Shown here: in pieces, positions 1 to 64,000 of the stretch | How the letters are laid out: every line of letters begins with the position of its first letter | Numbering within the stretch: the stretch's first letter is position 1 | Assembly (NCBI GenBank): GCA_019055375.1 | Contig: JAHQIW010000108.1 | Span: forward strand, 1 to 64,000 | Reading direction: 5' to 3' | Source: Parelaphostrongylus tenuis | Taxonomy: Eukaryota > Nematoda > Chromadorea > Rhabditida > Metastrongylidae | DNA: 64,000 nucleotides | The notes under the pieces: generated by a model | What the model was told of the DNA's origin: nothing | What the model saw: only the letters and a program-made list of their open reading frames with translations | Database searches by the model: none | Translations under genes and position numbers: made by a program

Positions 1-863
1 CGCAACTAAAATATCACCATTCGATCGTGTTGCACTTGACATCACCTGGGAAAGCTTTACTTAATGCAAATAACTGAGCAACATTTTTTAAAGAGCATTC
101 TTCTTTTCACTAGTTTTGGGGAGTGAAACTACCCGTTCCTTTCTCATCGAACTCTGATGATTTTGGCTGACAATGATCAGTACGGTAGCTCGTCTTGCTT
201 CTCATAAACTCTAATAGGTTAAATGTTATATATAATGTTATATATGTTATATAATGAAAACGTTCTCATGTTGAATTTTGCCGTTCTCAACCGAGCGGAG
301 AAAACCGATTTTTGGCCTCTTTGACGTCTGTGATTTAATCTCCATCAGAAAATACTATTATATAATGGAAAGAAAATACAAATGAATAAATGAATTTGTC
401 ACACTAGAAAAGGGACTTCATCTCCAAATACATGCAGTCGTAAGAAAGCAGAACGTTTTCACTACCGTAATTGGCCGATTTGAATTCAAAATCGACTAGT
501 GATTTTTTAATCAACGAAATTTCCTGGATACTTCGATAGCTTAAGGTCTTCATTCTTTGTTGAATACGCAGGAGCTTGAAATGAGATATGCCGTTTTGTT
601 AGTTGAAATAACTTTGATTCTCGGGTATAGAAAATATTGTCGTGTGTGGAATTTTAGATGAATGAGAACAGGGAAATGGCTGACAAAGTGTTTGGAATCT
701 TTTTGCTCATAAGAGGGCGAAAGAATCTTCACTCCATTCACTAGACAGGAGCTTTCAATAGAAAAGTCAATAAACAATCGAATGCTTAAATTTTTGGCTA
801 GCGATGTACTTAACCGGTTCTTGAAAAAATCTTCATTATAACCCTCTGATGGCAGGAAAACAT

Positions 864-1112
864 TTGTGTTTCACACGCGCATATTTCTTGCGAAACAGAG
901 CTCTTTTTCAAGACTGTTAATAGTCATTCGATAGCAGAAGTTTCAGTGGTTACAACGCTGGACTTATTCGCTGAAAAGACCAATTCTCTGCAGTGCAGTA
1001 GGGCAAATAAGATTAAAGTCGCATATGCGAGCAGTGGTTTTTGACCAACTCACGGGCCGCTAGGTTAGGCGACAGGGTGGGCTGACGAGATGATCGATTG
1101 ATTTTCGAGCAC
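864..1112 (-). repeat. repeat X, copy in left palindrome arm
   Basis: Reverse complement of 2187-2435 by the arm symmetry. It is also related at roughly 70% by eye to the plus-strand block 1362-1607. Shared landmarks are the GCTCGAAAATC start, a CTGCACTGCA motif and an AGAAATATG end. Confidence 0.7.
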
Positions 1113-1361
1113 ACAAACGTTTCGAGAGGACCTCGCGGTATTTAACCGTCTTAGAGTCACTGCTGAAAGCATTTAGGACGTTCTAGCCTCTTAAACCCTA
1201 TCAAAGTAATCATAATGTTGTATGATATATCAGTATTGATCTCAAAATAAGAGTATTTAACGTATTTTGTAACATAGTCATGCTCTTTATCTGAGGTTTC
1301 TCTTTCAAGGCAAAAAAGCAATCTCTGATTGAGTAACGAAGACCGTCATTTCATGAGACCG

Positions 1362-1607
1362 CTCGAAAATCGATCGGTCATCGCGTCAGCTCAATGGCTG
1401 CCTCACCCAGCGGCCCATGAATCGCCAGAGATCACTTGCTCGCGCATGCGAATTCAATCTTATTCTTCCTGCTGCACTGCAGAAAAGTGGTCTTTTCACA
1501 AAAAAAAAACGCAGCGTTGGAATCAAGGAAACTTGCGCAATCGAAAGATCACTAATAGTCTGAAAGAAGTGCTTTGCCCGGCGAGAAATATGTGCGTGAA
1601 ACATAAA
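1362..1607 (+). repeat. repeat X, copy spanning left arm and spacer
   Basis: Diverged direct relative of 2187-2435, so the palindrome is built from a repeat that already existed in two versions. The part up to 1466 belongs to the left arm and is mirrored at 1833-1937. The rest lies in the unpaired spacer. It runs directly into the tRNA-like SINE at 1608. Confidence 0.7.
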
Positions 1608-1705
1608 GTAGAGTGGTAGTGGTAGAGCACGCGTCCACGGATAGGATGAAACGTGGGTTCGATTCCCGCCTGAGGCCGTGTTTTTGTTCACCACTCAATT
1701 CTCTT
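1608..1705 (+). repeat. tRNA-derived SINE, family C
   Basis: A tRNA-like head contains an A-box-like GTGGTAGAGC stretch and a near-consensus pol III B box, GGTTCGATTCC, at 1656-1666. The tail CCTGAGGCC plus TTTTTGTTCACCACTC is shared with copies at 26930-27062 (-), 27355-27465 (+) and 57595-57680 (+). I could not build a matching acceptor stem, so this is a SINE rather than a tRNA gene. Confidence 0.7.
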
Positions 1706-1832
1706 AATTATATAAGAACATAATAACACTGCGAAAAAAGCAGTGAAAATACTGTCATTTCAAAGAAAAAACAGTTATATCAACTCAACACTCTTAACCG
1801 CCGTCGAAAGCGAAAGAAAGTGAAAGCGAAAG

Positions 1833-1937
1833 AGAATAAGATTGAATTCGCATGCGCGAGCAAGTGATCTCTGGCGATTCATGGGCCGCTGGGTGAGGCA
1901 GCCATTGAGCTGACGCGATGACCGATCGATTTTCGAG
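1833..1937 (-). repeat. repeat X, mirrored part in right arm
   Basis: Exact mirror of 1362-1466 through the palindrome axis, ending at the inner boundary of the right arm. A purine-rich GAAAG tract lies just inside the spacer at about 1804-1835. Confidence 0.7.
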
Positions 1938-2186
1938 CGGTCTCATGAAATGACGGTCTTCGTTACTCAAGCAGAGATTGCTTTTTTGCCTTGAAAGAAA
2001 AACCTCAGATAAAGAGCATGACTATGTTACAAAATACGTTAAATACTCTTATTTTGAGATCAATACTGATATATCATACAACATTATGATTACTTTGATA
2101 GGGTTTAAGAGGCTAGAACGTCCTAAATGCTTTCAGCAGTGACTCTAAGACGGTTAAATACCGCGAGGTCCTCTCGAAACGTTTGT

Positions 2187-2435
2187 GTGCTCGAAAATCA
2201 ATCGATCATCTCGTCAGCCCACCCTGTCGCCTAACCTAGCGGCCCGTGAGTTGGTCAAAAACCACTGCTCGCATATGCGACTTTAATCTTATTTGCCCTA
2301 CTGCACTGCAAAGAATTGGTCTTTTCAGCGAATAAGTCCAGCGTTGTAACCACTGAAACTTCTGCTATCGAATGACTATTAACAGTCTTGAAAAAGAGCT
2401 CTGTTTCGCAAGAAATATGCGCGTGTGAAACACAA
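2187..2435 (+). repeat. repeat X, copy in right palindrome arm
   Basis: Partner of 864-1112 by symmetry and a diverged direct repeat of 1362-1607. This copy is not followed by the family-C SINE, unlike the 1362 copy. Confidence 0.7.
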
Positions 2436-3298
2436 ATGTTTTCCTGCCATCAGAGGGTTATAATGAAGATTTTTTCAAGAACCGGTTAAGTACATCGCTA
2501 GCCAAAAATTTAAGCATTCGATTGTTTATTGACTTTTCTATTGAAAGCTCCTGTCTAGTGAATGGAGTGAAGATTCTTTCGCCCTCTTATGAGCAAAAAG
2601 ATTCCAAACACTTTGTCAGCCATTTCCCTGTTCTCATTCATCTAAAATTCCACACACGACAATATTTTCTATACCCGAGAATCAAAGTTATTTCAACTAA
2701 CAAAACGGCATATCTCATTTCAAGCTCCTGCGTATTCAACAAAGAATGAAGACCTTAAGCTATCGAAGTATCCAGAAAAGTTCGTTGATTAAAAAATCAC
2801 TAGTCGATTTTGAATTCAAATCGGCCAATTACGGTAGTGAAAACGTTCTGCTTTCTTACGACTGCATGTATTTGGAGATGAAGTCCCTTTTCTAGTGTTA
2901 CAAATTCATTTATTCATTTGTATTTTCTTTCCATTATATAATAGTATTTTCTGATGGAGATTAAATCACAGACGTCAAAGAGGCCAAAAATCGGTTTTCC
3001 CCGCTCGGTTGAGAACGGCAAAATTCAACATGAGAACGTTTTCATTATATAACATATATAACATTATATATAACATTTAACCTATTAAGAGTTTATGAGA
3101 AGCAAGACAAGCTACCGTACTGATCATTGTCAGCCGAAATTATCAGAGTTCGATGAGAAAGGAACGGGTAGTTTCACTCCCCAAAACTAGTGAAAAGAAG
3201 AATGCTCTTTAAAAAATGTTGCTCAGTTATTGCATTAAGTAAAGCTTTCCCAGGTGATGTCAAGTGCAACACGATCGAATGGTGATATTTTAGTTGCG

Positions 3299-4029
3299 TT
3301 GTTGATTAGCGAAATTGCAGATGGTACAGATGGTATTAGAGTAACACTTAGCTATTCATTTGATTTACTTAGTCACAAAATTGGTCAAAGTCGAATACTC
3401 AAGTGAATTTCATAAAATCTATGGAGGATTATGTGTATGCTCAATGAGATGATTTAATAATTTTCAAGCATAGTGAAAGCAGACACATGTTTGCGGCTGA
3501 TTTCATCTCATTGACTATAAGTGAGAATTAGAAATACTTCAGAGAGGCGTACTGTAGTACTGTCCAGTATGAGTTAACGTCAACTGAATTTCAACAAAAA
3601 ATGCTCGTATAAATCTTCATAATACGAGGACATGGATTTCTTTTAAAGACTCACGAGATTGAAAGGGAACCGAATTACAGCGGGTATTAGTTAAATGAAA
3701 ACATACGAGTCACCACCAACATCATTCATGCGTTTGAAAGGCATCAACCCCACTTTTCACGCTTCATTTCTAAAAAGCAAAAATCCTTTGTGTGTATGAA
3801 AGTTTAGCATTAAGTAAGCAAATCCAGCTTCATGATGGAGAGATAAAGCACATCGTTCGACTTTGATCGATATAGCATTGTTTGCTTGGCGCTTGAGTCA
3901 GGTGCTATTGGACATGCGCTGGATCGTTTTCCGAACTGCACTCTCACAGACAGTTCAGCGTAAATTAACTTGGAATGAACGTTGGCAATCAGCAGACAGT
4001 TTCGAAATGCTTATGTTAGTTCACAAAGG
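3299..4029. other. unrecognised spacer
   Basis: AT-rich sequence outside the palindrome. No convincing ORF, RNA gene or shared repeat seen. Confidence 0.5.
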
Positions 4030-4240
4030 GTCGCCGAGGCCGAGTGGTTATGATGCTCGTCGCGGCGCGCGCGGACCGAATACCTCGCCCACTAACACTT
4101 TGCGGCAGTCAACAACGAACGCCCTATTTAACGTCACAACCAGGCTATCCTCGAGATTGCAAGGAAACGTGCTCAATGCTAGAAGTGCTGGGACGCGCAC
4201 AGTGAAAAAAAAGCACTACGAAGACGGATCAGTAATGTGC
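4030..4240 (+). repeat. tRNA-Ser/Leu-like SINE, family S copy 1
   Basis: The head contains a pol III A box, AGGCCGAGTGG at 4037-4047, followed by a GC-rich stretch with a weak B-box-like GGACCGAATACC. The body shares blocks with copies at 37660 (-), 46641 (-), 53080, 54003 and 61008 (-): AACGCCCTAT, CTCGAGATTGCAAGGA and the tail GAAGACGGATCA. A long ORF runs through it, but the homology lies in the SINE and not in a protein. Confidence 0.8.
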
Positions 4241-6093
4241 AAAGTAGTCTATAAAAACACCTATCAAATTTATCTGAATATACTCGATGACAATTCAAAT
4301 CTAACAATGTATATTTACATGCTCAATAATGTACAACGACAACTTCTGACCTATTTTTTGGATACTTGGACTGTCTGTCTTCACCAGTTGAGCGGACCTC
4401 AGCACATATTCCGATTCGTTCCTTTGCTGCGCGACAGTCATCCATGATGGTGGTCTAATTTGAGCATGGCGGCTGCTGTGAGTGCCATACCGTCATCTAA
4501 AAATATCGGCCGATGCGAATACAACTCCTTAGCTCTTTTAACGAATTACGTCCGCACAACGTGTAAGTGGTCGTCCTCGAGGACGCCTCCTATAGGGCAA
4601 CTCCTATAAGTTTGTAATTTCTTTTTTCTATAGGACAATTCCTATAGGGATATAATTCGAAAATCGAGAGCATAAAGAGTCAGTTACTGGAGTTGTGTGC
4701 AATAAACAGTTGCGGCTAGTACTTTAATAATGGGAGCGTTGAAAATATTATTGAATAGCGAACTTATGGCATCGGAAGTAAGACAGGCGATGCTTTGCGC
4801 GATGCGATGAGATGCTTTGTATTCATTTCTATCTTAGCTTGGAATAAAGCGTTAACCTATGGTTTTGCTACAGTTCTTTTTGAAGCTGAAAATGTTCAGA
4901 TCCTCCAAGGTTCACTCAGATAAGTACGGCCTTCAAATGACAATGGGAATCTGAGTTTTCCACGGGAAATTGATTAAACTGATAAATCAGCCCAAAGATT
5001 TTCAGTGAGTTACTAGAACTGAGTAAAATGAGTGTTGCTGAGAAGGAAACTATCAGCATCTAAACACACTGGATCATAATTGCAATCAGTTTTTGTAACT
5101 TTTTATATTGAGCAGATTTTTCACGTTCGATGCTGGTTGTTCATTGGGTTCTGTTAATTTTCTCGGTGAATAGAAAAATTTTGAATTTGAAAAAAATATT
5201 GCTCGAAAAAGCTCTCGTATAGCCATTTAGTTATATGTGTTCAACTATTCGAGATTATTATTTCATTTTCAGATTTTCTTACAATTCTATTTGCCAAAGC
5301 AAATGAAGGCATAGGTCAAAGTTTTTCCAAATTTCGTCTGAGGGCATCATCGCTCACTATTGAGGCATTTATTGCTCGTTAATCGAAGTTCACTTTCTAA
5401 ATCAATGGCTCGAAGAAAGAAGTGTAGAAAACACGATTTGCATGCTCTACAAAGACCGAGCTGAATTTTATTATTAGAATAAGCAACCTAATTGGCAATT
5501 AAATGCGGCTGCGTTATATAAGTGAACTCAACTTTTCATTTATTATCTCCTATTCAATAACCTGATATTTGTGAATACCAGAAATTTTTTCACCTGATCC
5601 GCTTCCTCGCAGGGCCTTACACGAGCGTCTACGAGCTATTTTTTTGTATATGGCGTTATCCAATTTCAAAACTTTCTTCGTATTCGTCACGAATGTTATC
5701 AAAGCTGGTTGAGCTAAAATCTTATGTACTGCTGAGACAACCATGCTAGACGTTTACACATGGTTAGAGGGAATAGACTTCTTCCAAATATGCCTAGTAC
5801 TGATCTTAAAAGGATGACAGGCTTGTGAGCACGCGAGTTTCAAAAAAGCGCCTTTCTAGATTGACCAGCCTATGTAATAACCAGATCGTATGCGTGTTCT
5901 GTCTGTTCTACTGATTGAAAAACAAGTCTAGTGATAATGATTTTATTATTGGTAAAATAAATAGATATGCACATCTTGTGTGGATTATCGCACTTCTTTA
6001 TCCGTTTATTCTCTCACATCTGTTATCCACGGTGAATTCAGGACTTAAGTGGGGCGTCGGTTGGTACTTAGAGACTATGTCATTTTCATGAAC
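4241..6093. other. unrecognised spacer with CTATAGG cluster
   Basis: No gene seen in about 1.85 kb. At 4587-4652 the palindromic word CCTATAGG or close variants recur four times at short spacing, giving a small inverted/direct repeat patch. Nothing else is recognised. Confidence 0.5.
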
Positions 6094-6295
6094 CACCTGT
6101 ATCACCTGTCGTCCCATTGGTCGTAGAGTGACTCGAACGGACACCGGCAATACTTCCATTTTTCCTTATCGCGTTCAAGAGTACTCCAGTGGGTCCTCCT
6201 CGCTCCAGGGAATGACTGAGCGTTAACGTAGGTCGGAACTTTGGATCCTTTCTCTCATTTGCAGGTTACGGGATACTTCTAGTCTTCATGTATTG
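6094..6295 (-). pseudogene. RTE LINE 3' fragment with internal deletion
   Basis: Reading the minus strand, the sequence matches the end of the LINE at 17165-20449: the segment around CAAATGAGAGAAAGGATC, then the final coding part and the terminal GGTGATACAGGTG. About 200 bp between the two parts are missing relative to the reference copy. The element end falls at 6094, the same terminal base as in the other copies. Heavily mutated and non-coding. Confidence 0.8.
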
Positions 6296-7737
6296 GCAAA
6301 ATTGGTTGTCTAAGGACCTTGGAATAGCTCTGTGCACCACCTCCAAGTCCTCACTACAGGCAATCGCCCACCGTTCGGCAACAAAGAAAGCTCTTACCAA
6401 AAAGCATTAATGTCAATTTTCTTACGTCGACAAGTGATGCAAATCATTGTCCATAGTCAAACAAACAACCAATTTTCTATGCAATGTTACGAGTAAATTC
6501 GAATGCATCACTAAACGTTCATTATTTACGCAAAATTTTTGACTCCATGCGGGAATTACCTGCGCTTCACCCGTACCGGGTTAGCCTGTTGTGTTGTCGA
6601 AACCTTCTTCATTAGTCATATGAATAAGGGATTTTGTTGAGAACATTTTCGTCGCACATGATTCGTTTGTTTTTTTGGATAAAAAACAGCACTTTTTTCC
6701 AGCTCTTGGTTGAGTTAAGTGCTATCGCGTATAAAGTGTGATCACATCCCTTACAGAATCCAAATAGCAGTGAAGCTTTTTTTCTTCGCAAATATGGAAG
6801 TATCAAAGAGGAGTCATTTTTTTGCAAGTATATGATCAATCTCCACTTGAGCCATGCCACTTAGAGACTCCTATCCCCACCGGCGATTTTCTATCCTTTC
6901 GCAAAATGTATCTCCATAAAAGAAAGTGAAGCGGAGCAAAAAGAAGTCCTACAAAGCGGTTTCTATTCTCATTTTGTTCGCCCATCCCGAAGTCTACTGT
7001 CGTGTGCTCATTTTTGCTGGTTGTTCCTGAACTGACCTTGAAATTGTCAGCAGCAAATTCAAAGAAGAACATTTGGTTGCGAATGGCTCGACTTCTTAAA
7101 GGACTTGTCTAACACGCTCGCATCAGCTGTGCAAACTGGCAATAGCAGTCAATGATACTGACTTTCTTTTGCCACGAATTTTGCAAGAGGAAGTTGTTCA
7201 GGAACGGTGGTAGAGTGCCGCATGAAATCGACTAAGTGAAAGAAAGATGCATGTATAACAAAGTCGACACCTCCGACATTTCGTAGAACTTTCGTTGACC
7301 ACTGACAAAAGTTTCGTTGTCTCAATGTTTATACCACTTTTCCTGCTTTTCGCTTATATACGGCGATCAAATGGAATTTGGTGTGACCAGTCGGCCGAAA
7401 AAGAGCTTATATGTCAGCGTTTGAGGAGACTTTCCTCGTGCTATACGAGTAAGTTTAGATGCTGTCTACATGGTATGTAGTAGAAATGTTCGCTCAGCAC
7501 TTTTCCACCAAAATCCCGTTGATCCTGGGATTTGCTAACCTCTCGTGAAATGAGTCAAGGGTGAGATCTACAAGACTTTCAAGTTGCAAAGATTTATCAG
7601 TTTGATTACTTTACAGTAAATTATTGAGTCAACACTGCCATATGACACCACGGCAGAAATGAATGTTAACTAGAGTGCTAGAAATTATGAAATTCTTTGC
7701 CTGTAGAAGAGCAGTAGAAAGGAGAAAATTTATGAAA
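6296..7737. other. unrecognised spacer
   Basis: No gene or repeat family recognised. Short ORFs here (61-82 aa) show no family resemblance. One reading (7325-7448) starts with a hydrophobic stretch and ends at a GTAAGT, but this is too weak to call an exon. Confidence 0.4.
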
Positions 7738-7885
7738 CACCCACAGAGATTAGCAAAAGACGAGAAAGGGTAACTGCCCGACTGACGATATCGCAAGATC
7801 GGAACACGTGTATCGGGCTCTACAAGTCAGCCCTGTTTGACAGACCACTGACAAGCGTGGCTCAAAAATGATTGCAAGGCATGTT
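7738..7885 (+). repeat. family-B ribozyme repeat, partial copy
   Basis: Shares with 51240-51405 the run TAGCAAAAGACGAGAA, then the hammerhead-like core, CACGTGTATCGGGCTCTA and the tail TGGCTCAAAAATGATT. Only the ribozyme-bearing 3' half of the family is present. Confidence 0.75.
7776..7818 (+). ncRNA. hammerhead-like ribozyme, family B copy 1
   Basis: Stem I: GCCCGA (7776-7781) pairs with UCGGGC (7813-7818), 6 of 6. Core CUGACGA is 7782-7788. Stem II: UAUC/GAUC with a GCAA tetraloop, with one U-C mismatch next to the core. The GAAA element reads GGAA (A13 changed to G). Stem III is the self-complementary ACACGUGU. Predicted cleavage would follow A7812 in a GUA triplet. The fold matches the minimal type I hammerhead with a very short stem III. 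The A13 change should reduce or abolish activity. Confidence 0.65.
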
Positions 7886-8499
7886 TTGGTATGATTAGGA
7901 AATTACCGCAGCCCATATTGAGATTTGAATGTAGAGTATAGTTCTTGATATTACTCTTCTCAAGATCCATAGAAATTGACATCATGGACAATATCGTAAA
8001 TTAGTGAGCGTGTCATTACAAAACTAGCAGCATTGCAAGTATACATGCTATTGAAAATAGGACATCTTTCGATAACACGCAGAGTGTAAGGTTATCGTAC
8101 GAGAATTTCCAGAAAACCTAATCACAAACAGGTTCTTTACACGCTGGCAATGGGCTTGTGATCGTTTCTAGGAACTAGCTTTCTATGGATTGTACCGGGT
8201 TAAACTAGAATTTTTCGCATTTCAAATTTTTTTGTTAATTAAGTCGCTATTTATTGCAAAGAAATCAGTTATTCACCAATATGATCACCGTCATGATTAA
8301 TGATATGCAATCAGTCTGCGGTCAAAGATTGGAAAACGCTCGTTAATAAAAGCTAATGTAACAGCAGAGAATTGCTCTCATTGCGTGACGATCACCTTCT
8401 ATGATACTTCCGAAAATTTTGCTTTTCACAACACCTCGAAAAACTCTTCGCACTAGTAAACATAAAACCATGCAGATTCCTTGTTTTTTTCGGCTGTGA
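7886..8499. other. unrecognised spacer
   Basis: AT-rich, no gene or repeat recognised. Confidence 0.4.
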
Positions 8500-8740
8500 A
8501 CTTTTCTTTGCTTGAAGGTGCGTTAAAAACGCTATTCATTTATGTGCATTTTATGTACAAAATATTTTATTCGATGATTTTGTAGGACTTTGAAGGAGAC
8601 GTTTTTTGCATCCGAAAAACGCCATTTCCGGAACTTTACTTTGCAGATTTATTAACGGAAGTAATTGAGATTTCTTGATTTTGCACTGCTCAATTGCGCG
8701 TTTTCTTGTGAACATTTTGGTTTCCAACTTGCCTATACTT
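8500..8740 (+). repeat. dispersed repeat H, copy 1
   Basis: Direct relative of 58225-58480. Shared landmarks are CCGAAAAACGCCATTT, the TATTAACxxAAGTAATT block and CTTGCCTATAC. Function unknown; no ORF is conserved between the copies. Confidence 0.65.
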
Positions 8741-11231
8741 TCTCCAAGTGAAGCTTTCAGCTTGGTACGGACAAATTATGTACTTCTCCTACTGGGTAGG
8801 CTGATTACAGGAAGAAATTACGGATATCTTTATGAAGAACCAAGAGCTCTCACAGATCTAGTAACCAATCTAAAACACTGCTGCATAAATTTTTTTCTGT
8901 CAGTCCCAACTTTTTTTGTAGTATTTTATGAGACTATCACTTTGCGTGTGAATATGTGTGAGGCGCGATTTTGCGGATGAACCTAATCATAGTTTGAATA
9001 GCATATTGAGTAAGCGTTCCAAGCTGCTAACGAAGATTATTCGATTATTTTCACAAGAGATTCACTTTTTTTCTCAAGATCTTTCTTGGCTTCGTAAAGA
9101 CGGGCTTATCTTCTCGCCGTGACCGACAAGAGCGCAAGCAAACTCTAGGCACAAGCGCTTGCTGCCTATGCCACTTTCAAGATAACAAGACACCTTTTTC
9201 TAAATTAACCGCTAAAGATTTTGTTTTCCAAGGAATATGGTGAACAAGCATAGCACATTGGTTAGAGCTTCCTCGAAATACACACTGAGTCGCTTGTTGA
9301 ATCGATGTCGTTCTCGACTTACCAAACTTTTCAACTCTCCGAGATTGGCAAACCTATACCAGAGTTATCTAAGACTGTAGTATTACTAGTTCTATGCATG
9401 ATGAGGCTGCCACAAATCAATAAATTGAGTGGATATGAATTCATACCAACTTTACGAGGTTTGTAGACTCGGACACACACTCAACTCTCAGGATTGGTTG
9501 ACACTGAACGTTGTTATCTTTTGTCTTTTATTGACTAGACGTTTTTTATCTTTTAATTTGGGGTAGATCATATGAAAATCGCCTAATTCCGCACTTCTTA
9601 TATGCTGCCATCATCTGACTCCTTCGGTTGCTATGTATCATTAATAGCAGTATCAAAATCCATTACTAGATGTACATTGTACACAGCATATGATGTTTCA
9701 ACTGTCCGAGTGCATCAGCACTTTGTGCCTTGCGAATGGATGACCTGTGCGCATTTTTTGTGCTGTTTGTGTTCAGTTCTGCACTAACAGAATAAAACAC
9801 GAAATCGGAGTTCTTGTTACAGTCGTTTTTTGAAACAGCAGATTATGTCGAGATTTTACGTCAGCTAAAGGACTTAAAAAGATATTTCAAATGGCGACGG
9901 CACACTGATTTCTTGATGACGAAGTGACTGAACTGGTATTTAAGCCAATATATTTCCAGTCAACGGTTAAAGATATGAAAAAATCTAATGGTCATAGAGA
10001 GAAAACCTCCATCATCAAGACATATTAACTTATGAACGCGCTCAATATTCAACAACGCTTGACGAAGCTCATCAAATTTTCCATCTCTTCAAAGTCGGTA
10101 ACCTTATGTGAGACCAGGCTATGATGTTAGTATATTGGCACTATGCAAGAGTGGGCCGTCAAAAATCATTGCAATAAATGGGTTTTCAACCACCCATTTA
10201 ACCACCTTTACGAAGTTGGATAAAATGATTTCTAATGGATTGATTAACAGTAGGCATTCTATCAAGGATGTTGATGGAGGTACGATATTTCGAATTTTGG
10301 GCTGGAGTTTAGCCTGCGTCTCGTCTTTAACATAAGCGTGTGCCAACCATTGCACTATCGGAGCTCGTGCTCTTCTATCATTAGATTATGCAAGGTCTCG
10401 GAGTAATCAGCAATCTACAGTCAACGGAATCATATAGGAAATAGAAGGTACGTCGTCACAAGTGAGTGTATCCAGTATACGTCGTCCGCATCTCTTCATA
10501 CATTTCGCGTGCTGTTTCATCTGCTTCTTGAGAATTTTGTCTTCTTGACGTGGAATGCTGATCGAGCAAATGTTGCAGTTTCGCAGAAGAGCCAACCAGT
10601 ATTTTGTCTGCTGATAAACTACGTCATTAATTATTCTTCCATAGCTCTCAAACTATCAGTGTTCCGATGTCATAACTAAATATCTAAAACTGCTGAGTGA
10701 TGTACAAAATTTTAAACATTGTGCGAGAGCTGAACCCAGTAACCACCCGTCAACTGCCTCGCCAAACGTTTACCCTGTAGTTTGCTTTGATTAATCAGTG
10801 CTACATTGCACTGATTTCTGATATGATAAGATTCTCTCTTTCAATTCTAGAAACTGCCTCAACACAACTACACCAGCCTCGACGAATTTTGATCTGGAGA
10901 CTTGTTGCTAAAAAAAATCTGGTTTTTTTTTGTCAAAATGAAGTGATTTCTGAAGTATATTCAGTGTGAACCGGACTTCAGAAAAAGATATGTGGATATC
11001 GTTTTTTTTTTGAAAAACCTTCCAGCTTGAGCAGCCCTGCTGCACACGACACGTCAACACTTGCCATTTGCTAAGAAAGCAGTGGAAAATAAATGTCATT
11101 TAAGTACTCTTGCTTGTAGTGGGAAAACCGAAGGCTTACAGAAAACAAAACGAAGGCGAAAGATATGTTATCAGATTATATATTGTTTGAGTGACGTCTG
11201 TGAAAACAGTGTAATTAGAGGTATGATTCAT
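8741..11231. other. unrecognised spacer
   Basis: About 2.5 kb without a recognised gene. Overlapping short ORFs on both strands at 10108-10595 look no better than chance. No repeat relationships seen. Confidence 0.4.
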
Positions 11232-11425
11232 TTCATCAACCATAAGCACTAAAGTGTTGGTCACTGCAATGTCGGAGGATTCTATCACCTGTTATACGGT
11301 GATTTTGCAAATAATGCGGTGTCGATTTCTCTATATGTAAGGACTTCTTCCCTCTGCAAGGGATTGGCTGAACCAAGAGGCACCGTGCTACTGATGAGGC
11401 TGTAATACCGAAGCACGTTTTTATC
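11232..11425 (+). repeat. family-A ribozyme repeat, decayed copy
   Basis: The interior (TCAACCATAAGCACTAAAGT, the TGTCGGAGGATT block, then CTCTGCAAGGGAT) matches the interior of the element at 12826-13190. It leads into GUGCUA-CUGAUGA at 11385-11397, the stem I and core start of the family-A hammerhead. Downstream the match decays: stem II is only GG/CC and the stem I return strand is lost. Confidence 0.65.
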
Positions 11426-12404
11426 GCCTAAGTCCAACAAAGTAAGCAGTTGTACTTGTACCATGTACTATGACCTGGGCTATTCTTAGCAGCACGGAAA
11501 GTGCAATCATATCTTATTATTAATCATAAATGATAATTAAAATATCAATATTATAGTATATTAATCACATCATCATGCAATCATATCTTATTATCTTATT
11601 ACTAATAGAACTATGACTACTAATGATAAATTGGCTTTACATTCTGATTTCGAAACGAAAGTATTGGCCTGTAACTAGGCTCTAAGAATTTTCTGTGTTG
11701 ACCCTACTTGCTGCCCAGTTCGTTCTTAAGAGTAAGCTGTGATGTGAAATATAGCAAGAATAAGCTCGAATTAGCTCCATATATTCAGAGATAGCTCTTG
11801 TCAAACAGCTTTGATGCCAGTTTTTCTACGTCAAAACTCAAGCAAGTCACTGTCATGGTCAACACTTATCTATGCGATGCTCTTAGTGGGTTCGAATACA
11901 GTGGATAACAAGCGTTCAATATCTCATGTTCATATGTTAATGCGGTAGTAGGAAGCTAGCGCTGAGTTGCTAATATAATATTTTCTCTGGACTGACTGGC
12001 GCCTTCCAATCTTGCCAACTCCTAATGTTGCAGTGGCAGTGGGTTTATCCTACCATTTGCCTCCTTCAATAATCTATAAAGATGTGCATCGGAGTATTTA
12101 AATAGGCATATCATCAGTTCGTTGGAGAGAAAAAATTGTTGAGTGGTATGCAAGACTTTCGACCTCAGGTCAGAGTTTCACCCTCTCATAACGGAGTGAA
12201 AGTCTCAACTCTCGCCTGGGATCGAGAGATTTGCTTTCATCTCAACATTCTTGGATGTATATTTGAAAAACATCTTAACGCTGCTAAAAGCATTGAAAAG
12301 TAAAGGCATATATATGTATATATATCCGACAAATATGAAAAGTTGTGAGCTAAATTGAGCTTGAAACCGATGCGTGCTTACCGGCCAAGCCCGTTAATTG
12401 TTGA
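11426..12404. other. AT-rich spacer with short direct repeat
   Basis: The 18-bp word GCAATCATATCTTATTAT occurs near 11503 and again near 11578 in otherwise low-complexity AT-rich DNA. No gene seen. Confidence 0.5.
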
Positions 12405-12510
12405 TTGCTGACACTCCGAAGCGGTGAACTCGGCAGTCTGGTGCTAGAACGCGCTGGCGGTCTAAGTGGAACGCGGGTTCAACTTTCATCTCAAATAGTA
12501 TGTTTTACAC
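12405..12510 (+). repeat. tRNA-like repeat, decayed
   Basis: A-box-like CTGGTGCTAGAACGCGC is followed by a B-box-like GGTTCAACTTT at 12477-12487, spaced as in a tRNA. The cloverleaf does not close, so this is read as an old SINE head. Confidence 0.45.
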
Positions 12511-12825
12511 GTTGCTTGACGCTCCCAAGTGCATAATAATTCAGAATTCCAGAGGTGATCCTCACGTGCTGGAAAGCGGTTTTCTGTTGATGTTAATGTG
12601 GTTCACCTGTGCGACCTTGTACTATGAGAATCATATTTGATCACCACTTATCATTTCAATAAGAAGAGATGTTCGCACCTGAAGAGGGAGCCGATGCTAT
12701 GCCGGAGCCCAACGTTTCAACTGATAAAGGTTGCAAACTCATGGACGGAACGGCAAATTGGAGATGAGGGATTTTCAAGATTCACTGCAGATGTAATATT
12801 AATGTTCTAGTAAGATAATATGATA
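12511..12825. other. unrecognised spacer
   Basis: Nothing recognised. Confidence 0.4.
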
Positions 12826-12869
12826 AGATGTTTTGAGTCCTTTATGGGGTCTGGTATGGCACTTATAAA

Positions 12870-12916
12870 GTACTAAACAAGCGCCTGTTCCACCTTTCCA
12901 AGCTCCTCAGTAGTAC
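12870..12916 (-). ncRNA. degenerate hammerhead, family A
   Basis: On the minus strand GUACUA (12916-12911) pairs with UAGUAC (12875-12870), 6 of 6, a different sequence from the GUGCUA/UAGCAC stem I of other copies but still fully paired. Core CUGAGGA fits CUGANGA. Stem II is poor and the GAAA block reads GGAAC, so this copy is probably dead. Confidence 0.5.
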
Positions 12917-13116
12917 GGTGCTTTTCCCATCAGCCGCTTCCTTGCGGGGAATACATCTCTACATATGGAGGAATCAACGAAGCACTATTATCTAATTTAT
13001 CAACCATGAACTCAAGTGTTGGACACTGCAGTGTCGGGAGATTTTATCACCAGACTTGTGGTGATTTATTACTCGGCGTCAATTCCTTTATGAGTAGGGT
13101 ATCCCCTGCAAGGACC

Positions 13117-13163
13117 GCACTACCGAAGAGCCTCGAAGGGTAAAACAGGCTCCTGTCTAGTAC
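13117..13163 (+). ncRNA. degenerate hammerhead, family A
   Basis: Stem I GCACUA/UAGUAC pairs at 5 of 6, stem II GCCU/GGGU around a CGAA loop, stem III ACAGG/CCUGU, then a GUC triplet. Core is CCGAAGA and GAAA reads AAAA, so U4 and G12 are changed. The fold is kept but catalysis is unlikely. Confidence 0.5.
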
Positions 13164-13194
13164 TTTACAAGTGCCATGAAGTAACGAAGTTAAA

Positions 13195-13270
13195 AATTGA
13201 TGTCGAATGCATGGCTCATCCCTCAGGGATTGATCAACGCCGAGAGCTTTATTTTTTATCCTTTCTGTAT
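13195..13270 (-). repeat. SINE D tail fragment
   Basis: Minus strand reads AGCTCTCGGCGTTGATCAA, GCATTCGACATC and TTTTTAACTTCGTT, the same order as 20470-20545 and the reverse complement of about 48960-49015. Confidence 0.65.
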
Positions 13271-13379
13271 GGGTGAAACTACCAGCTGAGGTGGGAAGTA
13301 TTGTGCGGTACTCAGCATCCTGACAGCATATTTTGAACTTTATACAAGTCTGATTCTTTTATTTGACCGCCGTTAGCGG

Positions 13380-13465
13380 TGGTAAGATGTCATGATATAC
13401 CCAATGATAAAGAGTAATGTGCAAAAGCACTGTCAGGTGGGATTCGAACCCACATGCTAACACTT
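13380..13465 (-). repeat. tRNA-like repeat, family C2 copy 1
   Basis: Minus strand carries a perfect B-box-like GGTTCGAATCCCACCTGAC, then TTTTGCACATTACTC and TCATTGGG. Same tail as the next two copies. Confidence 0.65.
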
Positions 13466-13482
13466 CAGAGGTGACACAGTAG

Positions 13483-13580
13483 ACTTGTATAAGCCCAATG
13501 ATGAAGAGTGATGTGCAAAGACATTTGGGTCAGCTGGGATCGAACCTACATTTTACCCTATCCGGGAGCTCGTGTTGAAA
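13483..13580 (-). repeat. tRNA-like repeat, family C2 copy 2
   Basis: Minus strand: GGTTCGATCCCAGCTGACC, then GTCTTTGCACATCACTC and TTATACAAGTCTAC. It lies head-to-head with the next copy, giving an inverted repeat centred near 13590. Confidence 0.65.
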
Positions 13581-13705
13581 AAAAGAGCGTTGGTAGAGCA
13601 ACAGTTCAGCGCGCTCCCCCGGATAGGGTGAAATGTTGGTTTGAATTCCACCTGACGCAAATGTCTTTGCACATTACTTTTTGTTTTGGGCTTGTACAAG
13701 TCTAT
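13575..13705 (+). repeat. tRNA-like repeat, family C2 copy 3
   Basis: Plus strand: TTGGTAGAGCAACAG (A-box-like), GGATAGGGTGAAA, then B-box-like GGTTTGAATTCCACC and the tail GTCTTTGCACATTAC. Pairs with copy 2 as an inverted repeat. No closed cloverleaf. Confidence 0.65.
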
Positions 13706-13718
13706 TATGTCGCTTATA

Positions 13719-13771
13719 AGTGCTAACCTGTGTTTCCGTCTTCGAGCCTCATTCAGCCTCATCAGTAGCAC
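13719..13771 (-). ncRNA. hammerhead-like remnant
   Basis: Minus strand: GUGCUA (13771-13766), CUGAUGA (13765-13759), later GAAA (13736-13733) and UAGCAC (13725-13720), which pairs 6 of 6 with GUGCUA. The middle is expanded by a GAGGCT duplication and does not form a clean stem II, so the ribozyme is probably inactive. Confidence 0.4.
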
Positions 13772-13799
13772 GTGTCTGGCACTTTTTAGGTGACATAGG

Positions 13800-14352
13800 A
13801 GGCCTCCTGAAAGGCTTAAAAAGATGCTGTCAAGATGTAGTGATTTAGAACGAAGTCTCAAGCAGTCGATCGAGAGTGTTAACACTCAGCAATTTTTCCT
13901 GTTAATTGACATGACGAAATATGTATTCAAATATTTTGATGCACATCTTTATAGATCACGGGGAGAGACGAAATGTATGGCAGACCCCAAGGCCACTCCA
14001 ACAACAGCTTCTCACAACGTTGAAAGCTGCCGAAGAGTCAACCATTTGAGATAACATCTAATTGGCTGCTTAATTCGAGCTTCCCATTACCGTGGTAGCA
14101 TATAAACGGTAAATATAAAAGTTCGTTTAGAAATTCTTTGCGAGAAATGATGGACTATAATCTAGTAGCAGCATCTCATTAAAGGCTGAATGTCTATTCG
14201 AGCATGACAATGACTTTCTTGCGTGAAGACGTAAGAAAACTGATATCGAAGTCGTTTTGGAAGAGCTTTCTTCAATGTACAAAACTCCGCAGTTACCAGC
14301 TGGAAACGAATTCTACAAATTTTTCGCGGAATTCTGTCCAAATTGGAAAAAT
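13800..14352. other. unrecognised spacer
   Basis: No gene or family recognised. Confidence 0.4.
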
Positions 14353-15204
14353 ATATCTTCCGTCGCCTCGTTGATTGTCGAGTGACTCGACTGCACACCA
14401 GCAATGCTTCCATTATTCCCAATCACGTATAAGTAATGCAGTGAGTCTTCCTTGCTCGGGTTAGGTTCGTCAAGCATCATATCTTTTTTCTAGGCATTTT
14501 GTGAAGATTTTGGGCCATCGAGGCAGTGGTTTTCCTGTGGTGCTAGTGACGTCTCGAGCTTCCAGTTGGTAGCAGCTCTCGTTCATCGATTGTCGCTAAA
14601 GCACATTGGGTGTCCGGCCACCTCTCCTTTGACAGCCTGCTGCGTATAACGTATATATGATCTTATATCGCTAAAGTAGATCAGAACTTCGAAATTTTTT
14701 CTCTCATTTGCGAGATATGAGAACTTCTGGCACAGACTTTTCGACTGCTCATTCAATAGCGCCAAGTAATCTTTAATCTTGCTTACGGAGCATCCAGGTT
14801 TCTCTGCATACGTTACGGCTGGGAGAAACGTCGAGTCGAAAAGGTGAACATAGAGTCGGATGTTCATCGTCTTCTTCACTATCCTCGATGCTCTTAAGCG
14901 CTCCCTAGGCGGCTCGTTTCCACCTGCTCAACTTTGGAGCTAGGTCGTTCATCTGCTTACGTCACGACCTAGATAAACGTAACTGGAGTATTCCAGAGAT
15001 TGTCGTTCCGTTGAGAGTGAATGGGGCATTCAAAACCCACTCGTTGCTCACAAATATCGTTTTCGTTAAATCAGTTAAGGACGAATTCTCCACGGCGTTG
15101 TCGAAATCGCTCAACAGTCGTTCCGTCTGGCTGATGTTTGGTGTTGCAAGGACGCTAACATAAGCAAGGCACGGATGGTTCAACTGTCGACTGTCGATTT
15201 TCAC
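14353..15204 (-). pseudogene. RTE LINE 3' half, sense on minus strand
   Basis: The minus strand follows the reference LINE from its GVKIDGRQLNH block (upstream of the FADD motif) to the 3' end, colinear over about 850 bp, equal to the reference length 19590-20440. Frameshifts and stops break it. The FADD active site is lost: the matching peptide reads CLAYVSVLAT in place of RFADDIVLIT. It abuts the oppositely oriented endonuclease part at 15232. Confidence 0.85.
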
Positions 15205-15231
15205 TACCATAAAGGATAAACTTGTTGTTCA

Positions 15232-15815
15232 ACTTTATTGGACAACTAACAACCCGTATCGGACGATTACGGTTGAAACGATGTGGTTCTATGCCGGCTT
15301 TGACCATCTTCGTTGCTTACGCACCAACATCAAGCTATGACGAAGACGAAGTCGAGGCGTTCTATATGGACCTCGAAAAATTCTTCAGAGAAGATCATAC
15401 ATTCTTCAAGGTTATTGTCGGAGATTTTAGCGCTAAAATTGGACCTAGAAGAACGTCTGAAGAACGTCACATGGGGACCCACGGACTAGAATGGAATGAA
15501 CAGGGTGAGAGGCTATCTGATCATCATGACGACCCAAACCATCCATGGTAACTCGCAATTCCAAAAACCTCTTTCTCAGCGATGGACGTGGGAGTCTCTC
15601 AATGGAGAGTACCATAACGAAATAGATCACATCATAGTAAATCGAAGGTTTTGCCTGACCGATGTCGCTGTTGTTCCTAAGTTCTACACGGGATCAGACC
15701 ATCGCCTCCTTCGCGCAACATTCCGATTTTCGAGGAGAGGAGAGAAAGCGGCTAAATTCAAACAACGAAGTCCCAGATCTACCATAAACTGGGACGTATA
15801 TAAATCATTAATCAT
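15232..15815 (+). pseudogene. RTE LINE endonuclease part, inverted relative to its 3' half
   Basis: Plus strand encodes, in two frames (15222-15551 and 15496-15834), the C-terminal two thirds of an APE/EEP-type endonuclease. Visible are VGDFSAKIG (usually DFNAK, so the Asn is Ser here), RWTWES, EIDHIIV and the terminal GSDHRLL. It stops just before the linker to the RT. Together with 14353-15204 it has the layout of a 5'-inverted LINE insertion: endonuclease antisense to the RT half, with about 1.2 kb (mainly the palm) missing. In known LINEs this arises by twin priming. Confidence 0.8.
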
Positions 15816-17164
15816 TAATCAGGAATCCAAATAAATTCTACATAAAGGATTTTATCCTCAAATGCATTAACTGTCAGAAAGAAGAACGTTGTCACTACAA
15901 TAGTTGACACATATGGATCTAAGACTAGTCTCGTGATTTTCAAGCAAGGAAAAATCCTGTATACTTCGACGAATTGAGGCCTTTGATGTGCAGGCGTTGG
16001 AATCAGAGTTGGCGTTGGAAATCAGAGTTGTCGTATAGTTGGTAGGAATAACGTCAAAATCACGGATACACAGAATTATGTTGTGCTTGAGTTTTTTTTT
16101 CGTCAACTTTCATTTGGATGTCTTGACTAGAATGTAAGGAACAACATATGATCATTCAGGCAGCGTTACACACTGAGAAGTTTCATTGAGGTTTCCGAGA
16201 GAGCAAGCGATTCTCAGTAGACAAGTGTGCATGCTTTGTCTTTTATCATTCGCCAGAATGTATTATTCGACTGAAATAAAAAAGTGAAGCAATGAAAATT
16301 ACACTATTGTGAAGAACTGGTGAAAGGTCTGCAAAATTTGAGATTTATGTCAGTAGCTCAATCAGAAAGCATCGCGGTTAGAGGTGTTTAATTCCTTCAT
16401 TCATTATTATCCCGAGGTTTGGAAAAAACAAATTTTTAAAAAATTTGTCGTCATTGTTGAATTTCACACTAGCATGGAAAGTATGGAATATTTATTTGGG
16501 AGGCAAATAATGTGTCTATTACACATTGTTTATAGTTTTCCAAAAAAAGGTGAAGTGACCACAGTTTCTTACATTTTGGAAAGCTACAAGGCACTTTTTC
16601 CTTGCTTATAAACTGGAGATTTGAAGACAGAAATTTTACAGAGTTCGCAGTTTATATTTGGCGTTTACAAGAATTTCATGTAGCGTTTATAAGCAGGTAT
16701 TTGCTATGAGATTCAAACATTTACGTGTTCAGTATAATATGCTAGATTTGAAAGTTTCTGGCTGAGAAGATTAAAGCTGAATTTGCCTCATCTAGGCTTT
16801 GGAAAAGGCAAGAAGCTTAAACATCGGAAGGTATTATACTGATGAATCTCTTAGAACTTCTGATCTGCTGTGATGATTTCAGTTCAGAGGGATAAGTATT
16901 TACACTAAACCTCATTGCAGGCTTCATCTCTCAGCAAAGCACCAGAAGTAGAACACTCTGGAAACCAGAAAAACTCCTCCTTGTACATTGTACATTCACT
17001 GATAAAGGCGTTTGACTGCAAGATTTTGAAGCAATCGAAAGGAAAAATTGTTACAGCTTATGAGATGCACTACAAAAAGGATGATTTTTATTCGATTCCT
17101 TATAAACTGAATAAATCTCACTAAAACCGCCTTATTCGACTGCTTTTGAAGGCCTCGCTAACAA
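15816..17164. other. unrecognised AT-rich spacer
   Basis: No gene or repeat recognised in about 1.35 kb between two LINE copies. Confidence 0.4.
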
Positions 17165-18739
17165 AACACGTGGCGCGATCCTCGGTGGTGGATAGAGGGA
17201 TAAACGCGAACCAAAGCGACCGTGTGCTTCCCAGAGATGCAGGTGGATTCAGGGGATGAGCTCCCTGCTTCTGCAGCGCTGACTTGACAAAACTCTATTT
17301 CTACGAGTCAAGTTGGCCAAAAGCTTGCAATCAAGCGAGCTGGGAAGTACATGGGAGGCGGTTAGGAGTCGCCTCCACAACAAGTCTCCATCTCCGAGAA
17401 GACTGGAAGTACTTGCGAGTACCCAGCCCACTTTTAGAGCCTGGGAGCTACACGTTAGGTATCAAAATACCAAAAACAGTAACAACTATGGGCCTCATTC
17501 CCCGACCCCGAAGAGCCCCTCGTACGACAGCACCAAGTAGGACGAGTACGGAGAGGCTGCTGAAATTTCAGGGCCAAACTAGACTGCCAAGATCGAAAGG
17601 GACTAAAATAACGATCTGTACCTACAATGCAAGAACCTTTGCTCACGAATACGCTGTAGAAGATCTACTGATTCGAAGCAAGAAGGATAAATTACGACGT
17701 CTTTGGCCTGGCTGAGACGAGAAGACGCCATCCTTTTCACGTTTTTTATGACACCGGAGAAGAACTGTTCCCTGGAACATGCGATAGCAGAGCTGTCGGC
17801 GGCGTTGGCGTCCTCGTCAAATCGAATTTGAAAGTGAACATCGATTTGTCTGAGCAACTAACAACCGTATCGGATGATTACGGTTGAAACGATGTGGTTC
17901 TATGGCGGCTTTGACCATCTTCGTTGCTTAACCACCAACATCAAGCTATAACGAAGACGAAGTCGAAGTGTTCTATATGGACCTCGAAAAATTCTTCAGA
18001 GAAGATCATACATTCTTCAAGGTCATTGTCGGAAATTTTAATGCAAAAACTGGACTTAAAAAAACGTCTGAAGAACGTCACATGGGACCCACGGACTAGA
18101 ATGGAATGAACAGGATGAGAGGCTATCTGAGTTTATCATGACGACTCAAACTATCCATGGAAACTCACAATTCCAAAAGCCTCACTCTCAGCTATGGACA
18201 TGGGAGTCTCCCAATGGATAGTACCACAACGAAATAGACCACGTCATAGTAGATTGAAGGTTTTGCCTGACCGACGTCGCTGTTGTTCCTAAGTTCTACA
18301 CGGGATCAAACCATCGTCTCCTTCGCGCAACGTTCTATTTTTCAAAGAGGAGAGAAAGCCGCTAAATTCAAACAACGAAGTCTCAGAACTACCATAAGCT
18401 GGGATGTATTCAAATCATTAGTCGGCTTCTGGGAAGATACAGTTGTCGACAACATCGACGAAGAATACGATCGACTCGTTGAATATCTTCACGTTAGCGC
18501 TAAAAATCCGAGAGTCCTAAGGTCACGAAGAGACGCTTGTCTCCGCAGACACTCGAGCTGATACGTCAACGTGGAATCGCACGAGCTGCAGGCAACCGAA
18601 ACCTTACGTCCGAACTTGCGAAACGATGCAGAGAAGCGATAAAAGAAGACCTCAAAGAGAGAAGAGCAGCAGTTTTGGCAGAAGCTGCAGAAGCTGGGAA
18701 GAGCATTCGCAAAGCCCAGCGAGGCTTCGCCAACCTATA
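17165..18739 (+). pseudogene. RTE LINE 5' part: leader and endonuclease, broken
   Basis: Start of the only near-full-length LINE here. GC content rises sharply at about 17165. The leader peptide (WKYLRVPSP, GSYTLGIKIP, TTMGLIPRPRR) precedes an EEP endonuclease beginning ICTYNART (catalytic Asn) and, after a frameshift, GLAETRR (catalytic Glu). Several frameshifts follow. Two conserved Asp are changed: VGDF reads VGNF, and SDHRLL reads SNHRLL at about 18305. The nuclease is therefore dead. The stretch 18537-18740 (ELAKRCREAIKEDLKERRAA) is the basic linker; one extra base near 18735 separates it from the RT ORF that follows. Confidence 0.85.
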
Positions 18740-18747
18740 AGACCAAG

Positions 18748-20445
18748 ATGATTGCACTCCGATACCCTGACGGGACACTTACAGCTTCGAGAAGGGCTAT
18801 GGAGAAAATCATCCACCAATACTACTCGGATCTCTTCGCTAGCCATGTCCTCTTACCGTCATATAAATTGAAAGAGGACGAATATGTCGTTCCACCGGTC
18901 CTCCCTTCCGAAATCCGACATGCTATATCGTCGGTGAAAAACAGAACAACACCCGGTCCAGACAGGATTAGACCAGAACACCTGAAGAACCTGCCGCCAG
19001 TTCTCATCAACACCCTGGCTCGGCTCTTCACTCGCTACCTGTCAGAATGCAAGGTCCCTATTCAATGGAAAACCAGCAAGACCGTATTGTTGTTCAAAAA
19101 GGGAGACCTTCACGACATAGGCAATTATCGCCCAATCTGCTTGCTGTCCGTTGTCTATAAACTCTTTACTCGAGTCATCCTGAACAGGATTGACAGAACA
19201 CTGGACGAAGGACAGCCATGCGAACAAGCAGGGTTCAGAAAAGGATTTAGTACCATGGACCACATCCACACGATCACAAGACTCATTGAAGTTTCGCGAG
19301 AGTACAAACAACCACTCTGTCTCACTTTTATCGATCTGAAGAAAGCCTTTGATTCAGTGGAAACAGAAGCGGTTATAGAGGCTCTGGATAACCAGGGCGT
19401 CCCTACTCGGTACATAATGATCCTTCGTGAGCTTTATAAAGATTTCACGACCAGAATATCTCCATTCTACAACAATATCACCATTGACGTAAGAAGAGGG
19501 GTTCGACAAGGCGATACAATATCGCCAAAACTATTCACTGCCACCCTACAAAACGTCATGCGAACATTAGAATGGGACGAAATGGGAGTGAAAATTGACG
19601 GTCGACAATTAAACCATCTTCGCTTTGCTGACGATATCGTTCTCATAACACCAAACATCAGCCAAGCGGAACGAATGTTGACTGATTTCGATAACGCCTG
19701 TGGAAAGATCGGTCTTCAACTGAATCTAACGAAAACAATGTTCATGAGGAACGGATGGGTTTCTAATGCCCCATTCACGCTCAACGGAACGACAATTTCC
19801 GAATGCTCCAGTTACATCTATCTAGGTCGTGAAATCAACATGATGAACGACCTAGCCCCAGAGTTGAGCAGGAGGAAACGAGCGGCTTGGGGAACGTTTA
19901 AGAGCATCGAAGATGTAGTGAAGAGGACAAAGAACATCCGACTCCGTGCCCACCTTTTCGACTCGACAATTATCCCTGCCCTAACGTATGCAGCAGAAAC
20001 CTGGTCGCTACGTAAGCAGGATGAAAGATCACTTGCAGTTATCGAACGCGCAGTCGAAAGGTCGATGCTAGGAGTATCCCGTATTTCGCAAATGAGACAA
20101 AGGATCCGAAGTTCCGACCTACGTCAACGATCGAAAATCGGAGACGCCGTTCTACACGCCAGGATATCGAAAATAAGGTGGGCCGGACACGTGATGCGCT
20201 TCAACGACAACCGATGGACGAGAGCCGTTACCGACTGGATTCCTCGGGACGTCAAGCGCTCTAAAGGAAGACCACTGACCCGTTGGTCCGATTTCTTCAC
20301 GAAAGCGATGGAAGAAAGATATGATGCTCAGCGAATCCCTAGAGCAAGGAGGACCCACTGGGCTACTCTTGCACGCGATAGGGAAAAATGGAAGAGTTGC
20401 TGGTACCCGCTCGAGTCACTCGACGATCAACGGGACGACAGGTGA
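18748..20445 (+). CDS. RTE-type LINE reverse transcriptase, 565-aa intact ORF
   Basis: RNA-templated DNA synthesis during target-primed LINE retrotransposition. RT blocks in order: LLFKKGDLHDIGNYRPICLL at about residue 110, QAGFRKGFSTMDHI (about 160), CLTFIDLKKAFDSV with the first catalytic Asp (about 190), RGVRQGDTISPKLF (about 250), LRFADDIVLI with the catalytic Asp pair (about 290), LQLNLTKTMFM and SSYIYLGREI. The C-terminal part, IRWAGHVMRFNDNRW...GRPLTRWSDFF, is typical of RTE clade proteins. It is the C-terminal portion of what should be one long ORF2. The ATG at 18748 is simply the first Met after the frameshift, so this ORF lacks its endonuclease and is not a complete protein. It stops just before the conserved 3' end GATACAGGTG (20449). 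Confidence 0.93.
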   Translation: MIALRYPDGTLTASRRAMEKIIHQYYSDLFASHVLLPSYKLKEDEYVVPPVLPSEIRHAISSVKNRTTPGPDRIRPEHLKNLPPVLINTLARLFTRYLSECKVPIQWKTSKTVLLFKKGDLHDIGNYRPICLLSVVYKLFTRVILNRIDRTLDEGQPCEQAGFRKGFSTMDHIHTITRLIEVSREYKQPLCLTFIDLKKAFDSVETEAVIEALDNQGVPTRYIMILRELYKDFTTRISPFYNNITIDVRRGVRQGDTISPKLFTATLQNVMRTLEWDEMGVKIDGRQLNHLRFADDIVLITPNISQAERMLTDFDNACGKIGLQLNLTKTMFMRNGWVSNAPFTLNGTTISECSSYIYLGREINMMNDLAPELSRRKRAAWGTFKSIEDVVKRTKNIRLRAHLFDSTIIPALTYAAETWSLRKQDERSLAVIERAVERSMLGVSRISQMRQRIRSSDLRQRSKIGDAVLHARISKIRWAGHVMRFNDNRWTRAVTDWIPRDVKRSKGRPLTRWSDFFTKAMEERYDAQRIPRARRTHWATLARDREKWKSCWYPLESLDDQRDDR

Positions 20446-20455
20446 TACAGGTGAA

Positions 20456-20760
20456 AGAATAAAGGATAAAGCTCTCGGCGTCGATCAATCCCTGGAGGAT
20501 GCGCCATGCGTTCGACTTCAATTTTTAACTTCGTTTGAGGTGATTGAATGCATATCTGGCCTTTACAATGACTCGCGGAGGCCTCCCGCTAAACCGAGTC
20601 AGTGCTGCTTATCCTCTCAGACAAGTCTGAGACCTGTCAGGTACCAATTTACCGACCCCGCAGGGATGGGTGGCTTGGTGAGCCATAAGCGCGAGATCAA
20701 ACCATTGATCTCTAGTGCGACGCAGGGCACCTCTAACCACTGCGCCACATGCGCTCCTTC
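20456..20760 (-). repeat. tRNA-derived SINE, family D copy 1
   Basis: Minus strand begins with a tRNA-like head: A box TGGCGCAGTGG (about 20734-20744) and B-box-like GGTTTGATCTC (about 20697-20707). The body contains GGTAAATTGGTACC and GACTTGTCTGAGAGGA and the tail GATTGATCGACGCCGAGAGC. It lies directly against the LINE 3' end. Related copies: 13195, 48672, 56457 and 61950-62410. Confidence 0.75.
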
Positions 20761-21034
20761 ACATGAGCTTTTCACTACCATGTGACCCCCTAAATCGCTC
20801 TCTGATTTACGAGGTTGCCGAAGACGTCTGTTCTACGAATTTTATGAAGTGTGATACAAGAAATTTATCTTATATTCAAGCTCCCCACTTGGCTGTGGTA
20901 GCCCTCGTTAACTTCATATTCAGCAAAGTTCAACAATGTTAATAAGATTACTATCGCGTTTTGTAAGTCATCTGCCTTTCCACTGCGCTTTTATAAATAA
21001 AGGATTTGATAATCTCTAATACTCTACATACAAC
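20761..21034. other. unrecognised spacer
   Basis: Short stretch with no recognised content. Confidence 0.4.
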
Positions 21035-21450
21035 TCATTTTGCTGCCATCGTGTCAAATGGCAGTGCTGACTTAGTGATGTACAGCAAGATAATTAAGCT
21101 GATAAATCTCCGCAGCTCAAGCTTCATAAATCTCTCTTGAAAACAAGTATAGAGCGAAAATTTGCCAGAAATCAGTACAAAACTACAAAAAAGTTGCATG
21201 GTGGCAAGCGTATCAACAATTCGCAATTTCATTTAAATTTCTGTACTGCTGAGACTAAGGGACCCTTAGATTGTGCGTTGTGAAACTTGAAAGAAAAAAT
21301 CATATCAATTTCGGAACCAAATCAGTGGTTTATCAATTAAAGAGTAAAACATAAGAAATAATTGGTTTTGATCAAACCAATAGGGATGAGTATGCCTTTC
21401 ACATCGACATCAGAGATAGGTGGATACTTATTAGGCCTCTGGAGAAAGCT
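21035..21450 (+). repeat. dispersed repeat F, copy 1
   Basis: Relative of 33885-34290 and, more weakly, 28740-28830. Shared landmarks are TGGCAGTG near the start, ATGGTGGCAAGCGTATCAA (versus ATGGCAAACGTATCAAA), and the GATGAGTATGC block with nearby CATCxxCATC near the end. No conserved ORF. Confidence 0.6.
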
Positions 21451-21972
21451 ATGGTGAACTAACTGCACAGTGACTTCCCATGGCAATCCATTGCATTTAT
21501 TATTGCAATTATTACAGTTATTTATTATTGCTATATTGCATTTATTATTTCAATTATTACAATGACCCAAAGTACTACAATGATCTTCGTTTGTGCGGCT
21601 CTATCATTCTCGGAACCCAATGTGCTACGCTATCCGTTCCTGCCCCTATATGAAAAAAGCGCCGCCAGCGGTTAATTTAGAGAAGGGTGTCCTGTCTTGT
21701 GCTTGAATCTAAGCCATGTCTACGACTTTGTCGATAATGGCGAATCAACATCTGTGTTTTGCACAAGCAAGTGAGGTCTGCTCTTGTTTGTAAATTCATT
21801 CTAATCACCTGTTGAGCCTTCATGGCTTATCTTTGAGATGAGAAAAGTGGCAGAAAGAATATAGAAGTCAACATCTTGTATTATTCCGTCAGGCACTCTT
21901 TTTTGTACCAATTATGGATTCCTAAGACAACAATGAAAAAGATTTATCGTGTGAAGGCAGTAAAAATAATGA
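21451..21972. repeat. AT-rich stretch with tandem 28-bp repeat
   Basis: TTGCATTTATTATT followed by CAATTATTACA occurs twice, at about 21491-21517 and 21536-21562. The rest (21580-21770) has weak resemblance to family E. No gene. Confidence 0.5.
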
Positions 21973-22800
21973 TTCAGTTAGATTACACTGTTTAAAAAAT
22001 CTATTACGAATTTGCGCATCTTGAATAGGATGCAAAACTTGATGAACCCGTACCGCTTCATCAACCACATATGTAATTCAGGCAGGACACCTCCTCTAAC
22101 CACTGAGGTGCAGATGCCTTGATTCGGAAAAACGTAACTCAGAAATGAGAGACTAGCATGAAGACTCACACCTACTTGGGCTATTGAGATAGAAATTACA
22201 GAAAGCGATTTCGGTCATTGATCTGCCGATGATGCTTCCATGTGCACCTCATGCATTGACTGATCACCTCGCAGTATAAAGTCAACTAGACACATTATGG
22301 AGAAAATAGGAGCCACGCTTCCGTATCTACTGTATATACCTGATATTGCTCCGTCGAATTATCACTTCTTAAGCATCTTAAGGCAGCGTCAGCGGGAAAA
22401 AGAATTTAAAAACTATTTTCAACTGAAAAATGGCCTCACTGACTTCTTTGATTGCCAACTTCATTTTTTCTGAAAAGACAGCATCAAATCTTTGCCCAGC
22501 GAATACTTGTATATCACTGATCGCGATGGTGATTATGTTGCTGAATAATTGATTTATTCAAAGAAATACCAAATAGAACTTGAATAGTGTTGAAACTGGA
22601 AAGAAATCATGAGACAAATCAAAAACGCTTTTCCCTAAGTTTTGGTTATATCTTCAGCCTGAAGCCTCTTATGCTGCTCGATAGCTCTCCACTTCCCAAA
22701 GGCGCCATATGTTTTGTTTTGGATTACTGATTGCATTTTACTACACAAGCTTGAAAACACTAACAGATGTTATTCTCGGAAAGAACCATGTTAACTTCGT
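21973..22800 (+). repeat. inverted duplication, left arm
   Basis: Reverse complement relative of 25108-25935, about 85% by eye with small indels. The arm contains a decayed tRNA-like segment (22000-22110, minus strand, CCTCAGTGGTTAGAGGAGG) followed by a mariner transposase remnant and ends in GGCGCCATATGTTTTG and beyond. Because two different repeats are shared in the same order, the arms look like copies of one segment, not two independent insertions. Confidence 0.85.
22297..22548 (+). pseudogene. mariner transposase C-terminal remnant
   Basis: An 83-codon reading with one stop. LLYIPDIAPSNYHF corresponds to the mariner YSPDLAPSDYHLF catalytic block; its third acidic residue (Asp in D34D) is present or changed to Asn depending on alignment. 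Further on FFDCQLHFF then, after the stop, KDSIKSLPSEYLYITDRDGDYV matches the family's end (GIxxLPxRW...GxYF). No upstream DNA-binding part was recognised. Confidence 0.75.
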
Positions 22801-23339
22801 CGAAAAAAGGATTGTAGTCTTAACCATGCATCAAGACGTCCCATTTCATAGCCCTTTCTACATAAACCGTGACAATGTTTGGAACCTTCCGATGTTGCTA
22901 CGTCAGTAGCTTACTACGCTTTTGTACTGTCGTCCGTTTCATCGGAGTCACAACACCCCACGCTGGACAATACTTTGTAGCAAGAATGAGGCGTTATAGT
23001 TTCGCATGTGATAGTGTGTTATCACCCCTGTTTTTCATTATAAGGAATAGAGCCGGTAGTGAATATGTAGACATCCATCTAAATAGACTGTCTTTGAACC
23101 TTACTGTAAAAAACAATGCAGTGGAAGGAATGCCTTGTTATCACTCTTGATTGGAGTCACTATACAAGGCTGTTGTTTTTTGATGGGTAATGTGCATTAG
23201 GAGCCTACGTGATCTCCTTCCGGTGATCTTCACTCGGATCATTCAGTGGAACACATATAAAAAGCGGTGAGTATGTTGAGAGTTGATTTTGTGCTTGATG
23301 CGATTGCAATCTAGGTCTGGTGATTTTTTCTAAAGGAGT
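22801..23339. other. spacer holding repeat J copy 1
   Basis: 22890-23090 is a direct relative of 23495-23690: TGCTACGTC, TCGGAGTCACAACACCCC, ACTTTGTAGCAAGAATG and GGTAGTGAATATxT in the same order. The remainder is unrecognised. Confidence 0.5.
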
Positions 23340-23470
23340 AATGGAGGTGTTTGACGGATTGGATTGCGAACAGTTTGACCTTTCCAGGCTCTGAAGAAGG
23401 CGAACTGCCGAAACGTCAGCTGTGAAATAAAGTTTTATGTAGCGCCTCGTGTTTGGCTTAAAGAAGAAAA
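23340..23470 (+). repeat. Penelope-like 3'-end fragment
   Basis: Carries the CUGAAGA...GAAACGUC motif and ends in GCCTCGTGTTTGG, like the ends of the Penelope copies near 44755 (CCTCATGTTTACTGAACC) and 34790. No endonuclease coding is seen beside it. Confidence 0.55.
23387..23421 (+). ncRNA. hammerhead-like motif at Penelope 3' end
   Basis: GGCU (23387-23390) pairs with AGCU (23418-23421). Between them are CUGAAGA (fits CUGANGA), one extra A, a GGC/GCC stem, GAAA and a self-complementary ACGU followed by C. If read as a hammerhead, stem III is only ACGU and would need a dimer to form. The extra A beside stem II is unusual. Confidence 0.45.
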
Positions 23471-23494
23471 TCAGAAACAATATAGTGTTTGAAG

Positions 23495-23690
23495 CCTGTT
23501 CAAGGTTGCTACGTCGAGCGCTTAGGGTATGTTGTGGAGGTATTGCCCACTTCGTCAGAGCCACACACCCCGCGATGAACCCTACTTTATAGCAAGGATG
23601 GGCTAATGGCATGGTGATACCACATCGTAATGTGTTATCACCATATTTGCGGCCGTTAAATTAAAACTGGTAGTGAATATTTGGAAAGGT
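23495..23690 (+). repeat. dispersed repeat J, copy 2
   Basis: Second copy of the block at 22890-23090. It is followed immediately by family E. Confidence 0.55.
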
Positions 23691-24150
23691 AGAAGGACGG
23701 CTGGTGGTACTATCATCACAGACATGTATTGAATCCGCGAGCGATTGTGTATTACAAGGCAGCTCTGACCAATGTGCTACACGTGTCCGTCGCCTTCCCT
23801 AAGAAATTAGAATTGTCAGCGGTCAAAATATAGAAAAGTGCATCAATGTTTTCCTGCCGATGACTATTGCAAGCAGCAGGCGTTTGTTTCGAGGATCTGT
23901 CTACATCCTTGTTGGCCATGGCGAACAACATGACATCTGTTTTCACAGTGGCGAAATCCCTCTTGAAGTAATGGAAGACCACAAAAAAAATGTAGGAATT
24001 TTTTACGAAATCAAAGTAACTTCAGGTCATGTTTCATCTACAACTTTCGTAACTCATCTGCTAAACGAGTGCCAGGATAATCTTCATAAGCAGGTTACAA
24101 GGCTCACCGTTCTTTGTACTACAAGTATACGCGCTGATGCTTTTGTGTGA
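23691..24150. repeat. SINE-like repeat, family E copy 1
   Basis: Contains a minus-strand tRNA-like head: A box TAGCACATTGG (23769-23779) and B-box-like GGATTCAATAC (23726-23736) at tRNA spacing. The block CTTGTTGGCCATGGCGAACAA at 23910-23930 recurs at 36121 and, decayed, at 28010. Copies: 27760-28130, 28990-29230, 35830-36300. A 96-aa ORF here follows no protein family. Confidence 0.6.
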
Positions 24151-25107
24151 ATTGTTCTTACCTAAATCCATGATCCGTATCCGTTTCATCTCAAACATCA
24201 CGGCAAAAACTATAAGATCATTATGAAGGAACTGTTATAATAGTTTTTTCAGCCCGATTACCAAATTCCATTAGAGCTCTTTCTCTTTGATGACGATTTT
24301 CACCGAAGTTTTTTGTAAGTCCTTTGTTGTGTAGAAGAATGTTTTGCTTCGTTCATCGCCATCCATTCGAAGAAAAAAGAAAGAAGACTGACTCTGCCAA
24401 AATTCTGATGATATTTTCTCAAGCTCTCTCAATTGTGATCTCATCCACTAGCCAAGAGTTATCTTGTAGCGTCTCAAATAACCATCTATGTAAAGTACAG
24501 GGGCACCTTCCGTTTGATGACACATATTTCTAATCCTGTTCCGTCAGACGAGATTTTTTCATAAAGAATGTTAGTAATCCATTCGAAAGCTCAAATCTTT
24601 GGCTAACGTGGTACGCTGCTGGTTTCTTGAAAGGATTATCGGTTTTTGCAACGTCTACGCATTGAGTCGAAGACACTGGGTAAGTGCCCTTATCGGATCT
24701 CACAAACAGCTCAAAAAGGCTGCAATCATTACCACTTTCGTAATCATTAGCATTATCGAGGGCATAATCATTAACACTATCATAGTCATTTTCATTATGT
24801 TATCATTTAGCAGTGCTGTGCTGTCTTGAAACATAAGAAATGTAGATGAAATATGGAAAGTATAGATGTTCTCTTTACTGAGAATATTTCTGTAAAAAGT
24901 TTTTCAATGAAATTCCATCATTTAATGTTGAAAATGCTCCCTTAAAACCATCTGGCTTCGTCTCCTCGCATCCATCATGCAATCTGGAGTCTGCCTTCTC
25001 ACGAGATCCACGGCCTTTCTAACGGGGCGCGACGCCGCCAGTACAGTAACTGAAGAGATTTGACGTCGCGCGGTGTGGGACGAAGCGTCTCACATGGTCT
25101 CTAGTGT
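24151..25107. other. spacer inside the inverted duplication
   Basis: Unique-looking. 24725-24810 is a degenerate run of ATCATTA/CACTATC units. No gene recognised. Confidence 0.45.
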
Positions 25108-25935
25108 GTTAACATGGCATTTTCCGAAAAATAACATTTGCCACTGTATTCAAGTTTGCACACAAAAATGCAATCAACAATCCAATACAAAACATATGGC
25201 GCCTTTGGGAAGTGAAGAACTATCGAGCAGCATAAGAGGCTTCAGACTGAAGATATAACCAAGATTTAGGGAAAAGCGCTTTTGTTTTGCTTTATAATTT
25301 CTTTCCAGTTTCAACACTATTCAACTTCTAATTGTTATTTCTTTGAAAAATGAATTTTTCAGCAGCATAATCACCATCGCGATCAGTGATATAAGGGTAT
25401 TCGCTAGGCAAAGATTTGATGCCATCTTTTCAGAAAAAATGAGGGTGGCAATCAATGAAGTCGGTGAGGCTATTTTCCAGCTGGAGGTAGTTTTTGAATT
25501 TTTTTCCTACTGACGCTGCTTTAAGGTGTTTAGTGATAATTCGATGGAGCAATATCAGATATATACAGAAGATACGGTAGCGTGGTTCCTATTTTCTCCA
25601 TATTGTGTCGAGTTGACTTTACACTGCGAGGTGATCAGTCAACGCATGAAGTGTTCATCGGAGCATCATCGGCAAATCAATGGCCAAAATCGCTCTCTGT
25701 AATTCTATCTTAACCGCCCAAGTACGTGTAATTCTTCAAGCTAGTCTCTCTCCCATTGGCAATCTCATTTCTGAGTCATGTTTTCTCGAATCGAGGCATC
25801 TGTACCATAGTGCTTGGAGGAGGTGTCCTGAATTACATATACGGTCGATGAAGCAGTGCGGGTTCATCAAGTTATTTTCCGTTTTACTCAGGACGCGCAA
25901 ATTCGTATCAGACTTTTTGAACAGTGTAATCTAAT
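25108..25935 (-). repeat. inverted duplication, right arm
   Basis: Mirror partner of 21973-22800. The centre of symmetry is near 23950 and the loop is about 2.3 kb. Confidence 0.85.
25340..25601 (-). pseudogene. mariner transposase remnant, right arm
   Basis: Minus-strand partner of 22297-22548. The catalytic block reads YISDIAPSNYH. After it the two copies differ by a small deletion, and both share the same TGA before KDG/KDS, so that stop predates the duplication. Confidence 0.7.
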
Positions 25936-26929
25936 TAAATCAATGTTTCTACTGCCCTTTAGTTGATCTTGCATATATATATCTTAAAATATTGAGTGAT
26001 ACGCGAAAATTTTTGCGATGCACCAGTAGAAATAAGATTTTGCTCCACATCTGAGCATCGGAATAAGAGACCGATTTAAGATTTTTGCTGATAAATTCAT
26101 TTGTTCTAGTAAAGCAATATCTAATGCAGTTTGTACCCAACAATAAAATAGTATTCTCTCTTGTTCTTCTTCCAGCCATTTTTTTAAGGAATGAACTCTG
26201 CTTTGCAAGCTATAAGTGACTCATTAGTAAGATTAATGCCTTCAAATTTTTTGTTGATTGTGTGTTTAATAGGATTTCACTAAAAATATGGGAAATAAAA
26301 GTAGATCACGTCTTCATTTATCTTGAAAAATAGAATTTAACGCAAATTTATAGATGACATCGCAATTTTCAGTAGTCGCATTTATGGTTTGATAGGTGTA
26401 ACAAGGTTTTTTTCAGCCAAAAATTTTCTAACTCCTCAAATGTTTCATTTCCAAAAACATACACCTAATGAACACCCAGTGCAGAACTTGAGATATTTTT
26501 TCAATATTCAAAGTTACGAAAATCGAGCTCATTTATGAGTCGGCGTGTTTAGATTTTGAAAGTTTTCTCCTCAGTATCATCTGATTCTACTCTATATTTT
26601 CAGCCACTCTCTAGAAATATTTCGTTTCAATTACCATTGTAGTCAACACCCCTTGAAAAAATTGGATTGCCGTTGTCATCTAAAAGTCATGCTTATTTGA
26701 GAAATCTGGACGTAAGGTCTGAACATTCTAAGCTATGGAAACGAATTGCAGTAGAACCAAAGATTTGCGATTTATTCCATGCCAGCACAAAAATGAGCAT
26801 AAAGAAATAATAAGAAAAAACATTGTGTGGTGCTAATCCGTTCGCCAAACACGAATTGTACAAGCCCTCAAAAAATCAGGAACAGCTTTTCCTACATGTG
26901 TAATCTAAACTTCGCTGACTTTGCTACTT
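25936..26929. other. unrecognised AT-rich spacer
   Basis: No gene or repeat recognised in about 1 kb. Confidence 0.4.
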
Positions 26930-27062
26930 TCTAACAGTGATATATTGCTAAAATATTTATTAAAAAGACTGAGTAGTGCACAAAAACCGCCCTCAGCAGG
27001 AGTTGCACTCGTGTTTCCTCCGTACCGGGCAGCGTGCTTCTACTACACCACCGAGGGCAGTT
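26930..27062 (-). repeat. tRNA-derived SINE, family C
   Basis: Minus strand from 27058: GCCCUCG can pair with UGAGGGC (ending at 26989) as a 7-bp acceptor-like stem. D-arm-like GUG/CAC and B-box-like AGTGCAACTCC lie between. The tail GGCGGTTTTTGTGCACTACTCA matches the family. The anticodon-loop position before the anticodon is not U and the T stem is broken, so this is not a functional tRNA. Confidence 0.65.
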
Positions 27063-27354
27063 CCTTCTCCATCATGAACTATCAAAGTTGTCACCAATCA
27101 ATTCTTGACGGGTTTCCGCTGATAAGCACATTTCGGCGTTGAACCCAATTGAGCTGACAGCAATTTTCATGTTCACAACCCGGATTTCTTTAATTTAAGC
27201 TGCTTTCTAGCAGTGGTATGATGATGAAATATTTATCTAAGATGATTGGGTTCAACTATTATTGATGCCTTAATGTAGGTTATTGAGCAAAAGCGGTTAA
27301 GGGTTGGTTGCTGATAGCTTCGATAGATTGTATCGAAGAAAGTGTGGTCGCAAA
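27063..27354. other. unrecognised spacer
   Basis: Between two family-C SINEs; nothing else recognised. Confidence 0.4.
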
Positions 27355-27465
27355 GAGGTGACCCTGGCGTATAGTGGTAACACGCGCCACTGGTTAGGGT
27401 AAAATGAGGGTTCAATTCTCCTTTGAGGACGAATTTTTGTTTACCACTCAATCTTTCCAAATCAG
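27355..27465 (+). repeat. tRNA-derived SINE, family C
   Basis: TATAGTGGTAACACGCGCC (A-box region), TTAGGGTAAAATGAGG, B box GGTTCAATTCT at 27409-27419 and the tail TTTGAGGAC...TTTTTGTTTACCACTCAAT. Inverted relative to the copy at 26930. Confidence 0.7.
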
Positions 27466-27759
27466 AAGCATCATTTTAGGCGTATAGCGTACAGTTAGTG
27501 GTAGTCCCTAATACTATTATGAAGATTCCAAAGCAAGCGAATGAGTTAAGTGTTTGCACCTCATAAGAAGTGCCATGAAAGTGGTGGATTTCACTCGATC
27601 TACTCGAAATATGAAATGCAAAAATTTCCAGCGTCGAATAAGGATTAGCGATTAATGTGCGACCGAGTTTATCATTCCTCGTACAGATGAATGAATTCAT
27701 ATCCACATAAGTGATGAGTTGTGATAGCCTAGCCTATTCCTACATCGAGCTATTGATAC
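27466..27759. other. unrecognised spacer
   Basis: Nothing recognised. Confidence 0.4.
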
Positions 27760-28130
27760 TACCATCACGGGCAATTGTGATAGAAGCTTATCGACCTTGT
27801 ACATTTTGCTGAGCATTGAGAACGGTATTGAACTAGCATAATTCAGTTAGTGTGTATTCCAAGACAGCTCTAAACAATCTGCTACACGTGCTCGTCGCAT
27901 TCCTTAAAGAATCAAAAAGGCTAATGCTGGATATAGAACAAGGTGCATCGTTGCACTACTAGTGACAATTGCGAGCAACAGTCGTTTCTATTTGCATCTT
28001 GTGTTCACCCTTGTCGGTCTTGGCGATCAAGTTGGTAGGTCTTCACACTTACAAAGGCTCTCTTAAGAGCGAGAAATGTCATCAAAAACAGGTGAATCTC
28101 TTACGAAACTCGTAGGATAGTCTTGAAGAG
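27760..28130. repeat. SINE-like repeat, family E copy 2
   Basis: Minus tRNA-like head (GTGTAGCAGATTGTTTAGAGC, TAGTTCAATACC), then the CAATTGCGAGCAACAGTCGTT and CCTTGTCGGTCTTGGCGA blocks in family order. Decayed. Confidence 0.55.
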
Positions 28131-28739
28131 CATATATATCTCATCGCAATGCTTATTTTTTTTCAAAATGTACCACTCAATACATCCACTTAATATATCT
28201 TTCAGACTATAGTCAGATCTCTCATCCTCGTTGATGCTTTTCTGCAAAATCACCTCATATTGATTTTCCCAGGAAGTTACCATACCCGTACCATCTGGAA
28301 AAAAAACGGTAGATCAGTAGAATAAGTCCTTTGTAGTACTATTTCAGCTTGCTCACTAGGTTCCGTTAGAGCTCTTGCTGCTGGATAAAATTTTCATGCA
28401 GTTCCTTTGCAACCAATGTATTCTGGAGTAATAATCTTGTTCGTCTGTCCCCAAGTTTCATTAAGATGCCCTATACTCATTCGCAACCCTGACCGTTTTG
28501 TAGAACGCTCTCCGCCACTTACATGAAAGTTATCCATAAACAAGGTCTTCTTCCGATTAGTTCATAGTCCGCTCTATTTCCAACCTTGAAAAACATAGCT
28601 TTCATGCTTAAACTGTTCAAAAATTACAATTCCAGTACTTAAACATTACTGAAGAACAGTCGTTAATTTTCTTGCACTGATGTTTCGTCTAAATCGAGTG
28701 ATTACACACCTCACTACCCTGTTGCATCTCTTTGGTAAA
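28131..28739. other. unrecognised spacer
   Basis: No gene or family recognised. Confidence 0.4.
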
Positions 28740-28830
28740 AATAACAAAATACTTGTCATTTCAGTGGATGAGTATGCATTTGACCTCATCGGGCTCTGTA
28801 GAGATGGTCAAGTGCCCATTAATCATTCAA
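28740..28830 (+). repeat. dispersed repeat F, fragment
   Basis: GGATGAGTATGCATTTGACCT matches the end block of the copies near 21387 and 34225. Confidence 0.4.
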
Positions 28831-28989
28831 TTCACATTGATTTTTAATCAATGTATCAACCGATCTTACTGAAATTTTAAACACGTTTTGTTTCAATTCA
28901 TTGACCTCAGAAGGATGGTGAGCGAATTCGAATCAGTGACTGATCTAGTGTGTAATGAGGAGCATTTTTAACCAAAGCGTTAACCGTGC

Positions 28990-29230
28990 CACTAAATTCC
29001 TAATTGAATCAACTTATTCAGTGCTTGCTAATTGAAAGCTACAACGCCTTTGTAGTAACCAATAATTATTGCAAACAACAGCCGTCTCTATCTAGGACAC
29101 GTTTATATTCGTATTAGTTATCAACAAGATGGCTCAGATCTTCATAGTGCCGAGATTCCTGTTAAAGTCTACTATGATTTATCATTTTCTCTCATTCTGA
29201 ATTCTCTCGTTTACCAAATCTGTAAACGGG
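28990..29230. repeat. SINE-like repeat, family E copy 3
   Basis: The ATTATTGCAAACAACAGCCGT block and the following CTATCT...TTAGTTATCAACAAGATGGC are decayed versions of the family E middle part. Confidence 0.4.
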
Positions 29231-30569
29231 TTTTGGGATAATCCACGTAAACAATTAGTCACTAATCAGTTCCTTTGTCTGTGGTGATTTTTCTAGTCAT
29301 AATCGTTCTACACAATCCCCGCACTAAACAATCATAACTGCTCCATGTGAAATAGCAAAAGTAATAAGATCAAAATAAAGGGGTGTTTACAGTAATTTTT
29401 CAGGTCGGGTACTAGGTTTTGTTAGAGCTCTTGGTTCTCGACAAAGAATTCCACTAAATCTTCCTGCAAATAAAGGTACGAGATGTCTTCCATTCGTCAT
29501 CTATGAGCATCGAGCAGCACCTTCTTCTGCCGCCTTACTACAAATAGTGTTGATAATCACTAGTCCCATTTGTGCAGCACCATGACTTAGAAAGCCTAGT
29601 TTTCTGTCGTTTTTAAGAACACCTTGTGCTTTCATTTCTCACTTTGAGAGTGTGTTGTAGGCTTGAATAGGTCGCTCGGAGGAGGATCACATACATCATC
29701 TATATATTGTAGTCATTTGCCACACAGAATCGGATACACGATTTCACTCCAGGCATTATTAGGTCAGACATCAATCGTAACGGACGCATTTCGTAAGGTG
29801 TTTTCCTTTTTGAGTCTGACACGAATCTGTAGACCACAGAATGGCGCAAAGCTCAATGAGCCCTAGGTGTGAGGTTGAACCAGTGATGTACTGTGGACCA
29901 CATCACTCCGCAGTTCTCTATGCGTGCTTACCTAGATGTGATAAGCGAAAAATTCCAAGGTGTTGAATAGCACAATTTTCAGAAGTGCAACACAGAATGA
30001 TCGCCATTTCAAGGAGAGCACTGTTTCAGTGTTTCATGAGATATGTCTCTAGCTCCTGCAGCGCATAAGGGGAAATAGATGACATGAGTAAATAATGAGC
30101 TCTCAAAAATGTGAGTGTATTATTTTGCTAGATGGGAGCGATAGTGGCTAATATCTCAGAAAGTGATGCCATTAGGTCTTTGTTTTGATAATCGATATAC
30201 TTCCAACGATTTCTCGGTTTAGACAAGGTTGACAGCAAGTTGATTCGCCTGAAATTTTGACGTTCTAATCTAGAAGGCTTTTGATCCAAGTAGATAGTGG
30301 GCAGAAGCTCCATTATCACGATGTGGATCTTTGTAGTCTGGCGTTTAATCTTCTCAACTGGAGCACCACCCGAATAAAGCAGCGATACATTTATTAAAAG
30401 CTGGTACAGCGGACTATTATTCCGTTATTTACGTACTGATCTAACACCTTTCGCTACAGGTTGAATTGTCGACACTAAAAAGGTCATCGGCCGACAATTC
30501 TTAAGCAAACACCCCACCATGAAAGGTAATGTTTAGTGCGATTATCCTTGGCACTTTTCCGTTATCTGA
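29231..30569. other. unrecognised spacer
   Basis: No gene or family recognised in about 1.3 kb. Confidence 0.4.
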
Positions 30570-31840
30570 TCGCCACTTCGATCCCTTGTAAAAGGCGTGT
30601 TTCTTGGTCTTTTTCAATGTTCAAATAGTCGTTCGATAGCGCAAATCAAAAAATTTGGATGGTATATTTCATCGTTGAAGGATCTTCTTATTGAACTGAA
30701 AGAGCACAATAAAATTCTGTTTCTCATTAAAAGATTTCTTGCTGAACAAAGCCTTTTCTTCGAAGTTTTAATGACCGATCGATAGATCAAATCTTAAGAA
30801 TCTTTAATAATTCATATAATCATATAGTTTTTATAAACGACCTCGCATCACGCTGTAACAGCCAGAAGAAGATTGGGTTGCTCAAGAAATGGATCACTTC
30901 AACTACCCTTACTTCACTTCGATCCATTGGCAAAAACGTATATTTGATGGCTTCGAATGTTTAAATAATCAGTCGATAGCTTAAATCAAAGAAATTTTGA
31001 TGGAGTATTTCAATTCTAAAAAGGCCTTGCTATTGCGCTGAAAGAGCAAAAAAAATAATTTGTTCCTCATTCATAGATTTTTTTGCTGACCAAGGCCTCT
31101 CTCTTATAGTTTCAGAACCAAACGATAAATCGAATTTCAGAAGTTCCAATAATGCTTTTGGTTTCTTAAACAGACTTCTTTGTGCTTCATAAAAGCCAAG
31201 AAAAATGGGTTTCGCATTTGACGCTTTTTTTTTCCAGTTTTGCGGAACCCAATCTTCTTTTGGCTGTTACAGCGTGACACGAGATCCATATTCAAAACTA
31301 AATAAATACTAAGCATTCCTAAGATCTGATTTATCGATTAGTTATTGAAACGGAAATTTATTTTTGTTCTTTCAGCGCGGATGAAAAAGTTTTTTGAATA
31401 TGAAATAAATTGTAGAATTCTTATGACTGTCGGATGGTTGTCCGAATATTAAGAACGACCAAAAAATAGATTTCTTCCAAAGTATCGAAGTGAGTAGCGA
31501 ATAAAAGAAGTCATCCAGTTTTGCGAAACTCAATGTTCTTTTGGCTGTGACAGCGTAATGCGTGGTTCCATTTTGAAGATCAAATAAATCATTGGAATCC
31601 ATAAAATTTATTCTATTGATTAATTATTAAGACTTCAATGGAAATGCTTTGGTCAGCGATAAATCTTTGAATGAGGAACAGAATATTATTTTTGCTCCTT
31701 CAGAGCTACTAACAAGGCCATCTTGAAGACGGGATACACCGTTCAAATTCTTTTGATTCAAGCTACCGAATGATTATTCAAATATCAAAAACAAGCGCAA
31801 GATAAGTTTTTTTGAAAGGTCGAAGTGTCGAGCAGGTAAC
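30570..31840. repeat. four-unit palindromic array, family G
   Basis: Four related AT-rich units of about 300 bp. Two read on plus (30570-30900, 30905-31200) and two on minus (31530-31240, 31840-31520). Each contains CACTTCGATCC-like, TCGATAGCTTAAATCAAA, CTGAAAGAGCA and TTGTTCCTCATTCA blocks. An ACGCTGTAACAGCCA/TGGCTGTTACAGCGT block marks the unit ends (30850, 31262, 31540). So two direct repeats face two inverted ones about a centre near 31215. No ORF is shared among units. Confidence 0.75.
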
Positions 31841-32929
31841 GGAAAGTAGCTTATTTTCTTTGTGCTGGGCTCCACTGCCGGAAGATTCTATTTGGTATGG
31901 CTATGAAGACCTCATAGCGCGAGAACGAACAACTGTCTAGAACGACTTCGATCAAACTCTCCGAAGAAGACAAAATCGCTGAGATTTTGGCCTGAATAAG
32001 AATTGTCTAACAGTTTCACGTAATGTGAACAATACATTCAAATTAAACTACAGCTAGTTGGCTGGACTCCGTCGTAACACAAATTTAGTCTATGCGGATC
32101 CTTGAATGACATGCGAAATTCGTTCTCATTGCGTTCTTGATTAACATACTCAAGTTTTTTGACAAAATGTTTTGAATAGTCGAATGCTGGTTAGTGCTTA
32201 GGGAACTTCACCTACTTCAAAGTCTGTAAAAGGTTGAATAATTGGTCGACGCATACGTATTTGCGATTCAAGGTCGGTTTGCAACCACGATTACTTTTCC
32301 AACTTGCTTTGAATAACGAACCAACGTAGAATAGTCGACGCTGTTGTTTGCACCTTCTTTGTGTATTATTAAAAGTGTCACCTTCTATGAATGCTTTCAA
32401 TTAGCTCCTTTTTTGACCGTTCTTCATCTTCAATGCTCTCGTCTCTACGAAACTTTTTAAAACCCCAGCGTCACTCTGCGGTTGTTAGCAGTTTTTGGAT
32501 CAAACACGTTGTTCATGATGCAAGTTGTCTCTGTTACTTTACGATCCATTTTGAGTGCATATAGGAAAATCAATTGAATTTGCCTCTTGTCTAACATTCT
32601 CTTCGTAGTTTAGAATTGATATAAATCAAATAGCAAGCTATAGTCATTAGCAATAGTATGTAAGGTGGGAAATGCTCATTAAAATGGTGCATAATATAAC
32701 CACAATTTAAGAAAAGTTTCCAATAACAAGAAAAATTTTAACAATGCCCAGCTCGCAATTACTGTTGGATCATCCTAGATATACGTAATCTACTCACTCC
32801 AACATTTATATAGTTACAGCAAACGATTCAATGCACACTTTGCAAGACTTTTTGCATTCTTTTGTAAAATTTGCGTAGCAAGGTCTTCTTATGTTGTAAT
32901 AACGGATGTAGTTAAGTAAGCAGATTATG
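31841..32929. other. unrecognised AT-rich spacer
   Basis: Nothing recognised. Confidence 0.4.
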
Positions 32930-33030
32930 TTTGATTGGCTCTCTCCATCTGAAGAAGACAAATCGTCGAAACGTCAGCCAGAGTTGGACTCAATTTACGG
33001 TGCTTTTAACAATCTCGTACCTGCTTAAGG
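32930..33030 (+). repeat. Penelope-like 3'-end fragment with ribozyme-like motif
   Basis: CUGAAGA (32949-32955), extra A, GAC/GUC stem, GAAA and ACGUC; upstream GGCU and downstream AGCC could close stem I with a bulge. It ends TTTTAACAATCTCGTACC, like the end of the Penelope copy at 44030. Stem II differs in sequence from the 23387 copy but still pairs. Confidence 0.5.
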
Positions 33031-33884
33031 AAAATGACAGTGAATCATTGAACAATGGCGAGGTTAAGTAAGATCGATCCTCTGAAGTCGTTTTAGTTTG
33101 AGTGAACTATGCACTCCAAAGGAATGGCTCTTAGCCGTTCATCGCGATATGCACACAAGGGCAATCCATGCAGATTATACGTTGACCAGCTACTTTTTCT
33201 TAGTCTTACAAATAAAAGCAACAGTGGAATTTGTGGCTTAATAATTAGCTATACTATTTTTGATAGAAAGCTGTGAAAAATGGTTCTGCAACATCTAATT
33301 AAACCAGTTGCGAGCTCTTAATTTGGAAACTTGCTATAAAAAAGAAGTTATGCGGAAATTTATTGCCGCCGCTCGATCCCATTACCCATGCTTAAGGTCA
33401 AGTTTTGCTTATATCTTAGTATTCCTCTGTTCCTAATTCGTACCGTGATCTACTGTTGGAAAGTGATTAAGACACATGAGTGCAATTTTACAGAACCACG
33501 TAAAAGCCTTTTGTGACCGTTTCGATTTCAAATTGCAAAGCCTATCCATCAATTCAGTCTCACTACAAAGATGCAAGATGTGTTGCTAATTTTTCAAACT
33601 TGAGCGATAAGATGATATGCCTCATTGATTTACTAGATTGCCTATGACGTCGCCTTCCGCGGATTTTGAAAATTGTAATATCATGAATCACATTTCTACA
33701 TCCAAGCCCCGATTTGACTCTGGCAACGTTCGTTAACTCAAAACAAGTCATGAAAAAACTATAGGAACTTTGTATCGCCGTGCTCTTAACCTTTTGCTTT
33801 TTTACTGTTCTTCTGAGAGCAGAGGACTCGATATATTTTTTTATCACACTATCACCTCATCCAGGCTCCTATCTCTGCTTTCGT
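33031..33884. other. unrecognised spacer
   Basis: No gene or family recognised. Confidence 0.4.
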
Positions 33885-34290
33885 CTGGAATGGCAGTGTT
33901 GGCCTGTGATACACCCGTAGGGGAGTCAAGCTGAAAAGTCCATACAGTCTAAGAAAAGTTCATAGATCCTTTTCGCAGTCGAGTTTAGAGCAAATATTGA
34001 CCAGAAGTTATTATACTCCCAATATAAAATTCTCATAATGGCAAACGTATCAAATTCACAGTTTTACTGAAAATTCGGTGCTGTTATGACAAAAAAAATG
34101 CTCTAGATTAAGCATCCTGAAGTTCAAAGATAAAGTCTTATGAGATCAAAAACTAATCCAGTGATTAATTAAGTAAATGACATATAACTAAAAAAGTGTT
34201 CGGCATTAATGAATCTATTAAGAAGGAGTATGCATTCGATTTCATCAACATCCGAACTTGTTGAATACACCTTAAGCCTAAGAAAAAACT
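33885..34290 (+). repeat. dispersed repeat F, copy 3
   Basis: Colinear with 21035-21450: GGCAGTGTTGGCCTGTGAT, ATGGCAAACGTATCAAAT, ATTCGGTGCTGTTATGA, then GGAGTATGCATTCGATTTCA. Confidence 0.6.
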
Positions 34291-34784
34291 TCCGGTGTAC
34301 TACCTGCATAATCAATTTCCGTGACAATAATGCATTTATCCATCCAGATTTTGGGTCTACCCAAAAAAGTGCAATAACTCTACAATATTCCTTATTGCGC
34401 GACTCATCCATTCTTGAGGCTCAGAGTGCATATGGCCTTGACAATCAGGAACCATTTGCTATGTACATTGTACATCTAACTATAATACTCGATACCATTA
34501 TGAAGGCATACAGAAACGAGCGATTTCGATTTCTGTGGCTCATACTACAGTGGGAAAGAAAGTTGTGGGGCACTTTAATGAGCGTGAGATAACTCCCATG
34601 CATATCATGAGAATATAACAGTTTCTCAGATAGAACTTACCCACTGAAGGCCTAAATATTATTCGTCTTTATTTTCTCACTTCGTTACAAACCTCCGCCA
34701 TGTCCAGCTATAGAATCCAAGATATTCCCAAGAGCGAATGTCGATTAACCTGGACATTGATTGAATTATTCTGTGATTACCTTT
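34291..34784. other. unrecognised spacer
   Basis: A 127-aa ORF (34209-34592 +) overlaps repeat F and resembles no family. Nothing else seen. Confidence 0.4.
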
Positions 34785-35470
34785 GCTTCAACGAACACGA
34801 GGGTGTTAATACACGTTCATTTTGTACAAAATAGAGACAAACACTTCCATAATCAAAGCAGAAAGAAAAAACACACATACAAACATTGTAACAATCATAA
34901 CTTTGAAAAAAATCAGTTATATTTGACTCAACAGATGGTTGTTTTGTTATCCACTAAATATGTAGACCAGCCGTACTGTGTCTTACACGGACGAGGTGTG
35001 TGCCTAACTCAGATCCGTAAAAATCAAATCCAAGATATGGCGAGGATCATGTGTGATTGGGAGACGCTCATCTTTGCGATTCATGTCGCGATTCTTGAAA
35101 TGGATCCAAAACGTCTCAAGGACTTTGCGCGCCGAGGTCTTACGTTCTTGCGCAAGAAATTTACTTCTACATCAAAATCATCGCCCTCAAGTGTCCATGT
35201 CCTGTGCATACTAGTGAGGTATTTGGTTTAGAATTACGTCTGTCGGCTAGGTGTTTTATGCGGACATGAAGTGGCCTACCAGTTTCGCAGATGTACTCGC
35301 TGTTTCATGCCCTTGCAACAAATTGAGTAAACTGTACCCTTACTCATGCAGTCACCGTCTTTACCATTAGGACAAATTACGCACTTTTTTGTTGTACATA
35401 GATAGGTGTGCAAGCGATTGGAGTCTAGCTGATGCTTAAGATTATTCGGCGTTGAATTGAAGTCAAAGTT
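34785..35470 (-). pseudogene. Penelope-like retroelement, GIY-YIG endonuclease and 3' UTR, broken
   Basis: Minus strand encodes, across at least three frames, the C-terminal GIY-YIG endonuclease of a Penelope-like element. CVICPNGKDGDCM (35383-35345) is the Cys-containing block upstream of the domain, followed by GTVYSICCKG (the GIY position) and, in another frame, SEYICETGRPLHVRIK (the YIG position) and HLADRRN. Then come DDFDVEVNFL and NRKDERLPITHD. These endonucleases nick target DNA for Penelope retrotransposition. Stops and frameshifts make it a pseudogene. The 3' UTR (34785-34920) resembles 44490-44770 but lacks the ribozyme-like motif there. No reverse transcriptase part was recognised upstream. 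Confidence 0.85.
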
Positions 35471-35829
35471 GGATCGTTTGATGAAGTTGAAGAGGATTGT
35501 TAAGAGTTCTTTGAATCAAAGTTCAAGGAATGGCCATTTAGATCGGTTCCGAAACTTGGCGGATTGTGGGCTGAAAGCCGTAGAAAGTGATGGCCTTATT
35601 CTGAAGAATAGATATTATTATTTTTGTCTACAATTCATGCATAAGTTTTTATTTTCAACAAGTTTACCTAAAACATTACTTTCAACCTAAGTGAAGAACC
35701 GTGAAAGTAGGCGGTTTCTATCCGCCCTACCCAAAATAAAAGATTTAAAAGTGTCTAGCGTCGACTAATTTTGAGGAATGAGTGTTCCAAGCTTATAAAA
35801 CCTTGTACAAGTGGTTGCAATCTATTCAA
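35471..35829. other. unrecognised spacer
   Basis: No RT coding found where the upstream part of the Penelope element would lie. Confidence 0.4.
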
Positions 35830-36300
35830 TAGGTGTGATGATTGGTGGTGTTCCACTCATTCATCGAGTTAATGGCACTATCATCATAGACAAGTTTGAC
35901 ATAAGCCCGCTAAATTCGGAAAGCTGAAAGGTTTGGTGAGCTTCAGGAACAGCATAGGATAGCGAGCGATTGAGCGTGTATTTCGAGGCAGCTCCAACGG
36001 ACGTATTACACGCGCCTATTGCAATCCATAAGAAATTAAAACTGTGAGCGGCTAATGTATTTTGTGCTACCAGTAGCTCTGAAAAGCTGTAAGCGTTTGT
36101 ACTTAGAGTTAGTCTACACTCTTGTCGGCCATGGTGTACAACATGACGCCGTTCTTTACGGTGTCAAAAGCTTTCCCGAACTATAAAAAAGATCACAAAA
36201 AAGTGATGAATCTTTTGAAAAATCCAAGTCACTCTAGATCGTGTTCCATCTACATCTTTTATACACTCATCTTCTGAAATATTGTTAGAACACTCATCGT
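35830..36300. repeat. SINE-like repeat, family E copy 4
   Basis: GAGCGATTGAGCGTGTATTTCGAGGCAGCTCC matches 23739-23767 in order, then CTACACTCTTGTCGGCCATGG at 36115-36135. The tRNA-like head on minus is decayed. Confidence 0.6.
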
Positions 36301-36499
36301 GAGCATTCTATGAAGCAAGCCCACTGCTCTTCAGATCATAATTAAAACCTTTTTTCGTTCTGATGTTTTATCAGCAGAATCATTTTGTGCAAATTCAAGA
36401 TCATAATCTGCTCCATCTGAAATGTTACAATAAGAGCTATAAGATCACCACATGGAAGTGCTTGTAATAGTTATAAACATGCATCCAAAAATCTGGTGT

Positions 36500-36590
36500 T
36501 ATGCAGAGCGTTCGACATCATGCAAGAGTTGAACCAGCGTTCTACTCATATCGGAGCGCATGTTACCACTACAACATCAAAGCCATCGTT
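36500..36590 (-). repeat. tRNA-like repeat, decayed
   Basis: Minus strand: TTGTAGTGGTAACATGCGC (A-box-like) and GGTTCAACTCTTGC (B-box-like) at tRNA spacing. No closed acceptor stem. Confidence 0.45.
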
Positions 36591-37659
36591 CTGCTAGCAC
36601 TCTTTCTTCGATATATCATCTTGTATAATCATAGGTACCTATTTATGTCGTCACACCACTACTATAAAGCGTTAAAGCAATGAATTTATATGGCTTGTAA
36701 TAGTTTTTCTGTTTCATTATTAATTTCCATTAGAACTTTTTTCACTCGAAAGAGATTTCCACTGAATCTCTCTGTAACTATCCTACTGTAGAGGGGCCCA
36801 TCATCATCAAACTGAAGAGAAAATGGTGTCAAGCTGTGCTGTTTATTAAGAAATTCCTGCTTCAATAGGATCGCCAACACCAGAAAATTTCGATATTATC
36901 GGACCGGAGTCAGCTGAGAGTAGTCCAGTACTAGAATCAAAAGACTGTATAATGTTGAACTCATTTGATGATACAATTGATGATAATCTAAATTCATAAA
37001 TGTCAGTTAATTAGTACATTCACTGAGACTGGACCACAGCAATGGGCCATCGTTAAAACATAATAAATGTTCTTCAACGTTATTAGAGCAGTCTCCAAGA
37101 TACTGATGTTTTCCAATCTCTTCATGAGATCGCCGTCTCGTACAAGGTTCTACGAATATGGCTTGCAAGAGTCAAAAATAGACTAATTTTCAATATACGT
37201 GGAAAAAAAATCCTTTCACAAAATGATGCCCTAGTCTTTACTTTGCTTTATCGCTTTTAGTCTCAATGGTATGAGAAAATTAACATCGTCAGTAGCCAAT
37301 TACCAGCTTGATCATTAGAGGAACAACACGTGTTAAGTTTTGATTTACTAGCTCACGTCATGCGAGCAAAGAGTTTTTGTGAATTTTTTTTGAAGACTTT
37401 CAGTAATATGGAATAGCAGACAGTCGGCCATAGCATGACAATATTTCATGGTAACACCTAATTAGAGAGTGAAATTAATCAAGAAGAATTTTTTGTGGCA
37501 CAAGTGCAACGCGGACAACAAAATCTCTAGCAACAGAAAAAGGTTTCCACTTGATTACTCCGTAGTAGCCCCGTTTTCTAATAAAACCTATCACGGCCTA
37601 CTTTCTGAGAAACTTCAATTCAGACATGTGCTATAAGAAATGCCCGCCATCACTTTTAC
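36591..37659. other. unrecognised spacer
   Basis: Nothing recognised. Confidence 0.4.
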
Positions 37660-37922
37660 TGTATCATCTATACAACCCGTATCACGGTTCTTTCATTGTG
37701 CGGATTCCAGTACTTCTGGCAAGTCTCGATTCATCTCCTCTCCTTCTTGAGGAGAACGTTGTAGAGTACCGGTATAGGGCGTTCCTCGCAATCTCAAGGT
37801 TAGCCAGGTTGGCTGTTTGGTAGAAAGCTTCTTATCGACTGCCAGAGAGTGTTAAGAGGAGGTGGGAGATCGACTCTGCATCGAACCGCGCTGAGCATCA
37901 CTAGCCACTTAACCATCGACTT
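37660..37922 (-). repeat. tRNA-Ser/Leu-like SINE, family S copy
   Basis: Minus strand: A box TGGTTAAGTGG (37915-37905), GGTTCGATGCAG (B-box-like), AACCTTGAGATTGCGAGGAA, then GCCAGAAGTACTGGAATCCG and a decayed GTGAT tail. Confidence 0.7.
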
Positions 37923-39849
37923 CTATTAATGAAAGGAAGATTTCCACTTCATTCCTTTGAACGTGAAAGAATCACACCATTTCTTCTTTATAAGGGTTTT
38001 GTCGCAGGCAGGCGAACCACGAGAGGAACAGCTCATGAAACAGGCAACATACAATCAAATTCTGCAGTATTTTCTACTCTACTTGGAAAGGTTTGTAAGA
38101 CAGGAAGACCCAAGAACACTAGAAGACCTCATATTGTCATTCTTTTTGAGAATATTTCCCAAAAAGCTAGTAAATAGAGATGTTGCGCAAGAATAAGCGG
38201 AACCTTAAATAGGATTAGAGAGATGTTACGTACCCTTTATAACGAACAAAATAAGCGGTGTCATTTAAACGTGTCTAGCTGCCGTTTGGGACATACTGCT
38301 GAGATTGTAGAGATTTCACCTACACTATGCCTCGCCAATTAGAGACGGACACTGCATGAGTTTAGGCATAGTATACCTAATCCATTGTATGATTTGTGGT
38401 GATGAGTACATAAGCGAAACACTTTTGGCCCGCACAAAAGAACTTTTGAGTGGAAAGTCATAGGTCCTCATAAGTAGTCCTTTAGGTGTGCATAGGAAGG
38501 AAAGACACAGTGATCAGGACTTGAGTTGGTAGCAAGAACTATGAGTCAAGAATCATAAACGTTGAGGCAAGTACTCATGAGGAAATTGAGATGACCATAA
38601 TACGTTCAAGAATGAGTAGAAAGGGAAAGTGTCTGAGCATAGCAAACGATGTGGCGCCTTATTTCAAATTTATTTTTAGTCTGAGCAAGATTCTTTAATC
38701 ACAGTGTGTCACAACCACCGAGTCCTCTTCCATAGCCAAGCCCTTGATTTGCTATTGCCATGAATTTTTAGTACATATGAGGAACATTACCGATCGATTG
38801 AAATATTATATGATATAGTACGCTTAGGGTCTGACGGAAGCGAGATCGCCAAAAGGTTGCTCATCGAGTTATGAGGGGTTCTTTCCAACCAAGAGGGATC
38901 GAATGAAAAATCGATCTCATTCGCTGGAAAGGAACTTTTCACGGGAGCGTTAGTGACCATTCGAAAGCTGAGACCTGTGGCTACACTCACACGTTGCCGG
39001 TTCTCAAATCACCCTTTTGTAACGTTGTCAAAATGAAATCGTATTTCAAAGAAACACGTGTTTCTTCTTTTATCTCGCTTATATTTCGTTGGACAAGACT
39101 TCTTCGTTAGAGTGCTAAAAGTCAAACTATAACACAAGCTTCAAAAAACTCAGAAACGTGTCTGTTTTTCAAAAAGCTCTATTGATCTCCTAATCTCCTC
39201 CGTTCTTTTGATTTGTGTTTTATACCTCGCCGGGCAAGGCTCTTGCTCTGAACCATTAGTAATCAACTGGTAACGTAATGTTTCCTGATTCTAGCGATGT
39301 GCGTATTTTATTGGAATTACGGTCTAGTAGGGAAATAAGATTGAGTTTTACAATTTCGCCAACGCTGTTTATAGATTATTTGACAACGCGAAGGCCGTGG
39401 CAGGGGGCGATGCAGGGGCGAGGCGGGGAGGAACGATCGATATTTTATTATTCGAATGGGAATTTTTCCTCCTATTTGGAAGAAATTTCAAATAAAACGA
39501 TCGACTAAGATATCACAAAACTTTCTCTACACTTTGATATGCTTTTTGGCTTCTAGCGAATTATAGGTGTGATAAAAATGAAGGTGAAAGCGAGTGTAAG
39601 ACATAATTTTTGATCTGGATGTTACAGCGTTAAGAAGGGCTGTCTTGAAAACCGACGCCCCGTGGGCTGTAGCCTCAAGTCTCTCATTTTGCATGGTTAC
39701 CAACAATCCAATGAAAACTTCCTCTTTAAAGCATGAGATCGTTTCATTTGTTCCCTCCTAATCAAAAATAACCTTATAAGGGAGTATCAATCTTGTGGAG
39801 GTATAATTTGAACAAAGGGACAGTACGCAAGATATTATCACCGTTTGTT
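37923..39849. other. unrecognised spacer
   Basis: About 1.9 kb without a recognised gene or family. A 67-aa minus ORF at 38787-38990 has unremarkable composition and no recognised domain. Confidence 0.4.
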
Positions 39850-40295
39850 GAGCGTTTTTTTTAAACAACGCTCAAATTTCAACATATCTCATGATTATTA
39901 TTTGAGTCAACATATCATATGGTCTGTTTTGGGGTTCTTGTACAGCTCAATACACGCGCTTCGGCCTTGACAACCTCGTCAGTCGATCAGGCCTTTGGTC
40001 ATTAGCCAATCCTCTCGGGGCGCTCCGGTGTAATATTTTAAATATACCAGCCAAGAACAATCGAGTGTACAACACTCTTATCTAGTGATTTATTTCACTT
40101 GATGACGGCACGTGTAAATCGTGAGTCGTCACCTACTCTAAGTCTCTAAGTAAGGAGACGGGGGCTGAAAAGTCCCGAGAGGACTGGCTGAAGACTAAAG
40201 GCCTGCCCGACCGAGGAGGCTGTCAAGGCTTGTACAAGAGCCCATAACAGATCACATGACATGTTGGCTCAAATAATAAATATAAGATAAGACAT
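39850..40295. repeat. family-B ribozyme element, inverted dimer
   Basis: The left arm (39850-40055) reads minus and the right arm (40060-40295) reads plus. Both contain GAGGxTTGGCT..., the ribozyme region, TGTACAAGxxCCC and TTGxCTCAAATAATAA. The ends converge on AATTTGAGCGTTGTTT-like sequence near 39870. The right-arm ribozyme (about 40191-40235) has core CCGAGGA and has lost the GAAA box. The two units point outward. Confidence 0.75.
39945..39988 (-). ncRNA. hammerhead-like ribozyme, family B copy 2
   Basis: Minus strand: stem I GAUCGA (39988-39983) with UUGAGC (39950-39945), 5 of 6 including a G-U. Core CUGACGA (39982-39976) is intact. Stem II GGUU/GGCC closes a GUCAA loop. GAAG replaces GAAA (only A15.1 changed, a G-U pair with U16.1). 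Stem III GC/GU, predicted cleavage after A39951. The least damaged family-B ribozyme here. Confidence 0.6.
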
Positions 40296-40924
40296 TTTTC
40301 TTCACTCATGCCGGTTCAGAAAAAACTCGGTCTATTGAATTACTTTTGCAAAAGTTTAGATGCTCTGCTACTACATATTGTTACAATATTGTAAAACTAA
40401 TTTGCGGATATCCTTCCATCAGTAGCGATGAACTCAAGAGCTCAGTAGCGACAAAAATATGTATGACTGTTCGAAAACAATTAGAAGAACTAAGCGCAAA
40501 GATAAAGATTGTTTTGAAGATTCTAAAGTAAATTGGAAAGTCGGTGAAGCTTGACAAATTGATGTTGCTTTAAGGGAATAACAATCAAAGAAATCAATGG
40601 TTCTTAAACACAACAAACCGTCTCTCAACTGCATCGCATCGCGCGGTAAGAAATAAATTCTCAGTGACGTGTCAACATAGTGAATGGACCACGACGATAC
40701 TTCACAGTGCCTCTCTAAACCAAGTTGCTGCAAAATGATATCATACTGGACTGCCTAGTGATTTGAAGCTAATTCTATTCATCACAGCTTTTTAAAAGAG
40801 GATGAAATCAGTGCTGTCTCAAACTAGATCCAGAAATCGACGAGATGCACCAGAAACATTTCAACGAGGCTACTCTTCACTGTGTTCATCAGAAGGCGTA
40901 GGACCATTCTTTAAGATAATGCTG
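40296..40924. other. unrecognised spacer
   Basis: Short ORFs only; nothing recognised. Confidence 0.4.
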
Positions 40925-41010
40925 GCCCACACGTCCCACCGCTGTCGACGATGCATAGGTGGAACGAGTGTGGCACGAAGACTGTACGTCTTGCGTCACA
41001 CTCGTCCCAT
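40925..41010 (+). other. bistable hairpin, possible small-RNA precursor
   Basis: Three related words: CCACACGTCCCACC (40927-40940), GGTGGAACGAGTGTGG (40959-40973), CACACTCGTCCCAT (40997-41010). The middle one can pair with either neighbour. The right-hand hairpin has about 17 bp with two small bulges around a TGTAC loop (40984-40988), miRNA-precursor-like in size. A C/T-rich run follows at 41010-41030. Confidence 0.35.
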
Positions 41011-41800
41011 CTCTCCCCCTCCCCCCCCATGACCACCTCTTTTCACAAATCTCAACAACTTTCTACTCAAAGAAAGCTCTGGGAACCAAGTCCATGCCTG
41101 AACTACCCCTAACGACTTCATCGTCTCCAGGATTTCGCAGTCCAGTCAATTTTATATAAGTAGGCTTATTTTACGTTCGCAAAAAAGTGTAAGTTTTGAA
41201 GGTTCCCACTTTGTAAACCTAAATTTTTTTTTATTTACAAGGGGCATCATCGTATATACTGCGTGAATCCCAGCACTTTATTGCTTTATTCGCATTCATT
41301 CTCAACAAAGATTTTTGAATACTTCATGTGTTGTCTGAGCTTCTGCTTATAGATTCGCCTTCTTATTGAATGTGGTAGTATGCTGGTCCAGACAATTGTC
41401 CTCGTGATTTCTAGATACTATCAAGTCAAGGGACTCCCATGTGATTACAAGAACACTTTATGGAGGGATTTGACAACAAGCCTACTTCATGGTAGCCTGC
41501 ACACTAACCACTCCTATCTTCCTTTTTTATTTCGCTCAGTAAAGTTCGTTCGCGGCTAAGATACACAATACTAAAACTGCAAGTTAAACAAGCCTATATT
41601 TTCCAAGCAACCTAGTAAATAAATGAAAATTTGTTGATGAGAAAGACCATAGTGCAAACGATATTTAATCGACATAGATGGCTCTAATTGACGAGATCTC
41701 ATTTATCGAGTTTCTTGGGAGCTCGATAGGCATAGAAGACTACATTAAGTATAAACAGTGCAGAAAAGTCTTAGTGATGCCTCTTAGGAAGCTACCTATT
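41011..41800. other. unrecognised spacer
   Basis: No gene or family recognised. Confidence 0.4.
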
Positions 41801-43172
41801 CACCTGACACCTCTCGTCTTGTTGATCATTAAGTTACTCGAGCGGAAGCCAGTAAGAATTCCATTTCTCCCTATCACATGCAAGAACAGCCCAGTGGGTT
41901 CTCCTCGCTCTAGAAATCCGACGAGCATTATAATGTTCTTGTAGGTTTTTTCGCGGGGAAATCGGACCGTCGGGTCCGTGGTATTCCTATGAACTTGACA
42001 TCGCGAAAAATCCAGTCAGTAACTGCTCTCGTTCATCAGTTATCATTAGAGCTCATTTTTCGCTCCACCTCGACAGCCTGGCGTGTAGAAGGACATCTTT
42101 TATCCTCAATCGTTGACACAAGTCGGGACGTAGGATTTTTCCTCTCATTAACGAGATACGCGGTACTCTTAACAACGATATTTCAACCGCGCATTCGATA
42201 ACGCCTTGTGATCTTCCATCCAGTTTTGACCATTTTTGGAGGCATATTCTTAGTCAAGAATAAGTTGTGTCGAAAAGTTGGCATGGAATAGGGTGTTCTT
42301 CGTTCTCTTCACCAAATCTTCGATGTTTTTAATCGCTCCTGTAGCCGTTCAACTCTGGAACTAGCTCATTCATCATATTGCCATCTCGATTTAGATTGAC
42401 ATACTTGATCATTTGGGAATATTCATTCTGTTAAGCATGACGTAGCATCCAAAATTAAGCTGTTCCTCTTGAAGATCGTTTTCATTAAATTTCGTCGGCT
42501 ACCAATATTTCCATCGGCGTTGTGTAAAATCGTTAACGTTCGTTTCGCCTGGCTAATGATTGATGATCCAGCGATGTCATGAACGCATGAACGAAGCGAA
42601 GGTGGTTTTAATTGTCGACCGCCCATTTTCATTCCCATTTTAACGTTCACATGATGTTTTCGAGAGAACAGTGAATTCTAACAACATGGTTTCGCCTTAT
42701 CGTACCCCTCACATTCCGTCGATAATAATGTCGTCACAGAATGGTTTTGGTTGTGAACTCCACAGAAAACTTACAGAGAATTGTTACCTACTGAGTAGAA
42801 ATGTAGCTGTCCAGAGCTTTCATGACTGATTCTGCTTCAACTGATTCAAAGACCTTCAAATCGATGAAACTTAGACAGATCGATTTCGTATATTTTGTAT
42901 GATTTCAGTGAGTCTTGTTATCGTAGTGGATGTGGTTTACGCATCTAAATTTCTCTCGAAATCCTGCTTGTTCACAATGCTGCCCTTCGTCCAATGTTCC
43001 ATCAATCCTGTTCAAGCTACTCCAGTGAAAAGATAATAAGCGACTGACATGAAACGCATTGGTAGGTAGTTGCCGATATTATGATGCCTCTGCTATCAAC
43101 CGCTTTTTTACAGATCCGCTCAAAACGAAATAATCTGATAAGGATGTGACTTGTTTTGAGCCGATAGGTCTA

Positions 43173-43220
43173 GTGCCATATAGGCGCCTATTTCGTCCTA
43201 CTGGGACTCATCAATAGCAG
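43173..43220 (-). ncRNA. hammerhead, left arm, one core change
   Basis: Minus strand: stem I UGCUA (43219-43215) with UGGCA (43078+100 numbering: 43178-43174), core UUGAUGA (43214-43208), stem II GUCC... arms 43207-43204 and 43198-43195 around TACTG-complement, GAAA (43194-43191), stem III AUAG/CUAU with GCGC loop. The only core difference from 43362-43409 is C3 to U, expected to impair cleavage. Confidence 0.7.
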
Positions 43221-43361
43221 CCATGCCGCAAGCTCGACTGCCGGTCACCACAACGTCAAGTAATACCATCATCCGACATGCGGTGATTTTTTATCAGGCG
43301 TCAATTCTTTGAGAGGATTATTTAGCCTCAAGAGATCGACGGAACCGAGGGGAGGAGGGGG

Positions 43362-43409
43362 GTGCTACTGATGAGTCCCAACAGGACGAAATAGGCGCCT
43401 ATATAGCAC
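43362..43409 (+). ncRNA. complete minimal type I hammerhead ribozyme
   Basis: Stem I: GUGCUA (43362-43367) with UAGCAC (43404-43409), 6 of 6. Core CUGAUGA 43368-43374. Stem II: GUCC (43375-43378) with GGAC (43384-43387), loop CAACA. GAAA 43388-43391. Stem III: AUAG (43391-43394) with CUAU (43399-43402), loop GCGC; the A15.1-U16.1 pair is present. H17 is A43403, so self-cleavage is predicted after it (AUA triplet). All conserved core nucleotides of the hammerhead are present. The stem III sequence ATAGGCGCCTAT is a perfect palindrome, so a dimeric fold is possible, as known for short-stem-III hammerheads in Penelope elements and retrozymes. Confidence 0.9.
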
Positions 43410-44089
43410 TAGACCTATCGGCTCAAAACAAGTCATATCCTTATCAGATACTGTGATAATCTTTCTTTCTGAACAATAGAGCAATCTTTCTACCTCCTAC
43501 TGAATCGGATTCTTGCAGTCTGACAGGTAACTGAACTGATGGAAATTGGCGGGGATATCCTGGTGTTTCTATAAACTCTTGTCTGGACCAATACGTGTTG
43601 TTGTATTTTTCACCGGTGAAAAAGCGTGCCTGATTTTGCAATAACTAACTGGTGGAAAGAGAAATTCGTTTTCTGTCATTTCATATGACGGTAAGAAGAC
43701 GTCACTATTGAAGAATCCGAGGAGCATTCGTAACGAATTTTTTCCTTACCTTTCTGGAATCTGTGATTGTTCAGTCAGTGCGGGAATATAATCATCTTGG
43801 TCCTGTACTAGCGAAGCTTTGGTGGGCCTTGCAAACTTTTTTCTCCGGCTTCTGCAATTTCAGCCACAACTGCCACTCTTCTCTTCATAAGATCTTCCTT
43901 TTTCGCTTTTCTATAGCGTTTGCAAGTTCCAGCCGCCTATAAATTTGAAGCTCATCTGACTTTTTGACTTAGTGGTTTTTGAAACTATTGTTTATTTTGT
44001 GACTTTCTTTGGTTTAGCAAACACGAGATTGTTAATGTAAGTTTATTTTGTGCAAAATAGTAGAATAGAGATCGTATCGGTAGCTAACG

Positions 44090-44125
44090 TTTCGGTAGTT
44101 TTGCCTTCCTCATAGTCATACTGAC
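44090..44125 (-). ncRNA. hammerhead-like motif, left Penelope arm
   Basis: Minus strand GAGGAAGGC...GCC-like stem (GGCAAAACUACC), then GAAACGUUAGC. Core start is decayed (AUGAGGA). Mirror partner of 44658-44692. Confidence 0.35.
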
Positions 44126-44224
44126 GCGCATTAACTTAGTCAAATACTTTCATAACCAAAGCAGAAAAAAGCAAACATTTAAACAATTTCAAATTGCAAA
44201 GTAGTCTATATTTTACTCGACATT

Positions 44225-44510
44225 TTGTTGTTTTGTTATCCACTAAATATAAAGACCGGCCGCAATGATTCTTACATGGACGAGGTGTGTGCCTGACCTA
44301 AAATCATCTAAGATATGGTGCGAAATCATGCGTGATTAAGAGGCACTCATCTTTACGATTTATATTCGGATTTTTAGAATGGATCGAAAACGCCTCATGG
44401 ACTTTGCGTACCGAGGTCTTACGAGGTTCTTGTGTAAGGATATTTACTTTCACATCAAAAGTTTCTCCCTTGTCCATGCAAGATTCAGTGCGGCTGGTCT
44501 ACATATTTAG
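44225..44510 (-). pseudogene. Penelope-like GIY-YIG endonuclease C-terminus
   Basis: Minus strand gives DVKVNILTQEP, then (R)KVHEAFSIHSKNPNINRKDE and CLLITHDFAPYLR before a stop. This is the same end block as in 34785-35470, and the frame is more intact. It lacks the GIY and YIG motifs, so it is a 5'-truncated copy. Confidence 0.75.
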
Positions 44511-44657
44511 TGGATATCAAACAACAAAACGGTGAGTCAAATATAGCTGATTACTTTACGACTTAGAGCTGTTCAAATGTTTGTTTGTTTGTTTTTTTTT
44601 CTGCGTTAGTTATGAAAGTATTTGACCAAGTTGATGCACGTCACTATGACTCTTTCA

Positions 44658-44692
44658 GGCTCTCAAGAAGGCAGGACTGCCGAAACGTTCAC
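44658..44692 (+). ncRNA. hammerhead-like motif, right Penelope arm
   Basis: GGCU, CUCAAGA (G5 changed to C relative to CUGANGA), extra A, stem GGCAG/CUGCC, GAAA, ACGUU. Stem II is longer here than in 23387 and 32949 yet fully paired. Confidence 0.4.
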
Positions 44693-44854
44693 CCACCACC
44701 GATACGATCTCTGTTGTACTATTTTGTATAAGATAAACAAGTATTAACAACCTCATGTTTACTGAACCAAGGTTAATCATGAAATAATTAATCAATGCCA
44801 AGGTTTATCGATAGTCGGTCTTGAGGATTGTTTTTTATCACATCTAATGCGTTA

Positions 44855-45035
44855 AGGATATGACATGTTTTGAGTCGTTAGGTCTAGTGCTAAACAAGCG
44901 TCTGTTTCGTCCTATTAGAACTCATCAGCAGCACCCCTTCTCGGTTTAGCTGATCTCCTAAGGCTAAATAATCTTGTGTAGAAGAATCAACGCCTGAGTA
45001 ATAAATCACTCCAAGTCAGATGATGGAATTACCCC
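44855..45035 (-). repeat. family-A element, 5'-truncated
   Basis: Minus strand: interior CCATCATCTGACTTGG and TTATTACTCAGGCGTTGATTC leads to a ribozyme and a terminal block ending in GACTCAAAACATGTCATATCC at about 44857. Same polarity (interior, ribozyme, end) as the 43132 element. No inverted second arm. Confidence 0.8.
44887..44934 (-). ncRNA. second complete minimal type I hammerhead ribozyme
   Basis: Minus strand: stem I GUGCUG (44934-44929) with UAGCAC (44892-44887), 6 of 6 with one G-U. Core CUGAUGA 44928-44922. Stem II GUUC/GGAC (one U-G) around UAAUA. GAAA 44908-44905. Stem III ACAG/UUGU around ACGC, with A15.1-U16.1 present. H17 is U44893, so cleavage is predicted after it (GUU triplet). 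The 48-nt length equals that of 43362-43409. Stem III and the stem II loop differ in sequence between the copies while the fold is kept. Confidence 0.88.
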
Positions 45036-46640
45036 ATTTATCACGGAATTTGATCTAATTGAATCCTTGATGATAGTACTTCATCTAATGTGTTGCAGAA
45101 TCAATCGAACAGATTATCAAAATCAAGATGAACAAATATTGACTGTGAATGATTTTTTTCACTGCCATAAACCTGCTCGGAAAGTGTAAATGCATTGTCA
45201 CCAAGATCGGCGGTATGCTGTGAAAAAGAAATATTCACGGCTGTGTCTCTGCGGAGTTCCGAATTCTGTTGATACAGTGGTGCTGGCTGATAGTCTGAGG
45301 ACGACAGGACGTGCTGTTGCCGTATGAAGGAAAAGAATGATGCTAAACGTTAATTGTCATCACTCTACTATCAAGGTTTACTTGCAAGTGCTCAGGTGCA
45401 CGAAGGACATTCTCGCATTGCGCATCAGTTGATATTCCAGACTATTCCACTATAGTGACAACGATGTCTACTTGAAAGGATTTACTATTGCATCTTTCGC
45501 ATAGATACAAAATCGTAATAAATTTGAGGACAGATACGAGAGCCTAAATGCGCCGCTCATTTTTAGCCCCTGCCGCTAGGCGAACGACCGCTGAATGCAA
45601 ATTAGCTTAGTTAAATAATTGGTGCTATGAGATAAGTCACGAGAAATTTGAACCCTCTATGACAAGCCTCAACAGCTTATTAGTTCGTCGGCCATTATGG
45701 ATGCTCGGGTAACACGATCGCTCGCATTCTCTTCAAAATTACAACTACATACCTATCGCTTTCTCCCTTGTAAGCTCTCAAGAATTCTCTTTGCCATAAA
45801 GGCATCATTATCTTCTGCTGCGTTAAGATAAACAATAGTTTTTTGACTTTGAAAAATGTCCTTGAGTATTGCACTTTTTCAGTCCAATATTTGTTGCCCT
45901 TCCTATAGAACTTTGTTCAGTATTGCCTAGTTATCTACTTATGTATTTATAATTCCTTCAGCACTCAAAAAATAGTGGCGTCGCTTTCACAAATTACGTC
46001 CTGTTATTGAGGTTTGAGAGGGTCTTGAACAATGATGATCAAGAGATGTGGGTGATCTTCGCTCATCTATGGGAGTCCTCTCAATATCTCATTAAATCCC
46101 TTTGAATAAAAAGGACAAGAAAGCAAAGGCTGTCTCTTACACTTCAAATTTTTATGACCCAATTCTACATTGTATGGGTCCCAACACTCCTTCCAATTCA
46201 TTGCCTCCTATTTATCATCCAAGAGTTCTCCAAACTTCGTTGTGGGTACAGACAAAACTTATGGGAACTGTGTCTTCTCCACTGATGCCGCTCAATACTG
46301 ATTGAAGTGACTTTCAGTGCAGTTCTGAGATAGCTACGCTGCTGACCTTGTTTATAAATGGGAGAGGTATAATTCCGAGAACAACTTGGGCTCTAATTTT
46401 CCGATGCCAAGTGGATTGTACGCTTGGTTGACTTGGTATGGGTCCAGCAATTATGCGCGTGTCATTCGAAAGTTCATTACACATCACTCTGCTGACCATT
46501 ACGCTTCTGCTTTCTAAATGTGGCCCGAGTGCATAGAGATCTCTATCGTATTACACCATCATAATTTTCCAAATGGCGACCTTTCACTTTCACCACCTGA
46601 AGTGATTTTTAGCCAACTAAACTCACGGAATTATGATCTC
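45036..46640. other. unrecognised spacer
   Basis: No gene or family recognised in about 1.6 kb. Confidence 0.4.
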
Positions 46641-46900
46641 AAAGCACTTTTAGCATTTTATTTGATCCGTCATCACAGTGTTTTTTCACTCTGCGAATCC
46701 CAGTACCCCTAGCATTCACTTCGTTTTTCGTCTTCTTTTTGAACGGCATAGAATACTGATTGAGCCAGTCTCCTTACAATCTCGAGATTAACCTTGCTGT
46801 GGCGTTCCATAATGTGTTATTGTTGACTGTAGAAGATAGCTGGGGGATGGAGCTCGGCTCCACATCCGCCACAGCGAGCATCGCAACCACTCGGCCACGT
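46641..46900 (-). repeat. tRNA-Ser/Leu-like SINE, family S copy
   Basis: Minus strand: A box TGGCCGAGTGG (46897-46887) matches the pol III consensus exactly. Then CTATCTTCTACAGTCAACAA, TATGGAACGCCACAGCAAGG, CTCGAGATTGTAAGGAGACT, and the tail CACTGTGATGACGGATCAAA. Confidence 0.85.
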
Positions 46901-48671
46901 GTGCACACGATAATATGAATTCGAAGTGTACAAAAAAATATCGAGTTTGTTGTTTTGTGATAATAACGTGAACCCATATGATTTGAAAGCGGCGAAATAC
47001 CGTAGATAATGCAATCGCTGATACAATGAACCAACTTTCTGCCATTCATTCGGCTACCGTCCACTACGTTCATCAAGAGAAATATTTATGCTGACATTCT
47101 TGTCATCATGAAAACGTGCCTATCTGGCCAAAAAAAAAAACTTGTTTGATGTTCATTTAAACAAATGAAATGAAACGGTACATTTACATGAACTGTGTAT
47201 TCTGACGAAATCTTCTGCAAGCATTTTCTGCAACTCATCAAGCTCGTCTTCTGAATTCTTTGCTTTTTTTGGCATTTTTTATTTTCAAAAAAGAAGGAAG
47301 CTAGAATAAGGAAAAATTCTGTTTGGAATTCACTTCAAATGGAAACTAATACAATTTTATCAACGGAAAAATTGAGTGGATATATGCATACCAATTGCTT
47401 TTGTCCCGCTATTTATGACTGTGGAAGAGAGTTTGTTCACGAAATCGACAAAATTGTCTTATATTCTAAATGCGCATGATGAGTGGGTATAGATTTTAAG
47501 GGCTTCAAGATACCACTTATTTCGATGAAAAGACTTATCCTCTTGCTCAACTTCTTCGGAAAGAAGCATCTTCATGCACCTTTCGTCTTGGCTCAATTCT
47601 TAATGATCAAGTTTGAGTGGGTAGCACAATAGTATAGAGGCCCTATAATACACACCTGTTATAATCCTACAAATCAGAGCTCCAACCCCTTCAAGTTATA
47701 GAACTTGGTACGATATTTTCCGAAGAGAATGAGCATACTAAGTGATGATATGGGCGGGTCTTTTGAAGTCATTGTGTCGACCGAATCATTTAGCGCCTGA
47801 TAGATGCTTTTCTTGTGAGACAATTTCCGGATGCTTTATATTTTTACGCTTTTACGGGTAAAACATGTGTTCATCCTCATCTGTTTTGTCTTAGAATAGA
47901 AAGAGGATGTACTTGTGAATACGCATGGCGGTGAATGCAATCAGCGTTAAGATACAGGATTTGTCCTCAAAGTGCTCTGCTATAGATCTCGCCGTAAATA
48001 TCGAAATACCAACCATGTCGCCTTTTTTTGTAGGAGCTCAGCTACCTTAAGTAAGCCACAAAACTCTTCATAAGGCTAAAATTTCAAGGGATTTAAAAAT
48101 TCCCTTTTAATGAAAGTCAGTAATTGTATGCGACTTTCGTGAAGTTCATTGATTTTATTCTTTTTAAGCATCGTCAGAATCTTGTAAATTCTGATCCTTT
48201 GACTTGAGCCCTCCGGCATCGGTTAGCATGCTAAATTTCTGCAGTATGAACCGCAGATGCGCCATTTCTGCAAATCTTTCGTAATGAAATGTAGAACTGT
48301 GGTTAGTTGGTAGTCACTGCCGATAATGCATCAGAGCGCTGCCATTTATTGAAGCTTTAGAAGAACTTATTTTTAGTATTCATATCACGATCCTTTTCTC
48401 TGAAGACTTTTCCATCAAATTAAATTTTTATTTAAAATGTAAATCTTTTTTTGAAATAGGGGAAAGGGAACTCACAAGCTATCAACTAAACCAACCAAGA
48501 CTCCTGCTTGCCTTTTTCTCAGCCACGTTTCAACTCCATCGGATCTATCAGCAACCACCCGTTGGCGGGATAGAACAGGCAGTAAATACAAAAAAAAAAT
48601 AAAAACTAGGTCATTGTATTACGCTTTGATTTAAATAGTTTTAAGCCAATTGTGTTTCTTATTTCGTCTGA
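46901..48671. other. unrecognised spacer
   Basis: AT-rich; poly-A runs near 47131 and 48590. No gene seen. Confidence 0.4.
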
Positions 48672-49020
48672 AGAGCGCATTTGGAGGAGTGGAGGAGTTT
48701 CTTTGCGTCGCACGCAAGGTCAGTAGTATCGCAGTGGTGTTTATCCTCCCAGAAAGTCTAAGACCAGTCTGGTACCACTTTGCTTGGTGAGCCACCCATC
48801 CCTCCATCCCTCCCGGGTCGGTAAAGTGGTACCAGACTGGTCTCATACTTGTTTGGGAGGATAAGCAGCACTGACTCGATACAACGGAAGGCACCGTGAA
48901 TGATGTAGAGGCCAGACAAAGGTGCATAGAATCACCTCAAACAAAGCTAGCTTTAAAGACGAATGCAGGGCGCATTCCTCAGGATTGATCAACGCCGAGA
49001 GCTGTATCCGCTATCCTTTT
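48672..49020 (+). repeat. SINE, family D copy 2, with 40-bp internal hairpin
   Basis: Head GAGCGCATTTGGAGGAGTGG and TGCGTCGCAC match the tRNA-like head of copy 1. The body has inverted arms 48742-48781 and 48823-48863 (about 35 of 40 paired) containing GACCAGTCTGGTACCACTTT and its complement. Tail GATTGATCAACGCCGAGAGC. Confidence 0.7.
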
Positions 49021-51004
49021 ACTCCCGCTGATAGATGATTTCTCGTAACATCGACAGAGATGCCGTGGCTGGTGTTGTGATAGCACGCTAATCTCCAGTA
49101 GAATTAGTCATAGATCTGAGGCCCACCTTTGAATCAGTTTTGCTCGTATCTCGGCACCCTTTTGTTTATAGCTTCACTTTTTCTCAAGTCAAAGTTTTTT
49201 TTTCAAGGTTTCATAATGTTGAGGCTTACTTGTTTTGAATATTAATCTTATTCGTGGTCCTGCTTCATGCTAGCCATAATAATCCTATTGCTCTCTTTCA
49301 GAACAGTTTAAGAAAAAATGTATTTGGAAAAATACTGACCCTTTTCATAAGCCCTCATCGAATTCGCTAAACTAGCAACCGCTGCCGTTTTTTAATTTGA
49401 AATATCGATGTTAACTGTCAAGGCCCAAAGCAATTCTTCTGTTTGAACAAGTGCTCTCGTAACATTAAATGATGCGACACTACCAAAAATGTCTTCAAGA
49501 CACGCAAACAGTTAAGCGCTAATATAGTCGGAGAGCAATGATTAGTTCAATCTTTAATGAATAAATCAAGCGCTTCGTCACTTTAGAGGGTATTGGTGTA
49601 CTCATCTACAAAAAGTAATATCCAAATCTTCCATAAACTACCTATCGTAGAACATTTCGTCTAAAAATTCTATGTTGAGTGCCTCAGCAAAGCGGCCCAT
49701 TATCTCACAATCAACACATGTAATTTTACAAGCCGACAATTAATTCATTCGTACGACCTCCTCACTACAAATTGTGTCCTTGCTTCACTTGGTCCAATGC
49801 CTTCTATCAATCAATTGAAAAAAATTCTAAAAAGTCCTCAAAATTGCTCTTATTTTTGCTGTTACTTGAGGACCATGTTTTCTCCATGAATATCCTTGAA
49901 TTTTGGCCAAGTCTTGGTACATGTTTATTAGAAACCTTACCAGGTCAGCCATACAGACACTCGGTAGCAGCTGGACCTCAGGAGTCTTTCTGGAGGAAAT
50001 CTGATACCAAATCGCCAGCTTTAGAGTTGTGGAAGGCTTGGTCAATCGAAAACACGTAATTGAAAATTGCCGACCCTGTAGTACTGCAGGTCACCGCAAA
50101 TATATTGCACGTAAATGACGTTTGAGCAACATATTCTCCACCGTGATCTCCGAACGGAAGTTAATGGACTTCCTTCCGTGTGCAGAGATCGCGAAACTCT
50201 TATCAACACTCCGATAATTAATCTGCTTGATTTGTAATAAAAGTGGCACATTAGAAGGCGGGGCTTCTCATGAAACTTCTTTCTTGTAGCCTTCAACTTC
50301 CCAGACACGACATTCTGTCGTTCTATTACTTCTTCTTCGTGAAAAACATTTCAAAAAATGCCTTCTGTATCGTTCATCCGATTTTGTAGCCTAGATAATC
50401 ACTATATAACTCATGTATTGGCCAATAGAAACTTTACTCCGCCTATAAAGGCTGCTCAATGTGCTCCTCTCATTCCTAAAAGGCACAAGCAGCATTGGAA
50501 TTTGGTGTGTTTTCTGCTATTTTTGGTGTTGACGTAATCTCGGGTGCCTTAGGCCTCTGACTTTACATCAGATCATCGGTGGCTAGGCTTTATAATGGTG
50601 ACACATCGAGCTCTTATCCAACTTCGGTAATTCTACTGAAGGATGAGCCTCTATGTAAATCACAGCTTAGCAAATGCTCACGATAATCTCGAAGCACATT
50701 GAGGCTTTTACACTATTGAGTGAGTGCCTTGCCATAAGATAATTTACTTTAATGATGTGCACATTCCATTCTTTTTTGTTTCGAAAAAGTTTTTGCCAAA
50801 AGAAAATTTTTCACAAGGCCTTCCAGCAATCATTCACATAGGTCTCGATGATTTCAAAAATGTATTTGTTTTGGATTACGGCTTCCTTACGCGCTTGAAT
50901 TTAAAAATTTTTCCTGTTTCGCACACACTTTTGTCACATTGTGTTGCAAACTGTGGAAGAAACTCTGTTCTGTTGTTGTGTGGGCCCATGCTTTTCATTT
51001 TCAT
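49021..51004. other. unrecognised spacer
   Basis: About 2 kb. ORFs of 88-136 aa on both strands (49772-51134) have no recognised domain. Nothing firm. Confidence 0.4.
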
Positions 51005-51121
51005 TTTGTTTCGTTTCGAGTGTTTTCTTAGAACCACGGCTCAAATTGCTATACGCCAAAAAATCATTTTTGAGCCATGCATGTCGAGTTTTGAGAAATT
51101 TGAGCTGTGGTCTCAAGAAAA
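51005..51121. repeat. compact palindrome from family-B ends
   Basis: Arms TTTCGAGTGTTTTCTTAGA...GGCTCAAATT (51010-51044) and AAATTTGAGCTGTGG...CACCTCGAAA (51096-51131) flank TTTTTGAGCCATGCAT. These are the outer-end sequences of family B (compare 39860, 56216, 61340), placed head-to-head. Confidence 0.65.
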
Positions 51122-51139
51122 CACCTCGAAATGAAAGAT

Positions 51140-51405
51140 ATGATATATTAAATACACCAACCAAGAGAAATCAAGTGTACAATACCTTGTGTTCGGAGAT
51201 AATTTCACTGTACATAGAGTATAGAACGTTCGTCGTCGCTAACTCTTAGTGTGGGGAAGGAGCAGCCACAGAGGTTAGCAAAAGACGAGAATGGGTAACT
51301 GCCCGACTGACAATATCGTAAGATCGAAGCACGTGTATCGGGCTCTATAAATCAGCCAATCTTTAACACACCACATAACATGCGTGGCTCAAAAATGATT
51401 ATTTG
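51140..51405 (+). repeat. family-B ribozyme element, near-complete unit
   Basis: Order: AATACACCAACCAAGAGAAATC, AAGTGTACAATACC, GTTCGTCGTCGCTAACTC, TAGCAAAAGACGAGAA, the ribozyme, then TGCGTGGCTCAAAAATGA. The right arm of 39850-40295 and the minus unit 55935-56215 show the same order. Confidence 0.75.
51301..51343 (+). ncRNA. hammerhead-like ribozyme, family B copy 3
   Basis: Stem I GCCCGA/UCGGGC (51301-51306, 51338-51343), 6 of 6. Core CUGACAA (G8 changed to A). Stem II UAUC/GAUC with GUAA loop and one mismatch. GAAG in place of GAAA. Stem III GC/GU, cleavage site after A51337. Same fold as 7776-7818, with different core damage. Confidence 0.55.
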
Positions 51406-53079
51406 GCAATTTCATTTTGTTTTGTCAAATGTACTCGCTAAGAAGCCCAAAGCCTAAGCAGCGTGAGCCTATGCATGAAAAGCATGTGAATGTGTACGAA
51501 AACTCTTGCACTATCAGATTCACGCATTTTATCTACGGTTTTTTTATGAGCGAAGAATAAACCCTCGATTGAAAGACGAAAAGTGCGAACCATGTGAATT
51601 GCGGGTGCGATCGATTGTCGTCGCGAAAACGTGCGACCCAGCGTTATTCTATTATCACTGCTACAACTCTCTAAGAAGGTTTCCAGAAAACTAATGCATT
51701 AGAATCGCCGCAGTTTAAGCTACGAGTAATTACTGAAAGTCAGAAAAAAAAATACCGTAACAGGTTTCTGACTCGTTATTTATTAAGCCCAGTAGCCGAG
51801 TAAAAAAATGAGCGTCGCGTGGAAACGTGTTCTTTATTTTGCTTCTACAACTCTCTAGATGAGGCTTTCTGAAAAAGTTATAATTGATATCTACGAAATC
51901 TAAACGTTCGCATGTTAACTATAGGTATGGAAAAAATTGGATTAGACCTTGTCGTGGCAGGATAAAATAGAGCATAGCATACCGCAAAAGTACGAGAAAT
52001 TTCTTTTTGTAACAGTTGATGTAAAATGCTACTCATTCTTTATCAGAGGCACTATTTTAAATGCTGTACTCAATTGATGACATCTTCGATTTTCTCATAG
52101 ACTGAAGTCGCATGTCATAGCATTGTTTGGATTTGAGATAATGATCAGCAGCAGTAATCACTGTGTATTGAAAACTCACAACATTTTGCCAATTTTTCTT
52201 ACATAGAAAAAAGATGAATAGAAATTGCTTCGCCGCAATTACTTTTTTCGGCGACTCACGTGCGATCATCCTGAGATCATCCTTCTAATGCACGAACCAA
52301 ATTTTTTGATTTGCCTTTCTCTTAAGCCTGTTTTGAGTCCATGTTGGTAATTACTCGCCCACTGTATTGATGTGGAAAACACTTACCGGCAAATAGTAGA
52401 CAGAAGAAAAAGTCCAAACATTACGTTGTCAACTTCAACTTCATTTTGATGAGTTCGATTCCTTTTTTATGCTCTTAGATCATCCCCACTGGCTGTGGTA
52501 GCGGCAGATGATTGAGAGATAGTCAAAGCAAAGGCCTCGGTTAATGCGGCAGATCGCAAACGAGCTCACGGTATGAGTTGTCGCATGTAGCGAAGCTCAA
52601 ACGACGTTGCAAGTTTTCAGCACATTTCAGTATCCATATACTTGTTATACACATCGACCCGCGTCATGGAAAAGAATATATAGTAGATAGAAGATTTCAA
52701 ACTGGAATTTTTTTTTATTAAAGACAGGACTTGGACTGAATGCAAAGCCGGTTAAATACTTGCTCAGTAAGTCAGCCTTTCAATCGATGTCTTTTACAAC
52801 TTTTTTGAAATGCCTTCACGAATTGTGCGGATCTCAGCACTTCGCCCATTCGAGTCGTTGTCTAGTCTCTATCGTCTATGAAGGTTTTCAGAGTTGCTTG
52901 AGTCAGGTTGGTTTTTTGAGAATTTTCTCTTGCTCATTAGTGCCATTGAATACGCATAAGATTAATTCCTTTTAAAATTTTGGGATAAGTCTACTACATA
53001 GCTCCCAGCCATTCACCATAGTAGGCATTAATTCTCCTGTGTTAACAAGGCGGGCTTTTCTCAAACATATCTAGCAGCG
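51406..53079. other. spacer with a short direct repeat
   Basis: CTACAACTCTCTA plus GGTTTCCAGAAAA-like sequence occurs near 51660 and 51845. 52790-52960 is a very decayed SINE S body at best. No gene. Confidence 0.4.
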
Positions 53080-53335
53080 GGAGCGCCGTGACCAAGTGGT
53101 TGTGATGCCCGTTGCGGCTTGCGCGGACTAAACCAGCCCGTAATCCTCTGTGACAGTCAATAACGAACGCCCTATGGAACGCCACAGCCAGCTTTCCTTG
53201 AGATTGCAAGGAGACCTGCTGAACCAGTACTCTACGAAGTTCAAAAAGAAGACGAAAAAATGAATTAAATGCTAAAAGTAGTGGGTTCCGCACACAGAGA
53301 AAAAAAACAGTGTGAAGACGGATCAATAAACTGCC
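53080..53335 (+). repeat. tRNA-Ser/Leu-like SINE, family S copy
   Basis: Head GCGCCGTGACCAAGTGGTTG, then AACGCCCTATGGAACGCCAC, TTGAGATTGCAAGGAGACCT, and the tail GTGTGAAGACGGATCAATAA. Confidence 0.8.
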
Positions 53336-54002
53336 ATAATAATGAGTGCAAAATCTGCACTAACACGAAGACCTAGAACACATGACAAGTTCGATGGCCA
53401 CCGTGGTAGGGCTAAATCAGCTGTTCTGCGCCGTAGTACAAGGCATCTCTAACGGTACGATGTTCCTGCAATGGGAAATCATTCTTGATATACATGAAAG
53501 GATTCTTGTAAGAAGTTTTTTTGGCAGCTACTGCTATTTACATTTAATGAAGCATGCAGCCAAGCTTGGCTCTTTAATTAGATTTTGTTTTCCACTTGAA
53601 ATTTTAGAGCCGATTGCTCTAAATGAAAATTTTTCGACTAAGAATGAACTTCGGTCGTTTCAAGTATTGGACATGTAGGTAATAATTTTAAGTAAATGAA
53701 TCAGAAGTCACTGCACTAGGCACTAGCCTAAATTCTATGATATTTCATTAGTAAGTAATGAAGCAGTCGACGGCTCTAGCAAGAATTAGAATTTAGCTTG
53801 ATCAAATTATAATTACGTTGTTACAATCATGAATACCCGCGAGTGAAATTTCCATGTGCGTTTTTTTTTCACTTACAGGAAAAATAATTGCCTTTCGTCT
53901 ATCGCTATGCACATTACTCAAGGCAAGTCTACTGATTTCGGCCATTTGAGATGATGGTCACAACGCAAAACAAATGTTGCCTTTGTACTTTTTAATCTCA
54001 AG
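53336..54002. other. unrecognised spacer
   Basis: Between two family-S SINEs in the same orientation. A 98-aa ORF (53382-53678 +) has no recognised domain. Confidence 0.4.
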
Positions 54003-54228
54003 AGGCGCCGTGGCCGAGTGGTTGTGATGGTTGTCGCAGCGCGCAACAACAACACCCTATGGAACGTCAAAGCCAGGCTATCCTCGAGATTTCAAGGAGA
54101 CTCGCTCAGCCAGTATTTTACGACGCTCAAGAAAAAGACGGCAAAAGACTTTAATGCTACAAGTACTGGTATAATCTCAGTGAAAAAAAACACTATGATG
54201 ACGGATCAAATAAAGTGCTAAAATGCTA
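54003..54228 (+). repeat. tRNA-Ser/Leu-like SINE, family S copy
   Basis: A box TGGCCGAGTGG at 54010-54020 is exact consensus. Body ACACCCTATGGAACGTCAAA, CTCGAGATTTCAAGGAGACT and the tail CACTATGATGACGGATCAAA. Together with 46641 the best-kept copy. Confidence 0.85.
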
Positions 54229-55934
54229 AAAGATTTCAAGATCGCACATGGCGATGTGATAATAGCAGAGAAATTCGTCAAATCCTAAGCCAGCGAAAGT
54301 CTTCTAGATGTGCGTAGTGCGTAGATGGTTGATAAGGAATCATACTGGAAATCATCATACCTGCCATATTGGTGTTCATGATGGATAACGGCGTGGCCAA
54401 ATCGCTGCATTAGTAGACGACCATCTCAAGCTAATAATTAAAATTATCAATGCATTCGAAAAGTCTTGGGAAAGTCGTCCAGAAGCCCAGCACTTGGAAG
54501 TCGAAAATGGTTCTCAATGGTTATGAAGAAGTATAAAATTGAACGAAATAGGTGCTGATGAATTGAGTGAAAGAGAAAAAGATCAATGCAGAGATTTTTG
54601 TTCTGTGCTTCCCTCATATTGAACAGGATCGACCAAGTTTTTCATTCCGTCGTGACGAGCGATAGAAACTGAAAACACCACGACAATGGACGGCGTTGAA
54701 CTTACTGCTATGAAGCTCTTGAGACATCTTAATCCACCATCAGCATATTGACGGAATGAGCTTATAGAAACGCTTGTTAAAGTAATGTCAAAGAAAAACG
54801 CGATCCTGTAATTAATGAGATCTCAAATCGTTTTGTGAGACGTTTTTATTAGATCCATCAAGACTTGATGAACTAGAAAAATGTCAATCCTCTTTAATAA
54901 AAACACTCGCCTTGCGAAGCCCCACTTCATCCACAGCAGTCATGAGGACCTCTAGCTAAGCAACTACATCTTGCGTCAAACACTTTTGTAGCACCTAGAA
55001 AAATACTCCACAATCAAAGTGCTCCTAGAAATATCCCCAAAGAATTTCTCGCATTAAGAACATCGGAGTTACATGGTACAAAAATAAACGGGTCTTCGCT
55101 TTGTTGGCAAAGTTATTTATAGTCTCTCAACCTTTATCTGATAGTAACAATTCTATGCTTGGAAGGACATGCTTTAATACTGTATAGAGGTTCCCTTCAA
55201 CTAACTGGCCTGCATGTTCAATCGGGACGTCCGGACTTGCCAAGCCTTGCGTGTACTAAAGTAGACAAAGTGGTTCCATATTTGCCTGGAACGTAGAGCC
55301 ATTGGGTTGATATTATCGCCAGGCTACCGGAAGTACATAGTACAGGCAAGATATGCATTCAGATATCTCCAACATTCAATGCAGTCCATTCCATGGCAAA
55401 CTCTCTAGAAAATAACCAACTCTAAACGCTTTATTTTTTGCTATAAAGTCATACTCACTGAAGGCACACCTCAAAGCTAACAATTATCTCTGATTGACGT
55501 GTAATGTTATTGTACTAGTAGCTACACAAGCGAATATGAAAAGTCAAAATTGGTGTTGAACTTTTTTTTTCGTGAACAGCTATTGTTGCATTGAGTTCAC
55601 CAACACAGAATTCTGGAACCAAAGTCTACTGATTGTTCAACACATTAATCTGTCCCATGTGGCACGTACTTGTGCCATCGCTCACAACGTCGCACATCGC
55701 TCGAGACGGAAAATTCTTTTATTGGCGCGTTGCAATAGGAACATGGAAGTTATTGGGTAAATTGAGGTTGTAAGGGGGCATGATCATGATCAAGTAATGG
55801 AGTACCACAGAAAAAGCTTTTATGAAGGTTTTTTAGTTCAAAGAGAACCCATCTATCGGAAAACCTCCTGAGTTAATAATGAAAGCAATATCCTTGCGGA
55901 GAGTAACATTTTTCTATCTGTCACATGAGATTCA
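54229..55934. other. unrecognised spacer
   Basis: About 1.7 kb with no recognised gene or repeat. Confidence 0.4.
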
Positions 55935-56215
55935 TCTTTTCTCACCATGTCTCATAATTATTATTTGAATCAACATGTCATGCCGCCTGTAATGGGCTCT
56001 CTTACAGCCACATACACGTGTTTCGCCCTTGAGCAGCCACGCCAGTCGGGCAGAGCTCTCTGTTTTTGGGCAAACTCCGAGTGTTCCAGCTTCCCATACT
56101 GAGAGTAGGCGACGACGAACGATTTAGACAATTGCGTCAAGCGAAAAATCACTAGTTCGGCAGTTTGTTACACTCGATTGTTCGTGGCTGTTATTTTGAA
56201 ATAATTGCACCATTC
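55935..56215 (-). repeat. family-B ribozyme element, near-complete unit
   Basis: Minus strand: CGAACAATCGAGTGTAACA, CGTTCGTCGTCGCCTACTCT, the ribozyme, AGAGAGCCCATTACAG, CATGACATGTTGATTCAAAT, then AATAATTATGAGACATGG. A second family-B outer end (56216-56300, CATATCTCATGACTATTATT) adjoins it. Confidence 0.75.
56007..56051 (-). ncRNA. degenerate hammerhead, family B copy 4
   Basis: Minus strand: stem I 5' GCCCGA, core CUGGCGU (A6 and A9 changed), stem II GGCU/GGGC at 3 of 4, GAAA intact, stem III CACGUG and GUA cleavage triplet intact. Stem I pairs at 4 of 6. Catalysis unlikely. Confidence 0.45.
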
Positions 56216-56456
56216 GTTTCGAGTGTTTTCGTGAGTCCATGTCCACATCTCAGCATATCTCATGACTATTATTTGAGCCAACATGTCAGTTGGTCTATCA
56301 ATGAGTTCGCTAAAGCCCGATACATCTTTTTTTTTAGTCCATGTTTTTGTATTATTCGATAGCTTGAGAGACGCCGCTTGGATACTAAGCTTGACTTGTA
56401 AACGACCTTCAATACTACGTTCTACTGACGGAAAAAGGTTATATTCTGCCCTCGAT

Positions 56457-56680
56457 ATAAGCTTTCCTCCCAAGTCTGAAACCAGTCTGGTACCAGTTTA
56501 CCGACTCCGGAGGGAGGACATCTACTCCGGCTTGGTGAGCCACGAGAGAGAGTGTATTATAGTGGCTAAAGATGCGCTGCGACGCGCACGTGGTCGATGG
56601 TTCAACCTTGCACTCAAGGCTCACTACGCCTTCAATTATTCCGCGATCGGTGAATTGGTACCAGGCTTGTCCAGCATTTT
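56457..56680 (+). repeat. SINE D relative with internal inverted repeat
   Basis: AAGTCTGAAACCAGTCTGG and GGTACCAGTTTACCGACTCC match the copies at 20620 and 48770. An inverted partner, TCGGTGAATTGGTACCAGGC, lies at 56648-56667. Between them is a plus tRNA-like segment: TATAGTGGCTAAAGATGCGC and B-box-like GGTTCAACCTT. The 163-aa ORF across it is not a gene. Confidence 0.6.
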
Positions 56681-57594
56681 TTACTACATAGTAAAATTTC
56701 AATTCGAAGCTGACATCTTGGCAATGAAAGCTAGAATATTATTGAAAGACCCTCGTTGCACATATTTTTATTAGAGGGAACGCCTAGTTGAGCTAAAATT
56801 CTCTACTTTTGAATACGAAACAAATCGTTGAGGAAATAGGACTTTCAAAAGGTTGCAGTGTTGAAGAATGGGTACTTTATTGTTACCAGGCAGGAACTTT
56901 GGAAGGAAAATTATCTTGCAATCATTTTTGAGCCACACACGTGCACGGAAAATTATTTGTTAAACAAAAGCTATTCATTTTACAATATGGCATTATTTGA
57001 AAGGTTCAATCCCTGGAGACTCTAAAATTGCACTTCTCTATCAGAAATGCCCTCTTACAGCTTTGTAGCGATATTATCTCGATTTATCGATAAAGTGGCA
57101 TAGTTTTTCAATGTCCACTACGATTATTTCATTGTTTTGTGATTGTTATGGCATGCCTCAACTAAAAAGAGCCTTATAGAAGTCCTTTTATCATATTCAA
57201 CTACTTACTGACAATTAAACTCTCCTTGGTGCCAATAAATCTTCAGATTTCCTTAGAAAAGCACCACATTGATATTGTAATGCGCTGTTCTCGGCCGCAC
57301 GATCCCGCCCTTTGTCGCGTGAAAATCAATGTGAGACTTATGGGGTTAACGGTGTTATTCAAGCTAGAAACAAATCTGGCATTTATATGAACACATTTTC
57401 GATAACTTCGGTATTGATGAACAAATTAAGGCATTTTTTAGAGGACAAAAGCGAGGCTGTCAATATATTATTCACTTATAGTAGCCGATATTCCAGCGAT
57501 TTTGACCATTTTCACAACCTGGAGAGGTCAATTTGATTGCTATTCCTCCAAATGCACAACGCCATAAGAACACTGGTGGAACGAGTTATCCTTT
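56681..57594. other. spacer with a family-B tail fragment
   Basis: 56918-56945 on minus reads CGTGTGTGGCTCAAAAATGA, the family-B tail. The rest is unrecognised. Confidence 0.45.
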
Positions 57595-57680
57595 GCATAA
57601 ACAAGATAGGCATCATTAACCTCCACAGGATTCTCACCTGAGGCCATGTTTTTGCTCACCACTGAATTCTCTTAGGAATT
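57595..57680 (+). repeat. SINE family C, tail fragment
   Basis: CACCTGAGGCCATGTTTTTG followed by CTCACCACTGAATTCTCTTA matches the tail at 1668-1705. Confidence 0.55.
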
Positions 57681-58155
57681 AACCTTTACGATGCTTGACG
57701 AAGTCTAATGCATTTTCTCATTGCATACGTCAACTATCAATTAGAAATGAAATAGCAACCATTTACCATGCCGAATAACGAGACAATTAACTCCTCCGTG
57801 GCATGGTTTTTGTAAAGTTCAATATTCATAATAGCTGTTCTCAACCGTCCTCTATTACAACATTTGTGATGGATATGCTATCAATAGCCAATAAAATTCG
57901 TAGTAAAAGGTTGTGTGCTCGCAAAAAAATCCGACAGAAATTATTTATGCAGAAGTGACACCAGCCAAAATGCTTCATACCTACACCACACACTTATGGT
58001 GCCTTTGATAGATCGCCCATCGTCATCAGTTGCCAGAAAAACTTCTCGTTTTTTATGGTAATCATCCATGTGAAAGGTAGGGCGAAATAAATGAAACAAA
58101 GCTGCCATAAGAAGTAGATCAAGCCCAAACTAACTAATGAATCCCACTTTATATT

Positions 58156-58157
<2 letters not shown>
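57681..58157. other. unrecognised spacer
   Basis: Nothing recognised. Confidence 0.4.
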
Positions 58158-58201
<44 letters not shown>

Positions 58202-58206
58202 ATATA
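58158..58206. repeat. (TA)n microsatellite
   Basis: About 18 uninterrupted TA units followed by an imperfect TATTATATAATATAT stretch. Likely length-variable and slippage-prone. Confidence 0.95.
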
Positions 58207-58224
58207 TGACTCCACTTTTCTTTT

Positions 58225-58480
58225 TTTGCTGTAATAATAGTAAAAACGAAGATGTAAAAATACTTTTCTTTCGTTTGAAAGCACGTCAAAAACACTATTA
58301 TATAATGGTTTCTATAGGGGTTTAAAGATGAAGACTTTTGCACCCGAAAAACGCCATTTACGAGAACTTTTGCACAGTTATTAACCAAAAGTAATTTAAA
58401 TTCCTTAAGTTTGGTATCGTTCAATTACCCCTTTTCTTGTAAACATTCTGATTACAGCTTGCCTATACATCTTTTGAGAT
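58225..58480 (+). repeat. dispersed repeat H, copy 2
   Basis: Direct relative of 8500-8740; see landmarks there. Confidence 0.65.
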
Positions 58481-61007
58481 GGAGTTGTCGTGAGTACAAA
58501 TTCGCTTGCTACTCATACCACGAATGGCGCCGTGGAGTTAAATGCTTGTGAAGCAGGGCACAAAATTGACGAAGCTTGGAGCGAGCTCCATCTTCAAGCA
58601 AGTACAAGCGACTTGTATATTAAATTAATCGCAGGAAAATGCGCGATTGAACGATATCAAGGTCATGCAATTTTGTTGCAAAAATCATATTAGGAAACTA
58701 AAACGGCACGAACTTTGCACTTTTGTTGCATGATATTGCTCGACTTCATCTTACAAACGCCGACCGAAAGCGCCATAAAAGAGTTGAGGTGAGAGGTTTC
58801 AAGAGATTTTACCTCACCCTCCTTACTCTCCCGATATATTTTCGTCGGATTACCACTTGAAATTATCCAATACTCAAATTACAAATTAGCAATTCAATAA
58901 TGGCGTTTCTTGCGTACAAAAGTCGTCATCCTCAATGTCTTATAATGACCAACATATAAAATGTTTCCTGCATGATGAATATATAAATAAATAGCGTTTT
59001 CAACGCATTTTCGGACAGAAAAGGAAATTTAGCATCTTTGAGTTACTTCTTATTACAGCAAAGAAAAACGGTAGAGTCATATTTGTACACCTAATAGAGG
59101 CTGATTAGTTATCATTGAGTGAGAGTCTCTCTAAACAGGCCAATATATTGAAAAAAGTGCTTGAAGCTACCCATATAACTTATGAGCGAAATGAATTGCT
59201 GAAATACAGTTACTTCACTATTATCAGGGATAAACCACATAAGTTACCTAATGCAGTGGTCCCCATACAGCATGGGAACGATTTCCATAAAGATCACAAA
59301 TACTTCAATCGAAAAGCAAAATTTTATATTGATTTCACGAAATTTCTGATGCTTCTAGAACAAAAAGTAATCGGATTTCTAGGTTAATTCTACAAAGTTG
59401 TTTGGATGTATGTTGACAAGTTGGTTCGGAATGTATTTTTACACTAATTTGTGTTCCGTTCAACGATATGTCACTATTTTTTGTTTATCGACGGAATTTC
59501 GAGCATTTTATACAGTCGAGCTTTGTATTAATTTCGTCGTATGGAAATTATAAGCAGCCATGTAATTATACATGTAATAAGCAACATTGCTCTATAGCGA
59601 TGCTTTGAAAAGAAGCGGAGAAGTAATTGCTTGCGACATCAGTAATTCCGTTCTTCTTTGAGGGAATCGAGCGGACGCCAGCAAACTCAAAATTGCCCTA
59701 TCGTTGCTCATTATACATGGATTTTTGGCGATAGATTGTTAATGCTAAAAAACGTAGCATTTTTGGCATTATGCTTATTCTCTTGTCATTTTTGGTGTGA
59801 CCACTGCTGGTGAAATAGGCATACATTTCGCCGAGCTCACGAATAATACTTTCGACTTCTCATCCAGCTCATAAACGTAGTCGATTAGGTCGCAAAGATA
59901 AGGGCAGATTGCGTAGTAGATAGATTAAATAGCTTCCCTAAACACATGAACATAGATGTAGCTATCGAACGTCCGTACCCGCAGTGTAGTTTATTTTCAA
60001 TCCCGTCAAAGCTATATCCAGGCTCTTTGCTTTCAGGATATACTAATGATAGACTTTTCCCAAAAGACCCACAAAGGTCGTGAACTACATTCGGTGAGAC
60101 TATAGAAACGCATCATGAGGGCTGTACTGGAATTCATATAACAGAAAAAATCAAACCATATTCAATGACGTTTTCCAAGCCGTCGAGTCCTGACGTAATT
60201 CCAAACTCCTTCCTCAGCCCCCAAGGAAGGAACGTGCACCAGTATGAGGTACACGATTATTTTAAGATTTTTCTCGCGAATAAAATTTTTCCTCTCAGAC
60301 ACTTGGTAATTACTTAAGAGCTCCAATCTCTGCTTTTTCAACAATATGTTTAATTTTTGAAAAGCTTTTTTTTTTGCTTTGTAGCGGCGAAGATAAAATT
60401 ATGTTTCACACTAAGTTTGTTTGTATACGACTCTTTGCCAAACTCTTACCAGTCAAGTAATCTGATACCTTTTTGAACCCTTTTTATATTATCAGAATGC
60501 CATATTGTAATTGTTTTGGGCGAGGTATTGTGAGCAATGGAAAGTGAAGGTATGATTCATTTTTAATGGTCACGCGATAGCCCAAATTTCGAGAATTTCG
60601 ATGCTTGTAATTAGTATTTTGGAAGGTTATTACAGAATTTCATGAGATCGATAAGGATATTACGTTTACGCACTCAAAAGTTTTTATCGTACAGAAGAGT
60701 TATATATGCACGAAAAACATAAGACCATGTAGGAAAAACCATGGAGTATCAGATTAACACAAAAAACCTTAGGTTTTATTTTTCATCTGGATGAAAAGCT
60801 TTAATTGAATAACGAAAATCGCGTGCCTTCTGCGAGTTGCGCCGTGCGATCGATCCACCGCCCTCCTTAAAGGGTTGATGAAGCACGCGGCAATATCATG
60901 TTGCTGAAAAACACTACTATGGGCACAATATACTAAGATAAGTTGTATATAAAGCAATCATGTTAATTATGCTATTATACATTTGTTTGTACAACCCATC
61001 ATCATGC
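58481..61007. other. unrecognised spacer
   Basis: About 2.5 kb with no recognised gene. ORFs at 58490-58693 and 59115-59387 have no domain or splice context I can support. Confidence 0.4.
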
Positions 61008-61300
61008 TTTATAGGGGGCACCCCAGCACTTCTAGTACTCGATTCGCTTCCCTATAGCCATCGTCCACAAAAGTCTTCAAGCATTTCGAGCGTTCTTTCG
61101 ACAACTGCCTAAAGATTGCGATTTCTTGATGTAGAATGTTGGTTGTGGAAATTTCTCCAAAATCTCGGAGATACCCAAGCTATGGTGTTCCCTTAGGATC
61201 GGTCGTCGACTGATTGTAAGAGTGTTAGGGGATGGAGTAAAACCATTATTTTCTTACCTGAGTACTGCACCACTAACCACTCAGCCACGGCTCAAAATTA
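61008..61300 (-). repeat. tRNA-Ser/Leu-like SINE, family S copy
   Basis: Minus strand: A box TGGCTGAGTGG (61287-61277), ATCTCCGAGATTTTGGAGAA, and CTAGAAGTGCTGGGGTGCCC near the end. A second partial body at 61430-61520 repeats the GTACT...TTCGAATC-side blocks and lies inside the next element. Confidence 0.65.
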
Positions 61301-61329
61301 TGACGATACTTGGAGTACTCTACCTTTCG

Positions 61330-61905
61330 TTTCGAGTGCTTCTTGGGACAACGCTCAAATTCCGATATGACTGATACTTACTTTTGAGCCATGATTGTTT
61401 TCTGTTATGGGCACTTATACAATCCAATACACGTGTTCCAGTACTGATTCGTTCCCTTGCATACATCCTCCACAAAATCCTCGAGCATTCCTTCGACTGC
61501 TGCTTGCCTTGCAGCCTTGCAGCCTTGCACAGTGCTTTTTGTTCAGTCAGTTCTTTGCCCGATCTACCCTTTATATAAAGGAGTCACGGCGAACGTTTTA
61601 CACGCGCCGATAATATCTATCAGGTATGTTAAGATTTGAGCGTGGTCTTAAGAAGCACTCGAAACTAAACGTTTATCAACTATGAGCAGTTGAGTGCACG
61701 ACCACTGCCCCTTTGTGGTTTTATCACTTATCGGCGGTGTAAAACGTTCGAAGTCGACTCCTCTATGTAAGGGGTAGATCCGCCATCAACTGACTGAACG
61801 AAAAGGTACCGTTAAAGTGGTGAAGCTTCAAGGCCGAAACATGAGTATTGCACTGTATAAGTGCCCATAACGGACTACAAGCATGGCTCAAAATAAAGCT
61901 ATCAG
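61330..61905. repeat. family-B ribozyme element, inverted dimer, decayed
   Basis: Left outer end TTTCGAGTGCTTCTTGGGAC and right end GAGTATTGCACTGTATAAGTGCCCATAAC...GGCTCAAAATAA. Inner inverted arms 61545-61612 and 61728-61800 share CAGTCAGTT, GATCTACCC and GTTTTACAC. Ribozyme remnants: right arm GGCCGAAACATGAGTA; left arm GGAACACGTGTATTG on minus. Both cores are lost. Confidence 0.6.
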
Positions 61906-61949
61906 ACGAGGAGTATCTTATCAAACCTTCTTGGACTACACAACTTATT

Positions 61950-62410
61950 GTGGATTCTTTCAATCACCTCAAGTGATGCTTTAAAAAGTCGAATGCATTG
62001 CGCATCCTTCAAAGTTTTATCGACGTAGAGAGTTCCATCTCTTCTCACCTTTAGTGATTGCATGTACCATAATTTTCCACAATAACTCAAAAGTCGAACT
62101 ATCTCTAAACCTCGGTATGATTAAAGAAGTGCAAATTCTCTCACGAAGTGTCCTTTTCTTTATGAAAAAACACTAGCCTCGTGCAAGTTCCAAATAAAGA
62201 AGAAGACAGTAAGTAAGAAATTTTGCACTTCTTTAATCATACCGAGGTTTAGAGATAGTTCGACTTTTGAGTTATTGTGGAAAATTATGGTACATGCAAG
62301 CACTTAAAGATGAGAAGAGATAAAGATCTCTACGTCGATCAAACTTTGAAGGATGCGCAGTGTATTCGACTTTTTAGAGCATCACTTGAGGTGATTGAAA
62401 GAATATAGAT
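61950..62410. repeat. SINE D inverted pair
   Basis: Arms 61950-62138 and 62217-62407 are reverse complements, strongest at TTTCAATCACCTCAAGTGAT and GAACTATCTCTAAACCTCGG with their partners. The outer parts are the family D tail (GGATGCGCA, ATTCGACTTT, GAGGTGATTGAA). The loop is about 78 bp. Confidence 0.8.
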
Positions 62411-63489
62411 GCCTTTTGAAACAACTTGTATAGGTGTATCAAGGTAATGCCTACAACACAAAATGAACCGAAAGCCAAGCAACAAAACTTTCTGCCGTTT
62501 ATTTATAACGATGCTGCGTAAAACGAGCAGGTTTAGAGAAATCGGTTGCAGTAGTTGACATACACCTAAATACACTAGAGCGCAAATCAAATCGTAACGA
62601 ACTGTATGACGGCCTCTGTGAAACGAAAAAAGCGCCAAGTTTGCCCAAACAGTGAAGACGGTGGCTCTATGAGATCTGGTATGATAAACTTGATCTCATG
62701 CAAAGCATTCGAGGACGATGACAGTAGCGAAAGGGGTAGACCACTTTGCGACTTTGTGATAGAGCAACTAGCAGGAAAACATATTTCCCACCCGAAAACC
62801 TAACTAGGCACGCTTAGGGAACAAAAACGTAGAGGAGTAATTTTCCACGTCGAAAACAGTATCATCACACAGAAATCTGAAACATACGGGAGTAAAACAT
62901 TGGAAGTCTTCTGGTTACATAGTGTACATAACATGCATACCACATATCCAAGATGTGGTTTAACTTGAATTTTCTTCACAGAATTCTCGTTTGCCTTGTT
63001 TTCGTAGATGCCGAATAGCTTTCTCTTTTTTTTCAAATATCGTAATTTAAGAAAAATGGGTATTTTCATTTCAGATGCGCTTCATCACAGTGTTGATCTT
63101 CGTCACCGTTCTTTTTCAGTCTCATCGGAATTCCTAATGCAAAAACGAAGTTCGTCTTTTGCCTGCACAATTTTCAAAAAAGTAGAAGATAATCAATCAA
63201 AATTGAGCCGTTGTGCTTATCGTGATCTCTTTAAAATTCACATAAGTGGAAACGAGACGGAGTGAATTTTTCTGCCTAAAAGATTACAAATATGAAGCGA
63301 TTTCCCTTTTTTCTGATTCATTGATTTTCTTCACATTTCAGTGGTTTTTAGAAAAAGCGCCAATAATAAGAATTATCAAAGAGATGAAGTGATGAAGAGG
63401 ATTCAATTTCCATAAAGAGTGGTATAAATAAACGAAATCGAAGCTTATTCAAAGAGAATAAAATAAGCCTGATAACCATTTTTTGAGGC
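62411..63489. other. unrecognised spacer
   Basis: A 65-aa reading at 62606-62803 has low-complexity-free composition but no recognised domain. Nothing firm. Confidence 0.4.
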
Positions 63490-63960
63490 ATACATGTGGT
63501 CGCTACGTAAGCAGGATGAAAGATCACTTGCCGTTATCGAACGCGCAGTCGAAAGGTCGATGCTAGGAGTATCTCGTATTTCGCAAATGAGACAAAGGAT
63601 CCGAACTTTCGACCTACGTCAACGATCGAAAATCAGAGACGCCGTTCTACACGCCAGGATATCGAAAATAAGGTGGGCCGGACACGTGATGCGCTTCAAC
63701 GACAACCGATGGACGAGAGCCGTCACCGACTGGATTCCTTGGGACGTCAAGCGCTCTAAAGGAAGACCACTGACCCGTTGGTCCGATTTCTTCACGAAAG
63801 CGATGGAAGAAAGATATGATGCTCAGCGAATTCCTAGAGCAAGGAGAACCCACTGGGCTACTCTTGCACGCGATAGGGGAAAATGGAAGAGTTGCTGGTA
63901 CCCGCTCGAGTCACTCGACGATCAACGGGACGACAGGTGATACAGGTGATACATGTGGTC
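63490..63960 (+). pseudogene. young 5'-truncated RTE LINE with 12-bp target-site duplication
   Basis: 63495-63948 matches 20009-20449 with roughly ten differences (about 98% by eye) and keeps a 148-codon open frame for the RT C-terminal part (MWSLRKQDERS to DDQRDDR). It lacks the RT catalytic domain, so it cannot move itself. ATACATGTGGTC occurs at 63490-63501 and again at 63949-63960, directly after the terminal CAGGTG. The 5' end shares TGGTC with the LINE, so the truncation used a few bases of microhomology. Confidence 0.9.
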
Positions 63961-64000
63961 AGTTATAAAGCAACTTATTGAAATCGATAAACGTATTTCG

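Follow-up and report, generated by a model that had tools for sequence, protein, structure and literature searches.

In a window of 64,000 nucleotides, the whole stretch of Parelaphostrongylus tenuis DNA analysed here, we find a hammerhead ribozyme (HHR) motif that is probably natural, of type I, and part of an old mobile element of this strongylid nematode: a multi-copy, non-coding repeat, retrozyme-like and of an unusual inverted form (probability about 0.68). Dispersed and diverged copies with co-varying stems, the position of one copy inside a LINE copy and the repeated head-to-head pairing of units point to this reading at the level of sequence.

The motif at 43362-43409 on the forward strand (+), here termed c1R, is confirmed as a complete type I hammerhead, for which self-cleavage is predicted. 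Type I HHRs combine an invariant core (CUGANGA, GAA, A15.1-U16.1 and H17) with three stems, and are open at stem I. In c1R, stem I (GTGCTA/TAGCAC, 43362-43367/43404-43409) is followed by the core CTGATGA (43368-43374), stem II (GTCC/GGAC), GAA (43388-43390) with A15.1 at 43391, and a stem III hairpin that ends at T16.1 (43402). A17 lies at 43403, and cleavage is predicted after this nucleotide. The same core and three stems, open at stem I, occur in a second copy, c2, whose HHR spans 44887-44934 on the reverse strand (-). The cleavage triplet is AUA in c1R and GUU in c2 (predicted cut after U44893); both are allowed for HHRs and neither is among the fastest. The stem III 12-mer of c1R, ATAGGCGCCTAT, is a perfect palindrome, self-complementary at 12 of 12 positions. 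The earlier note had claimed both this palindrome and the presence of every core position and all three stems, and it was right on each, down to the letters and coordinates. Visual inspection and constrained folding of c1R were used to look for a longer stem I with an internal loop, and no pairing kept in c2 was seen.

Rfam family RF00163 (Hammerhead_1) aligns along the full length of c1R at 28.2 bits with zero non-standard pairs marked (E 0.0092, whole window against all Rfam families), and scores c2 at 28.9 bits (E 0.0055, window-wide scan). Both scores are under the gathering score of 34, and a scan of the window at gathering thresholds returned 0 matches. A strict descriptor (CTGATGA, stem II, GAAA, stem III with A15.1-U16.1, H17, and a stem I with 5 or more pairs) matches the window at 2 sites, 43368 (+) and 44928 (-), and had 0 matches in 300 dinucleotide shuffles searched on both strands. 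The sub-gathering scores would fit a chance look-alike in an unrelated repeat, but the descriptor counts, and above all the co-varying stems in diverged copies described below, make such an origin extremely improbable.

c1R lies in an inverted repeat, with arms at 43133-43222 and 43360-43449 that are 137 nt apart (repeat search) and complementary at 84 of 90 nt. The right arm consists of the HHR and a ~40-nt tail. Likeness between the arms starts 2 nt outside the HHR and takes in the tail, and the left arm is almost perfectly antisense to the c1R HHR. Read on the opposite strand, the left arm holds a second hammerhead, c1L (43173-43220, -), in which C3 is replaced by U (core TTGATGA). Because C3 is the partner of G8 in the active fold, this change is expected to disable the ribozyme, and from its sequence c1L is probably inactive. 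It scores 16.8 bits against Rfam (E 0.45 in a 561-base search) and is absent from the window-wide Rfam scan at E up to 1. The centre of the element (43223-43359) aligns with other copies, 43233-43310 with the right unit of c3 and 43260-43359 with c2. The opposite-strand hammerhead, the predicted antisense masking and the further copies in the window do not appear in the earlier note. Its figure of 310 bp comes close to the 317 bp of the inverted repeat (43133-43449), whereas the inserted DNA, judged against one uninterrupted LINE copy, is ~366 bp. The element is indeed non-coding, as had been claimed: no ORF of at least 120 aa and no stop-free stretch of at least 70 codons overlaps the c1 insert. 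A translated protein search over the element gave no protein match, and a tRNA scan of the window (ARAGORN) found none.

The left arm has a large predicted effect on folding. Under constrained folding, the HHR fold costs 0.1 kcal/mol for the 48 nt of c1R alone, 2.9 kcal/mol in the unit, 4.3 with the whole loop and 59.1 with the left arm; for the single unit of c2 the cost is 4.4 kcal/mol. The full c1 fold-back forms a hairpin of -190.6 kcal/mol (MFE z -21.4 against 100 shuffles). The c3 locus also folds far better than its shuffles (z -10.9), and for a c2 stretch of slightly greater length the fold is no better than in shuffles (z -0.69). Given the high cost with the left arm and the low cost without it, any activity of the ribozyme is to be expected on transcripts that lack this arm. 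In these models c1R should be able to cut when transcribed without it, as in c2-like single units, and would be largely locked in the full-length hairpin, which should hide the HHR, although folding during transcription could change the outcome. Quite unlikely, in our estimation, is a distinct class of ribozyme fold-back elements, in which a transcript of either strand would end in a sense HHR and the antisense arm would serve as a built-in lock. If such a class exists, cutting would be confined to transcripts that start inside the loop or to the time before the hairpin closes, and full transcripts would give rise to double-stranded RNA. This would represent a ribozyme element switched by its own mirror copy, in an endogenous nematode hammerhead family. 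A fold-back family would allow tests of how an RNA-cutting motif competes with its own antisense within one transcript, and of whether the hairpin is a substrate of small-RNA pathways in nematodes.

Two copies of the c1R 12-mer pair at -19.7 kcal/mol, and a single copy gives no stable hairpin, so dimers are possible; the 12-mer of c2 self-pairs at -4.7 kcal/mol only. Self-complementarity of stem III is 12/12 in c1R, c1L and the left unit of c3 (c3L), and 10/12 in c2 and the right unit of c3 (c3R), and four intramolecular stem III pairs are kept in all five. It is possible from these energies that c1R acts as a dimer, and monomer and dimer modes are equally served by the data. Neither the repeat search nor the covariance model found a tandem sense HHR at the c1 locus, the second HHR being on the other strand.

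Eight loci in the window were assigned to the family (c1 to c8), with c5, c6, c7 and c8 on weaker evidence than c1 to c4. The unit, of ~200 nt, comprises, in this order, a spacer, the HHR and a tail of ~40-50 nt. The c2 unit (44835-45032, -), found by blastn as an inverted copy of the c1 element, is 76% identical to c1R over 205 columns; its HHR is intact and carries a compensatory U-A to C-G change in stem III relative to c1. The c3 fold-back (12856-13177) contains two HHR relics, head to head (12870-12916, -, and 13117-13163, +). At c4 (11222-11412, +) the loop and the HHR start are present (CTGATGA, 11391-11397), and the rest of the HHR is lost. The HHR-like relic c5 (13720-13771, -) keeps stem I and CTGATGA, and the model leaves its stems II and III unaligned. 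Two further fold-backs are c6 (61371-61905), with a decayed HHR-side arm (~61811-61855, +), and c7 (39885-40289), with an HHR relic in its left arm (39945-39988, -). A relative of c7, c8 (55942-56324), has a decayed HHR (56007-56051, -) and a partial same-orientation repeat.

These assignments draw on several searches. A covariance model was trained on c1R, c1L and c2, so that these three match it necessarily, and it gave nine rows in all. Among them are three further matches at E<1e-4 (12916-12870, -; 13117-13163, +; 13771-13720, -) and three weaker ones (one at 11385, +, with E 0.023, and two partial ones within c1 with E 1.6). A sequence profile of c1R and c2 recovers c3R (13034-13165, +; E 2.4e-10), c3L (12979-12811, -; E 3.1e-8) and c4 (11278-11400, +; E 5.3e-8). 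A second profile, from six units, adds c6 (61719-61895, +; E 1.1e-6) and the left unit of c7 (40015-39917, -; E 6e-4), with weak matches to c5 (13774-13752, -; 0.0098) and the right unit of c7 (40173-40272, +; 0.07). Pairwise scores chain the copies (for example, c6R-c4 z 9.9, c6R-c7R 12.8, c7L-c3L 11.3), against a maximum of 1.9 for 40 random pieces; c1R itself is not close to c6R (z 2.2), c7R (1.3) or c8a (0.7). Judged by its sequences, the family seems old and largely decayed; two of its members in the window are intact. Tail patterns of the element had no match in viral or genome contig collections, and a search of phage records yielded three short matches, with E 4. Beside c5, which lies at its edge, 13451-13732 is a palindrome (73% over 292 columns), and near 13650 it shows tRNA-like letters by eye, with the box-B-like stretch GGTTTGAATTCC, where ARAGORN finds no tRNA. 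This region is possibly a tRNA-derived SINE joined to an HHR tail.

Across the six HHRs aligned by the covariance model, 97.4% of 76 cells are paired, in an alignment that is fitted to the structure and leans to it, and in which the c5 row has gaps at stems II and III. In slid controls the paired share is 24-47%. Four of the 14 pairs are changed on both sides (7 cells), and these are spread over all three stems. Paired percentage, cell count and covariation score were reached by 0/500 shuffles; the shuffled range does include the number of double-change pairs (56/500) and that of pair types (482/500). With three sequences, no measure goes beyond the shuffles (161/500 or more). The stems appear to have been kept by compensatory change, which suggests selection on the fold, as far as an alignment fitted to the structure can indicate. 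Stem III was misplaced in a seven-row alignment that included c7L and c8; this alignment was excluded from the counts, and its rows were split by hand instead. Cores are intact in two of the seven hand-split arms (c1R and c2) and broken in c1L, c3L, c3R, c7L and c8. Stem pairing is complete in c1R, c2 and c3L, with one mismatch each in c1L, c3R and c7L, and three in c8.

The c1 element interrupts a degenerate LINE copy (41799-43929, -; 69-71% identity) whose longest stop-free stretch on its own strand is 84 codons. With ends placed by eye against one reference copy (18612-20455), the inserted DNA extends from 43087 to 43452. Its GC content is 47%, compared to 40% for the c2 unit and 39.8% for the window; the value for the P. 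tenuis assembly is 40.07% (PMC10940269). The insert is flanked by ATGATG (43081-43086) and GTGATA (43453-43458), which are identical at 4 of 6 positions, with boundaries set by eye, and may be a weak, imperfect 6-bp target duplication. Between the LINE and the left arm lie 46 nt (43087-43132), in which a 13-nt piece (43114-43126) is once more inverted relative to part of the left-arm tail; this resembles what two reversals of the copying enzyme would leave. A 565-aa ORF at 18748-20442 has an RVT_1 domain (Pfam), and we take the LINE to be RTE-like from its layout and from the endonuclease and RT domains in relatives of this ORF. Among the best 120 of its 2,969 relatives, the top-listed protein is 87% identical at full length, and four are P. 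tenuis proteins with 99, 98, 96 and 89% identity (covering 70, 61, 54 and 61% of the query, respectively); hookworm, Haemonchus and Angiostrongylus proteins in this set are less alike than those of P. tenuis.

Head-to-head fold-backs, all imperfect palindromes, occur at four of the eight assigned loci (c1, c3, c6 and c7). The arms of c3 match at z 13.9, and the units of c3, c6 and c7 point outward; inverted partners of c2 and c4 were sought and none was found. A palindrome scan of the window lists 21 imperfect rows, some nested. Five of these are at c1, c3, c6 and c7; the other 16 are outside the loci in which HHR arms were found, two abutting c5 and the remainder being other repeats. With so many non-HHR palindromes, fold-backs may be a general habit of this genome, which seems rich in many kinds, and the shape may be unrelated to the ribozyme. 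Could the fold-back be a MITE-like DNA element, moved by a transposase, with the HHR arms as long terminal inverted repeats and the ribozyme as a passenger? The palindromes at half of the assigned loci and the many others in the window would fit. However, the insert runs ~46 nt past the left arm and ~3 nt past the right (by eye), and at least one arm is therefore not terminal, which counts against simple terminal repeats. The failure to find a second arm at c2 and the imperfect possible target duplication also argue against this origin, and we consider it unlikely.

Several other features of the window bear noting. LINE 3' UTR fragments are located just to the right of c3 (13183-13265) and c6 (61959-62032) in a like relative orientation, possibly reflecting a shared insertion preference or a composite element. 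The region 61958-62400 is a fold-back (447 columns at 88%) with LINE 3' UTR pieces in both orientations, and within it 62109-62248 has a below-threshold Rfam match to MIR2646. The most alike pair in the repeat listing is an inverted repeat of ~1.47 kb (1-1466 versus 1833-3298, 99.2% identity), which may have come from a recent duplication or from an error of assembly.

The lead offered by the earlier note was that the copies are remnants of Penelope-like pseudo-LTRs with minimal type I HHRs that work as dimers. The link that it made between the hammerhead and a mobile non-coding element holds. Type I HHRs with a weak, palindromic stem III occur here, and such HHRs are described from Penelope pseudo-LTRs in PMC7761336 (section 8); c8, moreover, has a partial same-orientation repeat. 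However, a Pfam scan of 30 ORFs and open stretches, from a window with 150 open stretches of at least 70 codons (most short ones falling outside the scan), revealed no Penelope protein with its linked RT and GIY-YIG, the sole match being RVT_1 in the RTE-like LINE ORF. The arrangement is inverted rather than tandem, with no tandem sense copy at the locus, and the four stem III pairs of c1, c2 and c3 exceed those of the minimal kind described in PMC7761336. A Penelope origin is thus very unlikely. For the retrozyme-like mobile repeat that we favour, we propose that the HHR released or processed the unit RNA, as in retrozymes, and that a LINE reverse transcriptase, with the RTE-like one as the only candidate seen, copied this RNA into DNA. 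The fold-backs would have arisen by template switching or inversion during such copying.

So, how does this family compare with known ribozyme-bearing repeats? We recognised no report of an endogenous nematode hammerhead in the main texts searched, a scope outside which the key surveys PMC4209133, PMC2941103 and PMC5785218 lie, and the string "nematod" is absent from the main texts of PMC7229834, PMC3088659, PMC7761336, PMC4918200, PMC6155905, PMC11167929 and PMC6431247. The metazoan non-LTR retrozymes, as characterized in PMC7229834, share with c1 a type I HHR in a small non-coding repeat of a few hundred bp, a GC content <50%, the lack of LTR or ORF, and probable movement by the reverse transcriptase of another element. 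The unit of ~200 nt and the insert of ~366 bp both agree with a short (150-450 bp) non-coding repeat with a type I HHR. In contrast, those retrozymes are tandem direct repeats in that paper, whereas the units here are single or head-to-head inverted: c1 is inverted only, c2 is single, and a partial same-orientation repeat occurs only at c8. As the tandem arrangement is absent at c1, we do not file c1 as a metazoan retrozyme.

The SINE-like HHR repeats of schistosomes, to judge from sections of PMC4918200 and PMC11620745, are likewise HHR repeats of a parasitic worm, but one that is a flatworm, and they contain a full tRNA sequence; here the host is a nematode and the HHR resides in inverted arms. 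Penelope-like elements with minimal hammerheads, as outlined in extracts of PMC7761336 and PMC11167929, have a type I HHR with a weak stem III, as here, but stem III is longer in c1, c2 and c3, and c1 lacks a tandem pseudo-LTR. In animals, hammerheads have been described in tandem repeats, in SINE-like repeats and in Penelope elements, and a dispersed strongylid nematode family in which the ribozyme lies repeatedly in inverted arms would widen the known locations of HHRs.
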